From assembly GCA_000961695.1 (NCBI GenBank), contig LADW01000077.1, positions 1-64,000 on the forward strand: DNA of 64,000 nucleotides, read 5' to 3'. Position 1 is the first letter of the stretch. Every line of letters starts with the position of its first letter. The DNA is from Hyphomonadaceae bacterium BRH_c29 (GTDB taxonomy: Bacteria; Pseudomonadota; Alphaproteobacteria; Caulobacterales; Hyphomonadaceae). Both the position numbers and the translations under genes were made by a program. Shown here in pieces: positions 1 to 64,000 of this stretch. The notes beneath the pieces are model-generated. The model was not told the DNA's origin. It did no database searches and saw only the letters and a program-made list of their open reading frames with translations.

Positions 1-480
1 AGCGGCGCGGCGCGTCAGCTTGGCAGCGGTCGCCGTACGGCCATGGCCGGGCGGGCCGACGAGGAGAATATCATGGTCGAAACGGGCCGGAAGCGGATCG
101 CAGGTCACGATGCGGGCGAGGCCCTCGGCGATGGCTTCTTCCGGGTTTGACAGGTTCTGGACACGGCCGGCGCCTTCGGCAGCCACACGGTCTCCAAAAC
201 GTTTCGGGGCGCCGTGCCACATCAGGGCATCGCGGACGCGGCTGTAGAGGGGGTTTTCGCTGCCACGGCCATGCGTGCCGCCGCGCGACTCGCGCAGGAA
301 CAGGGGCTCGTTGGACACGAGGCCCACACCGCCACCGCCCATCCTGTCGACCGCTGCACGCACTTCCACGCCGCCATCGATCTCACGCTCGGACAGGATC
401 ACCGCATCGGCGCCCATTTCGGCAAAGATCATAGCCTTGGCAGCCTCGAAGGTCTCAGCGGCGAACATTTTCATACGCAT
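1..480 (-). CDS. flhF: Flagellar biosynthesis GTPase FlhF, N-terminal part (runs off window edge)
   Basis: My translation of the minus strand from ATG at 480: MRMKMFAAETFEAAKAMIFAEMGADAVILSEREIDGGVEV...VRDALMWHGAPKRFG...FDHDILLVGPPGHGRTATAAKLTRRA. FlhF-like N-terminus plus P-loop start; next to fliN. Confidence 0.8.
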   Translation of the reverse strand, partial: MRMKMFAAETFEAAKAMIFAEMGADAVILSEREIDGGVEVRAAVDRMGGGGVGLVSNEPLFLRESRGGTHGRGSENPLYSRVRDALMWHGAPKRFGDRVAAEGAGRVQNLSNPEEAIAEGLARIVTCDPLPARFDHDILLVGPPGHGRTATAAKLTRRAA

Positions 481-658
481 ACGGCAGCGTCCTTGATTTC
501 CGACCGATCCGTCCTGTCGCGCCCCCACGCGAACGGATCACACTCTCCCGGCTTCAGTAGTGTCGGGTAAAGGTTAACAAATTCCTCTTCCGCGTTAGGG
601 ATTGCCGAATTCGGTGCAGCCAAAAAGCCCGCTCACACAGCCTTTTCGGCCGCGCGTC

Positions 659-673
659 GTAACACCTTGTTAA
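659..673 (-). promoter_or_regulatory. Candidate CtrA box (TTAA-N7-TTAC on minus strand) upstream of flhF
   Basis: + strand GTAACACCTTGTTAA; minus TTAA-CAAGGTG-TTAC, 7/8 match to TTAA-N7-TTAA, in the fliN-flhF gap. Confidence 0.4.
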
Positions 674-691
674 CCATGGGTTTTGCCGTCG

Positions 692-958
692 TCAGGCCGC
701 TTCGCGGGAGTCGACAATCTCTGAAAGTGTCACGCCGAGTTGCCCATCTGCAACAACCAGACGGCCCCGGGCCATCAATCTGTCGGACACATAGATCTCG
801 ACCGGCTCATCCGTGCGTCGTTCCAGCGCCACGATGTCATTCGCCGACATCACCATCAGCTCTTCCATCGACATGCGCACTTCGCCCAGCACCACATCCA
901 CGCGCACAGGTACGTCCATCAGGGTTTTCTTCAGGGCAGGATTGGCGGGCTGGGTCAT
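692..958 (-). CDS. fliN: Flagellar motor switch protein FliN
   Basis: ORF 88 aa; MDVPVRVDVVLGEVRMSMEELMVMSANDIVALERRTDEPVEIYVSDRLMARGRLVVADGQLGVTLSEI is FliN/SpoA. Confidence 0.93.
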   Translation of the reverse strand: MTQPANPALKKTLMDVPVRVDVVLGEVRMSMEELMVMSANDIVALERRTDEPVEIYVSDRLMARGRLVVADGQLGVTLSEIVDSREAA

Positions 959-1374
959 GGTCCGTCCTCGGTCGTCGGGCTCGTCTTGTGACTGAATTCC
1001 GTAGTTTGTGCAAACAGATCGCCCTGCCCGTCCACAATACGCTGCGCCGTCGCTGTCACAAGACGCAGAGCTGTCTCCCGGAAGCCATCGGCATAGGCGC
1101 CCGCTTCGAGGTGATCGGCCAGCGAGACAAGGTTTGACAGGGCTTCTTTCAGCTGGTCGGTCACCTGCTGCAGCCGGGCATTCTGTGCATCATTGCGCAG
1201 CGACATGGCCGCCGCATGGGCCTCGGCGCGCGCTTCGGTCAGCAACATGGCCAGATCCGGCGCAGACAGGGTGATCTTCTCTTCAGCGGGTGGCGCCCGA
1301 ACCTCTGGCTCGGGCTGCGGCGTGAAATCGCTGCGAAAATCGAAAGCCTGCAAGGATTTGACCGCGCGCCGCAT
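955..1374 (-). CDS. fliH: FliH/FlbE-like flagellar assembly protein
   Basis: 139 aa, position between fliG and fliN with overlapping stop/start codons; helical charged composition. Confidence 0.65.
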   Translation of the reverse strand: MRRAVKSLQAFDFRSDFTPQPEPEVRAPPAEEKITLSAPDLAMLLTEARAEAHAAAMSLRNDAQNARLQQVTDQLKEALSNLVSLADHLEAGAYADGFRETALRLVTATAQRIVDGQGDLFAQTTEFSHKTSPTTEDGP

Positions 1375-2306
1375 CAGTCCACCAGCTCATCATCATGGGC
1401 CTGGCCGTCGGCGCGGATGTCGCCGCGCTGCATCAGCGTGCGGGCAAGCGCCACGACTTCCTGACGGGCCGTTTCGATCTCGCTGCGGCGCACAGGGCCA
1501 AGCGAGGCGATCTCCTCGCGCAGCAGGTCGCCCGCGCGCTGGGTCATGTTGACGAAGAACACCGCTGCCGTGTCCGGCCGCGCGCCTTTCAGGGCCACAA
1601 CCAGAACGGCGCGATCGGCTGCCGACAGCAGCGTCTGCAGGCCAGCAGCGTCGAGGCTGGTCAGATCGTCGAAGGTGAACATCAGCGCGCGCACCTTGTC
1701 GCCCGCACCAGGCTGGGCATGGTCGAGGGCGGCCAGGAATGTCTTCTCGGACCGGCTGTCGAGCCGGTCAAAGATGCGGGCAACCCGCTCATGCCCACTG
1801 CCCTGCCCGGCCTCAGCCCCGGCGCTCAATTGAGCAGCCAGTTTGGTCTCGAAGGCCGCCAGCGCGGCAGGATGGATCGGGCCGAGATTCAGCAGGCGCT
1901 GCATCGCATCGATGGAAAGCGTCGGCGGGAGCGCACGCAGCAGACGCGCCGCTGCTTCACCGGAGAGGCGCGACAAAGCCAGCGCAACGGTCTGGGCATG
2001 CTCGCCCGCGAACAGGCTCGCCAGCGTGTCCGTTCCGGTCTCCGACAGGAGACGCCAGACGGAGGCGCCGGTTTCCGCTGGCTTCCGCAGCCGCTGATGC
2101 GCCGCCATGAACTGGTTGACCGCTTCGCTCTCGCCATCGGCAGACGGACCCAGCGTGTCCATCGCGGCGGTCAGGGCCTGAACTTCGGATTTCGACAGTT
2201 CCGCCCAGATCGGCGCGGCATCAGGTCCAAGCGCACGCATCAGGCGGGCCGAGCGCATCAGGCCGTCAGCGGGGGCGGTTTCGCGGGTGAGTGTCAGCGC
2301 GCTCAT
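1374..2306 (-). CDS. fliG: Flagellar motor switch protein FliG
   Basis: 310 aa; EHAQTVALALSRL (EHPQ-like) and VRALMFTFDDLTSLD motifs. Confidence 0.93.
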   Translation of the reverse strand: MSALTLTRETAPADGLMRSARLMRALGPDAAPIWAELSKSEVQALTAAMDTLGPSADGESEAVNQFMAAHQRLRKPAETGASVWRLLSETGTDTLASLFAGEHAQTVALALSRLSGEAAARLLRALPPTLSIDAMQRLLNLGPIHPAALAAFETKLAAQLSAGAEAGQGSGHERVARIFDRLDSRSEKTFLAALDHAQPGAGDKVRALMFTFDDLTSLDAAGLQTLLSAADRAVLVVALKGARPDTAAVFFVNMTQRAGDLLREEIASLGPVRRSEIETARQEVVALARTLMQRGDIRADGQAHDDELVD

Positions 2307-2965
2307 GCATTGCCTCCGCGATTGCCCATCCAGCCACGCACGACATCTGCAGCGCGAGCCGGGTCATGGCGGGCAAGGTCGGCGGCTTCGCTGCTGCGAA
2401 CAGGGGCGGCTTGTGCGACGGGCTCGACCGGTGTGGGCGACCTGCGGGCCGGCAGGGCCTCGCGGACGAGTTCGACCGGGGCGTCCTCGCGGCGCGGCGC
2501 GGTGAAACCGATCCAGCCGGCCAGACCTGCCAGCAGCGCCAGAAGAGTCAGCTCGGCCCAGTCACCCGGCAGGGGCGCACCGGTCACACCAGGGGCGAAT
2601 GGCACACGCTGGATCACAGTACGATCACCGTCGCCGTCAGATAGACCCCCGGCAAGCGACACGACATTCACCAGCGTGGCGTCGGGGATCACGGAATTTT
2701 CGTCGAGAAGAACAAGGATTTGCCGTCCCTTGCCGGACTGGCGCGCCACCGAGACGCGCACATGCCCCTGCCCCGCAACCGCTTCTGCGACCGAGAGAAG
2801 TGAGGCTTCAGCCTGGGAAAGCGGGCCGGGGCTGGCCGGGGCGCGGGCAAGGATTTCGCTGCCGCGCCAGGCCAGAAGGCCAATAGCTACAACACATGCC
2901 GCGAACGCGAGCGCCCGTGTGGAAGGCGTCGCGCCGCGCGAGATTCCGGGTTTGCCGTACGCCAT
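2303..2965 (-). CDS. fliF: Severely shortened FliF-like MS-ring protein (220 aa)
   Basis: TM1 (ALAFAACVVAIGLLAW), RBM3-like segment (SVAEAVAGQGHVRVSVARQ...QILVLLDENS...VNVVSLAGGLSDGDGDRTVIQRVPFA), TM2 (AELTLLALLAGLAGWIGF), C-terminal FliG-binding-like ARHDPARAADVVRGWMGN; 4-bp overlap with fliG. In-frame TGA 15 nt upstream of ATG. Confidence 0.75.
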   Translation of the reverse strand: MAYGKPGISRGATPSTRALAFAACVVAIGLLAWRGSEILARAPASPGPLSQAEASLLSVAEAVAGQGHVRVSVARQSGKGRQILVLLDENSVIPDATLVNVVSLAGGLSDGDGDRTVIQRVPFAPGVTGAPLPGDWAELTLLALLAGLAGWIGFTAPRREDAPVELVREALPARRSPTPVEPVAQAAPVRSSEAADLARHDPARAADVVRGWMGNRGGNA

Positions 2966-3025
2966 ACTGGACTCCCGTCACCCGGTGGAATCCGGATGCT
3001 TTCGCCAGTGTTAACGGGCCGCCCG

Positions 3026-3040
3026 TAAAGTTTGGTTTAA
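3026..3040 (-). promoter_or_regulatory. Candidate CtrA box upstream of fliF (TTAA-N7-TTTA on minus strand)
   Basis: + strand TAAAGTTTGGTTTAA; 7/8 match to TTAA-N7-TTAA, ~60 bp upstream of fliF ATG. Confidence 0.45.
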
Positions 3041-3047
3041 CAGGCGC

Positions 3048-3338
3048 CTAGCGGCGGTACTGCTGCAGCCGGGTCGTCCGAAGCCCCTTGGCCCCATGGC
3101 GCAGGTACAGGCGTTCCCAGCCTTCGAATTCCTCGTCCGTCAGATTGTAACGGTCGCAGGCGGCCTTGCGGCTGAGGAGACCACCAGAGACGGCGGCAAC
3201 CACTTCCGCCTTGCGGCGGGTGACCCAACGGGAAATGCTTGGCGACGGAAGATCCGCCAGGGTGAGCTTCTGGCCGTCAGGGCCTTTGACGCTCGTCGGT
3301 TTTGCGTTCTGCTGTTCCATATCCACACCATCTATCAA
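3048..3338 (-). CDS. sciP: SciP-like (DUF1153) CtrA-inhibitory protein
   Basis: SISRWVTRRKAEVVAAVSGGLLSRKAACDRYNLTDEEFEGWERLYLRHGAKGLRTTRLQQYR; start possibly the internal Met at 3320. Confidence 0.85.
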   Translation of the reverse strand: MIDGVDMEQQNAKPTSVKGPDGQKLTLADLPSPSISRWVTRRKAEVVAAVSGGLLSRKAACDRYNLTDEEFEGWERLYLRHGAKGLRTTRLQQYRR

Positions 3339-3526
3339 TAGAGGGCGAGCACTCCTTCTGGAGAGCCCGGAATATGGACACTACACACCTCGCCTTAAGC
3401 CGACGCGTAACCGGAAACGTGAGTTTGCCCCCTCGCATTAGGAGGATGTTTGCAAACCTGTTCCGACCCGGCACACTGAGTGAGACTCTGCAGCAAACAT
3501 TACAGGAATGAAAAAAATCTACGCGA

Positions 3527-4612
3527 TCAGGGTAGCAAAATCAGCGCATTATTGTCCCGCGCCTGCGCCGCGTGACGCCGCAGCATGGTCAGGAACATCT
3601 GGTCACCGCGCTCGGTCTGCTTGACCAGCATAGCCGCCCCGAACGCCACCGACATGCCGTAGAAGCAATTGTAGCGATAGTCGTCATAAAGGCGTTCGAA
3701 GCTGTAATCCGTGACGCCCTCTTCCTGCAACCGGGCATGGTAATAGCGAAGCAGGGCTTGCTCGTGCTTCGGACGCTCTTCCCGCGTCAGGCCAGCCCCG
3801 ATGAAGTAAGCGACATCGTTCGCTGGCGCGCCTTTGCCAGCCGTTTGCCAGTCGACCACAGCCAGCGGCTTGGGCGCGCCGGGCTTGCCGAACAGCATGT
3901 TGTCGAGCCGGTAGTCATTGTGCGTCAGCGCGAAAGGACCGGGCCGCTCTTCCAGATGCATGCGGGGCAGCGCATCCGCATAGGCATCGCCAACTTCGAT
4001 CACGTCCGGCGTCAGGTGGGCCGCGTAGCGCTCCTTGAAGCCCACCCACAGGCCTGCAACCTGTTCCGGCCCGAGGGCTGGCGGCGGTGCCATGCTCGTG
4101 CCTTGCAGCCAGGCGTGCGTGTCGAGCGTCTCATCCATCCAGTAGGCCGCGTGCAGGATCGCCGCAGCGTCCAGCGCACGCTCTGCCTCAGCGACATTAC
4201 AGCCAGCCAGCTGGTCGCCCTGCTCTGACGGCGCCATATCTTCCATGATCAGGGCAAAGCGGTTCGTCTCCGCGTCATAATCGGTATAGAGCGCCCCTGG
4301 CGTGATCCGGCCCGCCACTTTCGGGAAGGTCCGGTAGAACATGACCTCGCGCTCGTAATGGCCGAGCATCTTGGCCGTCATCAGGCTGGCATCGCTGCCG
4401 GACGGAAACTTGCCTACCAGCGTCGCCGGGGCGCCGTCGCCCTTGCGGGCATAGTCGAAGACAAAACGGACATTCTCGCCGATCTGGCCGGTGCCAATCG
4501 ACTTCGCGGTCAGGCTGCTGACTTCCGCATCAATGCCTATTTCATCGAAAAGCTGGTTGAACCAGTCCGGCGTGAGATCAAGGGGGTTCGTGTCGAGGCC
4601 GGGTCGGCTCAT
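3527..4612 (-). CDS. Phosphotransferase/ecdysteroid-kinase-like (aminoglycoside phosphotransferase fold)
   Basis: FALTHNDYRLDNMLFGKPGAPKPLAVVDWQTAGKGAPANDVAYFIG catalytic motifs; start chosen at MSRPGLDTNPLDLTPDW rather than the longer ORF at 4792. Confidence 0.85.
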   Translation of the reverse strand: MSRPGLDTNPLDLTPDWFNQLFDEIGIDAEVSSLTAKSIGTGQIGENVRFVFDYARKGDGAPATLVGKFPSGSDASLMTAKMLGHYEREVMFYRTFPKVAGRITPGALYTDYDAETNRFALIMEDMAPSEQGDQLAGCNVAEAERALDAAAILHAAYWMDETLDTHAWLQGTSMAPPPALGPEQVAGLWVGFKERYAAHLTPDVIEVGDAYADALPRMHLEERPGPFALTHNDYRLDNMLFGKPGAPKPLAVVDWQTAGKGAPANDVAYFIGAGLTREERPKHEQALLRYYHARLQEEGVTDYSFERLYDDYRYNCFYGMSVAFGAAMLVKQTERGDQMFLTMLRRHAAQARDNNALILLP

Positions 4613-5240
4613 GGGTTTCCTCCGCATCGTCGGGCTCCTGGGGCCCGCTCTCTGTCTTTTTTGGGATGTATTTCTGCAGGCGTAGCATCCGCTCCTCGGC
4701 GGCGCGCAGGGACTTGTCGAGCGCGGCCATGGTGAGGGCGAAGTCGCCATTCGTATCCTTGCGCCAGGCCCGCTCTGTGCGGTCAATAACAAAGGCGATG
4801 GCCGCGACCTTCAGGCCAAGTGGCGCGCCGCTGTCATCGTCGAGCCCTGCGGATGCGAGCGCCCAGTGCGCGCTGGCCGCCCGGTGCTGAGGCAGGCGCA
4901 GCAGGAGACGCGGCGTGCGATCCCGGTCGCGCATGAGAGAGATCGCCCCGGCGCGATAGTCTTCCATCGCCTCAAAGCGCAGCATGATGACATCGAACAG
5001 GCGCTCACGCGGGGAGTCGCCCCCGGCCGGCCCTTCAGCGGACATGGCACGGTCGAAATGAAGGTCGAACGCATTGGCGAGATCATCGCGCGTCAGGCCA
5101 TAGAAATCGCTGAGCGAGAGTCCCGCTTCTGTCGCAATGGCGCTGAGAGTGAGGCTGCCCCATGGAGCGTCACCGGCGAGGCGCAGCGCGGACAGGAGGC
5201 CGGTTTCGACGATGTCGATCTCTTCCTCCATCTGCGTCAC
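4578..5240 (-). CDS. TetR-family-like transcriptional regulator
   Basis: N-terminal HTH-like WGSLTLSAIATEAGLSLSDFYGLTRDDLANAFDLHFD. Confidence 0.7.
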   Translation of the reverse strand: MTQMEEEIDIVETGLLSALRLAGDAPWGSLTLSAIATEAGLSLSDFYGLTRDDLANAFDLHFDRAMSAEGPAGGDSPRERLFDVIMLRFEAMEDYRAGAISLMRDRDRTPRLLLRLPQHRAASAHWALASAGLDDDSGAPLGLKVAAIAFVIDRTERAWRKDTNGDFALTMAALDKSLRAAEERMLRLQKYIPKKTESGPQEPDDAEETHEPTRPRHEPP

Positions 5241-5245
5241 AACTC

Positions 5246-6052
5246 CTAATCCGTATCGCGTGACAGCTCCCGGTCGCGGCTTGCGGCGGCCCGGATCGCC
5301 TTTCGCATCAGTCCCGGCATCCCACCCTCATCCATGAGGATGTCAAGGGCTGCCTGGGTGGTGCCGCCGGGAGAGGTGACCGCTTTTCTGAGCGCATTCG
5401 GCGCCTCCTCAGACTGCGCCATGAGGGCAGCTGCGCCCTCGACGGTCAGCCGGGCCAGACGCGCTGCAAGGTCTGCTGGCAGGCCTTCAGCGGCGGCAGC
5501 ATCGGCCATGGCCTCAGCCAGAAGGAAGACATAGGCGGGCCCGCTGCCGGACAGGCCTGTGACAACAGACATATGCTTTTCATCGACCGGACCGATGACT
5601 TCACCGAGCGGCGCAAGCAGTGTTTGTGTGATCCCGATGTCCGTAGCCGTGATCGTGGTGAGCGCAGAGATGACCGAAACACCCCTCCCTATGGCGCCTG
5701 GCGTGTTCGGCATGACCCGGATCAAACGATCCGTGCCGAGGCGGTCTGACAGCTGCCGGATACGCGTGCCGGCCATGATCGAGATGACAAGCGTGTCCGG
5801 TCCGATCCAGGGCTTCAGGCTCTCGGCCATTTGGGGGAACACTTGCGGCTTCACCGCGACGATCAGCACATCGACCGGTGAGGGCTCCGGGTTCAGCACG
5901 ACCTTTCCGGCGCTGGCCCAACCCGTGACGATTTCCGACGGGTGCGGGTCCTGAATGCGGATGTCGGGCTTATCCTTGCCGGACAGCCAGCCGCTAGCCA
6001 GCGCGGCGCCCATCCGGCCTGCCCCGATCAGGGCGATCGACGGCGCGCTCAT
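5246..6052 (-). CDS. proC: Pyrroline-5-carboxylate reductase
   Basis: IALIGAGRMGAALASGWL...VMPNTPGAIGRGVSVIS...GSGPAYVFLLAEAMADAA...VTSPGGTTQAAL. Confidence 0.95.
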   Translation of the reverse strand: MSAPSIALIGAGRMGAALASGWLSGKDKPDIRIQDPHPSEIVTGWASAGKVVLNPEPSPVDVLIVAVKPQVFPQMAESLKPWIGPDTLVISIMAGTRIRQLSDRLGTDRLIRVMPNTPGAIGRGVSVISALTTITATDIGITQTLLAPLGEVIGPVDEKHMSVVTGLSGSGPAYVFLLAEAMADAAAAEGLPADLAARLARLTVEGAAALMAQSEEAPNALRKAVTSPGGTTQAALDILMDEGGMPGLMRKAIRAAASRDRELSRDTD

Positions 6053-6056
6053 CTGG

Positions 6057-6560
6057 TCAGGCTTCGCCGTGGGTTTCGAACATCACCGCTTCGAGGGCAT
6101 CGCGCGGGGATTTTCCGGCCCAGATCAAAAAGTTGAAAGCAGGCACGAACCGCTCGGTCGCGCTGACGGCGGCGGCCATGGCGCTGCGGATTTCGCCGAG
6201 CGTGGGCTCGTCCCGGTCCATCATCGGGAACGTGTAGCGGAAGATGATGACGCCTTCGTCGGCCCAATAGTCGAAATGGCCGAGCCAGAGGCGTTCGTTC
6301 GCCATCATGATGAGTTCGGCGATCTGGGCGCGTTTGGCCGTTTGCGGCTTCACGTCCAGCGTCATCGAGAAATGGATCGCCGCAGGTTCCGGACGATAGG
6401 CAAACAGCGCGCCAAGGTCGCCCCAGCGTGTTTCCGCGACGGCCTGGAGGGTTCCCTCCTCGTCGCGTTCGGCCTGCCAGCCGCCTTCTTCAAGGGCCTC
6501 TTCGACCCGCTCCAGCGGATCGATCATGTTAAATTCGTTGCGGGTCAGGCCAACGCTCAT
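6057..6560 (-). CDS. YbjN domain-containing protein
   Basis: 167 aa; YbjN/type III chaperone-like sequence; adjacent to proC. Confidence 0.8.
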   Translation of the reverse strand: MSVGLTRNEFNMIDPLERVEEALEEGGWQAERDEEGTLQAVAETRWGDLGALFAYRPEPAAIHFSMTLDVKPQTAKRAQIAELIMMANERLWLGHFDYWADEGVIIFRYTFPMMDRDEPTLGEIRSAMAAAVSATERFVPAFNFLIWAGKSPRDALEAVMFETHGEA

Positions 6561-6693
6561 AGATGTTCCCCCTCGCAGACCGGTCTATCGGGGCAGGATT
6601 CGCCCCTCTGCGCTATCCCCACGCATGCCCCATGCATACGCGGCTCAGCGCTGAGGTCCATCCGGTTCAACAGTTAATGCAGATGACGAGGGC

Positions 6694-6951
6694 TCAGTCT
6701 TTGGTCCGTTTGGCAGCTGTTTCCAGCTCTGCCACGCGCTGTTCCAGCGCTTCGACCTTTTCCAGCGCGGAGATGGCGAGCGCCTTCAGCGCCTCCACTT
6801 CGTCCCGCCCGGCGAGGTCCATATCGGCGATCATTGCCCGCACACGCGCCTGCGCGGCGGTCTTGGCTTCCTCGCCTGCGGTGCGGGCTGCCCCCATCGC
6901 ACCGGTCAGGAGACCGGCAATGTCATCGAGCAGTGGATTTGTCGCTGCCAT
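6694..6951 (-). CDS. ubiK: UbiK-family accessory factor (BMFP domain)
   Basis: NPLLDDIAGLLTGAMGAARTAGEEAKTAAQARVRAMIADMDLAGRDEVEALKALAISALEKVEALEQRVAELE. Confidence 0.85.
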   Translation of the reverse strand: MAATNPLLDDIAGLLTGAMGAARTAGEEAKTAAQARVRAMIADMDLAGRDEVEALKALAISALEKVEALEQRVAELETAAKRTKD

Positions 6952-7040
6952 GAGGCTACTCCTTCGCGCGCGGGTGGCTGGTCTTGTTTGAGGCTTCCCG
7001 TAACAGATAGGTTCGGGGCAAGACAGGGAAAAGACGCCGC

Positions 7041-7997
7041 ATGTTCGACACGATGACGCTGCTGAGCGCGCACCTTGCCGCCAGCGCCATGGCCTTCCCT
7101 GAGATGAGCCCGGCCCTTGTCTCCATAGATTTCGGCTTTCTCGGCCTCGGCACCTTCCATCTGCGCTGGTACGCGCTCGGCTATATGGCCGGGATTGGCC
7201 TGGCCTGGTGGTATGCCAGCACCCTGATCAAGCGCCCGGCTTTGTTCGGCGGGACGAGCCCGCTGACCAAGGACCAGCTCGACGACATCATGTTCTGGAT
7301 CATCCTGGGCATCATTCTGGGCGGACGGATCGGCTATATTCTCTTCTATATGGTGCCCTATCAGTTCGACGTGCTGGCTGCCGATCCGATGACGATCCTG
7401 CGCATCTGGGATGGCGGCATGTCCTTCCACGGAGGGATCTCCGGTGTCGCGATTGCGCTGATCTATTTCGCCTACCGCAACAAGGTGAACCTTCTCTCCG
7501 TCGGAGACATTGCCGGCGTGGTCGCCCCAATCGGCATCGGCCTCGTGCGCATCGCGAACTTCATCAATGCGGAACTCTATGGCCGCCACACGGACTCGTC
7601 CTGGGGCATGGTCTTCCCGGAAGGCGTCGTGCCGGGCTCCACGCCGCCAGCCTATAACTGGGACACCGGCACCTGGCTCTATAATGGCTTCGAGACGGCG
7701 CGTTTTCCGAGCCAGCTTTATGAATCGGCGCTGGAAGGCTGGCTGCCGCTGCTCGTTGGCTCCCTCCTCATCTGGCGTTTCGGCGCCCTCAAGCGTCCGG
7801 GCCTCGTCGCGGGCCTCTTCCTGCTGATGTACGCGTTCGGCCGGACGGTCGTTGAGAATTTCCGCATGCCGGATTCCTTTGTCCACGGCCTGCCGGAATG
7901 GCTGACCATGGGCCAGATCCTCTCCATCCCGATGTGGCTGGGCGGCTTGTGGCTGGTCTGGAACGCCCTGAAACCGAAGGCTTCGACGAAAGCGTGA
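7041..7997 (+). CDS. lgt: Prolipoprotein diacylglyceryl transferase
   Basis: RWYALGYMAGIGLAWWYAS...GGRIGYILFYM...WDGGMSFHGG...RIANFINAELYGRHTD...PSQLYESALEG. Confidence 0.95.
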   Translation: MFDTMTLLSAHLAASAMAFPEMSPALVSIDFGFLGLGTFHLRWYALGYMAGIGLAWWYASTLIKRPALFGGTSPLTKDQLDDIMFWIILGIILGGRIGYILFYMVPYQFDVLAADPMTILRIWDGGMSFHGGISGVAIALIYFAYRNKVNLLSVGDIAGVVAPIGIGLVRIANFINAELYGRHTDSSWGMVFPEGVVPGSTPPAYNWDTGTWLYNGFETARFPSQLYESALEGWLPLLVGSLLIWRFGALKRPGLVAGLFLLMYAFGRTVVENFRMPDSFVHGLPEWLTMGQILSIPMWLGGLWLVWNALKPKASTKA

Positions 7998-9040
7998 CTC
8001 TGAAAGAGCGTCTTGTCCGCCTGATCGAAACAGGCGGCCCGATCCCTGTGTCGACTTATATGCAGCTCTGCCTGCACGACACGGGCCAGGGCTATTACGC
8101 CACCCGTCCCGGCATCGGGAAGGATTTCATCACGGCGCCAGAGATCAGCCAGATCTTCGGTGAGCTGATCGGCCTCTGGCTGGTGCACGAGTGGAAAGCG
8201 CTCGGATCGCCGGAAGAGGTCCGCATTGTCGAGATCGGCCCCGGACGCGGCCAGCTGATGCGCGATGCCCTGCGCCTTGCCATGATGGCCGGCGGCGAAG
8301 GCTTCGCCAACGCCATGCGCGTGACTTTGGTCGAGCCTGCCCCTGCCTTGCGAGAGGTACAGCGCGAGGCACTGGCCGCCGCTGACCCGGAATTCGTGGC
8401 GACGCTGGCCGAGGTGCCCGCCGGGCCGATGCTGCTGATAGCGAACGAATATCTCGACTGTCTGCCCGCCCGCCAGTTCCGGAAAGCGGGCGGCGCCTGG
8501 CGCGAATGCGTGATCGGGCTGGATGGCGACAACGCGCTGGCCTTCGGACTTGCGGCAGACGAACAGGCCGCCCCGGAAGGCGCAGCAGACACGAGCGCGG
8601 TCGTGGAAGTGCAGATCGGCCTCGACCTGCTGATGGCAGACCTTGTCACCCGCAGCGCACCGTTCCGTGCGCTGTTCGTAGACTACGGCCCCGCAGATGT
8701 GGCGCCGGGCGACAGCCTCCGGTCCTACAAGGATGGCCAGCAGATCAGCCCGCTTGCCCTGCCCGGTGAGGCAGACCTGACGGTCGACGTGGACTTCGGC
8801 CGCCTCGCCCGCCTGTCGCGCAAGGTCGGCCTCGATGTCGCCGGACCATCGCCGCAAGGCATGTTCCTGCTCGGCCTCGGCGCGCAGGCACGGCTCAATC
8901 AACTGGTGAAGGCAAACCCGGATGATGCCGACGCCATCTACAACGCCGCCCAGCGCCTGATCGACCCGAAAGACATGGGCGAACGCTTCAAGGCAATCTG
9001 CCTGTCCTCCCCCGGCCTGCCGCCCCCGGCAGGTTTTTGA
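7994..9040 (+). CDS. Class I SAM-dependent methyltransferase, MidA/NDUFAF7 family
   Basis: GYYATRPGIGKDFITAPEISQIFGELIGLWLV...IVEIGPGRGQLMRDALR; GTG start overlaps lgt stop (GTGA). Confidence 0.88.
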   Translation: MTLKERLVRLIETGGPIPVSTYMQLCLHDTGQGYYATRPGIGKDFITAPEISQIFGELIGLWLVHEWKALGSPEEVRIVEIGPGRGQLMRDALRLAMMAGGEGFANAMRVTLVEPAPALREVQREALAAADPEFVATLAEVPAGPMLLIANEYLDCLPARQFRKAGGAWRECVIGLDGDNALAFGLAADEQAAPEGAADTSAVVEVQIGLDLLMADLVTRSAPFRALFVDYGPADVAPGDSLRSYKDGQQISPLALPGEADLTVDVDFGRLARLSRKVGLDVAGPSPQGMFLLGLGAQARLNQLVKANPDDADAIYNAAQRLIDPKDMGERFKAICLSSPGLPPPAGF

Positions 9041-9043
9041 GGC

Positions 9044-11005
9044 CTAGTCCGCTCCGATATTATCGTCGACGAACTTTCCCGCTGCGCGCAGCGCTGCCTT
9101 TCGGGAAGCGCCGTGCGACAACCAATGGTCTTCGCTTTTCAGCTTGATAAACGTCACCGACTTGCCTTTGGCTTCCAGCGCTTTGGCCATCACTTCGCTC
9201 TGTTCGAGCGGCACAACGGTATCATCGTCACCATGGATCAGCAGGACCGGCGCCAGGAACTGATCGGCTGCATTTACCGGGGAAATGGCTTCGAGCCTGG
9301 AGCGGTCGCGCCGGATATCGCCGATGGCTTCCTTCAGATAGGCAAGGATCCAATGATTTTTCTGCAGGAACTCAGCCTCGTCCTTTATCATCAGAGGCAA
9401 GTCACTGACCGGCGCGATGGCAACAACACATTTGTAGAGGCCGGGTGTATAGGCACCACCCGCAAGTGCCGCATAGCCGCCATAGCTGCCGCCGACGATG
9501 CAGATGCGTTGTGGATCAACGGTCCCGTTCTGGATGAGGGTGAGCACGCCATCGGTGACATCGTCCTGCATCTTGCCGCCCCATTCCCCATAGCCGGCTT
9601 CCTGAAAATTCTTTCCGTACCCATCCGAGCCCCGGAAGTTCGGCTGTAATACGAGGTAGCCGCGATTGGCGAAATACTGCGCCATCCAGTCGAACTGGAC
9701 ATAGTCATGCGATGCTGGCCCGCCATGCGGCATCACAACGAGCGGCAGATTCTTGCGGGCAGACGCGTCGGTTCCCACGGGCCAGGTCAGGATCGCAGGA
9801 ATGGAAAGTCCGTCGCGGGCCGGATATTTCACCACAGAAATGTCCGCGACCGCCTCGCTCGGAATATCTGCGCGCCGCGTGGCTATGCCCATGAGCTGAC
9901 CGGTCGCGCGATCCTGAAGGACATACTGCCCGGTCGTGTTGTTGTCATAGATGAGATAAAGGATTTTCGACCAGTCTTCGGACCGTGACGTAACGAAGAC
10001 TGCCGATGTCGGGAAACCGGCCACGACAGCGGCAACGGCCTGATCGACCTCCGGATCATAGAACTTGTAGCTCGGCAGGGCGCCGGAATAGCGCACACCG
10101 CTGACCGACTGGTTTGGGTCCGAATAGATGTGCTCGATGTCTGCGCCTGGCCGGCTAAGCCCGGCTGGCCCGATATGGCCATCAAAGCCCACTTCAATCA
10201 GGTCCGTATACTCTTCATCGGCTCCGCTAGTGGGGGCAAGGATGAGCGCCGAACGATCATCCTTGATGCCGACGATGGAATATGGCGGCACGCCGCCTTT
10301 GGCCTTGAAGACTGTTTCCTTCTTGCCCGACCTGTAGCTCACGATCTCGTATTCGTTGGTCGCGTTGGAGTAATCTTCACGTGCGATCACGGTGCCGTCG
10401 GGATCAACCAGCCAGTCCGTCGTGAGGGGCGTGCCCCGCTTGTGTACTTTCCCCCTGCCTGTCTTGAGGTCGACGCGCAGGAGGTCCTTGGAAGGATCAT
10501 CTCCTGGCTTACCCATGTAGGCGGGCATGAACACGGTGCCGTGCCCATCATCATGCCCAACCACGCGGCCAAGGCCGCTCTGATACGCTGACAGGCCGCG
10601 AGCCTTGTAAAGCATCCAGGTCAAATCATTGGTTCTCAGGTCCAGTGACGCAGCGGCTGAGAACTCGTACTTGAAATTCCCGTAGTAGGTCTCCGAAGTG
10701 TCTGATGTGAAGATCATCAAATGATCCCTGTCCACGAACCAGATGTCTCGCGTAGAGACATTGTCGAGTCGAACACGGTGGGAGAAGTCGCCTGAAACCG
10801 CGTCATAGACCGTAATCAGGTCCACGCCCTCATCGCGTGTGATGAAAGCGATAACGCTGCCATCCGGCGAGATGGTCATGTCGCGAACCTTCGGCAATTC
10901 GCCATAGGCCTCGAGCGGTGGTTGCGGCACTTGCGCCACAGCGGTCAAGCCAGCCAGCCACATCAGCAGGACCGTACCAGCAACGCGCATCATCTTCATT
11001 CCCAT
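9044..11005 (-). CDS. S9 family peptidase (prolyl oligopeptidase/acylaminoacyl peptidase-like)
   Basis: Signal peptide; PHGGPASHDYVQFDWMAQYFANRGYLVLQPNFRGSDGYG; GGSYGGYAAL nucleophile elbow; HGDDDTVVP. Confidence 0.92.
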   Translation of the reverse strand: MGMKMMRVAGTVLLMWLAGLTAVAQVPQPPLEAYGELPKVRDMTISPDGSVIAFITRDEGVDLITVYDAVSGDFSHRVRLDNVSTRDIWFVDRDHLMIFTSDTSETYYGNFKYEFSAAASLDLRTNDLTWMLYKARGLSAYQSGLGRVVGHDDGHGTVFMPAYMGKPGDDPSKDLLRVDLKTGRGKVHKRGTPLTTDWLVDPDGTVIAREDYSNATNEYEIVSYRSGKKETVFKAKGGVPPYSIVGIKDDRSALILAPTSGADEEYTDLIEVGFDGHIGPAGLSRPGADIEHIYSDPNQSVSGVRYSGALPSYKFYDPEVDQAVAAVVAGFPTSAVFVTSRSEDWSKILYLIYDNNTTGQYVLQDRATGQLMGIATRRADIPSEAVADISVVKYPARDGLSIPAILTWPVGTDASARKNLPLVVMPHGGPASHDYVQFDWMAQYFANRGYLVLQPNFRGSDGYGKNFQEAGYGEWGGKMQDDVTDGVLTLIQNGTVDPQRICIVGGSYGGYAALAGGAYTPGLYKCVVAIAPVSDLPLMIKDEAEFLQKNHWILAYLKEAIGDIRRDRSRLEAISPVNAADQFLAPVLLIHGDDDTVVPLEQSEVMAKALEAKGKSVTFIKLKSEDHWLSHGASRKAALRAAGKFVDDNIGAD

Positions 11006-11136
11006 CTCCCGAAATCCACCCCCAAAAGGAATTACATTCTACCGGGCAGAATCCGGACTTCGCAACCTTTGGTTTGTGACAGATTTTCGGCGCCGCGAGC
11101 GCTGAAGTGCCCGGCATTTTCCTAAAGTGTATCTGT

Positions 11137-11574
11137 TCAACTCGCCAGCAAGTGCGCCACCACACGGCGTGTGTGCGGGGTGTCGCGGTGTTCGAACAGG
11201 TAAATGCCCTGCCATGTGCCGAGGGCAAGGCGGCCATTTATCAGGGGAATGGACAGCGATGTCTGGGTCAGCGCCGCCTTGATATGGGCGGGCATGTCGT
11301 CCGGCCCTTCGGTGCGGTGGACGAGATAGGTCATGGCCGGGTCATTGGCAGGCGGCACGAGCTGGCGGAAGAAGGCTCTCAGGTCTGCCTGTACGTCGGG
11401 ATCGGCATTCTCCTGCACCAGAAGAGAGCAGGATGTGTGCTGGCAGAACAGAGTCAGCAGTCCCTCATCCATCGCGGTTTCCGACAGAAAACGCTGGATC
11501 GCGGGCGTGATTTCATAGAGACCCTGCCCCGATGTCCGGAGCGTGATCGTGTCGTGCATGGTCGCGTTCCCCAC
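11137..11574 (-). CDS. YjbQ-family protein (secondary thiamine-phosphate synthase-like)
   Basis: GLLTLFCQHTSCSLLVQENADPDVQADL...LGTWQGIYLFEHRDTPHTRRV. Confidence 0.9.
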   Translation of the reverse strand: MGNATMHDTITLRTSGQGLYEITPAIQRFLSETAMDEGLLTLFCQHTSCSLLVQENADPDVQADLRAFFRQLVPPANDPAMTYLVHRTEGPDDMPAHIKAALTQTSLSIPLINGRLALGTWQGIYLFEHRDTPHTRRVVAHLLAS

Positions 11575-11671
11575 CGGACTGGTTGAACAGGCTGGCCCGT
11601 CCTCGCACGGATGCTAGGATGGCAGCAATGGCCGGACGAGGGGTCCGGCGGATGATGGCAGGAGATGGCGG

Positions 11672-12517
11672 ATGCGCTGGCAGGGTGGACGCAAGGGCGG
11701 CAATATCGAGGATCGCCGGGGGATGGGCCCAGGCAAGGTTGCTGGCGGCGGGATCGGCATCCTTGTCATCGCCCTGATCGGCTATTTCGTGTTCGGCATG
11801 GAGCCGGAAGACGTCGCCAAGATGATCAGCGAGCAGCCCGCATCTTCGGCGCCGCAGCAGGGCGTTGAAGGCACCCCAGCCGATGAGGCGGGCCAGTTCG
11901 TCGATATTGTCGGCGCCAATATCAATGATGTCTGGAGCCAGGCTGTGCGCGGCTATACCGAGCCGAAGGTCGTGCTCTACGAACAGGGCACCACTACGGG
12001 CTGTGGTTTTGGCCAGGCCGCAATGGGCCCCTTCTATTGTCCGGCTGACCAGACCGTCTATCTCGACCTCGGCTTCTGGCAGGACATGCAGACCCAGCTC
12101 GGCGCTTCCGGGGCGGACTTCGCCAAGGCCTACGTGATCGCACATGAATTCGGCCACCACGTGCAGAAGCTGACCGGCGCCAGCGACAAGGTGCGCCAGG
12201 CGCAGCAGGCCGCCCGCAGCCAGGAAGAAGCCAATTCCTGGTCCATCGCGCTGGAGCTTCAGGCAGACTGCTATGCCGGCGTCTGGGCCGCTCATGCCTC
12301 CGAAGTGTCAGGCGGCGCTGTCGCGCTTGAGCCGGGCGATATCGAGGAAGGCCTGCGCACCGCCCAGGCCATCGGCGATGACATGATCCAGAAGCGCATG
12401 ACCGGCAAAGTTTCGCCCGAAGGCTTCACCCACGGCACCGCCGAACAGCGCGTCAAATGGCTCAATACGGGCCTGCGGACGGGTGACCCGACGGCATGCG
12501 ACACGTTCAACCAATAG
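11672..12517 (+). CDS. YpfJ-like neutral zinc metallopeptidase
   Basis: MRWQGGRKGGNIEDRRG...YVIAHEFGHHVQKLTG (HExxH); LQADCYAGVWA. Confidence 0.9.
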   Translation: MRWQGGRKGGNIEDRRGMGPGKVAGGGIGILVIALIGYFVFGMEPEDVAKMISEQPASSAPQQGVEGTPADEAGQFVDIVGANINDVWSQAVRGYTEPKVVLYEQGTTTGCGFGQAAMGPFYCPADQTVYLDLGFWQDMQTQLGASGADFAKAYVIAHEFGHHVQKLTGASDKVRQAQQAARSQEEANSWSIALELQADCYAGVWAAHASEVSGGAVALEPGDIEEGLRTAQAIGDDMIQKRMTGKVSPEGFTHGTAEQRVKWLNTGLRTGDPTACDTFNQ

Positions 12518-12607
12518 GTCGCTTTGATTAGAAACCCTGCGGCAACGCTGTCCGTTTTCCTCATTGCTGTGCCCCTGCCGGTGACCTAAGACCGCAGGGA
12601 AATCAAA
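12515..12607 (+). promoter_or_regulatory. Candidate SAM-I/IV-clan-like riboswitch upstream of metY
   Basis: P1-like TAGGTC (12515-12520)/GACCTA (12583-12588); GATTAGAAACCCTGCGGCAAC core resembling GATGAAACCCGGCAAC; GGCA/TGCC arms; alternative helix TTTGATT...CCCTGCGG with CCGCAGGG...AATCAAA; next gene is a methionine-biosynthesis enzyme. Confidence 0.65.
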
Positions 12608-12630
12608 AGACCAGCAAAGAGGAAACGATC

Positions 12631-13917
12631 ATGACAGACACGCCGCAGGGATTTGAAACGCTGGCCATCCACGCAGGCGCCGAACCGGATCCGGCGACCG
12701 GTGCCCGTCAGGTGCCGATCTATCAGACCACGGCCTATGTCTTTCGTGACGCTGACCATGCCGCCGCTCTCTTCGGCCTGCAGGAAGTCGGCTATATCTA
12801 TTCCCGCCTGACCAATCCGACGATTGCCGCCCTGCAGACGCGCATCGCCGCGCTCGAAGGTGGCGCGGGCGCTGTGTGCTGCTCTTCCGGCCACGCCGCG
12901 CAGATCATGGCCCTCTTCCCGCTGATGGCGCCGGGCCGCAACATTGTTGCCTCCACGCGCCTCTATGGCGGCACGATCACCCAGTTCAGCCAGACCTTCA
13001 AACGCTTCGGCTGGTCCTGCACCTTTGTCGACTTTGACGACCTCGATGCGGTGAAGGCGGCAATTGATGACGACACGCGCGCCATCTTCTGTGAAACCAT
13101 CGCCAACCCGGGTGGCTATATTACGGATCTCGATGCCATCGCCGCCATTGCCAACGAGGCCGGCATTCCGCTGATCGTGGATAACACCACGGCGACGCCT
13201 TATCTCTGCCGCCCGATCGAACATGGCGCGACGCTGGTCGTCCATTCGCTGACCAAATACATGACCGGCAATGGCACGGTGACCGGCGGCGTTGTCGTCG
13301 ACTCCGGCAAATTCGACTGGTCCGCCAGCGACAAGTTCCCGTCCCTCTCCAAACCGGAACCGGCCTATCACGGCCTGGTCTTCCAGGAGACCTTCGGGCC
13401 AGCCGCCTTCACATTCCATAGTATCGCAATCGGTTTGCGCGACCTTGGCATGACCATGAACCCGCAAGGCGCGCACTATACGCTGATGGGCATTGAGACG
13501 CTGCCCTTGCGTATGGAGAAACACATCGCCAATGCGAAAGAGATCGCCGTATGGCTGGAAGGCCACGACGCGGTCGAGAGCGTCACCTATGCCGGGCTCG
13601 ACTCCTCGCCCTACAAGGCGCGCATTCCGCAGATCTGCCCGAAAGGCGCTGGCGCCCTGTTCACGATACAGCTGAAAGGCGGCTATGAGGCATGCACGAA
13701 GTTCGTGGCAGGCCTGAACCTGTTCAGCCATGTGGCAAACCTCGGCGATGCCCGCTCGCTGGTCATCCACCCGGCCTCGACCACGCACCGTCAGCTGACG
13801 GAGCAGCAGCAGATTGCCGCCGGCGCCGCGCCCAACACGGTGCGTCTCTCCATCGGCATCGAAAGCGCCGCAGACCTGATCGCAGACCTTGATCAGGCGC
13901 TGAAAGCGGCAGGCTAA
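12631..13917 (+). CDS. metY: O-acetylhomoserine sulfhydrylase / aminocarboxypropyltransferase
   Basis: GFETLAIHAGAEPDPATGARQVPIYQTTAYVF...EGGAGAVCCSSGHAAQ...VVHSLTKYMTGNGTVTGG (PLP lysine). Confidence 0.95.
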   Translation: MTDTPQGFETLAIHAGAEPDPATGARQVPIYQTTAYVFRDADHAAALFGLQEVGYIYSRLTNPTIAALQTRIAALEGGAGAVCCSSGHAAQIMALFPLMAPGRNIVASTRLYGGTITQFSQTFKRFGWSCTFVDFDDLDAVKAAIDDDTRAIFCETIANPGGYITDLDAIAAIANEAGIPLIVDNTTATPYLCRPIEHGATLVVHSLTKYMTGNGTVTGGVVVDSGKFDWSASDKFPSLSKPEPAYHGLVFQETFGPAAFTFHSIAIGLRDLGMTMNPQGAHYTLMGIETLPLRMEKHIANAKEIAVWLEGHDAVESVTYAGLDSSPYKARIPQICPKGAGALFTIQLKGGYEACTKFVAGLNLFSHVANLGDARSLVIHPASTTHRQLTEQQQIAAGAAPNTVRLSIGIESAADLIADLDQALKAAG

Positions 13918-14795
13918 GCGTTCAGACCGAGCAGCACCTCGGCGGCCTTGCTTAGCCGGCGTTCCCTGTGATGCAGGGCATAGAAATGCCGGACCGGAAG
14001 GGAAACATTCGCAGCCACAAGGTCGCCCCGGGCAATCAAAGGGGCGACCACGGCGCTTGAAAGCGCGGCTATACCTGAAGCACCGCGAATGGCGGAAACG
14101 ACGGCCTCATTGGACGGAAGCTCGAGCGCGATGGTCAGCTGGCCCGGGGAAAGCCCCCGCGCCGCCAGAGCATCCATCAGCGTGGCGCGTGTGCCGGAGC
14201 CGGTTTCCCGCATCACCCATTTCGCCGAGGCGAGGTCTGATAGTTTCAAAGCGCGTCCATCTGCAAACGGATGGGTCCGGTCGACCACGACCAGCATCGC
14301 ATCCTCCGCGACCAGCGAGACATTCAGGGCCGGTGCGTCGATCTCGCCTTCGACAAAGCCAAGTTCGGCCTGCCCCTCCAGGACAGCTTCGGCCACCGAT
14401 TGCGTGTTGCCAACCTGGAGCCGCACCTCGATGCCCGGATGGTCATCATGGAAGCGCATCAGCCGGGGCGGCAGCCAGTAATTCGCAATGGTCTGGCTGG
14501 CCTGCACGTGCAGCGTGCCCCGCCTCAGGCCACCCAGTTCGCTGAGCGCGAGCGATGCCGCTTCCGCCCGTGCCAGTGTCGCCTTCGCCTCACCGAGGAA
14601 GACACGGCCCGCCTCGGTCAGTTGGATGCCGCGCCCGACCCGGTCGAACAGCGCGACATTGTAATAGGCTTCCAGCGTCCGGATGGAGGCGCTGACGGCC
14701 GAGGCCGTGAGGTGGATATCGGCAGCGGCGCGGGTCAGATGCTCCCGCTCCGCTACAGCTACAAAGATGCGCAATTGCTCAAGGGTCATTGCCAA
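13914..14795 (-). CDS. LysR-family transcriptional regulator
   Basis: MTLEQLRIFVAVAEREHLTRAAADIHLTASAVSASIRTLEAYYNVALFDRVGRGIQLTEAG; divergent from a YeiH-type permease. Confidence 0.95.
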   Translation of the reverse strand: MAMTLEQLRIFVAVAEREHLTRAAADIHLTASAVSASIRTLEAYYNVALFDRVGRGIQLTEAGRVFLGEAKATLARAEAASLALSELGGLRRGTLHVQASQTIANYWLPPRLMRFHDDHPGIEVRLQVGNTQSVAEAVLEGQAELGFVEGEIDAPALNVSLVAEDAMLVVVDRTHPFADGRALKLSDLASAKWVMRETGSGTRATLMDALAARGLSPGQLTIALELPSNEAVVSAIRGASGIAALSSAVVAPLIARGDLVAANVSLPVRHFYALHHRERRLSKAAEVLLGLNA

Positions 14796-14844
14796 CTGTT
14801 CGATTTTTCCACACGTTACATATTATATTATTCGATATATTAAT

Positions 14845-15900
14845 ATGATTTTCGGTGCCATCCCTTCGCCTGTCTCAGAACAGGCGAAGCCCGAAATGCT
14901 CACGCGCACCCGCACCATTCTCCCCGGCCTCGTTCTGGCCTGCGGGATCTCCGGAGTGGCGGTCCTCCTGCAAACGGCTGAAGTCCACGTGTTCGGCCGG
15001 GCCTGGTTCGAGGCGCTGGTGCTCGCCATCCTGCTCGGGGCGGTGTTTCACACGATTTTCGGCCTGCATGGCCGTTTGCAGCCGGGCGTGCATTTCTCCT
15101 CGAAGCTGCTGCTGGAGGTCGCCATCGTCCTGCTCGGCGCATCGATCAGCGCCGCTGCAATCGGAAAGGCTGGCCTGCCGCTGGTTGCTGCCATTGTCGG
15201 CGTGGTGTTCACGGCGATTGCGCTCAGCTACAGCATCAGCCGCTTGCTCGGCTTGCCGCACCAGTTGGCCTTGCTGGTCGCGTGCGGGAACTCGATTTGC
15301 GGGAACTCCGCCATCGTGGCCGCTGCGCCCGTGATCGGCGCGGAGTCCAAACATGTCACGGCGTCCATCGCGTTCACCGCCGCCCTTGGCATTCTCGTCG
15401 TACTTTTCCTGCCTCTGTTCAAACTGCAACTCGGCATGAGTGAACGGCAATACGGCGTGCTGGCTGGCCTCACCGTCTATGCCGTGCCGCAGGTGCTGGC
15501 CGCCACTGCGCCGGTGGGCGTTCTCAGCACGCAAGTTGGAACGCTGGTGAAACTGGTCCGGGTCTTGTTGCTCGGCCCGGTGATCCTGATGCTGAGGTTT
15601 ACCGGCGGAAAGTCTGCAGGCACCCAGCCGGGCATCGGCCGGCTGGTGCCCTGGTTCATCCTGGGCTTCCTCGCCATGATGGCGCTGCGGAGCGCGGGCC
15701 TCATCCCTGAAGCCGCCCTGCCCGTCCTGACCCGCCTGTCGACACTGCTGACGCTCATCTCCATGGCGGCGCTCGGCCTGATGGTGGACCTGCGCTCGGT
15801 CGCCAGCAGCGGCGGGCGCGTCCTGGCGGCGGGCGTCTTGTCGCTGGCCGTGCTGATCGCGGCGAGTTTTCTCGTGCTGTCAGGCCTGCACATCCAATAG
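14845..15900 (+). CDS. YeiH-family putative sulfate exporter
   Basis: Multi-TM; ACGNSICGNSAIVAAAPVIGA; start ATG 14845 or 14896. Confidence 0.88.
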   Translation: MIFGAIPSPVSEQAKPEMLTRTRTILPGLVLACGISGVAVLLQTAEVHVFGRAWFEALVLAILLGAVFHTIFGLHGRLQPGVHFSSKLLLEVAIVLLGASISAAAIGKAGLPLVAAIVGVVFTAIALSYSISRLLGLPHQLALLVACGNSICGNSAIVAAAPVIGAESKHVTASIAFTAALGILVVLFLPLFKLQLGMSERQYGVLAGLTVYAVPQVLAATAPVGVLSTQVGTLVKLVRVLLLGPVILMLRFTGGKSAGTQPGIGRLVPWFILGFLAMMALRSAGLIPEAALPVLTRLSTLLTLISMAALGLMVDLRSVASSGGRVLAAGVLSLAVLIAASFLVLSGLHIQ

Positions 15901-15918
15901 ATATTACCCCCAACGAAA

Positions 15919-15942
15919 AAGGGCGGCCCATGGGCCGCCCTT
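15919..15942 (-). terminator. Rho-independent terminator of rpoD
   Basis: Perfect 24-nt palindrome AAGGGCGGCCCATGGGCCGCCCTT followed on the minus strand by TTTTTCG. Confidence 0.85.
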
Positions 15943-15963
15943 CGTATCGGAATTGTCGTTCGA

Positions 15964-17955
15964 CTAGGTATCCAGGAAGCTGCGCAGTTTGCGGCTGCGG
16001 CTCGGGTGCTTCAGTTTGCGGAGCGCTTTGGCTTCGATCTGGCGGATACGTTCGCGGGTGACCGAGAATTGCTGGCCGACTTCTTCCAGCGTGTGATCGG
16101 TGTTCATGCCGATGCCGAAGCGCATGCGCAACACGCGTTCTTCACGCGGGGTGAGTGAGGCGAGCACGCGGGTCGTCGTTTCGCGAAGGTTCGACTGGAT
16201 CGCAGCGTCGACGGGCAGAAGCGCCATCTTGTCCTCGATGAAGTCGCCGAGGTTTGAATCCTCGTCGTCGCCAATCGGTGTTTCCAGCGAGATCGGCTCT
16301 TTCGCGATCTTCAGAACCTTGCGGATCTTCTCCAGCGGCAGGCCCAGCTTTTCGGCCAGTTCTTCCGGTGTCGGCTCGCGGCCAATCTCGTGCAGCATCT
16401 GGCGCTGTGTGCGGATGATCTTGTTGATCGTCTCGATCATGTGCACCGGAATACGGATCGTGCGGGCCTGGTCCGCGATGGACCGCGTAATGGCCTGACG
16501 AATCCACCAAGTGGCATAGGTCGAGAACTTGTAGCCGCGGCGATACTCGAACTTGTCCACGGCTTTCATGAGACCAATGTTGCCTTCCTGGATGAGATCC
16601 AGGAACTGAAGGCCACGGTTGGTATATTTCTTCGCAATGGAGATCACGAGGCGGAGGTTGGCTTCCACCATCTCCTTCTTCGCAATCCGCGCTTCGCGCT
16701 CGCCCTTCTGCACTGTCTGGACGATGCGACGATAGTCATCAATCGGAATACCGATTTCCTGCGAGATATCGGAAATCTCCGAACGCACTTCTTCGATGTC
16801 GGCTTCCTTGCCATCGACGAAGCGTTTCCACTTGGCCGAAAGCCCGCGCACTTTCTCGACCCAGTCGGGTTCGAGTTCGCGGCCGAAATAGTTCTCGAGG
16901 AATTCCTTGCGCGGCACGCCATGCGCGTCAGCGAGACGCATCAGCTTGCCTTCAAGGCCCATCAGTTTCTTGTTGATCGCGTAGAGCTGTTCCACCAGCG
17001 CCTCGATACGGGCGTTGTTGATGTGGATTGTCTTGAGGCTCTCGACGATATTGTTGGAAAGCTCGTCATATTCGGACTGCGCCTTCGGCGTCAGTTCCTT
17101 GCCTTCCATCCTGCGGGTGACAAGGCGGTCCTGCAGCTTGCGATAGCGGCCGAACCCTTCGGAGATTTCGTCAAGTTTGGCGAGGACACCGTCACGAAGC
17201 TCTGCTTCCATGGCCGACATGGACATGGCGGCGGCGTCGTCTTCGTCCTCTTCGTCTTCCTGTTCCTGCTGCTGACGCTCGCGCTCGGCCTCGACTTCGT
17301 CGACGTCGCCGCGGCGGGCCTTGGCCTTGCCCTGTTCAGGCTCAGGCTCTTTTTCGACAGGTTTGGGCTCCGGCGGCGGGTTTTCCGCGCCATAGGTCGC
17401 TTCCAGGTCGATCAGGTCGCGCAGCAGAATCCGCTCGTTGATCAGCTCGTCACGCCACACCATCATGGCTTCAAACGTCAGCGGGCTTTCGCAGAGACCC
17501 CGGATCATGGCGTCGCGGCCGGCTTCGATCCGCTTGGCGATCGCAATCTCACCCTCTCGGGAAAGAAGCTCCACCGCGCCCATTTCGCGCAGGTACATGC
17601 GAACCGGATCGTCGGTCCGGTCAGACCCACGGGCATTGCCCTTCTTCACGACGACCTTGCGGTCCTCGATCTTGGTCAGGGCCTTGCCTTCGGCTTCCGC
17701 CTCTTCTTCGCTCTCGACGACGGCAATGCCCATTTCCGAGATCTGGGACATCACGTCCTCGATCTGGTCGGAGGTCATTTCGTCATTCGGCAACAGGGCG
17801 TTGATTTCGTCATGCGTGATGAAGCCGCGCTTCTGGGCGCGCTTCAGGACTTTTTTGACGTCGGTCGCGTTAAAATCGACGAGACCGGACTCGTTGTCCT
17901 TCTCGTCTTCATTATCGCCATCACCCTGCGTGTTCTTCTGCTTGGCAGATGCCAT
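15964..17955 (-). CDS. rpoD: RNA polymerase primary sigma factor
   Basis: [75 protein letters not shown]-terminal [31 protein letters not shown]. Confidence 0.98.
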
Positions 17956-18018
17956 TCAATCTCTCTCCCGTGAGGTACAGCGCGCTCACCGCCATACGTC
18001 TCAAAGTTCCTGTGCCCT

Positions 18019-19899
18019 TCAGCTTTCGCCGACTTTTCCTGCTGCGTCGTTCATGCGGGCTCTCAGAGCCCTTCGTTCCGCCACAAGCTGGTGCTTTCGC
18101 CGCCAGGCTGATGGCGACGACGTAGCATCCGCGCCAGCATCATCCATGCCAACGTCGGTGTCCTGCTCTGCGGAACGACCTGCAACCATGTATTGCTCGA
18201 GGGCGATAAGCCATTCCCGGGCCTCGGGTCCATCGACCGCTATCGGAGGCGTATGGGGATATTCTTTGAGCAGTCTGGACGCGCGCATGTTCCCTACGTC
18301 CGCTAAATGGGCGCACAGAGCCCCGCGGTCAATAGGGTTTCCTGCATGTGCGAAATCCAGCACCGTATCGCGGATCAGGCTGACATCGGCATCGGCGAAG
18401 ACCGCGAGCGCGAGCGTTTCAGCCCCCATATCGAGCAGTTCAGGCGTATCGACGGCCCGAACCACAGCGCCGAGCCCCCGCAACTTGGCCGGCGTGCCGC
18501 CCTTCAGCTCAACCTGGCCCTGCTCGCCTGAGGCGGGAAACTGTCCCGTTCCGGATCGTTTTCTGTAGTCACCATTGCGGTTTGGCGTGCGGCGGCTGGC
18601 CTGACGAATTTGCCAGAAATGATCCCGCATGCGTGATTTCAGGTCCCGCTCATATGCCGCCCGCACGCCGGGGTGCTTGATCTGGGTCGTCGCCGCCTGC
18701 AAGCGCGCTTCCAGCCCAGCCTGGCGTTCGGGCGTATCGAGCGCCTCCGCGTCGCGCTCGCGCATCCAGAGCAATTCCGACAGCGAGATCCGGCCTTCAA
18801 TCGCGTCCGCCATGGCGCCGGGGCCGCGGGCGCGAATCAGGTCATCCGGATCCATGCCGTCAGGAAGCAGCACAAAGTACAGCGACCGCCCCGGCTCGAC
18901 ATGCGGTAAGGCGCGGTCAATCGCCCGGTAAGCAGCGCCAAGGCCAGCCCGGTCGCCATCGAAGCAAAGCACAGGCTCCGGCCCCGCTTTCCAGATCAGG
19001 CTGAGCTGGTCTTCGGTCAGCGCCGTACCGAGCGGGGCAACGGACGTGCCGAACCCGGCTTCAGCCAGTGCGATGGCGTCCATATAGCCTTCGCAAACAA
19101 TCAGACCGCCGCCTTCGCCTCCGCCCAGCGCCTCACGCGCCACCTTGTAACGGTAGAGGATGTTGGACTTGTGGAAGAGCGGCGTGTCGCCCGAGTTCAG
19201 GTATTTCGGCTTCGCATCTGGCGTCAGGGCCCTGCCCCCGAAGGCGATGATCCCGCCGCGCACATCCGCAATCGGGAACATGAGACGGCCCCGGAACGCG
19301 TCATAGGGCTCCCCACCCCGGTCGCTTTCCTTGGCGAGGCCCGCCTCAAGGATTTCCTTCGCGGTGAAGCCTTTTTCTTTCAGATGGTCGATCGTCATCC
19401 GCCAGTCATCTGGCGAATAGCCGAGCCGGTGGCGCTTCCACGCTGCAGGCCTCAGCCCCCGGCCCTCCAGATAGGATCGCGCGCCGGCACCATCGGCAGA
19501 GTGGAGCCGGTCTTCGAAATAGGAGGCCGCCGCTTCGCAAGCCGCCTGAAGACGCTTGCGGTGATCGTATTCCTCAGCTGCTTCCGGGCTCGCCTTGGGC
19601 AATTGCATGCCGGCCTCTTCGGCCAGCTTCTCAACGGCTTCCATGAAGGTCAACCGTTCTGTCTCCATGACAAAACTGATGACGTCGCCGCCAATGCCGG
19701 AGGAGAAATCCTTGAAGATGCGCTTCTGGTCGTTGACGTAGAAGCTCGGCGATTTCTCACTCGTGAACGGAGAGAGCCCGACCCATTCCTTGCCCTTCTT
19801 GGTCAGCTTCACCTTCCGGCCGATCACATCCGATGGCCGGATGCGGGCTTTCAGCTCCTCTACGAAGCCGTCAGGAATGCGGATGGCGGATTGTGACAT
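18019..19899 (-). CDS. dnaG: DNA primase
   Basis: KKGKEWVGLSPFTSEKSPSFYVNDQKRIFKDFSSGIGGDVISFVME; Toprim VCEGYMDAIALAEAG; start at MSQSAIRIPDGF. Confidence 0.97.
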   Translation of the reverse strand: MSQSAIRIPDGFVEELKARIRPSDVIGRKVKLTKKGKEWVGLSPFTSEKSPSFYVNDQKRIFKDFSSGIGGDVISFVMETERLTFMEAVEKLAEEAGMQLPKASPEAAEEYDHRKRLQAACEAAASYFEDRLHSADGAGARSYLEGRGLRPAAWKRHRLGYSPDDWRMTIDHLKEKGFTAKEILEAGLAKESDRGGEPYDAFRGRLMFPIADVRGGIIAFGGRALTPDAKPKYLNSGDTPLFHKSNILYRYKVAREALGGGEGGGLIVCEGYMDAIALAEAGFGTSVAPLGTALTEDQLSLIWKAGPEPVLCFDGDRAGLGAAYRAIDRALPHVEPGRSLYFVLLPDGMDPDDLIRARGPGAMADAIEGRISLSELLWMRERDAEALDTPERQAGLEARLQAATTQIKHPGVRAAYERDLKSRMRDHFWQIRQASRRTPNRNGDYRKRSGTGQFPASGEQGQVELKGGTPAKLRGLGAVVRAVDTPELLDMGAETLALAVFADADVSLIRDTVLDFAHAGNPIDRGALCAHLADVGNMRASRLLKEYPHTPPIAVDGPEAREWLIALEQYMVAGRSAEQDTDVGMDDAGADATSSPSAWRRKHQLVAERRALRARMNDAAGKVGES

Positions 19900-19959
19900 C
19901 CGCGTAGAATACCGCGTTCGCGCCTCCGGGGAAACGGACCATTTCACGCGCATCACAGA

Positions 19960-19986
19960 AAAAGGGCCCGGCGGGAACCGGGCCCT
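19960..19986 (-). terminator. Rho-independent terminator of the PRC-barrel gene
   Basis: AAAGGGCCCGG-CGGGAA-CCGGGCCCTTT; minus strand ends in a run of T before CTG. Confidence 0.8.
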
Positions 19987-20011
19987 TTCCTGCTGCCTGA
20001 TTGGCGGCGGC

Positions 20012-20782
20012 TTACTTGTCGCGCTTCAGCATTTTCGCCTTGGCGAGCGTGTCTGCGTCCAGGTCGATCATGACCGAACCATCGCCGTCGCCCTGCTCAA
20101 TCTTCAGAGCGTCTGCGTCGATGACGAACAGGTCCATGCCGGCCATGCCATCGGCGACCACGACATATTCCGGTGTGCCGTCCTGGTTCAGGACAAAGTC
20201 TTTCACACGGAGCATATTGTCACCGAAGGGCAAGGAAGCGGTCGCGCCCATGACTTCGGATGCCAGGCGGAAGTCGTCGAGTCCATTCTGCTCAAATTCC
20301 GGCAGGGTCTCCAGCGAGGCTTCCGAATAGGTCACGCGGACATCCGGCTCATCCTCGCCGCTCACCGGCAGGATTTTGGCAGCATCGAAGCTGATCGCAT
20401 GCAGCGTGCCGCCGATACCGGCCACACCGCTCTCACGCAGGATCAGCTTCGGTGCATCACCGTCCTCGCCAATCCAGACATCCGCCACGGTCGCAATATC
20501 TTCGCCGGCCGGATTTTGCACCGAGGCGCCAATCAGGTCGGACGCAAGCAGCTCGTCGGAGGCCAACGTGTAATCCGCGTGAGTTTCGGCAGCGACTTCC
20601 GCGCGCGACATGCTTTCCACGTCAGCAGTGAGGTTTTCATGCGCCTCATTCGTCGTCGCGGCGGGCGTTTCCGTCACGGGCTGGTCCAGAGACGCGGTCT
20701 GTGCTTCGGATTTGGACTGACTACAGGCCGTCGCTCCGATCATCAGGGCAATGGCACTGGCGGTAACAAGAAGGGGTTTCAT
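20012..20782 (-). CDS. PRC-barrel domain lipoprotein
   Basis: MKPLLVTASAIALMIGATACSQS (lipobox); LLASDLIGASVQNPAGEDIATVADVWIGEDGDAPKLILRESGVAGIGG. Confidence 0.85.
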   Translation of the reverse strand: MKPLLVTASAIALMIGATACSQSKSEAQTASLDQPVTETPAATTNEAHENLTADVESMSRAEVAAETHADYTLASDELLASDLIGASVQNPAGEDIATVADVWIGEDGDAPKLILRESGVAGIGGTLHAISFDAAKILPVSGEDEPDVRVTYSEASLETLPEFEQNGLDDFRLASEVMGATASLPFGDNMLRVKDFVLNQDGTPEYVVVADGMAGMDLFVIDADALKIEQGDGDGSVMIDLDADTLAKAKMLKRDK

Positions 20783-20816
20783 GGGTTCGTCCTTTCTGCG
20801 GTTTGGGTATCGCAGG

Positions 20817-20842
20817 AACGAACACGACCTCCGGTCTGTTCC
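20817..20842 (-). promoter_or_regulatory. EcfG (general stress sigma) promoter candidate
   Basis: Minus strand GGAAC-N17-CGTT, 35 bp upstream of the PRC-barrel ATG at 20782. Confidence 0.7.
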
Positions 20843-20871
20843 GAAGGTTAACAAGGTTTCAGGTTGTCAGA

Positions 20872-21369
20872 TCAGCTGGCGCGCGAAAGCGCCTTGCGGA
20901 CGGCTTTGCCAGCTGCGCCGGTCTCGACCATGCCCGGATAACGCTCTTTCAGCGCACTCATGCAACGGCCAAGATCCTTGAGTTTCGAGGCGCCAAGGTC
21001 CGTCACGATCTCCTCGACAGCATTTTCCAGCGCCTTGCCCTGCAATGGGACCGGCAGGAATTGCTGAATGATGTCGATTTCCTCGCGCTCGCGGATGGCT
21101 TCCTCAAGACGGCCAGCGTCTTCGTGGTCACGCGCAGCGATTTCGCGCTGGGCAACCATGGTCTCCAACACACCGCGTACGTCTGCATCGGGACAGCCTT
21201 CGCCGACCCCGCGCCCACGGGCACACACATCGCGATCCCGCACAGCGCAGTCGATCAGCCGCAGCGTAGCCAGCCGGACTCCCGGCTTGCCAGTTTCGGT
21301 CTCAGACTTAAGGGCATTTGCAATGCGCGCCTTGAGCGACATCACTCCACTCGTATCTTCTCGGCCCAT
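20872..21369 (-). CDS. GatB/YqeY domain-containing protein
   Basis: EAIREREEIDIIQQFLPVPLQGKALENAVEEIVTDLGASKLKDLGRCMSALKERYPG. Confidence 0.9.
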   Translation of the reverse strand: MGREDTSGVMSLKARIANALKSETETGKPGVRLATLRLIDCAVRDRDVCARGRGVGEGCPDADVRGVLETMVAQREIAARDHEDAGRLEEAIREREEIDIIQQFLPVPLQGKALENAVEEIVTDLGASKLKDLGRCMSALKERYPGMVETGAAGKAVRKALSRAS

Positions 21370-21492
21370 GCCGGGTTTTGCCTCTCATGCCCTGCCGCAT
21401 CACTTGCTTGACGCCGCCAGGACTCCGCCCCAATACACCGGTCGAACTTCACGCGGATGGGTTAATGAGACCCTACGCAGCGCCCGGAAGGT

Positions 21493-22689
21493 GTGACAAA
21501 TATGTCCTACTTGGCCAAAACTCAAGCCACTACATCAGCCACGGGAGCAATCGCCCTGGCGGACGGCACGATATTCCTTGGAAACGGCGCTGGCGCCGAG
21601 GGTATTCGTGTCGGCGAATTGTGTTTCAATACAGCGATCACGGGCTATCAGGAGATTCTCACGGACCCCTCCTATGCTTCCCAGATCGTGCTGTTCACAT
21701 TCCCGCATATCGGGAATGTCGGCGCCAATAGCGAAGACCATGAAGAGTCGTCAGCCGCGGGCGCAAACGGGGCACTCGGCGCCATTTTCCGCGAGCCGAT
21801 CACCGCGCCGTCCAACTGGCGCGCCACGGAAAGCTTCGAATCATGGCTGCGGAAGCGCGGCACTGTCGGCCTTTCGGGCGTCGACACGCGCGCCATCACG
21901 CGCCTGATCCGCGAAAAAGGCATGCAAAAAGCTGCGATCTGCCATCAGCCGGGCGGAAATATCGATCTGGACGCCCTGATTGAGACAGCCCGCGCCTGGG
22001 AAGGCCTGGAAGCGGCGGATCTTGCTGCGAATGTGGATACCGAGGCTAATTTCGAGAATGAAGAAAACCTGTGGCAGCCGGCTTCGGGCTATGGTCACCT
22101 CGACAAACCGGAATTCCACGTCGTCCTCGTCGATTTCGGCGTGAAGAAGAACATCCTGCGGAACCTCGCCAGCGTTGGCATTCAGACCACCGTGGTCAAT
22201 GGCGATACATCCTTCGACCAGATTTCGGCGCTGAAACCAGATGGCATCGTGTTCTCGAACGGCCCGGGAGATCCGGCCGCCACGATCGAGCGTTCAGGCG
22301 AGATGATCCGCGCAGTCATCGCCAGCGGTTTGCCGATCCTCGGCATTTGCCTCGGCCACCAGCTACTTGCCCTCGCACTGGGGGCGAAGACGATGAAGAT
22401 GGCACAAGGCCACCATGGCGCGAACCACCCGGTGAAAGACATTGCCACCGGCAAGGTTGAGATCGTGTCCATGAACCATGGCTTCACGGTTGATCCGACC
22501 ACGCTGCCAGCCGGCGTCGAGGAGAGCCACCGCTCGCTGTTTGACGGCACCAATTCCGGCCTTGCCGTCAAGGATCGCCCGATCATCTCGGTCCAGCATC
22601 ACCCCGAAGCAAGCCCCGGCCCTCAGGACAGCTTCTACTTGTTCAAACGTTTCGCCGGTTTGTTGGAGCAGCATCGGGCAGAGAAATAG
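21493..22689 (+). CDS. carA: Carbamoyl-phosphate synthase small subunit
   Basis: [83 protein letters not shown]. Confidence 0.97.
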
Positions 22690-22718
22690 TTTCCCGCCCC
22701 TTTTGAAAGTGCACGGCC

Positions 22719-23390
22719 ATGACGGCCATTCCCGCTCCGGGGCCCCCGCCCGGCGACAATCGGCTGGGCGCCATTCTCGATGACCTCTCCGGCAAGGGCT
22801 GGAGCTGGCAACCGGACTTTCTGCCTGAGGCGCTTTATCACGCTTTGCGCGCGGAGGTCCTGGCGATCAATGCAGAGGATGAGTTGGCTCCGGCTGGCAT
22901 CGGGCGAGAAACGGCGTTCCAGCTAGATCGAACAATCCGGCGCTCCCGAATTGCCTGGATGGACGGAACAACACCGGCACAGGCCGACTTCCTGCACTGG
23001 GCGGAACAGCTTCGTGAAAGCATAAACCGCTCACTGATGATTGGCATGTTCGAATTTGAAGCCTGTTTTGCAGTCTACAGGCCAGGGGAATTCTACGACC
23101 GCCATCTCGACAGTTTCGAAGGCGCCCGCAACCGGGTCGTCTCTCTGGTCGTGTATCTCAACGAGGACTGGCAGGCAGAGAGTGGCGGCGCGCTCCTGGT
23201 CTGGCCGGAAGGCGCAGGCGAGGAAGCGCCTCACGTCGCCCGCATCCTGCCTGAGCGGGCTGGCGTCGTGTTCATGCTGTCGGAAACCGTTCCGCATGCT
23301 GTAGAAGTGACGCATGCGCTACGTTTTGGGATCGCAGCCTGGTGGCGCGTGAACCCATCCATCCAGGGACAGATCGACCCACTTGCCTAA
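22719..23390 (+). CDS. 2OG-Fe(II) oxygenase (prolyl-4-hydroxylase-like)
   Basis: CFAVYRPGEFYDRHLDSFEGARNRVVSLVVYLNEDWQAESGGALLVWPEG; HAVEVTHALRFGIAAWWRVN. Confidence 0.9.
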   Translation: MTAIPAPGPPPGDNRLGAILDDLSGKGWSWQPDFLPEALYHALRAEVLAINAEDELAPAGIGRETAFQLDRTIRRSRIAWMDGTTPAQADFLHWAEQLRESINRSLMIGMFEFEACFAVYRPGEFYDRHLDSFEGARNRVVSLVVYLNEDWQAESGGALLVWPEGAGEEAPHVARILPERAGVVFMLSETVPHAVEVTHALRFGIAAWWRVNPSIQGQIDPLA

Positions 23391-23974
23391 CGCAGGTTGC
23401 GGATCATGATTTCGAAAGCTTCGTACACCTCATCCGGGGTCAGGCCATCAACCCCTTCTGCCAGCGCGATGCCCGCACCATTCAAGGCAGACTGGACCAG
23501 AACCGCATAGGGACCGACCCGCGATGGGTCGAAGCGCCCCCGACCCGCAAGGACTTCCATTGCCTGACGTACAGTGCCCTGACCGAGGTTCCGGTTGGAT
23601 TCGTACCATCCCTTCAGGCCAAGGACGACGGGGCCTTCATAAAGGACAATCTTGACATATTCCGGACGAGCCGCCCACTTCAGATAGACCCTCGCCCCGG
23701 TGAGAAACTGGATATAGGGATCCTGCTCCCCACTCATTTTCCCGGCTTCGGCGACGGCTTCCTCACCCATACGACTTTGCAGGTCTATCCACACTTCACG
23801 AAACAGATCGAGCTTGCTGGCAAAATGGTGGAACAGCGCGCCTTTCGTAACACCTGCAGCAGAAACGATGCTCGCAAGACTGGCGCTGAATCCTTCTTCA
23901 GCAAACCGGTCCCTTGCCGCATCGAGAATGCTGGCGCGAGTTGTTTCTGCTTGTGCTGCGGTTCGCCTTGCCAT
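23387..23974 (-). CDS. TetR/AcrR-family transcriptional regulator
   Basis: ARRTAAQAETTRASILDAARDRFAEEGFSASLASIVSAAGVTKGALFHHFASKLDLFREVW; start set at MARRTAA. Confidence 0.95.
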   Translation of the reverse strand: MARRTAAQAETTRASILDAARDRFAEEGFSASLASIVSAAGVTKGALFHHFASKLDLFREVWIDLQSRMGEEAVAEAGKMSGEQDPYIQFLTGARVYLKWAARPEYVKIVLYEGPVVLGLKGWYESNRNLGQGTVRQAMEVLAGRGRFDPSRVGPYAVLVQSALNGAGIALAEGVDGLTPDEVYEAFEIMIRNLR

Positions 23975-24008
23975 GCGGTCTTTTTTGAACTTTTTTCGTT
24001 GCTGACCT

Positions 24009-24037
24009 ATCATACCAATGGTACGTTAAAAAATCAA
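24009..24037 (-). promoter_or_regulatory. Promoter of the TetR gene with embedded palindromic operator
   Basis: Minus strand TTGATT-N17-TATGAT; the palindrome TACCA-A-TGGTA (24013-24023) overlaps spacer and -10. Confidence 0.65.
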
Positions 24038-24049
24038 AGCACTCTTAGG

Positions 24050-24173
24050 GTGATTTCCTTGCCCGGAGGGTCGCGAGAATCTGCGCGCGTAGCGAGCTGG
24101 GTGGGACCGGCCTCTGGTCGACGCGGGATGCCAAGGAACTGCGCCCGCCTGAAAAGGTCCGGGCGCAGTTTTT
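24050..24173 (+). ncRNA. Candidate structured small RNA with intrinsic terminator
   Basis: TTCCTTG (24055-24061) pairs with CAAGGAA (24132-24138), inner CCCG/CGGG; terminator follows directly; no + strand ORF upstream. 5' end is approximate. Confidence 0.5.
24139..24173 (+). terminator. Strong intrinsic terminator of candidate sRNA
   Basis: CTGCGCCCG-CCT-GAAA-AGG-TC-CGGGCGCAG then TTTTTGTTT. Confidence 0.85.
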
Positions 24174-24249
24174 GTTTGGGCACGTTCTTTTGTTGAAGAT
24201 GCCCAAGAGCACCCAGCTCAAAGTCTCATTGTTCTGACGTGTTAAGCCA

Positions 24250-25227
24250 TCAGCGCAGCGGACCGCAGCGGCGCTCATATTCGGCGATGGCATCCGGCAT
24301 CCATTTGCGGAAATTTTCCGCGCGAGTTTCAGATGCCGGGTGCGTGCTCATCCATTCAGGTGGCCGCTGCCCCCCGCCAATCTTACCCATGCGCTGCCAG
24401 AGCTCCGGTGCCTCACGCGGATCGTAACAGGCGCGCACCAGCAGCTCGAGGCCGATCTTGTCGGCTTCGGTCTCGTGCTCACGGGAAAATTTCAGCATGC
24501 CGCCCTGCGCCGCAATACCGAACGCCTGCATGATGGCGCGCTGCTGCGACGGATCCAAGTCCCCCATCCCGACACCAACTACCATCTGGCCCATCTGCAT
24601 GACCTGCTGCTGGCTCATCCGCTCGGCACCATGATGGGCCAGCGCATGGCCGATCTCATGGCCCATCACCACCGCCAGCTTGTCCGGATCGGCAACATCG
24701 TCCATCCCGACCCGGCCATCAAAGTTTCCGGTAATATCCAGAATGCCAGTATAGACAGCCACATAGCCACCCGGCAGGCAAAATGCGTTCGGCGTGGCGG
24801 AGTGAACCACGTAATAGGTCCAGTCAAACTTGTCGGCGACCGGCGTGAAGCCATAGCCCTGTTGCAACAGCTCCTGCTCAAGCTCCACCGCCGCCGCCTG
24901 AAGGCGGGCGCCGATCTCGCGCACCGTCGCCGTCAGCTCTGCATCCTCGCCCGTACAGCTCTTGCTGGCGCACAGCACGGCATTCCCTTCGCTCTGCTCC
25001 TGGTTGAGGATCTGCAGGTAAGACTGCTGGCCAAGCTTCACTTCCTGCTCAATCGACACGGTGTTGAGCTGCGAACGGCCGGAGAACGGCACGGGCTTCT
25101 GGTTCATCTGCCAGTAGAGGAACAGGCCCACTGCCGCGACGAGGAGGAGCCCCAGGCGGCCGCGCAGCAGACGGGCGATCCCGCCACCGCCGCGATACGT
25201 GCCACCGGGTTGCGTTGGCATGCGCAT
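24250..25227 (-). CDS. M48-family metalloprotease
   Basis: VVMGHEIGHALAHHGAERMSQQQ (HExxH); FSREHETEADKIGLELLVRA. Confidence 0.93.
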   Translation of the reverse strand: MRMPTQPGGTYRGGGGIARLLRGRLGLLLVAAVGLFLYWQMNQKPVPFSGRSQLNTVSIEQEVKLGQQSYLQILNQEQSEGNAVLCASKSCTGEDAELTATVREIGARLQAAAVELEQELLQQGYGFTPVADKFDWTYYVVHSATPNAFCLPGGYVAVYTGILDITGNFDGRVGMDDVADPDKLAVVMGHEIGHALAHHGAERMSQQQVMQMGQMVVGVGMGDLDPSQQRAIMQAFGIAAQGGMLKFSREHETEADKIGLELLVRACYDPREAPELWQRMGKIGGGQRPPEWMSTHPASETRAENFRKWMPDAIAEYERRCGPLR

Positions 25228-25341
25228 GAAATGGGTCCTCCGCCATCACGATTGCCTGGTGAGTGTTAACTGAGGGGCAAGGCAAGGGAAAGCGCCCGCC
25301 TCACGCTTTGCGTTCGCCACCGGAGCGACTATGTAGCAGAC

Positions 25342-26079
25342 ATGACAGAGACGCCCGCAAACCAGCCCAAGCTTGAGATCCGGATCATTCCGGTCACGCC
25401 CCTGCAGCAGAATACGTCCATGATCTGGTCTACGGAGACCATGGAAGGCGTCTTCATCGATCCGGGCGGCGAGGTCGACCGGCTGATGGACGCCGCCAAG
25501 CAGTTCGGTGTGAAGATCGTCGCGGTCTGGCTGACGCATGGCCACCTCGACCATGCCGGCGCCGCTGCCGCTGTGGCAGAGCGCACAGGTTGCCCCATTA
25601 TCGGCCCGCATGAGGACGACCAGTGGCTGCTGGATGACATCGAGGCCCAGGGCGCGAAATACGGCATCAAGGACGGTCGAAACGTGAAGCCCGACCAGTA
25701 CCTGCATGACGGCGATGTACTGGACCTCGCCGGAAACAAGTTCGGCGTCGTCCATACGCCCGGCCATACGCCGGGCCATGTGGTGATCTATTCACAGGAA
25801 GGCGGACTGGCCTTTGTCGGTGACGTCCTGTTCCAGGGCTCCATCGGGCGGACGGACTTCCCGCGCGGGAACCACCAGCAACTGATCGACTCGATCACCG
25901 GCAAGCTCTGGCCGCTGGGCAATTCCATGCGCTTCGTACCGGGCCACGGCGCTCTCTCCACCTTTGGTCAGGAGCGTCTGAGCAATCCTTTCGTGGCCGA
26001 CGCCGTGACCGGCTATCAGGGCGCCGAAAAGCAGGCCGCCGATGAGGTGAGCCAGAAGCTCTCCAAGCGCTGGAGCTGA
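25342..26079 (+). CDS. MBL-fold metallo-hydrolase (glyoxalase II-like)
   Basis: TQNTSMIW-type start; VWLTHGHLDHAGAAAAVAE; HTPGHTPGHVVIYSQ; GSIGRTDFP. Confidence 0.92.
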   Translation: MTETPANQPKLEIRIIPVTPLQQNTSMIWSTETMEGVFIDPGGEVDRLMDAAKQFGVKIVAVWLTHGHLDHAGAAAAVAERTGCPIIGPHEDDQWLLDDIEAQGAKYGIKDGRNVKPDQYLHDGDVLDLAGNKFGVVHTPGHTPGHVVIYSQEGGLAFVGDVLFQGSIGRTDFPRGNHQQLIDSITGKLWPLGNSMRFVPGHGALSTFGQERLSNPFVADAVTGYQGAEKQAADEVSQKLSKRWS

Positions 26080-26121
26080 GCCCGGCGCCTAATTCCCTGT
26101 ATTTATTGTAATGCCGGACCG

Positions 26122-26146
26122 GGAACGGATCGGGATGCCATCCGTT
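26122..26146 (+). promoter_or_regulatory. EcfG (general stress sigma) promoter candidate
   Basis: GGAAC-N16-CGTT, ~32 bp upstream of ATG 26179. Confidence 0.7.
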
Positions 26147-26178
26147 GAGAAGGGCATAGCAACCCGAAAGGACAGGAC

Positions 26179-26517
26179 ATGACCCTTCCCGTAAAACTGA
26201 TGGCCCTTGGTGCCAGTGCCGCCATGCTCGCCGCCTGCACGTCCAGCGGCACGACCGAACGCAATACCGCCTATGGTGCTGCTGCAGGCGCCGTTGCGGG
26301 CGCCGTGATCGGTAACAATGTCGGCGACGGTGATGCTCAACGCGGCGCTGTGATCGGTGGCGTTCTGGGCGGAGCCGCCGGCGCGGCCAAAGGCTGTACG
26401 GAAGCCGAGGACTGCAACATGCCGGGCGTCAAGGACCAGCAAACCGAGCGCGACACCGATGGCGACGGCTATGCTGATGCTTATGACCGCTACCCGAATG
26501 ACCGCTATCGCTGGTAA
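26179..26517 (+). CDS. Glycine-zipper (YMGG-like) lipoprotein
   Basis: MTLPVKLMALGASAAMLAACTSS lipobox; AYGAAAGAVAGAVIGNNVGDGDAQRGAVIGGVLGGAAGAAKGC; C-terminal DTDGDGYADAYDRYPNDRYRW. Confidence 0.88.
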   Translation: MTLPVKLMALGASAAMLAACTSSGTTERNTAYGAAAGAVAGAVIGNNVGDGDAQRGAVIGGVLGGAAGAAKGCTEAEDCNMPGVKDQQTERDTDGDGYADAYDRYPNDRYRW

Positions 26518-26547
26518 CGGCGCCTGACAGCAGAATTCCAACCTTTT

Positions 26548-26582
26548 GGACACCCCCCGTACAGCTCTGTACGGGGGTGTCC
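26548..26582. other. Long inverted repeat/hairpin without U-tract
   Basis: GGACACCCCCCGTACAG-CT-CTGTACGGGGGTGTCC, 16-bp stem with one bulged C. Confidence 0.75.
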
Positions 26583-26685
26583 ATCCAAATGACATTCCGG
26601 AAAAGCGAAATTTCGCGGAACCATTTCTGCCTGAACGAGTTGGTATGGACAGCCCTCAACTCTGGGGCCGATGAGGTAAGGCCAT

Positions 26686-27165
26686 ATGAAGCCGTTCGAT
26701 ATCAGCTCCTCCCCCGCATTACTTCGCTATCGGCAGGCGACATCTTCCGAAACGGAAATCCGGACGCGTACGCTGGCATGGTGTTCTGCGTGGAGCAGCG
26801 TGAACGGCGCCTTCCAGACCGACCGCTTGCGCGAGATTGTCGCTGATGGTCCGATCCGCATGGCGACCGACTTCGGGCATGACATGGCGGTGAATCTCAA
26901 TTTCGATTCTTACGCCACATTCTGGTCCCCGCTGCTGGTCCGGACGTTATCGGAATGGTCTCTGATCGTCGCCGGCCCGATCAAAGTACAAACCAGCGGC
27001 AACCTGGCCTCAGCCGAGCTTGATACCCGCCTGCGCGGTCGGGCACATGACGGCCAGCGCAAGGAACAGCGCCAACAGATGCGACTGATGTGGGAAAACA
27101 CCCGCGGCATGTGGCGATTGGTCCATGAACAGATAATTATTGACCCGAAAACGGCCTGCCTTTGA
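26686..27165 (+). CDS. Hypothetical protein (NTF2/SnoaL-like fold possible)
   Basis: 159 aa ORF; DFGHDMAVNLNFDSYATFWSPLLV...SLIVAGPIKVQTSGNLASAELDTRLRGRAHDGQRKEQRQQMRLMWENTRGMWRLVHEQ. Confidence 0.6.
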   Translation: MKPFDISSSPALLRYRQATSSETEIRTRTLAWCSAWSSVNGAFQTDRLREIVADGPIRMATDFGHDMAVNLNFDSYATFWSPLLVRTLSEWSLIVAGPIKVQTSGNLASAELDTRLRGRAHDGQRKEQRQQMRLMWENTRGMWRLVHEQIIIDPKTACL

Positions 27166-27280
27166 TCTCGCGGGTTGGCGCCAGGAACCGGATTACTGCA
27201 GACAGTCCAGACTTTATACCGGACATCACCTTGCCCCGCCCCCCGACTCTGCTATGAGGCAGCCGTTTGCTTGCTAGGAG

Positions 27281-30200
27281 TTGGGGCACATGCCGAAGCG
27301 CACAGATATCAGCTCCATTCTCGTTATTGGCGCCGGTCCGATCATCATCGGCCAGGCCTGCGAGTTTGACTATTCCGGCGTTCAGGCGATCAAGGCGCTG
27401 AAGGACGAGGGCTACCGGGTTATTCTGGTAAACTCGAACCCCGCGACGATCATGACCGACCCAGGCCTGGCCGACGCGACCTATATCGAGCCAATCACAC
27501 CGGAAATCGTCGAAAAGATCATCGAGGCTGAAAAGCCGGATGCCCTGCTGCCAACGATGGGCGGTCAGACCGCGCTGAACTGTGCGCTGGACCTTCACTA
27601 TGCCGGCATCCTGAAGAAGCATGGCGTCGAACTGATCGGCGCAAAAGCAGAAGCCATCGAGATGGCCGAAGACCGGGCGCTTTTCCGCGAAGCCATGGAC
27701 CGGATCGGCCTTGAGAACCCGCGCGCGACCATCATCTCGTCTCCCAAGCTCGCAAACGGCAAGTATGACCGCATTACGGGCCTCAAGCAGGCCATGGACG
27801 CGATTGAGACAGTCGGCCTGCCTGCCATCATCCGCCCGGCTTACACGCTCGGTGGCACCGGTGGTGGCGTCGCCTATAATGTCGAGGAATATGAAGAGAT
27901 CTGCCGCTCAGGCCTCGCGGCCTCGCCGAATGCCCAGATCCTCGTCGATGAAAGCCTGCTCGGCTGGAAAGAATACGAGATGGAAGTCGTCCGCGACACG
28001 GCGGACAATTGCATCATCATCTGCTCCATCGAGAACATTGACCCGATGGGTGTCCACACAGGCGACTCGATCACGGTCGCCCCTGCCCTGACGCTGACCG
28101 ACAAGGAATACCAGGTCATGCGCAACGCCTCGATTGCGGTGCTGCGCGAGATCGGCGTTGAGACAGGCGGATCGAACGTGCAGTTCGCTGTGAACCCGGC
28201 CGATGGCCGTCTTGTCGTCATCGAGATGAACCCGCGCGTGTCGCGCTCCTCGGCACTGGCGTCCAAGGCGACCGGCTTCCCGATTGCCAAGGTCGCTGCC
28301 AAGCTGGCCGTCGGCTACACGCTGGACGAGCTGGACAATGACATCACGGGCGTCACCCCGGCATCGTTCGAACCGACCATCGACTATGTGGTCACCAAGA
28401 TCCCGCGTTTTGCTTTCGAGAAATACAAAGGCAGCGAACCGGTTCTGACCACAGCCATGAAGTCTGTCGGCGAAGCCATGGCCATTGGCCGGAACTTCAA
28501 GGAAAGCCTGCAGAAGGCACTGAACTCCCTCGAGACAGGCCTGTCCGGCCTCAATGACCTGCCTTTCGAAGACGAAACCAAGCTGCGCGCGGCCCTCGCG
28601 ATCCAGTCGCCGGACCGGCTCCGCGTCGTGGCGCAGGCGTTCCGTATGGGGCTCAGCGTCGATGACGTGTACGCGATCACGTCTATCGACAAATGGTTCC
28701 TGCGCCAGATCGAAGAGCTGATGGCAACCGAAGCCCGGGTCCTCGAAGAAGGCCTGCCGGAAGATGCTTTCTCGATGACCGAACTCAAGGCGATGGGCTT
28801 CTCCGACAAGCGCCTTGGCGAGCTGACCGGCCAGACCGAAGACGCCGTCCGCGCCCTGCGCAATGCCCTGGACGTGCATCCGGTCTACAAGCGCATCGAC
28901 ACATGCGCCGCCGAGTTTGCGGCCAAGACGCCCTACCTCTATTCCACCTACGAACACCCGCTGTTCGGTCAGGACAAGCCGGAATGCGAATCGCTGCCGA
29001 CGGCGCGCGAGAAAGTCGTCATTCTGGGCGGCGGCCCGAACCGGATCGGTCAGGGCATCGAATTCGACTATTGCTGCTGCCATGCCGCGTTTGCCATGGA
29101 AGACCTCGGCATCGAGTCGATCATGGTCAACTGCAACCCGGAAACAGTGTCTACGGACTATGACACGTCCGACCGCCTCTACTTCGAACCGCTGACCGAC
29201 GAGCATGTGCTGGAAATCATCCGCAAGGAAAGCGGCACAGGTCATTTGCGCGGCGTGATCGTCCAGTTCGGTGGTCAGACACCGCTGAAGCTTGCCGGCC
29301 CGTTGCACAAGCAGAATATCCCCATTCTCGGCACCAGCCCGGCCTCCATTGATCTTGCCGAAGACCGTGCCCAGTTTGCCGCGCTCCTCGACGAGCTCGG
29401 CATCCAGCAGGCCCCTTCGCGGACGGCCCGCAGCGTGGACGAGGCGCAGGTAAAGGCGAATGAGATCGGCTACCCCGTCATGCTTCGCCCAAGCTTCGTG
29501 CTGGGTGGCCGCGCCATGGAAATCGCACGCGATGACGAAGACCTGCGCAAGTTCGCTGCTGAGGCGCTGCTGGTGTCCGGCGATGCCTCCCTCTTCATTG
29601 ACCGCTACCTTTCGGACGCGACCGAAGTGGACGTCGACGCGATTTGCGACGGCGAGAATGTGCACGTTGCTGGCATCATGGAACATATCGAGGAGGCCGG
29701 TGTGCACTCGGGCGACTCCGCCTGTTCCCTGCCACCGTTTACCTTGTCCCCTGCCATGCAGGGCCGCCTGGCTGAACAGACCATTGCCCTGGCCCGCGCC
29801 CTGAAAGTTCGGGGCCTGATCAACATTCAGTTCGCCGTGAAGGACAACGAGATCTATGTGCTGGAAGCCAATCCGCGCGCCAGCCGCACGATCCCCTTCG
29901 TCGCGAAGGCCGTCGGCGCGCCCATCGCCAGCATTGCGGCCAAGGTCATGGCCGGAGAGAAACTCACAGATTTTGATCTGACCCACGCCAATCCGCGCCG
30001 GATCGCCGTCAAGGAAGCCGTGTTCCCCTTCGCCCGCTTCCCGGGCGTGGATCCACAGCTCGGCCCGGAGATGCGTTCAACCGGCGAAGTCATGGGCTGG
30101 GACGATGATTTCGGCACAGCCTTCCTCAAGAGCCAGATGGGCTGCGGCGTGATTCTCCCGTCTGAGGGCGCCGTGTTCATCTCGGTGAAGGATTCGGACA

Positions 30201-30553
30201 AAAAGGGCCTCGTCGAGGCGGCCCGCGACCTTGTGAAGCTGGGATTCACACTGGTCGCGACCTCCGGCACGGCGGCCTATCTGGAGGGCGAAGGCCTGCC
30301 AGTCCGCCGCGTGAACAAGGTCAATGAGGGGCAGCCCCACATCGTGGACGCCATGATCAATGGTGACATCCAGCTGGTCTTCAACACGACCGAAGGTGCA
30401 ACATCTATTGAAGATAGCGCCTCGATCCGCCGGACGGCCGTGTCCCGCAAGATTCCGTATTATACGACACTTGCCGCCTCCATCGCATCGGTTCGTGCCA
30501 TCACCAGCATGCTGTCGCGGGAAATCTCCGTCCGCGCCTTGCAATCGGTGTGA
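27281..30553 (+). CDS. carB: Carbamoyl-phosphate synthase large subunit (starts likely at MPKRTDI, 27290)
   Basis: [58 protein letters not shown]; 1090 aa. Confidence 0.98.
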
Positions 30554-30619
30554 CACCGCCCCACTTGACGTCATTCGTATTTCCGACAACGATTTTCGCC
30601 CAATTGCAGAGGTGACCAA

Positions 30620-31093
30620 ATGGAACGCATTCCCATGACCGAAGAAGGCCATGCCGCGCTTCAAGCAGAACTGAAAAACCTCAAATCGGTTGAGCGCCCG
30701 ATCATCATCGCGGCGATCTCCGAAGCGCGTGCGCATGGCGATCTCTCGGAAAACGCCGAATACCACGCCGCAAAGGAAAAGCAGAGCTTCATCGAAGGCC
30801 GCATCGCCGAACTGGACGACAAGCTGGCCCGCGCGGACATCATTGACGTATCGAAACTGGGCGGCAGCAAAGTGCGCTTCGGGGCCACAGTCACCGTGAT
30901 CGACGTCGATTCCGAGGAACAGTCCTCTTACAAGATCGTCGGCGAAGACGAAGCCAACGTGAGAGACGGCAAGATTTCGATTTCCTCGCCCATCGCCCGC
31001 GCCCTGATCGGCAAAGAAGAAGGCGACGAGGCTGAAGTAGCCGCCCCCTCCGGGGCCCGCGCTTACGAAATCGTCAAGGTCGAGTACCGGTAA
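30620..31093 (+). CDS. greA: Transcription elongation factor GreA
   Basis: [62 protein letters not shown]. Confidence 0.98.
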
Positions 31094-32170
31094 ATGTCGG
31101 ATCCGGGATCGCTCGGACCCTCAGTCTGGGCGGTCTCCGACGGCCGCGCAGGCAACGCCGCGCAAGTGCGTGCGATTGCTCATGCGCTGGGTGATATGGG
31201 CCGCTGGATGCAGATCGGTCACATTCCGGGTCAGGCCCACATGGCCGAACCGATGGTCCTGACACCGCGTATGCCGTGGACCTGTCTGCCGGCCGACAAA
31301 TGGCCCGCGCCACTCTCCTCCCTGCCCGCGAGCCAGCGCGACCTTCTGAAAGCTCCCTGGCCAACCGTCTGGATCGCCGCAGGACGCAGATCAGCTGCCT
31401 TCACAAAGTCTGTCCGCGAATGGTCTGGCGGGCGCACACTGACCGTCCAGATCCTAGATCCGCATATTCCGCCGGAGAACTTTGACCTGCTGGTCACACC
31501 TGTGCATGACGACGTGAGCGGACCGAACGTCATTCAGACGATTGGCTCACCGTCATATTTCTCCCCGAACGCCATCGAGGATGCCGCGCAGGCCTTCGCA
31601 GATCTGGCGGACGAACGGGGCAAGAGCGCCATTGTCATCCTGGGCGGAGACAGCAAAGCCTACACATTCACCGACGCAGCCGCGATCCGGCTGGAGAGCC
31701 AACTGCGCGCGTTGGCGGGCCAGGGCTGGCGCCTGCGCATCACTACGTCCCGCCGGACACCCGATGCGGCACGCGCCCGTTTTCGCCGAATGGCTGACGA
31801 GATTGGCGCCAAATTCTGGTCCGGTACGGAAGATGGCCCCAACCCCTATATCGCCTGGCTCACCTTTTCTGATGTCGCCATCGTTACGGAAGACAGCGCC
31901 AATATGTTGTCCGATGCCGCCTGGCACGGCCTGCCGGTCCACATCGCGAAGCTGGAGGGACGGGCGGAAAAATTCAACAAGCTGCACGACAGCCTCTTCA
32001 AGCATGGCGCAGCGCGCTGGTTTGGCGGCACATTGGAAACCTGGGCCTACCCGCCTCTGCGAGAGGCCGACCGGGTTGCCGATGCGATTGTTGCCAAGCT
32101 GCTGGAACGCTATCCGCAGCCGGATATGAGCGGATCCGGCAAAGTCGCCGCGCCCGACTGGCTGAGCTGA
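31094..32170 (+). CDS. Mitochondrial fission ELM1-like family protein
   Basis: SVWAVSDGRAGNAAQVRAIAHALG...LLVTPVHDDVSGPNVIQTIGS...ITTSRRTPDAARARF...IAWLTFSDVAIVTEDSANMLSDAA. Confidence 0.9.
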   Translation: MSDPGSLGPSVWAVSDGRAGNAAQVRAIAHALGDMGRWMQIGHIPGQAHMAEPMVLTPRMPWTCLPADKWPAPLSSLPASQRDLLKAPWPTVWIAAGRRSAAFTKSVREWSGGRTLTVQILDPHIPPENFDLLVTPVHDDVSGPNVIQTIGSPSYFSPNAIEDAAQAFADLADERGKSAIVILGGDSKAYTFTDAAAIRLESQLRALAGQGWRLRITTSRRTPDAARARFRRMADEIGAKFWSGTEDGPNPYIAWLTFSDVAIVTEDSANMLSDAAWHGLPVHIAKLEGRAEKFNKLHDSLFKHGAARWFGGTLETWAYPPLREADRVADAIVAKLLERYPQPDMSGSGKVAAPDWLS

Positions 32171-32245
32171 CCTCCTTCCGCTCCGATCCGGCTTGCATTT
32201 TCGGAACGCTTGGGCCCTTATGATCCCGCCTCATTGGGAAGACGG

Positions 32246-32977
32246 ATGGCACGGGACACTGAACCGCTTCGAAGATATTTCCGGGAATGCCGGGACGCCA
32301 ATACGGGCGACGGCCTGACTTCTGCGGCGATCTCCTATTACGGAACAACAACTGTCGCGATGGGGAGCTATATGCACTCTCCACCCGTCGGTGCGGATGA
32401 CTTTGACGGGCAAATCAGGGTCGGTGAGTTCGGCTACCCGCCGGCATGGCGGGAGACCTACCTCAGGGATCGCCTGCACCTGATTGACCCGCTGGCGCGG
32501 CGCGCAGCGAAGCTGGCCCGCCCGCTTTTCTGGAGCGAATCGCGCAGCCTGCCGGATCTGACGCCGGAGGAGCGCAGGTATCTGGACCGTGTCTCCGCAG
32601 AGAAACTTGGCGAAGGTCTTGGCATTCCCGTGTTCGGACCAGCGGGCCGCAATGGCTATGTTGCACTTGGCTTTGGATCGCCCGAACGCCCTGAAGCAGA
32701 TGAAATTCTTGAGCTGCAGGCTGCCGCTCAAATGGGACATCTTGCCTATTGCCGGCTGCTCCTGAAAGGGCTCCCCAGAGGGGTCAGACTGTCGGCCCGC
32801 GAGAGAGAAATTCTCCGTTGGGTCGCCCGCGGGCGAACGAATAACCAGATCGCAGATGTGCTGTCTCTCTCCCGGAATACGGTGGAGACCTATATCCGGC
32901 GCTGTTTCGAAAAACTGGACGTAAACGACAGGGTTTCCGCAGCCTTACGCGGTATTGCGCTGGGCATGATCGACTGA
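32246..32977 (+). CDS. LuxR-family regulator with autoinducer-binding-like domain
   Basis: N-terminal YPPAWRETYLRDRLHLIDPLARRAAKLARPLFWSE; C-terminal LSAREREILRWVARGRTNNQIADVLSLSRNTVETYIRRCFEKLDVNDRVSAAL. Confidence 0.92.
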   Translation: MARDTEPLRRYFRECRDANTGDGLTSAAISYYGTTTVAMGSYMHSPPVGADDFDGQIRVGEFGYPPAWRETYLRDRLHLIDPLARRAAKLARPLFWSESRSLPDLTPEERRYLDRVSAEKLGEGLGIPVFGPAGRNGYVALGFGSPERPEADEILELQAAAQMGHLAYCRLLLKGLPRGVRLSAREREILRWVARGRTNNQIADVLSLSRNTVETYIRRCFEKLDVNDRVSAALRGIALGMID

Positions 32978-32984
32978 TGTCAGA

Positions 32985-34169
32985 TCACGCCGCAACCACG
33001 CGCTCATCGGCCGGGATTGCCTTCAGGATGAAGCCTCCCCCGAGGATGCGCGTGCTGCCTTCCGGATCGTACAGCACAGCTGCCTGACCGCGCGCGACGC
33101 CTTCTTCCGGTTCATCGAACCAGATCACGGGCACATCGCCATTCCAACCCAGACGACCTGGCACAGGTGGACGGGTCGACCGCACACGGACGAGCACAGG
33201 CGCGCCGGCATGGGCGGCTTCTTCCAGACTGCCCTGCCCCAACCAGTTGAGCTCTTCCAGCATAAGACCAGACGTCATCAGCGCTTCGCGCGGCCCGACA
33301 ATGACCCGGCGCGCCGGCGCGTCGATCTTGACCACGAACAACGGATCACCAGTCGCAACGCCAAGTCCACGGCGCTGACCGATCGTGTAGTGGATTACAC
33401 CTTCATGCTGGCCCAGTACCCGGCCATCCAGGTGCACGATATCACCGCCGCGCCCTGAACCGGGGCGAAGCTTTTCCACAACCTTCGCGTAGGACCCTTC
33501 CGGCACGAAGCAGATGTCCTGGCTGTCCGGCTTCGACGCGACCGGCAGGTTGAACCTGTCAGCCAGCTTGCGCACTTCCGTCTTGGGAAGGCCGCCCAGC
33601 GGGAAGCGCAGGAAATCCAGCTGCTCGCGCGTGGTCGCGAACAGGAAGTAGGACTGGTCACGCGACGCGTCGGCGGCCCGGTGCAGTTCCGGCCCATCCT
33701 CACCATCCGTACGGCGAATATAGTGGCCCGTGGCCAGACAGTCGGCGCCGAGGTCTTTGGCGGTTTTCAGAAGGTCTGAAAACTTGACCGTCTGATTGCA
33801 GCGAATGCACGGGATCGGCGTCGAGCCGGCCAGGTAAGCGTCGGCAAAGTCTTCCATCACCTGCTCGCGAAAGCGAGACTCGTAATCGAGCACATAGTGC
33901 GGAATACCGATCTGGTCGGACACGTTGCGCGCGTCGTGAATGTCCTGTCCGGCACAGCAGGCGCCCTTTTTCTCGATGGCGGCGCCATGATCATAGAGCT
34001 GCAGCGTGATGCCGATGACATCATAGCCTTCGGCCTTCAGCATCGCGGCGACCACGGAAGAGTCCACCCCGCCCGACATGGCGGCGACTACGCGCGTGTC
34101 TGCCGGCGCTTTCGCGAATCCAAGGGAATTGACGCCGCCTGTCCAGGCAGCCGTGTTCGTATCAGTCAT
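32985..34169 (-). CDS. mnmA: tRNA 2-thiouridine(34) synthase MnmA
   Basis: [66 protein letters not shown]. Confidence 0.97.
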
Positions 34170-34354
34170 CTCTCACTCCCACCGGGTTCAAGGCCCGGAG
34201 CAGCCAATGTTGAGGCGCGCATATAGCGGGAACACGCCGGGATTGCGAGGGGCAGAAAGAAGAAGGGGTGGCGCGCGAAAGATGCTTGTTGACAGGAAAC
34301 TCTGAATATTATTGATATTCGATTATCTTTTATTGATTTTCGGAACATTTGGCT

Positions 34355-35395
34355 ATGAAACAGCTGCTTCCCCTCTCGACAGTTCTGCTCCTGATGCCGC
34401 TGCAGGTCGCGTGCGTGCACACTGAGGCACCCCCTCCTGCCGCCGCCATTGAAGCCTCCGCAACTGTGCCTGTCTCGCCCTATGCCGAAGCGGCGACAGC
34501 CATCAATGCCACCATGCGCGCCAACCATTATTCACCGGCCGAACTTGACGGCCCAGCCTATGCCGCCATGGAAGCCGGAGTCATTGCGCTCGCGAATTCT
34601 GCCACCAGCGATGAGGACTTCCTCTCAGGCTTCAAGGATCTCTGGAAAGACGGCCCGTTTTCCCATGTGCTCCTGAACAAGTCCAAGCACAGCGCCAGCG
34701 AGACCGCAGCCTATCTGGACACGCTCCGGGTTGGCGAAGGCGCAAAGCTGTCATGGCAGGGAGATGCGGCGACCCTCACCGTCAACACGATGGTCGGGCT
34801 CGATACGATCGAGCAGATCGATGCGGCCTATGACGAGATCGCCGCGCACGGCGCCTCGCGCCTTGTGATCGACCTGCGCAAGAATCCCGGTGGCGCCTTT
34901 GCGGTTTTGCCTCTGGTGGAGCACGTCCTGTCCGAGCCACTGGATGCCGGCGGCTTTGTAGCCCAGCGCTGGAACGCAGAGCACAACACGCCGCCGACAT
35001 TGGCCGACCTCGAACAAGTCACACCATGGACGGGATGGTCGATCCGCAGCTTCTGGACCGATGTAACGAGCGCGCCGTTGACGCGGATCCGGTTCGAACC
35101 ACGCCCGAACGCCTATCAGGGCCCCGTCTTTGTGCTGATCAGCCACGAGACCGCCAGCGCAGCGGAGCTGGCCGCCGACGCTCTCAAGTCTTCAGGACGC
35201 GCCGTCCTGATTGGGGAGACGACAGCAGGCGAAATGTTGTCACAGAAAATGTTCGACATCCCAGGCGGGTATCAGCTGTACCTGCCAATCGCAGACTATT
35301 ACTCGGTCAAAAACGGGCGGATTGAAGGGCATGGTGTCACGCCTGACATTATCTGCGATCCGGACCTGGCTTTGGAAAAAGCTCTGGAAATGTAG
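34355..35395 (+). CDS. S41-family (tail-specific/C-terminal processing) peptidase, lipoprotein
   Basis: MKQLLPLSTVLLLMPLQVACVHT; RLVIDLRKNPGGAFAVLPLVEHVL; VLISHETASAAELAADALKSSGRAVLIGETTAGE. Confidence 0.88.
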   Translation: MKQLLPLSTVLLLMPLQVACVHTEAPPPAAAIEASATVPVSPYAEAATAINATMRANHYSPAELDGPAYAAMEAGVIALANSATSDEDFLSGFKDLWKDGPFSHVLLNKSKHSASETAAYLDTLRVGEGAKLSWQGDAATLTVNTMVGLDTIEQIDAAYDEIAAHGASRLVIDLRKNPGGAFAVLPLVEHVLSEPLDAGGFVAQRWNAEHNTPPTLADLEQVTPWTGWSIRSFWTDVTSAPLTRIRFEPRPNAYQGPVFVLISHETASAAELAADALKSSGRAVLIGETTAGEMLSQKMFDIPGGYQLYLPIADYYSVKNGRIEGHGVTPDIICDPDLALEKALEM

Positions 35396-35401
35396 CTGCC
35401 G

Positions 35402-36250
35402 TCAGGCGACGGACGTTGCCACGGGCTTCCGGTTGGGATCTGCCGCGCCCCAGGCACCGCGGAAATCGCGGGAAGGTTCCAGCTGGTTGGTCAGGCCGAT
35501 CAGGCTCTCTCCCTGCCCCAGAAGGATCAGGCCACCCGGCATAAGCTGGGCGGCAAGCGAGTCCGCCACGCGGCTGCGGGCCGCACGGTCCATGCCGGAC
35601 AGGACGTTCCGGCACAGAATGACGTCGAACTTTCCAAGTCCGCCAGCACTTTCCAGCAGATTATGCTGGCGGAAGCTGACCCGGCTGCGCAGGACTTCAG
35701 AGATTTCCCACTGACCGCTGTCGGTGCGCGTGAAATGCTTCATCAGACGATGGATCGAGAGGCCCTTCTGCACTTCATAATGGCCATAACGGCCCGTACG
35801 AGCGCGCTCGATGGCCGCTTTGCAGAGGTCTGTGGACAGGATCTCGATTTTCGCGCCGCGCAACGCTGGCGGCATGTCGTCTTCCAGCATCATGGCCAGG
35901 GAATAGGCTTCCTGGCCGGTTGAGCCACCTGCGATCCAGACTTTCAGCCGGCCGGTATTGCCAGCCTTCAGGCGAACAGGAAGGATATCCTCGGCGAGGC
36001 GTTGCAAGGTCTCGCGCTCACGAAAGAACCAGGTGTCCTTGGAAACGAGCGCCGCAGCGCATTCAGCCGCGAACACCGGATTGGCCCGCGATTTCAGACA
36101 ATGAACAAGGTCTTCGAGCGAACCGAAGCCTTCGCGGCGCGCGATCGGCGCCAGCCGTGCCTCGATCAGGTAGGACTTGGATCGCGGAATGGCCTGTCCG
36201 GACCCTTTCAGGGCCAGATCTGCCAGTTCGTTGAACACCCCATCCTGCAT
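35402..36250 (-). CDS. cheR: CheR-type protein-glutamate methyltransferase
   Basis: KDTWFFRERETLQRLAEDILP...LKVWIAGGSTGQEAYSLAMMLED...FDVILCRNVL. Confidence 0.92.
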   Translation of the reverse strand: MQDGVFNELADLALKGSGQAIPRSKSYLIEARLAPIARREGFGSLEDLVHCLKSRANPVFAAECAAALVSKDTWFFRERETLQRLAEDILPVRLKAGNTGRLKVWIAGGSTGQEAYSLAMMLEDDMPPALRGAKIEILSTDLCKAAIERARTGRYGHYEVQKGLSIHRLMKHFTRTDSGQWEISEVLRSRVSFRQHNLLESAGGLGKFDVILCRNVLSGMDRAARSRVADSLAAQLMPGGLILLGQGESLIGLTNQLEPSRDFRGAWGAADPNRKPVATSVA

Positions 36251-36319
36251 TATTGGCTCCGGTCCCGGACTGATGCTTCTGCAAAAGTTACCGGTACAGC
36301 AAGGTTTATTAAGAAATAC

Positions 36320-36685
36320 TTAGATCAGCCCGACTTCTGCGAACTTGCTTTCGAGAATTTCAGCGTCGAACGGCTTCATAATAAACTCGTCAGCACCGGA
36401 GCGAAGCGCCTCGCTGACATGTTCCGCATCATTCTCTATCGAGCAGAACATGACAACTGGCTTCTTGCCCCCCTCTTCCCGGCGCAAGGCACGCAGAAAG
36501 TCGAGACCGTTCATCACCGGCATGTTCCAGTCGAGCAGCACGGCATCCGGCATCTGCTTGCGGCAATATTCAAGCGCTTCAGCACCGTCCCCGGCCTCAG
36601 CGACGTCAAAACGCATATCTTTGATGATACGAGCCGCGACTTTGCGCACGACGCGCGAGTCATCGACTATCAGGCAGGTTTTCAT
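36320..36685 (-). CDS. Single-domain response regulator (CheY-like)
   Basis: MKTCLIVDDSRVVRKVAARIIKDMRFDVAEAGDGAEALEYCRKQMPDAVLLDWNMPVMNGLDFLRAL...FIMKPF. Confidence 0.95.
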   Translation of the reverse strand: MKTCLIVDDSRVVRKVAARIIKDMRFDVAEAGDGAEALEYCRKQMPDAVLLDWNMPVMNGLDFLRALRREEGGKKPVVMFCSIENDAEHVSEALRSGADEFIMKPFDAEILESKFAEVGLI

Positions 36686-36771
36686 GAACAACTTCCCCAC
36701 TGGAAGGCTAATTCGGGACGCTCGCCGAAGTCTGTTAACAAAACCTTTCAACCCTTCGCTGAGCGGTCAGT

Positions 36772-37419
36772 TCAGCCCTCGGCGGCTACTCCCGTTACCA
36801 TGAAGATCACCTGACCGTCACTTTGCTTGGCCGTCAGCTCGCCGCCCAGGCCATCGCAGATCATCCTGGCGAACAGCGACTGGATGTTCTCAGCCCGCCA
36901 GCCATCGACCGGCTCGGTGCCATTCACAGCGGCCGCGACGTCATCCTTGAGGCGCGCACGGTCACCTTTCGCCGTCAGGGTGATGGTCATACCGCCGACC
37001 TCGCTGCGGATACGGACGGAGACCACACCGCCCCGCGGCAGCGCTTCGGTTGCCATGATGACGAGGTTCATCATCAGGCGGGCATGCGAGAAGCTGAGAT
37101 GATCGGTCTGGATATCCCATTCGATGCTCGGCTTATGGCTCTTGACGAAAGCCTCGGTAATCTTGCGCGCCTCGTGGATGTCGGCCGCCCCGGAACTCAG
37201 CCCGATGGAGCCGAAGGCATAGCGAAGGAACTGGATGCGTGCAGCAGCCTTGTCGGCCCCTTCACGCAGCAAAGCTTCCGCCTGCACTTTCATCTCGGGG
37301 TCACCCGGCTCGTCCATGAGATCGAGCGCATTGGTCACCGAGGACACCGGCGAGACGAGGTCGTGGCAAATACGCGACGCAATGTACGCCGAAAGGCGTG
37401 CAGGATCGATCGATGACAT
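36772..37419 (-). CDS. chpT: ChpT-like histidine phosphotransferase
   Basis: DPARLSAYIASRICHDLVSPVSSVTNALDLMDE (phospho-His region), degenerate HATPase-like C-terminus. Confidence 0.9.
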   Translation of the reverse strand: MSSIDPARLSAYIASRICHDLVSPVSSVTNALDLMDEPGDPEMKVQAEALLREGADKAAARIQFLRYAFGSIGLSSGAADIHEARKITEAFVKSHKPSIEWDIQTDHLSFSHARLMMNLVIMATEALPRGGVVSVRIRSEVGGMTITLTAKGDRARLKDDVAAAVNGTEPVDGWRAENIQSLFARMICDGLGGELTAKQSDGQVIFMVTGVAAEG

Positions 37420-37519
37420 TGTCAGCCCTGTTTAGAATGATTGCAGTGGCGACAGGATTGGGTGCTCCGCCGCTTGTGTCAATCAAGGCTGCATGAAGTT
37501 CCCGTCACAGCAGCAGCGG

Positions 37520-37759
37520 TCAGCCAGCAGGATCATCCGGCCGGTCAATGTCGTCATGCCCCGACCGGGCGGAATAGAAAGTGAGGAAAAACAAGCCGCC
37601 GGACAGGCCGACGGTCAACACCGCCCCGGCGATATAGGCGATCCAGCCGTGGCCACTCAGCTCGGAGGACCCGCCTATCCAGAAATGTGGAGCGACTGCA
37701 ATCACGATCGCAAGGACCGCGACGCACGCGACGATGATGATTATGGCTTTGCGCGACAT
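37520..37759 (-). CDS. Small membrane protein of unknown function
   Basis: 79 aa with two TM stretches (IIIIVACVAVLAIVIAVA; IAYIAGAVLTVGLSGGLFFLTF). Confidence 0.6.
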   Translation of the reverse strand: MSRKAIIIIVACVAVLAIVIAVAPHFWIGGSSELSGHGWIAYIAGAVLTVGLSGGLFFLTFYSARSGHDDIDRPDDPAG

Positions 37760-37797
37760 GGGGGCACCCTAGGGCCGCCCCCACGTCGGGCAAGACA

Positions 37798-38145
37798 CTA
37801 TTTCTTTTTCCAGACGCCGGACTCATCCATGTAGTACTCGCCGGCCTCCAGCTTCTCGATCTGCTTCTCGCCGGTCAGACGCCCGACCTGCGCTGGCGTC
37901 GTGCCGGTTTCGGCGGCGACTTCGGCATATTTGGCGGCGCGGCGATTGTTGATCTCGTTGACCTTGCGGACAACCGAGGGATCCGCAGCGCTGACCACAC
38001 CCAGCAGACCGTCGATGGTTTCACCCACCTGGCCAGCTTCAATAGCAGCATCGATGACGGGGTCGCCGGCAAACGCTGCCGGTGCGGCCGCGAAGGCAGC
38101 AAAGGCGAATACGGAAGCGGCAGCAAAAGTGCGAAGGGATGTCAT
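37798..38145 (-). CDS. ydbL: YdbL-family periplasmic protein
   Basis: Signal peptide; VNEINNRRAAKYAEVAAETGTTPAQVGRLTGEKQIEKLEAGEYYMDESGVWKKK. Confidence 0.88.
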   Translation of the reverse strand: MTSLRTFAAASVFAFAAFAAAPAAFAGDPVIDAAIEAGQVGETIDGLLGVVSAADPSVVRKVNEINNRRAAKYAEVAAETGTTPAQVGRLTGEKQIEKLEAGEYYMDESGVWKKK

Positions 38146-38164
38146 GATATGTCTCCTCTCTTCG

Positions 38165-38350
38165 CTAGAACAGGTCCGGGTTGTCAGCGATCAGGTCCTC
38201 GACTTGCTTGTCGAGGATGATGCGAACTTCCTGGGTGATGTTGAGATCGATCTTGATCGGCTTGTCCGAGGGTTCGATCCTGATCGTATGCGTGCAAGCG
38301 GCCAGGATAGCAAATCCGGCGCCTGCCATAAGGGTCGTTCGTAGGGTCAT
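38165..38350 (-). CDS. ynbE: YnbE-family lipoprotein
   Basis: AGAGFAILAACTHTIRIEPSDKPIKIDLNITQEVRIILDKQVEDLIADNPDLF. Confidence 0.9.
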   Translation of the reverse strand: MTLRTTLMAGAGFAILAACTHTIRIEPSDKPIKIDLNITQEVRIILDKQVEDLIADNPDLF

Positions 38351-38427
38351 GGGCTTTACGGCCTCCTTGAGTCTGGCGCCAGCATGGCATGGCGCGGCTT
38401 AACGTCAATCAAGGACATGGTTGTCCC

Positions 38428-41400
38428 CTATTCATTTTTGGCCGGTTTCAGACCGCGATCCGTGATCACTTCCTGTACCACGAAATCGGTGAGCTTCTGC
38501 TGGTTTGTATAAAACTGGCTGGACCGGAAAAGTTCGGACAGTGCGGAATCCACACCGATATTGAACTCGAACGGCTGACCGCGAAGAATCTCGGCGTTCG
38601 AACCATAGGTAATGTCATTGCGGCTTTTGCCTGCGAGCTTGAGCGTAATCTTGATCCGGTCAGCCACGTCTCCGTCGAGCCCGACCTCCAGCACGGTGAA
38701 ATCGAAATCCTTCAGCGCCTCAAAGGCGAGGCGTACATTGGCATCTGATTGGGCTGCAGAATCTGCAGCATCACCGAGATAAGCCACCCGGCCACCGCCA
38801 TCATCGGCAAACAGGCGCGCTTTGCGGATCAGAACTTTCGACCGCTCGACATCAATCGGGAACCGGCCTGACACAGTCCCCTCCGCCTCGATCTTTGGTA
38901 GCTTCAGGATACTGACCAGTTTGGCCAGGTCGATGGCGTCGGCGGTGACTTCAACATGCTGGTCTTCCCGTCCAAGGACCCAATTGAACGGCGAAAGGGC
39001 GAGCGTTCCTCCAGCAAAGGGGAATGCCGCCGATTCAACAGCCACGTCCCGGCCTTCTGAGAAGCCAAACACGAGCCGGCCATCGCTCAACGGGATGCCC
39101 GGATTCATACCGCCTATGGTCACCACCTGCGACGGCTCAGTGGTCAGAGAAAACAGGTCCGAGAAGCGGACATCCCCGTTGACGTTTGAGACGCGACCCA
39201 AACGCGTTGTCTGGAAGCCAAAATTGCTGACTGAAACATCTGCCGTTCCATCCATCTTACCGCCGGCGAGCGTAACGTCAGAGACGGCTTCCATATGGCC
39301 CGCAGCATCCGTGTAAACGCCGCGCAAACGCTCTGACAGCATGACCGGCTGCAAACCACCTTTGGCAAAGTCCAGCGGCAGCGTTGCCACGCGGGCTGTT
39401 CCGTCCAGCTTGAGCACATTCACGTTCGCGCGGATTTCACCGATCGGGATGCCGCTCGCTTGCAGCCGCAGAGGCCCCTTCAAGGCAAGCTGCCATTCAT
39501 TCATCCGGGCCGTCATATCTGACAGGAGCGGCTGATAGATCGGATCCTCCCGGAAGTCCCGGATCAGAACCGCATCGCCAGCAAGGTCGCCCGAAAGACC
39601 GCCGGACCCAATCTGCCCATTGAAGGTGATCTTGTCGGAGGATACCTTCGCGGGGATGAGTGTGCCACCGAACACTGTATCGTTCAGTGTCGCCGACAGT
39701 GCTGGCGCGCGCCCCTTCGCGGTTGACAGGCTGACGCGGGGACGGGCTGCATCAATTGTCAATGTGCGGTTGTCGATCTGCAATGGCAGACCAAGCGATG
39801 GCGAGGAAAGCGTGAACGCAAACCCCTTGTCCGCAGACCAGTCAACCACTGCCTCCTTGAGGGACAGCCCCCCTGTGACGGATTTGGAGGCGAAGGGCCA
39901 TGAGACGTCACCCAGAGACGCCGTGCCGGAGGGCGGGCCATTTCCAGGCTTCATGAACACACCCGTACGCGGACAGACGTTCAGCCGCGCCGCCTCAAAA
40001 TCAATGCCCCCGAGCCCCACGCCTTTGGTATCGAACACGAGGCAGCGCTGCCCCACTGGCTCGACACGCAGGCCTTCCTTGACCTGCGTAATCTGAACGC
40101 CGCCGCTGAGCTTCGAGTCCGCAAGCTCAACGCCGAAGACGGGGCCAGACAATGTCAGTGTACCGCTTGTGTGGATATCAAGTGCGTCGCCGCCCGACTT
40201 GACGGTGAGTGAAGGGATGTCCGCCCCAAACTGAACGCCGCCTTCGCGCCAGTCAGACAGCCGGATCGCCTCAGCAGACAAGTTCAGGCCTTGATTGCCA
40301 AAAGACAGAGACTTGAGTGATGCAAACAATTTCGGTGCGCTGCCACCTTTCAGCGAGATGTCACCCTCAAGGGTGGCCTGCCCATTCACGAGACTGAACA
40401 CAGCCTCTCCTGCACGTGGTGTAATTGCGAGCGTGAGCCCGCTGGCCGCCGTGAGAGACGCAGCATCCTGCACACTGATCCGTGCGCCCGCTTTGGCAAT
40501 GTCGACCGATACGCGCGCTTGCGCATCAAAGGTCGAGAGCGCCCGGCGGAGCGCTGCCCGCAGGCTGTCGCCATGCGCCGTCAGGGGTGCCGGCAGGCTG
40601 ACCCGGCTGAGAAAGCTGCCAGAGAATGTGTCCGCCAGTGCTGCCTTGGAGGCATTCACTTGCCCGGCAAACCCGAAGCCCGTTTCTGTGGCCCAATCGA
40701 GGTCTCCCGCCACCGCAAGCTGACCGGCCCGGCCTTGCGGCAGGGAGAGTTCCGTCAGATCGATGTCGACCGGCCCCGAGATGTGACCATCTTGACCATG
40801 CAGAGACGCTTCCGCACGCACGCCATCGGCGGCATAGTCCGTCCACTGCGCCTTACCAGCTTCGAGTTGAATATCGGCGCCTGTCACTGCAGCCAGGATC
40901 TCACCCGGCGCAGCACCTGTCAGCGCGCTCAGCCGGACCTGTCCGCTGGTCGTCATTCCCACGACACTGAAATCAGCCCCGGTTGCGTCCGCGACCTGCC
41001 CGTCCCAGACGAGCTGCGCAGCACTGTCGGCTTCGGTTCCGGCTTCGAGCCGGGCAACCAGTTTCGCATTCAGGATATGCACATTGTCGGTGCGCACCTC
41101 TTCCAGCGCAATATCCGTCTGCCCTTCCAGCCGGCCATCCCTGGCAGACAGTTCCGCCGTGCCCCCTGTCCAGCTGATATATCCCTCTGCGCCATCAAGG
41201 CTGGCCGGGTCGAGCTTGAGCGATGCGCGCGCGTCTTCTGGGAAAACACCGCTCGCCGATACGTTCGCGCCTACTTCGCCGGCGCTGGTCTCGATCAGGA
41301 TACGGCCATCGTTTATCTGAAACGCCGGAAAGGTACTTCCGCCCGAGCCACCGCTCGGGGAGGTCAGTCTTTCCAGGCCATGAAAGGTGAGGCGCCCGTC

Positions 41401-41778
41401 AGAAAGCGCGCCGCGCACAACCGGCGCGTCCACATCCACGCCCGCGACACGCAAATTGAACAGGCCCGGCCATTCCAGCCGGACACGCACTTGCCCGGCT
41501 TCAAACGCCCGCTTGCCCTCACCTGAGATCGTCAGGTCATCGAGGCTCGCGCCGCCCAGTCCCAGCCGGCCAAACTGCCCGGTGCAGACGAGATCGCGCT
41601 CCATGCACCAGCTCACCAGTATCTGCCGGGCAACGGCCTTGCGTAGCAGCCAGCCGGCGGCGCCACCGGCCACGAGGAGAACAACCAGCGCCACCAGAAG
41701 CCATCGTGCCCAGGAAAAGGCACGAGGGTCCTTTTCCTGAGTGGTCGGACTTAAATCTCCGTCATGTGTAGGCGTCAC
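38428..41778 (-). CDS. ydbH: YdbH-family AsmA-like envelope protein
   Basis: 1116 aa, one N-terminal TM; C-terminal GQPFEFNIGVDSALSELFRSSQFYTNQQKLTDFVVQ; adjacent to ynbE and ydbL. Confidence 0.85.
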   Translation of the reverse strand: MTPTHDGDLSPTTQEKDPRAFSWARWLLVALVVLLVAGGAAGWLLRKAVARQILVSWCMERDLVCTGQFGRLGLGGASLDDLTISGEGKRAFEAGQVRVRLEWPGLFNLRVAGVDVDAPVVRGALSDGRLTFHGLERLTSPSGGSGGSTFPAFQINDGRILIETSAGEVGANVSASGVFPEDARASLKLDPASLDGAEGYISWTGGTAELSARDGRLEGQTDIALEEVRTDNVHILNAKLVARLEAGTEADSAAQLVWDGQVADATGADFSVVGMTTSGQVRLSALTGAAPGEILAAVTGADIQLEAGKAQWTDYAADGVRAEASLHGQDGHISGPVDIDLTELSLPQGRAGQLAVAGDLDWATETGFGFAGQVNASKAALADTFSGSFLSRVSLPAPLTAHGDSLRAALRRALSTFDAQARVSVDIAKAGARISVQDAASLTAASGLTLAITPRAGEAVFSLVNGQATLEGDISLKGGSAPKLFASLKSLSFGNQGLNLSAEAIRLSDWREGGVQFGADIPSLTVKSGGDALDIHTSGTLTLSGPVFGVELADSKLSGGVQITQVKEGLRVEPVGQRCLVFDTKGVGLGGIDFEAARLNVCPRTGVFMKPGNGPPSGTASLGDVSWPFASKSVTGGLSLKEAVVDWSADKGFAFTLSSPSLGLPLQIDNRTLTIDAARPRVSLSTAKGRAPALSATLNDTVFGGTLIPAKVSSDKITFNGQIGSGGLSGDLAGDAVLIRDFREDPIYQPLLSDMTARMNEWQLALKGPLRLQASGIPIGEIRANVNVLKLDGTARVATLPLDFAKGGLQPVMLSERLRGVYTDAAGHMEAVSDVTLAGGKMDGTADVSVSNFGFQTTRLGRVSNVNGDVRFSDLFSLTTEPSQVVTIGGMNPGIPLSDGRLVFGFSEGRDVAVESAAFPFAGGTLALSPFNWVLGREDQHVEVTADAIDLAKLVSILKLPKIEAEGTVSGRFPIDVERSKVLIRKARLFADDGGGRVAYLGDAADSAAQSDANVRLAFEALKDFDFTVLEVGLDGDVADRIKITLKLAGKSRNDITYGSNAEILRGQPFEFNIGVDSALSELFRSSQFYTNQQKLTDFVVQEVITDRGLKPAKNE

Positions 41779-41967
41779 TGAGTCACTCGGCTTGCTTCCA
41801 ACTCGCTGTGGAAATTAGTATCTTACCTGAAAAGGGAATTCCTTTCCGGTCGCGTTTGAAAAGCCTTAATAGGCAAAGGCGATAACAATTTGACGAAGAA
41901 GCGTCCGTCTGCACGGGAATTGCAGGCAGGATCATGGGGTGGCGAACAAGATGGAGGGGCTTGCGAC

Positions 41968-43344
41968 ATGCAAGACGCCCAAAAAGTGAGCGAAACCAGT
42001 ACGCCTGCGCGCAGGACCTACTCGCATGGGGTCAAGAGCCTCATCGCCCTGCTTGTCCTCGGCACAGGATCTGCCGTCGCGGGCCTGCTGATTGTCGGTC
42101 CTTCGGGACAGAATGGACCGGGCACCGCGTCTGCCGCCCCTGCCCCGCCGCCACTGGCTGTAACCCTGCTCAGCGCGACCGACATCCAGCCGCCCGCCGC
42201 CCCACTTGAAACTGTCACCGGCACTCTGGCACGCCGTGAAACCCTGACAGGCCTCGTCCAGCGCCTCGGCGCCCCGCCCAACGAAGCGGCAGGCGCCCTG
42301 CAGACGCTTTACGACAAGAAACTGATCGACCCGCGCCGCCTGCGTCCCGGCATGGAGGCCGAAGTCTTTCTCGACGATGGACATCTCAGCGCGCTCAACG
42401 TCAAAGCCGAAGCTGGCCGGAACCTGTTCATCACGCGCAGCATGGATGGCGACTGGACTGCTGCGGCGCTCAATGCCCGCATGATTCCGCACTACCAGCG
42501 CGTCAGCGCCCCGATCGAGACATCGATCTATGAGGCGGCGCTGAAGCTTGGCGCGGGGGACCAGCAGGTCGTCGATTTCGCCTCTGTCTTCGCTTATGAT
42601 GTTGATTTCCAACGTGAAATACATCCGGGCGACTCCTTCGAAATGGTGTACGAAACGTACACCGATGAGGCCGGTCACCCGGTCAAAGCCGGTAACCTTC
42701 TGTACGCTTCGCTCAACGGCCAGGCACTCAAGCGCAGCTTCTACCGTTTTACCCCGTCCGATGACGGCGAGACCGATTATTTCGACTCTAACGGGGAAAG
42801 CGCCACAAAGTTCCTGATGAAGACGCCGATCAACGGCGCCCGCCTGTCTTCGTCCTTCGGCAACCGCAAGCACCCGATTTCCGGCTATACTCGCCTGCAC
42901 AAGGGAACGGACTTCGCCGCGCCGACCGGCACGCCGGTCTACGCTGCGGGCAACGGTACTGTGGAATGGTCCGCGCGCCGGGGCGGTTATGGCAACTACA
43001 TCATCGTCAAGCATGCCAACGGCTACAAGACGGCCTATGCTCACCTGTCGCGCTATGCCAGCGGGCTTCGTAAAGGCCGCCGCGTCCGCCAGGGCGAAGT
43101 GATCGGCTATGTTGGCTCGACCGGCGCCTCGACTGGGCCGCACCTCCATTATGAGGTTTACATCAATGGCACACCGGTGAACGCGATGAAGCTGAAGCTG
43201 CCTACGGGCCGCAAGCTCGCCGAGAGCCCCGACATGCTGGCCGAGTTTGAGACCGCCAAGGATACGATCGACACAATCCGCGCTGAGCAAGGCGCCGGCC
43301 TGCTCAGCGTATCGTTGCCAACGACGAACCCACCCTCACCTTGA
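41968..43344 (+). CDS. M23-family metallopeptidase (TTG start at 41890 also possible)
   Basis: HKGTDFAAPTGTPVYAAGNGTVEWSARRGGYGNYIIVKHANGYKTAYAHLSRYASGLRKGRRVRQGEVIGYVGSTGASTGPHLHYEVYINGTPVNAM. Confidence 0.93.
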   Translation: MQDAQKVSETSTPARRTYSHGVKSLIALLVLGTGSAVAGLLIVGPSGQNGPGTASAAPAPPPLAVTLLSATDIQPPAAPLETVTGTLARRETLTGLVQRLGAPPNEAAGALQTLYDKKLIDPRRLRPGMEAEVFLDDGHLSALNVKAEAGRNLFITRSMDGDWTAAALNARMIPHYQRVSAPIETSIYEAALKLGAGDQQVVDFASVFAYDVDFQREIHPGDSFEMVYETYTDEAGHPVKAGNLLYASLNGQALKRSFYRFTPSDDGETDYFDSNGESATKFLMKTPINGARLSSSFGNRKHPISGYTRLHKGTDFAAPTGTPVYAAGNGTVEWSARRGGYGNYIIVKHANGYKTAYAHLSRYASGLRKGRRVRQGEVIGYVGSTGASTGPHLHYEVYINGTPVNAMKLKLPTGRKLAESPDMLAEFETAKDTIDTIRAEQGAGLLSVSLPTTNPPSP

Positions 43345-43351
43345 ACCGCCT

Positions 43352-45316
43352 TCAATTCCCGGCAGGTAGGTGCTGGTCCAGGAATTTCAGGCTGTTAAGC
43401 AGCACATTGTAGCGACCGACAGAGCTGCGCAGGTAGTGGTCTTCCCCGTCAACAGTTACAAATTCGAAGTCAGGCCTCTGCCGCAGGCTTGCTCGCAATT
43501 GATCGCTTTGCTCGTATGGGACGGTATCGTCTTCCTTGCTGGCAATCACGAGGATTGGCAGGTCATATTCGCTGCCACGGCGCGAAGGTGTGATCCGCTT
43601 TTTGTCTGAATCGTCAGAAAAGCGGTCGGCGCCAAGATACCGCTCAATGTCGTTCGCATAGAACGTGTGCGACGCGGCCTGTCCGGCAATCCCGAATGGG
43701 TTCGTCACGGCGTTTACCGCGACAACACATTTGACCGCACCCTCCGACTTTAGCGGCAACATAAGCGCTGAATAACCGCCATAACTGGCCCCAACGACAC
43801 AGGCGTCACCCAGCGTCGAGATGCCCTGATCAACCGCCCAAGCTGCACCATCTGCGACATCGAGAACCATTTTATCGCCGAACTCTCCATATCCGGCATC
43901 GCGGAAGTCGACGCCAAATCCCGCCGAACCGCGGAAGTTTGGCTGCAACACGGCATAACCCGCTGCTGCGTATGCCTGCGCCCACCAGTCGAACGCCAGC
44001 GTGTCGCGCGATTCCGGACCACCATGCGGCATAAGAATAAGTGGGAACGGCCCATCAGCCCGCGTCTTACCGGGCGGCAGCGTCAAATATCCGGGAATTT
44101 CAAGCCCGTCACGGGCAGTAAAGGAAACCGGCTCAATCGCGCCGAGCTTCTGGTCGCTCAGATGCGGCGCCACATTGCCAAGCGGCGAAAGCGCGCCGGA
44201 GCCGGGCTCGAACAGATAATAGTCTGCAGGCTTACCCGGAAACTCGACTTTCATAACCGTCATCGAGCGGTTATCGGACCAAGATTCAGCCGTAACCGAA
44301 GCCTCCGGAAATGCGCCAGAAATTGCTTCGACCTGGCCCTTCAGATTCACGTCTTCGAGTATCTGAACCGTGAAATCATCGGGATATTCATACCCCACAA
44401 CATTGCGCATCCGCTTGTCGATCACCGGCCCCACAAGGCCTCTGCGATCATCGATAGGCAACAACGCCCCATCGCTCAGCGCCATGCGAAACAAGCCATA
44501 GGGTTCGCCCTCAGATAGGAAGACGATCAGGTTTTCTCCGCTGACATCAAGCCCCCAAACGGAGAGCGGATTAAACTCCAATCGCTCGCGGGCAAAGATT
44601 GTCTTGCCCCCTGCGCTGACCGAAAGCTCATGCCCGAGAGTTCCTTTGTCCTGATACTTAACCTCAGCGACAAAATCCCCTTCCGGAGTCAGAATGGCAC
44701 CGACCACATTCTGGGTCGCCTTTTTCTTGATCTTGGAGCGCCCGGTGGCCAAGTTCACATCCATCAAATTGTACACGATTTTCGGCGCCAGCTGAATCGC
44801 GCGGCCAGCATTGCCCTGATCTTCTTCCTGGGTCACGAGCGCGAAGAGGGCCCTGTCATCTTTGGACGGTACAATTGCCGCAAGGTCATTGGTATCCACC
44901 CAGGCGCGGTTATCCCGCAACAACATCACGGGTTTGGGGTCTTTGATGTTGAAGGCAACCGCGCGCTCGAACGTATAGTCCTGCCGTCCGCTGGACACCT
45001 GCAGGTTTTCAAAAGCCTCGATGTCGAGGATCAGCGTTTCATTGTTTGCCCAGTAGTGGTCAACCAGACGGACATCCGCCATTTTTGGCAACACCACCGC
45101 GTCGCCGCCATTCATCAGGTCGAAAACACAGATTGTGTGCAGGTTCAAAGGCGAGCATTCTGCCGCCAAGTGTGACCCATCCGGCGACAATTGCGGGTTG
45201 CCGATGGAATCCGCCCGGCCGAACAGTTCCGCCAATTCGGCTGGTGTTTCAGCCATCACCGGCCCTGCAGACAAGATCGACGCACAGGCCGAAGCCAAAA
45301 AATATCCTGCTTTCAC
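43352..45316 (-). CDS. S9 family peptidase, paralog of 9044..11005 (GTG start)
   Basis: PHGGPESRDTLAFDWWAQAYAAAGYAVLQPNFRGSAGFG; GASYGGYSAL; SKEDDTVPYEQSDQL. Confidence 0.92.
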   Translation of the reverse strand: MKAGYFLASACASILSAGPVMAETPAELAELFGRADSIGNPQLSPDGSHLAAECSPLNLHTICVFDLMNGGDAVVLPKMADVRLVDHYWANNETLILDIEAFENLQVSSGRQDYTFERAVAFNIKDPKPVMLLRDNRAWVDTNDLAAIVPSKDDRALFALVTQEEDQGNAGRAIQLAPKIVYNLMDVNLATGRSKIKKKATQNVVGAILTPEGDFVAEVKYQDKGTLGHELSVSAGGKTIFARERLEFNPLSVWGLDVSGENLIVFLSEGEPYGLFRMALSDGALLPIDDRRGLVGPVIDKRMRNVVGYEYPDDFTVQILEDVNLKGQVEAISGAFPEASVTAESWSDNRSMTVMKVEFPGKPADYYLFEPGSGALSPLGNVAPHLSDQKLGAIEPVSFTARDGLEIPGYLTLPPGKTRADGPFPLILMPHGGPESRDTLAFDWWAQAYAAAGYAVLQPNFRGSAGFGVDFRDAGYGEFGDKMVLDVADGAAWAVDQGISTLGDACVVGASYGGYSALMLPLKSEGAVKCVVAVNAVTNPFGIAGQAASHTFYANDIERYLGADRFSDDSDKKRITPSRRGSEYDLPILVIASKEDDTVPYEQSDQLRASLRQRPDFEFVTVDGEDHYLRSSVGRYNVLLNSLKFLDQHLPAGN

Positions 45317-45323
45317 AATATCA

Positions 45324-45362
45324 CTCCCGCATCCTTACCCGACAAGGGTACGAATGCGGGAG
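45324..45362 (-). promoter_or_regulatory. Hairpin between clpB and the S9 peptidase gene; 3' arm contains the S9 Shine-Dalgarno
   Basis: CTCCCGCAT-CCT-TACCC-GACAA-GGGTA-CGA-ATGCGGGAG on + strand; the minus-strand 3' arm ATGCGGGAG precedes the GTG at 45316. Confidence 0.6.
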
Positions 45363-45392
45363 CGATCAATCAAGCATTGAATTGCGCGCGTA

Positions 45393-48008
45393 TCAGTTGA
45401 GCGCAGCCGTTCCCTTGGCGAAATCGTTGGGTACGCCATTGATTGAGAGCTGGTCGCCCTCCACGTCGATATGGATGGTTTCGCCATCATGGATGCGGCC
45501 TTCCAGCAGCAGCCGGGCCAGAGGGTCCTGCAGCTCTTTCTGGATGACCCGCTTCAGCGGACGCGCGCCATAGACCGGGTCATAGCCACGCGCCGCCAGC
45601 CAGTTGCGGGCTCCAAGGCTCATGTCCACTTTCATCTTCCGGTCCTTCAGGAGGCCTTCGAGGCGCTCCATCTGGATATCGACGATATGGTCGATCTCGC
45701 CGCGGCCGAGCCGCTTGAAGAACACGATCTCGTCGATCCGGTTGATGAATTCCGGCCGGAAGTGCATCCGGATCGCGCCCATTACCGCTTCTTTTGCAGA
45801 CGCGGAAATCTCACCCTCTTCGCCTGAGGCCAGTGCATCGGCACCGAGGTTCGACGTCATGATGATGATCGTGTTCTTGAAGTCCACGGTCCGGCCTTGA
45901 CCATCGGTCAAGCGGCCATCGTCCAGCACCTGCAACAGCGTGTTGAACAGATCCGGGTGGGCCTTCTCGACCTCATCGAACAGGACAACCTGGTAAGGTC
46001 GACGCCGGACAGCCTCCGTCAGCACGCCGCCCTCGTCATAGCCGACATAGCCGGGAGGCGCACCAATCAGTCTGGCCACGGAATGTTTCTCCGAGAACTC
46101 GGACATATCGAGGCGCAGGATTGCCGTGTCGTCGTCGAACATGAACTCGGCAAGCGCCTTGGTGAGCTCGGTCTTGCCAACACCGGTCGGGCCGACGAAC
46201 AGGAACGAGCCAATGGGCCGGTGCGGGTCCTGCAGACCCGCACGCGCCCGGCGTACGGCATTCGATACGGCTTCGAGGGCCGGATCCTGGCCGACCACCC
46301 GCTTGCGCAGGGCATCTTCCATATGGAGTAGCTTCTCACGCTCGCCTTCCATCATCTTGTCGACAGGAATGCCCGTCCACTTGGAGACAACCGCCGCGAT
46401 ATCTTCAGGCTTCACGACTTCGGAAACGACGCCGCCACCGCTGTCCTCACTGCCTTCGGTATCCTTGATCAGTTTTTCGAGCGCAGGGATCGTCGCAAAC
46501 TTCAGCTCGGATGCCTTGCCAAGATCGCCCTGACGCTGAGCTTCGGCCATGTCGGCATAAGCCCGGTCGAGCTGTTCCTTGGCAGAGGCCGCACCTTTGA
46601 GCTTATCCTTCTCGGCGCTCCACGCCATGGTCAGCTCATCGGAATGCGCCTGAAGCTCGCCGATTTCCTCTTCCAGAGTTTTCAGCCGGTCCTGAGAAGC
46701 CGCATCCTTTTCCTTCTTCAACGCTTCGACTTCGATCTTCAGCTGCAGCAAGCGGCGGTCGATCTCGTCGAGTTCTTCGGGCTTGGAGTCGACCTGCATG
46801 CGCAGGCGCGAGGACGCCTCGTCCATCAGGTCGATGGCCTTGTCCGGCAGGAAGCGGTCCGTGATGTAACGGTTCGACAGGTTTGCTGCTGCAACGATCG
46901 CCGCATCCGACACGCGCACGCCATGATGGGCTTCATAGCGGCCCTTCAGGCCACGGAGGATAGAGATCGTGTCTTCCACGGTCGGCTCGTCCACGAACAC
47001 AGCCATGAAGCGGCGCGCGAGCGCTGGGTCGCCCTCGACATATTTTCGGTACTCGTCCAACGTGGTCGCGCCGACACAGTGCAGCTCACCGCGCGCCAGC
47101 GCAGGTTTCAGCAGGTTCGACGCGTCCATTGCGCCGTCGCCCTTCCCTGCCCCGACCAGCGTGTGCATTTCGTCGATGAATAGGACGACGCCGCCCTCTG
47201 CCTGCTGAACTTCGTTCAGCACGGCTTTCAGGCGCTCTTCGAATTCACCACGGAATTTCGCCCCGGCAATCAGCGCGCCCATGTCCAGCGCAAGCAGGCG
47301 TTTGCCTTTCAGGCTTTCCGGCACATCGCCATTGACGATACGCAAGGCGAGGCCTTCAGCGATGGCTGTCTTACCGACGCCCGGTTCACCAATGAGGACA
47401 GGATTGTTCTTGGTCCGGCGCGAAAGCACCTGGATCGTCCGGCGGATTTCCTCGTCGCGGCCAATCACCGGATCGAGCTTGCCGTCGCGAGCGTCCTGGG
47501 TCAGGTCACGCGCATATTTCTTGAGGGCCTCATAGCCTTCTTCGGCATTGGCGGTGTCGGCCGTGCGGCCCTGCCGCAGCTGTGCGATGGCGTCTTCCAG
47601 CCCCTTCGCCGTAACGCCAGCATTCTTCAGAACATCTGCCGCTGGATCACCCGACAGGCCGGCAAGCGCCAGCAGGAGGCGTTCGTTGGTAACAAAAGAG
47701 TCACCGGCCTTCTTGGCACCGGCTTCAGCGTCCTGGAACAGTTTCGCGCCGGATTGCTCCAGCCGCAGGCCGGTATTTGAACCGGAGACTTTCGGCAGCT
47801 TTGCGATGGCGGCGTCCACGCCCTGGACAACCAGTTCGGGCCGGCCACCGCTGGCACGGATGAGGTTCACGGCCATCTGGTCGCGATCCTCGAGCATTTG
47901 TTTCAGAACATGGGACGGCGTCAGAACCTGATGGCCCGCCGCCAAGGCTGCCGTCTGGGCAGCCTGAATGATAGCGCGTGCGCGCTCGGTGTATTGCTCA
48001 ATATTCAT
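45393..48008 (-). CDS. clpB: ATP-dependent chaperone ClpB
   Basis: [88 protein letters not shown]. Confidence 0.98.
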
Positions 48009-48087
48009 ATGTTATCCCCTTTCGAAGGCAGATCGGATCGCAGGCATCGGCACCCCGCTCAGCAGCAGTGCCTTTCCCGTTACAGCT

Positions 48088-48116
48088 CATGTGGGAACAT
48101 ATTCCGGTCTTACAAC
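48088..48116 (-). promoter_or_regulatory. Weak sigma-32-like promoter candidate for clpB
   Basis: Minus GTTGTAA-N14-CCCACATG, ~80 bp upstream of the clpB ATG. Confidence 0.3.
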
Positions 48117-48156
48117 TCCCCTGCGACGGGAAAGCCCAGACACAGGATCAGACAAG

Positions 48157-48188
48157 AAAAAGCCCGGTGGCCAGAGGCGCACCGGGCA
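48157..48188 (-). terminator. Rho-independent terminator of the DUF4167 gene
   Basis: GCCCGGTG...CACCGGGC stem; minus strand followed by TTTTTC. Confidence 0.75.
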
Positions 48189-48213
48189 AATGGGATTGAC
48201 TGAATGCTGCAGC

Positions 48214-48888
48214 CTAGTCGGTCGTCTCGGCAGGCACTTCCGCACCCTCGTCCGAGGATTTGCGACGGCCGCGCGAAAGCGTTTTCATCACGCCATCCGC
48301 CGGGTCGGAGTCTTTCGACTCTTCCTTGTCCTGTTTCTTGTAGGGCTTGCGGCGAGCGGGCTTGCGCCGCGGCTCTTTTTCCGCATCGGACGATGCTTCC
48401 GTATCATCGGACGATTCATTTTCGTCGATCACACGCATGGCGTCGTCGTCGCGGTCGCCTTCAGAGGGAGCGGCGTCACGGCGTTCAACATTGGCTTCGG
48501 TGCCGGTCTCAGCGACCTCATCCTCGTCCTGGTTCTGGTCGTCCGAATTGTCATCGCCGTCATTGCGGGAATTGTCGCGGTCGTCGCGGCGGCCCTGGTC
48601 CCGATCGTCGCGATTGTTACGCGGTTGCTGCTGGCGGTCCCGCGCTTCTGTCTGTTTGGCAACGATCCGCTGGTAGTGTTCGGCGAACTGATAATAAGCC
48701 TCGGACAGGATGCGGTCGCCACTGGTATGGGCGTCACGGGCATACTGCTGGTACTTTTCAAGCACCTGCTGGGCCGATCCACGGATTTTTACGTCCGGGC
48801 CGACAGATTCGAAATGCCGGTTGGGATTGTTGAAATTGTTCTGGTTGTTACCGCCTGTCCGGCGGTTGCGCCCACGTGAGCGTTTCAT
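48214..48888 (-). CDS. DUF4167 domain-containing protein
   Basis: NPNRHFESVGPDVKIRGSAQQVLEKYQQYARDAHTSGDRILSEAYYQFAEHYQRI then low-complexity charged tail. Confidence 0.92.
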   Translation of the reverse strand: MKRSRGRNRRTGGNNQNNFNNPNRHFESVGPDVKIRGSAQQVLEKYQQYARDAHTSGDRILSEAYYQFAEHYQRIVAKQTEARDRQQQPRNNRDDRDQGRRDDRDNSRNDGDDNSDDQNQDEDEVAETGTEANVERRDAAPSEGDRDDDAMRVIDENESSDDTEASSDAEKEPRRKPARRKPYKKQDKEESKDSDPADGVMKTLSRGRRKSSDEGAEVPAETTD

Positions 48889-49086
48889 GAAGTCAGTCCC
48901 ATGTTTCATGGCCTGCGTGTCTTTGCAGGCAGTTCCTGTCGCGCTGGCCTCTAATTCAGCTGGCCACAGCCCCTATTTTTGCGCGAATTCTGTGATCGAA
49001 GAGGGACACCAAAGGAACCCGCTCATCTCGTTTCACACGATTCTTCTATCCTGTAACGCTTTCACCGCCAAGCGAAAATGTGAGTG

Positions 49087-49950
49087 TCAACTTTCGCGCT
49101 TCTGCGCCCAAACGGCACGATCATTCCCGCCAAGGTCTCTTGCCGAGCCGATTCCGGTAAAATCTGCCGCCTCAAGCAGTCCGGACACGGTCTCCTTCTG
49201 GTCATATCCGATCTCGAAGACCAGCCAGGCGCCCGGCTTTAGGCGGCTTTCCGCCAGCGCCACGATCTCACGATAGGCATTCAGCCCGTCCGCGCCGCCA
49301 TCCAGCGCCTTCATCGGGTCATGCGCGCGCACTTCCGGGGAAAGGCCCGCAATCTCGCCGCTCGCAATATAAGGCGGGTTGGAAATGACCAGGTCGGACT
49401 GTTCCCAGCCGGACCAATCGGCCCAGCTGCCCTCGAACAGGCCTGCCCGCCCGGAAAGCCCCAGCGCCGCAAAATTCTCACGCGCAAGGCTCGCCGCTTC
49501 CGGGCTCGCCTCCACGCCGACGCCGCGCGCGTCCGGTCTCAGATGAAGCAGGGCCGCAAGCATGCAACCACTGCCGGTGCCGAGATCCGCAAGGCTGACC
49601 ACCTCCCCTTGCGGGATCAGCGCCAGCGCGGCTTCCACCACCGTTTCGCTGTCCGGCCGAGGAATGAGGGCGCGGCCATCGGAACGGATTTCCAGCCCGT
49701 AAAAATCCGTACTGCCCACGATATGCTGCAACGGTTCGCGCCTGATCCGACGCTCAACCGCCGCCAGGAAATTTTCCTCGACAGGCTTCGGAACCGGCGA
49801 TGCCCCTGCGGAGATCAATGCCGCCCGCGTATCCCCGCGGACATGCAACATCAACTGCACAGCATTCTGGCGGGCGCTCTCGACACCGGCATCGTGAAAC
49901 CGCTGCGCGGCCGACCGGATAAGTTGATCGAAGGTAGGTTTGGGCATCAC
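49087..49950 (-). CDS. prmC: Release factor glutamine methyltransferase
   Basis: EPLQHIVGSTDFYGLEIRSDGRALIPRPDSETVVEAAL...DLGTGSGCMLAALL...LVISNPPYIA. Confidence 0.96.
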   Translation of the reverse strand: MMPKPTFDQLIRSAAQRFHDAGVESARQNAVQLMLHVRGDTRAALISAGASPVPKPVEENFLAAVERRIRREPLQHIVGSTDFYGLEIRSDGRALIPRPDSETVVEAALALIPQGEVVSLADLGTGSGCMLAALLHLRPDARGVGVEASPEAASLARENFAALGLSGRAGLFEGSWADWSGWEQSDLVISNPPYIASGEIAGLSPEVRAHDPMKALDGGADGLNAYREIVALAESRLKPGAWLVFEIGYDQKETVSGLLEAADFTGIGSARDLGGNDRAVWAQKRES

Positions 49951-50825
49951 TCCAGAGGTTCCAACCAGACCTTGTTCTGCGGAAAGTCGATAACCATCCG
50001 GAACCTGCGCAACACTGACAGACCGATGTTCACGTCCGCCCCGTCGGAAGCCTCACCGACCGCTGCGACCAGGTCATGCAGCTCCACCCCGCCAAGGTTC
50101 AAAGTGTCGACGCGAACCAGAGTTCGTTCGACCTGCCCGCCCACTCCTCCACCTTGCTTTGTACCCAGGACATTGCCTTCGGTCAGCAAGCCCAGCTTCT
50201 CCGCAAATGTTTTACTCAGCAGGATCTCGTTTCCGTTGCCGACATCGAAATCGGCCGCTACGGGGCCTCTATTATTGATCTGCACCGGAACCTGCTTGAT
50301 CCCGTTCGCGTCGGACAGGGGCAACATGACACCTCCTGGCTCGGCATCTCGCCGGACTTGCCGGAAGATGCCGGCGTCAACATCCAGCAGGTAGCGTCCG
50401 TTGTCGAACAGCTCACGTCCCATGACCGCGTGGAGCGGCTCGCCTATGAGGCGGCGGGAAATCTCCCCAAGATCGATGAGGATCACGACCTGGTCTGACA
50501 ATACGGAACCGGCCGCCGATATCTCGACCCCTTCGGCGAGCTGAACGTCCTGGGTGCCCGCGCCCGTTCCCTTGATTTGTTCATTCCCAGCGGCTGCAAG
50601 GCCTATCCGTGAAGCAAATGCGGCATCGACAAGGGTCATCTCGGCGCCCGAATCCAGGAGCGCCTCCACGGGATATCCATTCACGGCGATGGGCAGGAAG
50701 ATGCGGTCGCCGGACACACGGATGTCGCGCGCCTGCAACTCCGCAGGTTGTGAGACACATGCCGCAAGAAACAACAAACAACCGAGAAAACCTGATGCCG
50801 CCTTCACATCAACCTCCACCTTCAT
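49947..50825 (-). CDS. Retropepsin-like aspartic protease, predicted lipoprotein
   Basis: VNGYPVEALLDSGAEMTLVDAAFASRIGL (DSGA); second aspartic-like half (VAADFDVGNGNEILLSKTFAEKLGL); lipobox-like LLFLAAC. Confidence 0.85.
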   Translation of the reverse strand: MKVEVDVKAASGFLGCLLFLAACVSQPAELQARDIRVSGDRIFLPIAVNGYPVEALLDSGAEMTLVDAAFASRIGLAAAGNEQIKGTGAGTQDVQLAEGVEISAAGSVLSDQVVILIDLGEISRRLIGEPLHAVMGRELFDNGRYLLDVDAGIFRQVRRDAEPGGVMLPLSDANGIKQVPVQINNRGPVAADFDVGNGNEILLSKTFAEKLGLLTEGNVLGTKQGGGVGGQVERTLVRVDTLNLGGVELHDLVAAVGEASDGADVNIGLSVLRRFRMVIDFPQNKVWLEPLE

Positions 50826-50872
50826 TCAGCAATTGTCATGTAACCGCGCAAACACCGAAGCACTGAAGCCGT

Positions 50873-51949
50873 TTAGCCCACTGACTCCATCGCGGCGAGC
50901 TTCATGGCCTGATCTTCCGTGATCAGCGCCTGGACCACATCCTGCAGCTTGTCGCCAGCAATGATCCGGTCCAGCGAATACAGGGTGAGACCGATCCGGT
51001 GGTCTGTAACGCGGTTTTCCGGATAATTGTAAGTCCGCACCTTCTGGCTCCGGTCGCCCGAGCCGATCTGGCTCGCACGCGCTTCGGCACGCTCTGCGTC
51101 AGCTTCGGCGCGCTGCTTCTCGTAGAGGCGGATCTTCAGCTGCTCCATCGCCTTCTCCCGGTTGACGTGCTGGGACTTCTCCGAGCTGGTCACCATGATG
51201 TTGGTCGGCAAGTGAAGGATACGCACGGCGGAGTCGGTCGTGTTGACGTGCTGCCCGCCTGCCCCGGATGAGCGCATTGTATCAATACGGATGTCTTCCG
51301 GCCGGATGTCGATCTCGATATTTTCCGGCGCCGGCAGCACGGCCACGGTCGCAGCGGACGTATGAATACGGCCCTGCGTCTCGGTAGCCGGAACGCGCTG
51401 GACGCGGTGAACGCCGCTTTCCCACTTCATGTGCCCGAACACGCCGTCGCCCGAAACGTTCGCAACGATTTCCTTGTAGCCGCCCGCATCACCCGCCGAC
51501 GCGTCAACCACGTCGACTTTCCAACCCATCAGCTGGGCATAGCGGGTATACATGCGGTAGAGATCGCCAGCGAATATCGCCGCCTCGTCGCCGCCCGTAC
51601 CAGCGCGAATTTCGAGTACAATGTCGGCCGTGTCATCGACATCTTTCGGCAGCAACAGGATCTGCATTTCCTGCTCAAGCGCCGGGAGCTTGTCCTTCAG
51701 GTCCTCGATTTCCATCTCGGCCAGCTCGGCCATTTCCCGGTCGCCGCCCGACAGCATCGCTTCGGCCTCTTTCAGCCCTTTGCGTGAGGTGAGCAGCTCG
51801 CGCGCCTTCTCGACGACGGGCTTCAGCTCCGCATGCTCTTTCGAGAGCGCAATAATCTCTGCCGTGTCGGAGGCCGCGCCCATGCGCGCCTCGACTTCTT
51901 CGAAACGATCGATCACCTGCTGGAGGCGGGTATTGGAAATGCTAGCCAT
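50873..51949 (-). CDS. prfA: Peptide chain release factor 1
   Basis: [23 protein letters not shown]...[19 protein letters not shown] (GGQ). Confidence 0.97.
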
Positions 51950-52108
51950 GGCGAGCCTCTCTAGAGACGTTTAGGTCAACAGGTAAGCCCCTTCAGGCGG
52001 TTAGTCCCTTCCAAAGGATTAATCCCGCCGGGCCGATTTCCAGGCCGGGTTAGCCATAACTTTCATTTTGCGGAGTATAAGGCCCCCAGAACGTGGAAAG
52101 TAGGGTCT

Positions 52109-52594
52109 GTGAGACTTGCACTGATCATATCGGCAATTTTTTGCCTCGTCGGCATGAGTACATGCACGATCTCGATCTGGTCATATGACAAGGCCAGCAA
52201 TGCCGAGCGTGTCACCTTCATCGAGAAGGAAACAATGAAGCTCGCAAGCAAGCGCAGCGTCCGGCAGACTCTTTTGTCCCGCATATTCGAAGTCCAGGGG
52301 AACGGCTCCAGCCGGACGGGCGAAGTACAGATCCTTCTGGATGTCTTCGATGGTGACAATTTCAGGTCCAGCGCCGCGAAGAAGGAACGCATTCAGTCCG
52401 CCTGCAAGGACTATCTGCGCACAGGTCTGGCCCACAATGAAATCAGCACGACCGTGGTGCTACGCCGGGCCACCAGCTCGATCAAAATGGACGGCTCCGC
52501 CACAGCCTACGACATCAAGCAGCGGAGCCAGGTGCTGGACCGCTACAAGCTGACGCCAGACATCTGCAAACAGGAACTGGATCTGACCTCCTAG
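52109..52594 (+). CDS. Hypothetical exported protein
   Basis: 161 aa with N-terminal hydrophobic segment MRLALIISAIFCLVGMSTC; no family recognised. Confidence 0.6.
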   Translation: MRLALIISAIFCLVGMSTCTISIWSYDKASNAERVTFIEKETMKLASKRSVRQTLLSRIFEVQGNGSSRTGEVQILLDVFDGDNFRSSAAKKERIQSACKDYLRTGLAHNEISTTVVLRRATSSIKMDGSATAYDIKQRSQVLDRYKLTPDICKQELDLTS

Positions 52595-53019
52595 GTGAGG
52601 ATGCGGATCACTTCCTTGCCGGCCAGCACAAACAGGGTGAGCGAGGCTAGCGCGAACACCATGAACCGGAGCGTCACTTTCGGCGACAGGATCTGCACGA
52701 ACGAGTGCACCACGCGCAAGCCAACATAAATCCAGGCGATCAGCGTGGCCAGATGGTCAGCCCCGCCGGTCAGGGCAGCGAAGAACATCAGGGCGTAGAA
52801 GATCGTCGGCTGTTCGTGCAGGTGATTGTAATTGTCAGCCACCGAGCGGACATTTGGTGGCATCCGGTCAACATAAGTACCGGGATGGCGCGCTTCGTCC
52901 GGGTTGATCTGCGCCTTCTGCATGGCCGGAATGCGTGTCGCATACATCCAGAGCCACATGACGAGCGTCCAGACGACAAGCGCCAGAACCGGATTCAGGA
53001 ATTCAACGTTCTGCAACAT
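52591..53019 (-). CDS. MAPEG-family membrane protein
   Basis: FLNPVLALVVWTLVMWLWMYATRIPAM...RSVADNYNHLHEQPTIFYALMFFAAL...WIYVGLRVVHSFVQ. Confidence 0.9.
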   Translation of the reverse strand: MLQNVEFLNPVLALVVWTLVMWLWMYATRIPAMQKAQINPDEARHPGTYVDRMPPNVRSVADNYNHLHEQPTIFYALMFFAALTGGADHLATLIAWIYVGLRVVHSFVQILSPKVTLRFMVFALASLTLFVLAGKEVIRILT

Positions 53020-53071
53020 GGGTAATGCCCTCCCTAAGCACTGTTTTTTCTAAGCTTACTGCGCCTCTTGC

Positions 53072-54358
53072 TTAGTGAACAGCGTATTGTGGAGGCCTTT
53101 CCCTAACGAGATGATCGTGCAGGAACGTGGTGAACGCATCAATGTCTTCTGAAACCACGCTATGCCCGCCAGGGCGCAGCCACCAGGCGATGCCCGCCGC
53201 CGGGTCGAAGTCCTGCATGCCCGAGACGGTCAGACCGGGGTGTCCCGTAACTTCATAGGCCGCGCTGGCCGCTTCCGCTGCCCGGAAGGACGAGTTCGGG
53301 TCGGACCAGACATCCCGCCGGCCATTGCCCAACAGCACAGGCGTTGGCGCGACCAAGGCGAGCAGCTCATGCTGGTCGACCGGGATCTCGTCCAGCTTGT
53401 CCAACCATTCCTGCGCCTGCGGCGCCAGCCAGTGAGGATAGGCTTTCGCCATCCGGTCCAGCCGCTCACCCGTGTGCGAGCGTGACAGCGAGGCCCCGGC
53501 AAAGCCGGACTGGTGCGCCACCACGGCGGCGATCCGCCGGTCCCAGACAGCGGCCATCAGGGCGGATTTGCCATGCCGGGAATGGCCCATTACGGCGATC
53601 TCCTGCGGGTCGATACGCGGGTCGGCTTCCAGCACGTCAGTGGCTGCAGAGAAACTGTATGCCCAGGCCATCAGCGCGGAGGTCGGGTTCACTGGTCCGC
53701 CCAGTGCCGCCATGGCCGCCGGCGCTTCCTTCTTGCTGTCCGGGATGAAATCCGACGCATAGAAGCTCGCATAGGCGAGCCCGGCATCGAAATAGCGGCC
53801 GACCGGGGCAACCGAGATATAGGTGCCAAAAATCTCTGTCTCGAGCCAACCGAGCGCGCCCGTTATCTTTGGGCCGTCGCAGAAGGTACCGTCTTCGTCC
53901 GTTGCGCGCTCATCCGGGAACACCGAGCACGTGCTGGAAAACGTCTGGTTGATGACGACAGGCACTGGCCCGGATGCCTTTGGAAACGCGGTGACGAGAT
54001 GGAAGGTGCTGGCGCTCTCGCCGCTGCCGACCGTAATCGCTACTTCTTCCAGCGTGCCACGTCCGTCCAGGTATTCCGGGTCGATCATCTGCCAGTCGCC
54101 GAAGCTGACCGGCATGCCGGCGGGCCACGGCCCGTAGAGCACATCCTCGAATTTCTGCTTCAGCGCCTCGCGCGCCGGGCTGCCTTCGACCGTCACAGCC
54201 GCCACGTCCAGCGCAGGCTCCGGCGCCGCCTTGTTGGTCGTTTCGAGGCTCGCATAATTCATGCCCAGCATGCTGCAGCTCGACATGATGAGCGAGACAA
54301 CAAGGATGAGAACCAGAAGCGGTAAACGGGCGAGAAACCAGAGAATGGGGCGGATCAT
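53072..54358 (-). CDS. Alpha/beta hydrolase resembling CE15 glucuronoyl esterases
   Basis: IAVMGHSRHGKSALMAAVWDRRIAAVVAHQSGFAGASLSR; WDSDPNSSF-like and H-containing C-terminus; N-terminal TM/lipobox-like region. Confidence 0.75.
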   Translation of the reverse strand: MIRPILWFLARLPLLVLILVVSLIMSSCSMLGMNYASLETTNKAAPEPALDVAAVTVEGSPAREALKQKFEDVLYGPWPAGMPVSFGDWQMIDPEYLDGRGTLEEVAITVGSGESASTFHLVTAFPKASGPVPVVINQTFSSTCSVFPDERATDEDGTFCDGPKITGALGWLETEIFGTYISVAPVGRYFDAGLAYASFYASDFIPDSKKEAPAAMAALGGPVNPTSALMAWAYSFSAATDVLEADPRIDPQEIAVMGHSRHGKSALMAAVWDRRIAAVVAHQSGFAGASLSRSHTGERLDRMAKAYPHWLAPQAQEWLDKLDEIPVDQHELLALVAPTPVLLGNGRRDVWSDPNSSFRAAEAASAAYEVTGHPGLTVSGMQDFDPAAGIAWWLRPGGHSVVSEDIDAFTTFLHDHLVRERPPQYAVH

Positions 54359-54444
54359 ATGTTTCCTGTCTTCATGAACGGCCTCACCGTCGGGCGACCC
54401 TACCCATATTCATCGCGCCTTCCAGCCCGCTCACGAAATAGTGG

Positions 54445-55281
54445 TTATGCGGTTTGCGCATACCTTTCCCGGTAGCGCCGCGATCCGGGAACGGTCTCGC
54501 CGGTGTCGAGTTCGAGCACCGCGTCGCCTTCCCCGGTCGGTGTGATGGTCTTCACATGGTCCAGATTGACGAGGTGGGAGCGATGCACCCGCACGTGGCG
54601 CCCGCCTGCCTCTGATAGCAGGCGCTCAAGTTCGGTCAGGGTCATGCGGGCCAGATGCGTTCCGGTAGTCGTCGACACATCGACATAGTTCGCCGCCGCC
54701 TGTGCATGGATGACGTCGCCGGCATTCAGCATGATCGTCCGCCCGCCGGACTTCAGCATCACGCGATGCTCACGAACGGCCATCTCATCCACGGCCTCCG
54801 CTTCAAGCCGGTTCTGCATCGCCATGCGCGCAAGGGCGAACATCGCCATGGTGATGCCATAGCCATAGGCATCCTTGCGCCCCTCGTAGATCCAGTTGAG
54901 CGGATCCGCGAGGCCGAACGTGTAGGTCTCGCCCAGGAGGAGCGGATAGGTCAGCTTCCGGATCGCCACAAAGATCAGCACGTGCAGGACGATGAAGGCG
55001 GCACATGCAGCCAGGTGAACAGGCGCGCTCCGCCGCCAGTTCCGGATCGACAGGGGCGCCACATCCAGCACGCGCGGAAAGAACGGCACCAGCATCAGGA
55101 GAGACATGTGCGAGGCCACCTCGCGCAGCCAGGGCTCTGCCGCCGCCTGCCGGTGCTCAATCTGGATCGACGTCGCCTGGATCACGAACGAGGCCAGCAT
55201 GAACACCACGAAAAAGGCCAGCGCCCAGCGATCTGAGATCCGGTCGGCCCGGGATTCGGGGTGGGAATTCTGCGTCATCAC
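54445..55281 (-). CDS. Membrane-anchored LytTR DNA-binding regulator
   Basis: Several TM segments; GGRTIMLNAGDVIHAQAAANYVDVSTTTGTHLARMTLTELERLLSEAGGRHVRVHRSHLVNLDHVKTITPTGEGDAVLELDTGETVPGSRRYRERY. Confidence 0.93.
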   Translation of the reverse strand: MMTQNSHPESRADRISDRWALAFFVVFMLASFVIQATSIQIEHRQAAAEPWLREVASHMSLLMLVPFFPRVLDVAPLSIRNWRRSAPVHLAACAAFIVLHVLIFVAIRKLTYPLLLGETYTFGLADPLNWIYEGRKDAYGYGITMAMFALARMAMQNRLEAEAVDEMAVREHRVMLKSGGRTIMLNAGDVIHAQAAANYVDVSTTTGTHLARMTLTELERLLSEAGGRHVRVHRSHLVNLDHVKTITPTGEGDAVLELDTGETVPGSRRYRERYAQTA

Positions 55282-55334
55282 CGAAGCGTCTCTGCCATAG
55301 GGCGAGCCGGTGGGAAACGCCCCTTGCCCGCCAT

Positions 55335-55387
55335 TCGTCCCAGATCGTCGCCGCTCGTCCCAGATCGGCAGCTTTCATCCCGCAGAG
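55335..55387. repeat. Direct-repeat array, 20-bp period (candidate LytTR binding sites)
   Basis: TCGTCCCAGATCG at 55335-55347 and 55355-55367 (identical), degenerate TCATCCCGCAGAG at 55375-55387. Confidence 0.8.
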
Positions 55388-55464
55388 CAGACACTGATCC
55401 CTCCGGTAGCGACAGGCGGCGGGGAAAACACCCACAAGGCGGTATCAGACTGTGGAGAGACCCC

Positions 55465-56646
55465 ATGCCTCAGACCGCCACTTTCCCTCGCCGCTATGAC
55501 CTCGACTGGCTGCGCATCATCGCGTTCGGCCTGCTCATTCTTTACCACACGGGCATGTTCTACGTGACGTGGGGCTGGCACGTGAAAAGCGTGCATGCAG
55601 GCCCCGGTGCGGAGTGGCTGATGCTGCTGTTCAATCCTTGGCGGCTGGCGCTCCTCTTCTTCATTTCCGGCGTGGCGCTTCGCTTTGCGGCGGACAAGCT
55701 CGGCGGGTCGAAACTGGCGCGCGACCGTGCCATTCGGCTTGGCTTGCCGATCCTCTTCGGCATGGCCGTCGTGGTGGCGCCGCAAAGCTGGCTGCAGCTG
55801 GTCGAATCCGGCGAATTCACCGGCAGTTTCTGGCAGTTCTGGCCGCACTATCTGGACTTCGGCTCCGATTTTTCGATCACCACGCCGACCTGGAACCATC
55901 TCTGGTATGTGGTCTACCTGCTGGTCTACACGCTGCTCCTGGCGCCGGTGGCGCCTTTCCTTTCGAAGCTGATGGCAGGCCCCGGCGAACGGCTCACCAG
56001 CGTGATCTTCCGTGACCGTGCCGGCGTCTTTGTGCTCGTGACGGTGATCCTGCTGCCGCACTACGTGATCCAGTACACACTCGATCCGCTGTTTCCGACA
56101 ACCCATGCCCTGCTCGACGATTGGGCGAACCATGCCCACAGCGTCACCCTGCTGCTGACCGGCTTCCTGCTCGCCAAGGACCGGAATTTCTGGAACGCGG
56201 TACGCCGGGCGCTGCCACTTGTGCTGACCCTCGCGATCATCCTCGGCACCGCGCAGACCTGGGTGCGCTTTCACCGGGACCTGATGACCGACACGGCGTG
56301 GTCGGTCTACGAGGCCGGTCGCACGCTGTATGCTTGGACGGCCATCCTCTCCCTGCTCGGCCTCGCCCAACGCTACCTGAACCGGCCCAGCCGCGCGCTG
56401 ACCTATATGACCGAAGCGATCTTCCCCTGGTATATCCTGCACCAGACGCTCACCGTCATGGCGGGCTACTGGCTGACACGTCAGGGTCTCAGCGTCTGGG
56501 TCGAGGCACCCCTGGTGATCCTGGCAACGTTCGGCGGCTGCGCGCTGCTCCACGAACTGGTGATCCGCCGGGTGGGCTTCCTGCGGCCCCTGTTCGGACT
56601 GAAGCCCATGGTACGCGTTCGGGCCCTGCCTGCCCCGGCGGAATAG
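55465..56646 (+). CDS. Acyltransferase-3 family membrane protein
   Basis: RYDLDWLRIIAFGLLILYHTGMFYVTWGWH...multi-TM...ALTYMTEAIFPWYILHQTLTV. Confidence 0.92.
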   Translation: MPQTATFPRRYDLDWLRIIAFGLLILYHTGMFYVTWGWHVKSVHAGPGAEWLMLLFNPWRLALLFFISGVALRFAADKLGGSKLARDRAIRLGLPILFGMAVVVAPQSWLQLVESGEFTGSFWQFWPHYLDFGSDFSITTPTWNHLWYVVYLLVYTLLLAPVAPFLSKLMAGPGERLTSVIFRDRAGVFVLVTVILLPHYVIQYTLDPLFPTTHALLDDWANHAHSVTLLLTGFLLAKDRNFWNAVRRALPLVLTLAIILGTAQTWVRFHRDLMTDTAWSVYEAGRTLYAWTAILSLLGLAQRYLNRPSRALTYMTEAIFPWYILHQTLTVMAGYWLTRQGLSVWVEAPLVILATFGGCALLHELVIRRVGFLRPLFGLKPMVRVRALPAPAE

Positions 56647-56701
56647 GGCTTCCAGCCAGATTCAGGCTTGCCCGGCAGCGCCGCGCCGCTAGCTTGCGCG
56701 C

Positions 56702-57301
56702 ATGAAACTGGTTCCTCTTCTGATTGGCAGCGTCCTTGGCCTCGGCGCGGGCGCTGTCTCCGCATTGTTCATGGCCGGCATGATCGGGTCCGGCGTCCGG
56801 CTGTCCGGCGCGGTCGATGTCGACGGCTGGCAGAGCGACTGGACGATTGGTTCGGTCGCGGCCAACCCGTGGACCCGCGCCCGCGTTGCCCGCCACGGCC
56901 TGCTGGCGCTGACGCGCAAGGAAGCGGTCTATTTCACCAAGGCGACCGATGAAGGTGGCAGGTCACTGACCGAAGCCTGCACGTACCGCGTCAGCGGCGC
57001 CGGGATGCCCGCGCTCTGGTGGTCGCTTACCCTTTATGACGGGACGAGCTACCTGCCGCGCAACACAGACAATGCACTGTCCTACGATCTCACCAAGGCG
57101 ACAGCAGAAGGCGACGCCGATGCCTGGTCATTCACCGTCTCCCAAACGGCCCCCGCAGAGGGCGCCTGGGTCTCCAGCAAGGCGGCCGGAGCGTTCGATC
57201 TGACACTCCGCCTCTACAAGCCGTCGCCTGACCTGATCGAAAACCCGAACGCCACGCTGATCGCGCCAAGGATCGAGCGAATCTCCTGTGGGGGGCAATG
57301 A
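56702..57301 (+). CDS. DUF1214 domain-containing protein
   Basis: YRVSGAGMPALWWSLTLYDGTSYLPRNTDNALSYDL; SPDLIENPNATLIAPRIERISCGG. Confidence 0.88.
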   Translation: MKLVPLLIGSVLGLGAGAVSALFMAGMIGSGVRLSGAVDVDGWQSDWTIGSVAANPWTRARVARHGLLALTRKEAVYFTKATDEGGRSLTEACTYRVSGAGMPALWWSLTLYDGTSYLPRNTDNALSYDLTKATAEGDADAWSFTVSQTAPAEGAWVSSKAAGAFDLTLRLYKPSPDLIENPNATLIAPRIERISCGGQ

Positions 57302-57837
57302 TCATGCGAAACGTCCTGACCGGCCTCGCCGCCTTTGTCGTCACATTCGCCATCGCGCATTTCGTCGTGCTGAACGCCCTGCCCGGCAAGATCATGTCCA
57401 AGGTCCGGGATGGCATGATGGAACGAGGCCTGCCCGTGAACGCGTGGCAAATGACCCCGCGCACCAGCCCGGAGAACCAGGCCGTCGTGCGCCCCGCCCC
57501 GGACCTCGCCTATGCCATCTGTCTGGTCGACCTGTCGGAAGGCCCTGTCGAACTCACTGCCTCGGCCTGGCCGGACTATGGCTCCCTCTCGGTCTTCTCG
57601 GCCAGCACGGACAATGTCTATGCCGGCTCGCTGGACGCCCGCGTGGCAGACACGCCGGACGTGCGCCATGTCATCGTGGCGATGGAAGGACAGGACGTGG
57701 GGAATGCAGATGGCGCAGACATCGTACGGGTCAACAAGCCGGACGCCTTCGCCCTCATCCGCCGGCTCGCGCCGTCACAGGACGCCTATGAGGCGGCAAA
57801 GGATCTGGTGCCGGGCAGCCAGTGCGGCCCGCTCTGA
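57298..57837 (+). CDS. DUF1254 domain-containing protein
   Basis: VRPAPDLAYAICLVDLSEGPVELTASAWPDYGSLSVFSASTDNVYAG; overlaps the previous gene by 4 bp. Confidence 0.85.
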   Translation: MIMRNVLTGLAAFVVTFAIAHFVVLNALPGKIMSKVRDGMMERGLPVNAWQMTPRTSPENQAVVRPAPDLAYAICLVDLSEGPVELTASAWPDYGSLSVFSASTDNVYAGSLDARVADTPDVRHVIVAMEGQDVGNADGADIVRVNKPDAFALIRRLAPSQDAYEAAKDLVPGSQCGPL

Positions 57838-57840
57838 CGC

Positions 57841-58974
57841 CTATTCGGCAGCGACTTCCGCTTTTTCGCGTTCGGCTCTGAGGCGTTCGGCCTTCTGCTC
57901 GACCAGGTCGACGATATGCTCGATCATGTCGGCATTCGAGACATTGTGGTCGGCCCGGCCGGCCACGAACATCTTGCCGCTTTCCTTGCCGCCGCCGGTG
58001 AAGCCGAGATCGGTCAGCGCCGCCTCGCCGGGGCCGTTCACGACGCAGCCGATGATGGACAGCGAAATCGGCTCATGGATATGGGAGAGGCGCTGCTCAA
58101 GGATTTCAACGGTCTTGATGACGTCAAAGCCCTGACGCGCGCAGGATGGGCACGCCACGATGTTCACGCCGCGCGTGCGCAGGCCGAGGGATTTCAGCAT
58201 CTCGAAGCCGACTTTCACCTCTTCCACCGGATCGGCAGACAGGGACACGCGGATCGTGTCGCCGATCCCGGCCCAGAGCAGTGCGCCCATGCCGATGGAG
58301 GATTTCACGGTGCCGGTGCGCAGGCCGCCTGCCTCGGTGATGCCGAGGTGCAGCGGTGCGTCGGTCGCCTCCGCCAGCTGCTGGTAAGCCGCAACGGTCA
58401 GGAACATGTCGGAGGCTTTCACCGAGATCTTGTACTCGTGAAAGCCAAGGTCATCGAGGATGCGGGCATGGTCCAGCGCCGACTCGACCATCGCGTCCGG
58501 GCAAGGTTCGCCATATTTTTCAAGGAGATGGCGCTCAAGGCTCCCGCCATTCACGCCGATCCGGATGGAGCAGCCATTGGCGCGGGCCGCGTTCACGACT
58601 TCCTTCACGCGGGCCTGCGAGCCGATATTGCCGGGATTGATCCGCAGGCAGGCAGCGCCTGCATCGGCGGCTTCGATGCCGCGCTTGTAGTGGAAATGGA
58701 TGTCCGCAACGATCGGCACGGGGCTCGCCTTGCAGATCGCTTTCATCGCGGCAGTCGACTCTTCGGTCGGGCAGGAGACGCGCACGATGTCCGCGCCCGC
58801 TTCGGCGGCGCGCTCGATCTGCGCGATGGTGGCAGCCGCGTCTTCGGTCGGCGTGTTGGTCATGGTCTGCACGGCGATGGGGGCATCGCCGCCCACCAGC
58901 ACATTGCCAACGCGGATCTGGCGGGATGTGCGACGGGTAATGTCGCGCCATGGACGGATCGGATTGTGACTCAT
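57841..58974 (-). CDS. ispG: 4-hydroxy-3-methylbut-2-enyl-diphosphate synthase
   Basis: [78 protein letters not shown]-like motif. Confidence 0.97.
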
Positions 58975-59046
58975 GTCTGCGCCTCTGGTGCCTTCAGCCC
59001 CTAGATGGCGCGTCCGGAGCGATCCGGCAATGCGTCAACAGGAAAC

Positions 59047-59976
59047 TTAGCGGCTGGCTTTGCTGCCGCCATTTGCGGCCATGGCCGGAGCGGAAATCTC
59101 TGCTGCGTGGGCGAGCTGCTCGTCGACGCTGACCGAAAACACTTCTGCGCCATCCGGGCCAAGCGGGCCAACCACGATATCACCGACGCGCCATTCAAAC
59201 GCACCGCCATCCTGGGCCGACACGGTCCAGCCAGCATTCAGACGCGGGAAATAGGTTTCGTCCGCAGCCATGGTACGGCTGCGGAAAATGGTGCCATCGG
59301 CGCCGCGAACTTCCAGCCAGCCCTGACGGATTGCGACGAGTTCCAGCGGCAGGGTATCCGGTACCGGGCGCGTGCTTTCGGATTCAGCGAACAGGCTGTC
59401 GCGCGCGCCATTGATGGCCACAACAGCGGCAACGTCAGGCGCCTCCGGCGCAGGGCGCATGACTTGCGACACGCCAATCGCCCCGGCAGCCAGCGCAATA
59501 AGGGCCGTTGCCGACGCAAGCGCCAGCGGCCAGCGGGCACGCTCGGGGCCGATCTTGCCCATTTTCGGGACAGGCGCGGCCTCTTTGACTTCTTTAACGG
59601 CGCCGCATTCCTTGGTGTAGATGGCGACGACGTCCTTCTCGGGCAGGCCGAGGAATTTTGCATAGGTGCTGAGAATGGCCGTCAGATAGCCGCCTTTGGG
59701 CAGCTCGCCGACTTCCATACGCTCAAGCCACATCAGGTAGTCTTTGCGCAGCAGGGTGGCGGCGGTGACATCGCTCAGCTCAAGGCCCTTGGCCTCACGC
59801 ACACGGCGCAGCACCTGACCCATGCGCAGGGATTCGCCATCATAGGACCGGCTCTCGAAGATTTCCCTGGCCTGCAGGAAGCGGTCTGAGTCCGTCACTG
59901 GCTTGCCCGCTATAGCGGGTTCGCGCCCGGCGTCCGGGGCGGCCTGTTCGTGAGGGGTATCGTCTTCGTGTGCCAT
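59047..59976 (-). CDS. RodZ-like helix-turn-helix / DUF4115 protein
   Basis: LRMGQVLRRVREAKGLELSDVTAATLLRKDYLMWLERMEVGELPKGGYLTAILSTYAKFLGL; TM; C-terminal domain VRGADGTIFRSRTMAADETYFPRLNAGWTVSAQDGGAFEWRVGD. Confidence 0.88.
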   Translation of the reverse strand: MAHEDDTPHEQAAPDAGREPAIAGKPVTDSDRFLQAREIFESRSYDGESLRMGQVLRRVREAKGLELSDVTAATLLRKDYLMWLERMEVGELPKGGYLTAILSTYAKFLGLPEKDVVAIYTKECGAVKEVKEAAPVPKMGKIGPERARWPLALASATALIALAAGAIGVSQVMRPAPEAPDVAAVVAINGARDSLFAESESTRPVPDTLPLELVAIRQGWLEVRGADGTIFRSRTMAADETYFPRLNAGWTVSAQDGGAFEWRVGDIVVGPLGPDGAEVFSVSVDEQLAHAAEISAPAMAANGGSKASR

Positions 59977-60068
59977 GTTCGTCCAAAATCGCCCGAGCAG
60001 TCGCGAGTTGCCACGCTATCGCGCAAGAAACGGTCCATGAGTAGAAGTTAACCCACGAGGCCGATCGA

Positions 60069-62333
60069 TCAACCTTCCGCCAGTTCTACACCATATTCGG
60101 CCGCAAGAGCTAACAACTGGTTACGGAACGCATCGTTCGGCTTCTCCAGCGCAGCTTCAAAATCGGTACGAAACGCTGCAAGATCAAGGCTTCTGATCAT
60201 ACGTTTAACAGGCCCGATGGATCCCGCCGACATGGACAAATTGGTAAACCCGAGGGCAACGAAACAGAGCGCAGACAGGCTTGAGCCGGTCGCCTCGCCA
60301 CAAGCGGACATCCGGATTCCGTAGGTGGAGCACTGTTCGGAAACCATCTTCAGGAAGCGCAAAGCACTGGGGAATACAAGGTCGTACCGATCCGAGACAG
60401 ACGGCGTCATCCGGTCTGCGGCATAGAAGAACTGCATCAGGTCATTGGTGCCGACCGACAGGAAGTCCGCCTCCCCTGCCAGTTCCGACAGGCTGAAGGC
60501 CAGCGCCGGTGTTTCCAGCATGACGCCAACTTCTATACGGGACGGGCGCTTTCCGGTGGCCTCTGCGCTCCATTCGACCTCTTTGAGCAGCAATTCCTTG
60601 GCTGCAAAAAATTCCTGCGGAACGGTCACCATGGGGAACATGACGGTCAGCGGCCTGCTCCCGGCGGCGCGGACCAGCGCCCGCAGCTGACGGCGGAAGA
60701 GGCCTTTATGGTCCAGCGCGAAACGGATCGAGCGCCAACCGAGCGCCGGGTTCTCTTCGCGCTGCAGGTTCAGCGCGGGCAACACCTTGTCACCGCCAAG
60801 ATCGACGGTCCGGAAGATCACCGGCTTTCCGGCGGCCTTGTCCAGGACCCGGCGGTACAGCACGATCTGGTCGTTGAGGCGTGGCAGCGTTTCGGACACC
60901 AGGAACTGGAACTCCGTGCGGAAGAGGCCAACGCCATCCGCCCCGGCCTGCTCCATCATGTCCAGATCAAGCTCGAGGCCTGCATTCAGCATCAGGCGAA
61001 CATCGGTGCCATCTTTGGTCCGCGCCGGCTTGTCCCGCAGGGCGGCATAGCCGGCCTGGCGTTCCGAGCGCAGCGCCACCCGGGCCTTGTACGCATCGTA
61101 CAGGGCGTCATCCGGGCGGACGTGAAGGATGCCCTGCTCCGCATCGACGATCAGCCAGTCGCCCTGATCGATCCGGGTCGTCAGGCCTTCGATACCACCC
61201 AACGTCGGGATGCCGAGCGCGCGGGCCACAATGGCCGCATGGGACGAGGCCGCCGCCTCTTCCATCAGGATGCCGCGCAGGCCGGTATTGGCATATTCCA
61301 GCAATTCCGCCGGACCGAGGCGCCGGGCGACCAGCACGCTGCGCTCCTCGGTGATCTGCGGACGGCCTTCATCGCCGCCCAGAATACGCAGGAGGCGGTT
61401 GTCGAGGTCTTCCAGGTCATGCAGGCGTTCGCGCAGGTAGGGATCGCGCGCGCTTTGCAGGCGGGCGCGGTGTTCCCGGCGGGCCCGGTCAATCGAGGCT
61501 TCCGCAGAGAGGCCGGAGCGCACGCCTTCCTGCAGCCGCTCGGCCCAGGACGGGTCGTGCGCCAGCAGGCGGTAGGTTTCCATCACGTCGCGCGGGTCTT
61601 CCCCCAGAACGGCGCCGTCGATGGCCATCATGCGGTCAATCGAGGCTTTCAGGTCCACCAGCGCCCGCGTCAGGCGGTGGACTTCCAGTTCCTGATCACC
61701 GGCAAAGAACTTGGCGGCCGGAACCACAGGGTCGTAGAGAACAGCCCGGCCATAGCCGAGGCCCTCGCAGAAGACGCGGCCCCGCAGCGAGGCGAGGTTG
61801 CGCGCGCGCTTTTGCACGTCACCATTTTCGAGGTGTTCCGGATCGATCCGGTCGACAATCTCGGCCAGCACCATGGCGATGGTCTGCAGCGTGTCGACTT
61901 CCTCGTCGCCATAGACCCGCTCGGTCCGGTTCTGGACGGTGAGAACCCCGATCACCCGCCCGCCGCGCAGGATGGGCACACCGAGGAACGCATGAAACGG
62001 GTCTTCGCCGGTTTCAGGCCGGTAGGAGAAGGAGGGATGGCGCGGCGCGTCCTGAATTGCCATCGGCTCAGCCCGGCGAGCCACGAGACCGACCAGGCCT
62101 TCATTGGCCGACAGGCGCGTATTGCCGACAGCTTCAGGCTTCAGGCCTTCGGTGGCGATCAGGATGAGCTGTCCGCCCCGGTGGCGCAGGTAAACCGAGC
62201 ACACATCGGCCACCATGGTGGAGGCGATGAGGCGAACCACATTGTCGAGCCGGGAGCGTGTTTCACCGTCTTCCGCCATCATCTGGCGGAGGCGGTTCAT
62301 CAACAGACGCGTGGCAGGCAGGTTGTAGGCCAT
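60069..62333 (-). CDS. ptsP: Phosphoenolpyruvate-protein phosphotransferase PtsP (GAF-EI, nitrogen PTS)
   Basis: GAF domain N-term; EEAAASSHAAIVARALGIPTLGG; GLFRTEFQFL; SVGTNDLMQFFYAADRMTP. Confidence 0.96.
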   Translation of the reverse strand: MAYNLPATRLLMNRLRQMMAEDGETRSRLDNVVRLIASTMVADVCSVYLRHRGGQLILIATEGLKPEAVGNTRLSANEGLVGLVARRAEPMAIQDAPRHPSFSYRPETGEDPFHAFLGVPILRGGRVIGVLTVQNRTERVYGDEEVDTLQTIAMVLAEIVDRIDPEHLENGDVQKRARNLASLRGRVFCEGLGYGRAVLYDPVVPAAKFFAGDQELEVHRLTRALVDLKASIDRMMAIDGAVLGEDPRDVMETYRLLAHDPSWAERLQEGVRSGLSAEASIDRARREHRARLQSARDPYLRERLHDLEDLDNRLLRILGGDEGRPQITEERSVLVARRLGPAELLEYANTGLRGILMEEAAASSHAAIVARALGIPTLGGIEGLTTRIDQGDWLIVDAEQGILHVRPDDALYDAYKARVALRSERQAGYAALRDKPARTKDGTDVRLMLNAGLELDLDMMEQAGADGVGLFRTEFQFLVSETLPRLNDQIVLYRRVLDKAAGKPVIFRTVDLGGDKVLPALNLQREENPALGWRSIRFALDHKGLFRRQLRALVRAAGSRPLTVMFPMVTVPQEFFAAKELLLKEVEWSAEATGKRPSRIEVGVMLETPALAFSLSELAGEADFLSVGTNDLMQFFYAADRMTPSVSDRYDLVFPSALRFLKMVSEQCSTYGIRMSACGEATGSSLSALCFVALGFTNLSMSAGSIGPVKRMIRSLDLAAFRTDFEAALEKPNDAFRNQLLALAAEYGVELAEG

Positions 62334-62359
62334 CTATGACCCGGTTGTTGCAAGCGCCC

Positions 62360-63607
62360 TCACTCAGCGTCAAGGCCGAATGCGGTATGAAGCGCCCGGA
62401 CGGCCAGTTCTGTATAGGGCGCGGCGATCAGAACCGAGATCTTGATCTCTGACGTGGCGATGACGTCGATGTTGATGTTCTTCTCCGAAAGGGCGCGGAA
62501 CATGGTCTCGGCGACGCCGGTATGGCTCTTCATGCCGACGCCGATGATCGAGACCTTGGAGACGTCACGGGTGACCTCCATGGACTCAAAGCCGAGCTCG
62601 GCCTGCGCTTTTTCCAGCGTTTCCTTGGCGAACGGGCTGTCGCGGTCGGTACAGGTGAAGACCAGGTTGGCCCGGTCCGGACCGCGGGCATTGGCCTGCA
62701 CGATCATGTCCACATTGATCCCGGCCTGCGCCAGCACGGCGAACAGTTTCGCCGAGACGCCGGGCTTGTCCGGCATTCCGTAAAGGGTGACCTTGGCCTC
62801 ATCACGCGAATAGGCGACGCCGCTGACAACCTGCTTTTCCACGATTTCTTCCTCTGCGCAGACTAGGGTTCCGGGATTGGGCTCGCCAGGCTTCAGGAAG
62901 CTGGAGAGCACGCGCACCGGCACGTTATGGTTCATGGCCATTTCAACCGAGCGGGTCTGGAGGACCTTTGCGCCCAGCGAAGCCATTTCGAGCATTTCCT
63001 CGAACGAGATCTTGTTGATCCGGCGCGCCTTGGGAACGATGCGCGGATCGGTGGTGTAGACGCCGTCGACATCGGTGTAGATGTCGCAAACCTGGGCGTT
63101 CAGCGCGGCGGCAACCGCCACGGCGCTGGTATCTGACCCGCCGCGGCCGAGCGTCGTCACGCGGTCTTCGTCGGTCACGCCCTGGAACCCGGCAATGACG
63201 GCAATCTCGCCGGAATCGATGGAGTCCGGCAGCCGGGAATCTTCAAAGCCCATGATGCGGGCGCGGCCATGGCTCTTGTTGGTCTTCAGGCGCAGCTGCC
63301 AGCCGAGCCACGAGCGAGCTTTCAGGCCACGCTTGCGCAGCGCCAGTGCCAGCAGGCCAGCCGTCACCTGCTCGCCCGAGGCGACCACAACGTCATACTC
63401 ATCGTCATACTGGTCGCGCGGCAGGTCCTGACCGGCGGCGCCCTCGGTAAGCGCGACCAGCTTGTTGGTCTCCCCGGCCATGGCCGAAACCACCACGGCC
63501 ATATGCTCGCCCTGCGCTGCGCGGGCCGCGACAATATCGGCCACGTTCGCAATGCGATCGAGGTCTCCAACGGATGTGCCGCCAAACTTGAGTACCGTGC
63601 GCGCCAT
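62360..63607 (-). CDS. lysC: Aspartate kinase
   Basis: MARTVLKFGGTSVGDLDRIANVADIV; TTLGRGGSDTSAVAVAAAL; two ACT-like repeats. Confidence 0.97.
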   Translation of the reverse strand: MARTVLKFGGTSVGDLDRIANVADIVAARAAQGEHMAVVVSAMAGETNKLVALTEGAAGQDLPRDQYDDEYDVVVASGEQVTAGLLALALRKRGLKARSWLGWQLRLKTNKSHGRARIMGFEDSRLPDSIDSGEIAVIAGFQGVTDEDRVTTLGRGGSDTSAVAVAAALNAQVCDIYTDVDGVYTTDPRIVPKARRINKISFEEMLEMASLGAKVLQTRSVEMAMNHNVPVRVLSSFLKPGEPNPGTLVCAEEEIVEKQVVSGVAYSRDEAKVTLYGMPDKPGVSAKLFAVLAQAGINVDMIVQANARGPDRANLVFTCTDRDSPFAKETLEKAQAELGFESMEVTRDVSKVSIIGVGMKSHTGVAETMFRALSEKNINIDVIATSEIKISVLIAAPYTELAVRALHTAFGLDAE

Positions 63608-63698
63608 TTCGCCCTATATCCTGTAGAACCGGGTATGCCCCTATATACGCGCCCTCATACGGGCTGTTCTCAGCCGGATCAAACAGGTTTGCTAAACC

Positions 63699-64000
63699 AT
63701 GGTGAAAACAATTGAAGGCTCCCTTGGGGCACCCCGCACGCCGAGCATCGATCCGGACGAAGTGGCAAAATTTTCCGCCATGGCCGCCGACTGGTGGGAC
63801 CCGACGGGCAAATTTCGCCCCCTGCACCGGTTCAACCCGGTCCGGCTTCGCTTCATTCGCGAAACGGCAGAGCGCCATTTCGGCATCGCAGCGGGCAAGG
63901 TGAAGCCGCTGGAAGGCCTGCGTTTACTGGACATTGGCTGTGGCGGCGGCCTTGTCTGCGAACCCATGGCGCGGCTCGGCGCAGCGGTGACCGGTGTCGA
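63699..64000 (+). CDS. ubiG: Ubiquinone biosynthesis O-methyltransferase UbiG, N-terminal part (runs off window)
   Basis: My translation: [62 protein letters not shown]...[27 protein letters not shown]. Confidence 0.92.

Follow-up and report, generated by a model that had tools for sequence, protein, structure and literature searches.

A miniature FliF in the Hyphomonadaceae points to a possible rotor-stator motor maintained apart from the flagellum

Introduction

The flagellum is the textbook example of a machine made of separable modules. FliF, in its canonical form, is a protein of about 550 residues with RBM1, RBM2 and a split RBM3 that carries a long beta-collar insertion. Other systems resemble single parts of this machine: SpoIIIAG-type standalone ring-building proteins consist of a transmembrane (TM) helix and a single RBM ring domain, while the Agl-Glt and GldLM gliding motors exert a MotAB-like, ion-driven force on a non-flagellar load and have no C-ring rotor. 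To our knowledge there is no example of a rotor-plus-stator module standing alone, and none was found in the open-access papers searched. The non-flagellar type III secretion system represents a flagellar sub-machine in another use (PMC3459982), and partial flagellar gene sets have been described in non-flagellated bacteria of Lysobacter (PMC9927559) and of the Chlamydiota (PMC12199754); in Lysobacter fliG, fliM, motA and motB are lost and the flagellar type III secretion system is still functional (PMC9927559).

Here we describe a locus of Hyphomonadaceae bacterium BRH_c29 (assembly GCA_000961695.1, contig LADW01000077.1, positions 1-64,000 of the forward strand; the whole of this 64-kb stretch is referred to as the window) that encodes a FliF-like protein of only 220 residues, miniFliF. 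With the bacterial flagellar motor the system has in common homologous parts, the three-domain layout of FliG and its torque charges, the MotB aspartate, the FliG-binding tail of FliF, and a locus that appears to have arisen from that of flagellar fliF at its original site; it differs in the reduction of FliF from about 550 to 220 residues, in the absence of an FlhA of its own and of rod, hook and filament, and in being kept without a flagellum. The half that survives is the reverse of that in the non-flagellar type III secretion system: here a putative motor without export, there export without a motor. Likewise, some flagellar genes outlive the flagellum both in Lysobacter and here, but the genomes with miniFliF keep the reverse set. 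SpoIIIAG-type proteins share with miniFliF the TM helix and the single RBM, to which miniFliF adds a second TM helix, a FliG-binding tail and descent from FliF. Finally, relatives of the stator occur without a flagellum in the Agl-Glt and GldLM systems as well, whereas a rotor is retained only in the miniFliF system.

Results and Discussion

The miniFliF gene and its product

The features of the locus are listed in Table 1. The gene order after miniFliF, all on the same strand, is fliG, fliH, fliN and flhF; miniFliF and fliG overlap by an ATGA, an in-frame TGA (2978-2980) lies just upstream of the miniFliF ATG, and the gap to sciP is about 82 bp. FliH is very divergent, and its assignment combines a weak NCBIfam match with position and conservation. 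The flhF gene is complete in the orthologous locus of G006 (L109:12255-13265), where it encodes an SRP54 GTPase. The place of flhF behind fliN is taken, in some Hyphomonas (G041, G021), by a gene for a biopterin-dependent aromatic amino acid hydroxylase (L110:10788-11660, L113:11914-12792).

Table 1. Annotated features of the miniFliF locus in the window.
Feature	Position	Strand	Basis
miniFliF, reduced FliF, 220 aa	2303..2965	-	ATG-start ORF; profile, hhalign, AlphaFold2, Foldseek; 36/200 order genomes
miniFliF TM helix 1, aa 14-39	2849..2926	-	AlphaFold2/DSSP
miniFliF single ring-building domain, RBM3 halves joined (predicted), aa 51-121	2603..2815	-	AlphaFold2 and hhalign
miniFliF TM helix 2, aa 133-155	2501..2569	-	AlphaFold2
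miniFliF FliG-binding-like tail, aa 191-214, motif DPARAADVVRGWM	2324..2395	-	FliF C-terminus matches, PDB chains 8z5s, 6scn
FliG, 310 aa, N/M/C domains, torque charges conserved	1374..2306	-	Pfam FliG_N/M/C; torque residues
FliH-like, 139 aa	955..1374	-	weak NCBIfam FliH match, E=0.0084; position and conservation
FliN, 88 aa	692..958	-	FliMN_C, E=5e-21; NCBIfam fliN
FlhF N-terminal part, gene truncated by contig edge	1..528	-	ORF; complete G006 orthologue
CtrA-box-like element TTAA-N7-TTTA, 5' of miniFliF	3026..3040	-	single match in window, 0.12 expected
sciP (CtrA inhibitor), upstream neighbour	3048..3338	-	NF051866 CtrAInhibSciP, E=5e-38; constant neighbour

As a single sequence miniFliF has no match in Pfam or NCBIfam, the RBM1/RBM2 family PF01514 included. 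A family profile of 26 sequences matches M-ring chains in the PDB with E-values of 1.5e-5 to 4.4e-4, and these matches run through the second half of RBM3 and the FliG-binding tail. In the profile-profile comparison with FliF (hhalign), the first half of RBM3 is matched by residues 51-80, and its second half together with TM2 and the tail by residues 67-217 (probability 96.8% for the latter). The AlphaFold2 model, computed on an alignment of 26 sequences, contains two TM helices, between them an alpha-beta-beta-alpha-beta fold (pLDDT about 90), and two C-terminal helices (191-214; the other limits are those of Table 1). Foldseek returned FliF RBM3/S-ring and PrgK among the matches, with probabilities of 0.84-1.00 for the FliF chains and every E-value at 0.001 or above. 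The hallmarks of FliF are thus recognizable: two TM helices flanking a periplasmic ring-building region (AlphaFold2), an RBM3 domain (both halves by hhalign, the Foldseek E-values being weak), and a FliG-binding-like C-terminal segment (match to the FliF tail in the PDB) encoded in an operon with fliG. The beta-collar insertion is absent and the RBM3 halves are contiguous in both the model and the hhalign alignment. Overall, the profile, hhalign, AlphaFold2 and Foldseek results indicate the loss of RBM1, RBM2 and the beta-collar and a fusion of the two halves of RBM3; as judged by sequence comparison and modelling, miniFliF is a true descendant of FliF, predicted to have, in this order, TM1, a single ring-building domain, TM2 and the FliG-binding tail.

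A first-pass annotation, made from the sequence alone, had already described the 220-aa frame upstream of and overlapping fliG, the TGA 5' of its ATG and a distance of ~80 bp to sciP, had recognized TM1, an RBM3-like stretch, TM2 and a FliG-binding-like tail, and had proposed that RBM1, RBM2 and the collar were lost and the RBM3 halves joined. The sequence, together with the HHpred/AlphaFold-type comparison with FliF that it suggested, bears out this description.

Distribution and selection

Among 200 genomes of the order, 36 were found to carry the gene; they belong to a single family, in which they fall into three genus groups; Hyphomonas and Henriciella are the relatives with names. The order sciP - miniFliF - FliG - FliH is the same in all 30 loci examined, most of which also have FliN inside the stretch examined, and flhF, flhG and ctrA follow downstream in G006, G026 and G060. 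Pairwise dN/dS values of miniFliF range from 0.08 to 0.38, pairs of flagellum-less genomes (see below) included, and there are no internal stops. Because the same architecture is shared by about 40 genomes and dN/dS is well below 1, the gene looks functional, and both a pseudogene and an assembly deletion are ruled out.

Slow decay of a functionless flagellar operon would fit the fast divergence of miniFliF (35% identity within a genus) and the complete loss of the operon in a few genomes (G203, G200). Against it stand the dN/dS values, the lack of stops, the invariant residues, the preservation of promoter element and operon order across several genera, and the joint retention of FliM2, MotA2 and MotB2, which are unlinked to the operon: in the face of these, it is scarcely credible that the locus is vestigial.

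The flagellum of the source organism

In the source genome the PF01514 search identifies a single protein, a FliF of 504 residues on contig C26, surrounded by a cluster with FliG, FliH, FliN, FliP, FlgE, FlgK, FlgL, FlgI and MotB (gene names derived partly from sequence reading and partly from domain searches). The genome contains two FliG, four proteins of the FliM/FliN family, two MotA and two MotB, but only a single full-length FliF and a single export gate. Its FlhA is the only one, as it is in almost every relative that has the operon, and belongs to the lower-scoring, fla2-like type; no FlhA of the miniFliF system's own was found in it. The flagellum proper of this organism is encoded by this second cluster, which is fla2-like and has a FliF of its own.

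Since a full-length fliF is encoded elsewhere, in a separate and complete flagellar cluster with its own fliG, fliH, fliN and fliP, miniFliF is neither the sole FliF of the organism nor the MS ring of its flagellum; and since the PF01514 search finds no separate RBM1/RBM2 protein, it is not one half of a split FliF. The first-pass annotation had proposed a functional reduced MS ring or a lineage-specific split of FliF. The gene does look functional; its place in the MS ring of this flagellum and the split have to be abandoned. A second full-length fliF, which was to have exposed the gene as a pseudogene or paralog, does exist, but the pseudogene conclusion attached to it fails on conservation and dN/dS, the survey of related genomes having been suggested by the same annotation.

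Origin of the locus

Sister genera of the same family have the arrangement sciP - full-length fliF - fliG - fliH - fliN - flbD - flhA - flhF - flhG (L115; L116 is similar), which, minus flbD, flhA, the N-terminal part of FliF and its collar, equals the present miniFliF locus. In one sister genome (G190, L116:11383-14514) the FlhA frame extends to 1043 residues and flhG has no separately called flhF in front of it; this may be an FlhA-FlhF fusion. The element TTAA-N7-TTTA, CtrA-box-like by sequence, lies upstream of full-length fliF in 5 of 5 sister loci examined and also 5' of most miniFliF genes, those of flagellum-less genomes included; the window contains no exact CtrA box (TTAA-N7-TTAA). 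In the FliG tree the window-type proteins form a clade of their own, separate from the order-type and fla2-type clades; the deep branches are long, so that synteny and the promoter element, rather than the tree, are the main grounds for orthology. The best explanation of these sequence comparisons is that the locus would be an ancestral Caulobacterales-type flagellar locus in which FliF shrank in place and flbD-flhA was deleted.

Genomes that keep the motor genes without an apparent flagellum

When 105 genomes of the family were sorted by FliG type, window-type FliG was the only type in eight (G041, G238, G026, G207, G211, G201, G202, G248), which are spread over four genus groups and five of which are at least 93% complete; G041 belongs to the genus group of the window and G026 to that of Henriciella. 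Rod/hook proteins (PF00460) have zero matches in all eight, compared with 4-6 in flagellated controls, and no FliF or FlhA was detected in G041 and G026, the two tested. Nevertheless, miniFliF, FliG, FliH and FliN are kept in every one of the eight (six operons were read directly). Each has exactly one MotB, versus two in the flagellated Hyphomonas and Henriciella tested, and the one retained is always the second (MotB2); G041 and G026, again the two tested, also keep the second FliM (open frames of 377 and 346 residues) and the second MotA. As for genomes without window-type FliG, G203 and G200 have no MotB and G214 has one. G036 (L022), which is flagellated, clusters in the FliG tree with G238 and not with G041 (support 0.97), a topology that suggests more than one separate loss of the flagellum.

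These genomes bear directly on the idea that the operon is an accessory of the fla2-like flagellum, providing a second C-ring or an assembly factor for the same organelle. That flagellum does co-occur in most operon-bearing genomes; however, its cluster already has its own FliF, FliG, FliH, FliN, FliM and MotA, and the operon, along with a dedicated stator, persists in eight genomes that have no rod/hook genes (in two, FliF and FlhA are missing as well), so that we regard a role in the existing flagellum as improbable.

It could be objected that the flagellum-less genomes are artefacts of assembly or binning, since the fla2 genes sit together in one block, several tens of kb long, which could be missing from a metagenome-assembled genome (MAG), and some of the eight are MAGs (G041 and G211 have matching MAG records). 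We examined G026 (24 contigs, 99% complete) in this respect, using 15 kb of every contig end and the small contigs whole. None of the genes that flank the cluster in G016/G060 (rnd, lptC, lptA, rpoN, hpf; NDUFA9-like, uppP, gltD, gltB) occurs at a contig end, where only distant lptB paralogues match this set, and the immediate neighbours of the G065-type cluster are likewise at no contig end. Contig C13 ends in an apparent rRNA operon, beyond which a G065-type cluster would lie. Three small contigs, examined for rRNA as a guide to whether G026 is an isolate or a MAG, had none. The contig ends of G026 thus argue against a missing contig, although a cluster at a different location would escape this test; with eight genomes from four genus groups showing the same pattern, an artefact appears very improbable.

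A gene for FlbT, normally a regulator of flagellin, lies near FliM2 and a DksA-like gene and is kept in flagellum-less G041 and G026 (L158:3496-3876, L159:12088-12507, L160:12884-13270); flagellated Henriciella has another FlbT inside the fla cluster (L287).

Rotor and stator components

In 31 window-type FliG proteins the equivalents of K264 and R281 are invariant, D289 is always E or D, and R297 is R or K. These torque charges are kept in the flagellum-less genomes, with the exception of G213, where their loss coincides with that of MotB. By contrast, the flagellar, fla2-type FliG in these genomes no longer has the K264 equivalent and in most cases lacks that of R297 (for example, L002:7511-8620), and its contact with the stator must therefore be different. 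R90 and E98 of MotA are reported to contact D289 and R281 of FliG (PMC7564593). On the stator side, MotB2 shows the AYADF motif with its aspartate in the sequences read and an OmpA domain in those scanned, and in MotA2 the two prolines and the conserved glutamate are present, also in flagellum-less genomes. The FliMN_C domain of FliM2 is significant, while its middle domain (PF02154) was detected only at E=0.23 in one of four; the N-terminus reads AEIEALLRPDL, a CheY-binding-like motif. The locus of G213 (L195) represents a decaying version, with FliG, FliH, FliN and SciP present and no miniFliF detected.

Two conserved frames without a Pfam match accompany FliM2, one for a protein of 425-431 residues with two likely TM helices (L160:10619-11896, L158:4858-6153, L159:9831-11126) and one of 105 residues (L158:3873-4190); both are possible partners of the motor. 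No candidate was found for a load protein of the miniFliF motor.

A non-rotating complex could also be imagined: a polar signalling or landmark hub, in which the ring serves to hold FlhF/FlhG, CheY or c-di-GMP proteins or as a scaffold in cell-cycle control, and the stator only senses load. The position of the locus between sciP and, past flhG, ctrA in several genomes, and the CheY-binding-like motif of FliM2, are consistent with such a hub, as is the flagellum-mediated surface sensing reported for Caulobacter (PMC11580411). Yet a pure scaffold would need neither the torque charges of FliG nor the proton aspartate of MotB, the prolines of MotA and a peptidoglycan-binding MotB, all of which are conserved; for this reason we consider a purely signalling role unlikely.

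The proposed motor

Homology, synteny, conservation, intact key residues and retention where flagellar genes were not found lead us to propose, with a probability of roughly 60%, that the miniFliF locus is a flagellar locus converted in place to a stripped, flagellum-independent rotor-stator motor. Along this route FliF would have been reduced to a minimal membrane ring of TM1, one ring-building domain, TM2 and FliG-binding tail, and flbD and flhA deleted, with FliG, FliM2, FliN, FlhF and FlhG retained next to a separate stator, MotA2/MotB2. The more specific picture, in which a minimal MS ring with a single RBM carries a C-ring and works by itself as an ion-driven rotary motor, devoid of export and filament and turning some load in the envelope, is more tentative, and we would place it slightly short of an even chance. 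According to it, miniFliF would assemble into an inner-membrane ring on which FliG, FliM and FliN build the C-ring; MotA2B2 stators, anchored to peptidoglycan, would push the FliG ring by ion flow; and FlhF/FlhG would position the motor, probably at a pole, under the control of CtrA and SciP. As export gate, rod, hook and filament are all absent from it, such an energised rotor would do its work elsewhere in the envelope, and surface contact, envelope cargo, or mechanical or cell-cycle signalling may be its load.

Rotor and stator genes are intact even in apparently flagellum-less relatives, which suggests that the motor probably serves a purpose other than swimming. If it works, miniFliF would be the smallest natural MS ring, and RBM1, RBM2 and the collar would be dispensable once export and rod are gone. 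A further question would then be what load a propeller-less flagellar motor can move, and it would be posed in Hyphomonas, the genus of the budding model species H. neptunium (PMC7200025).
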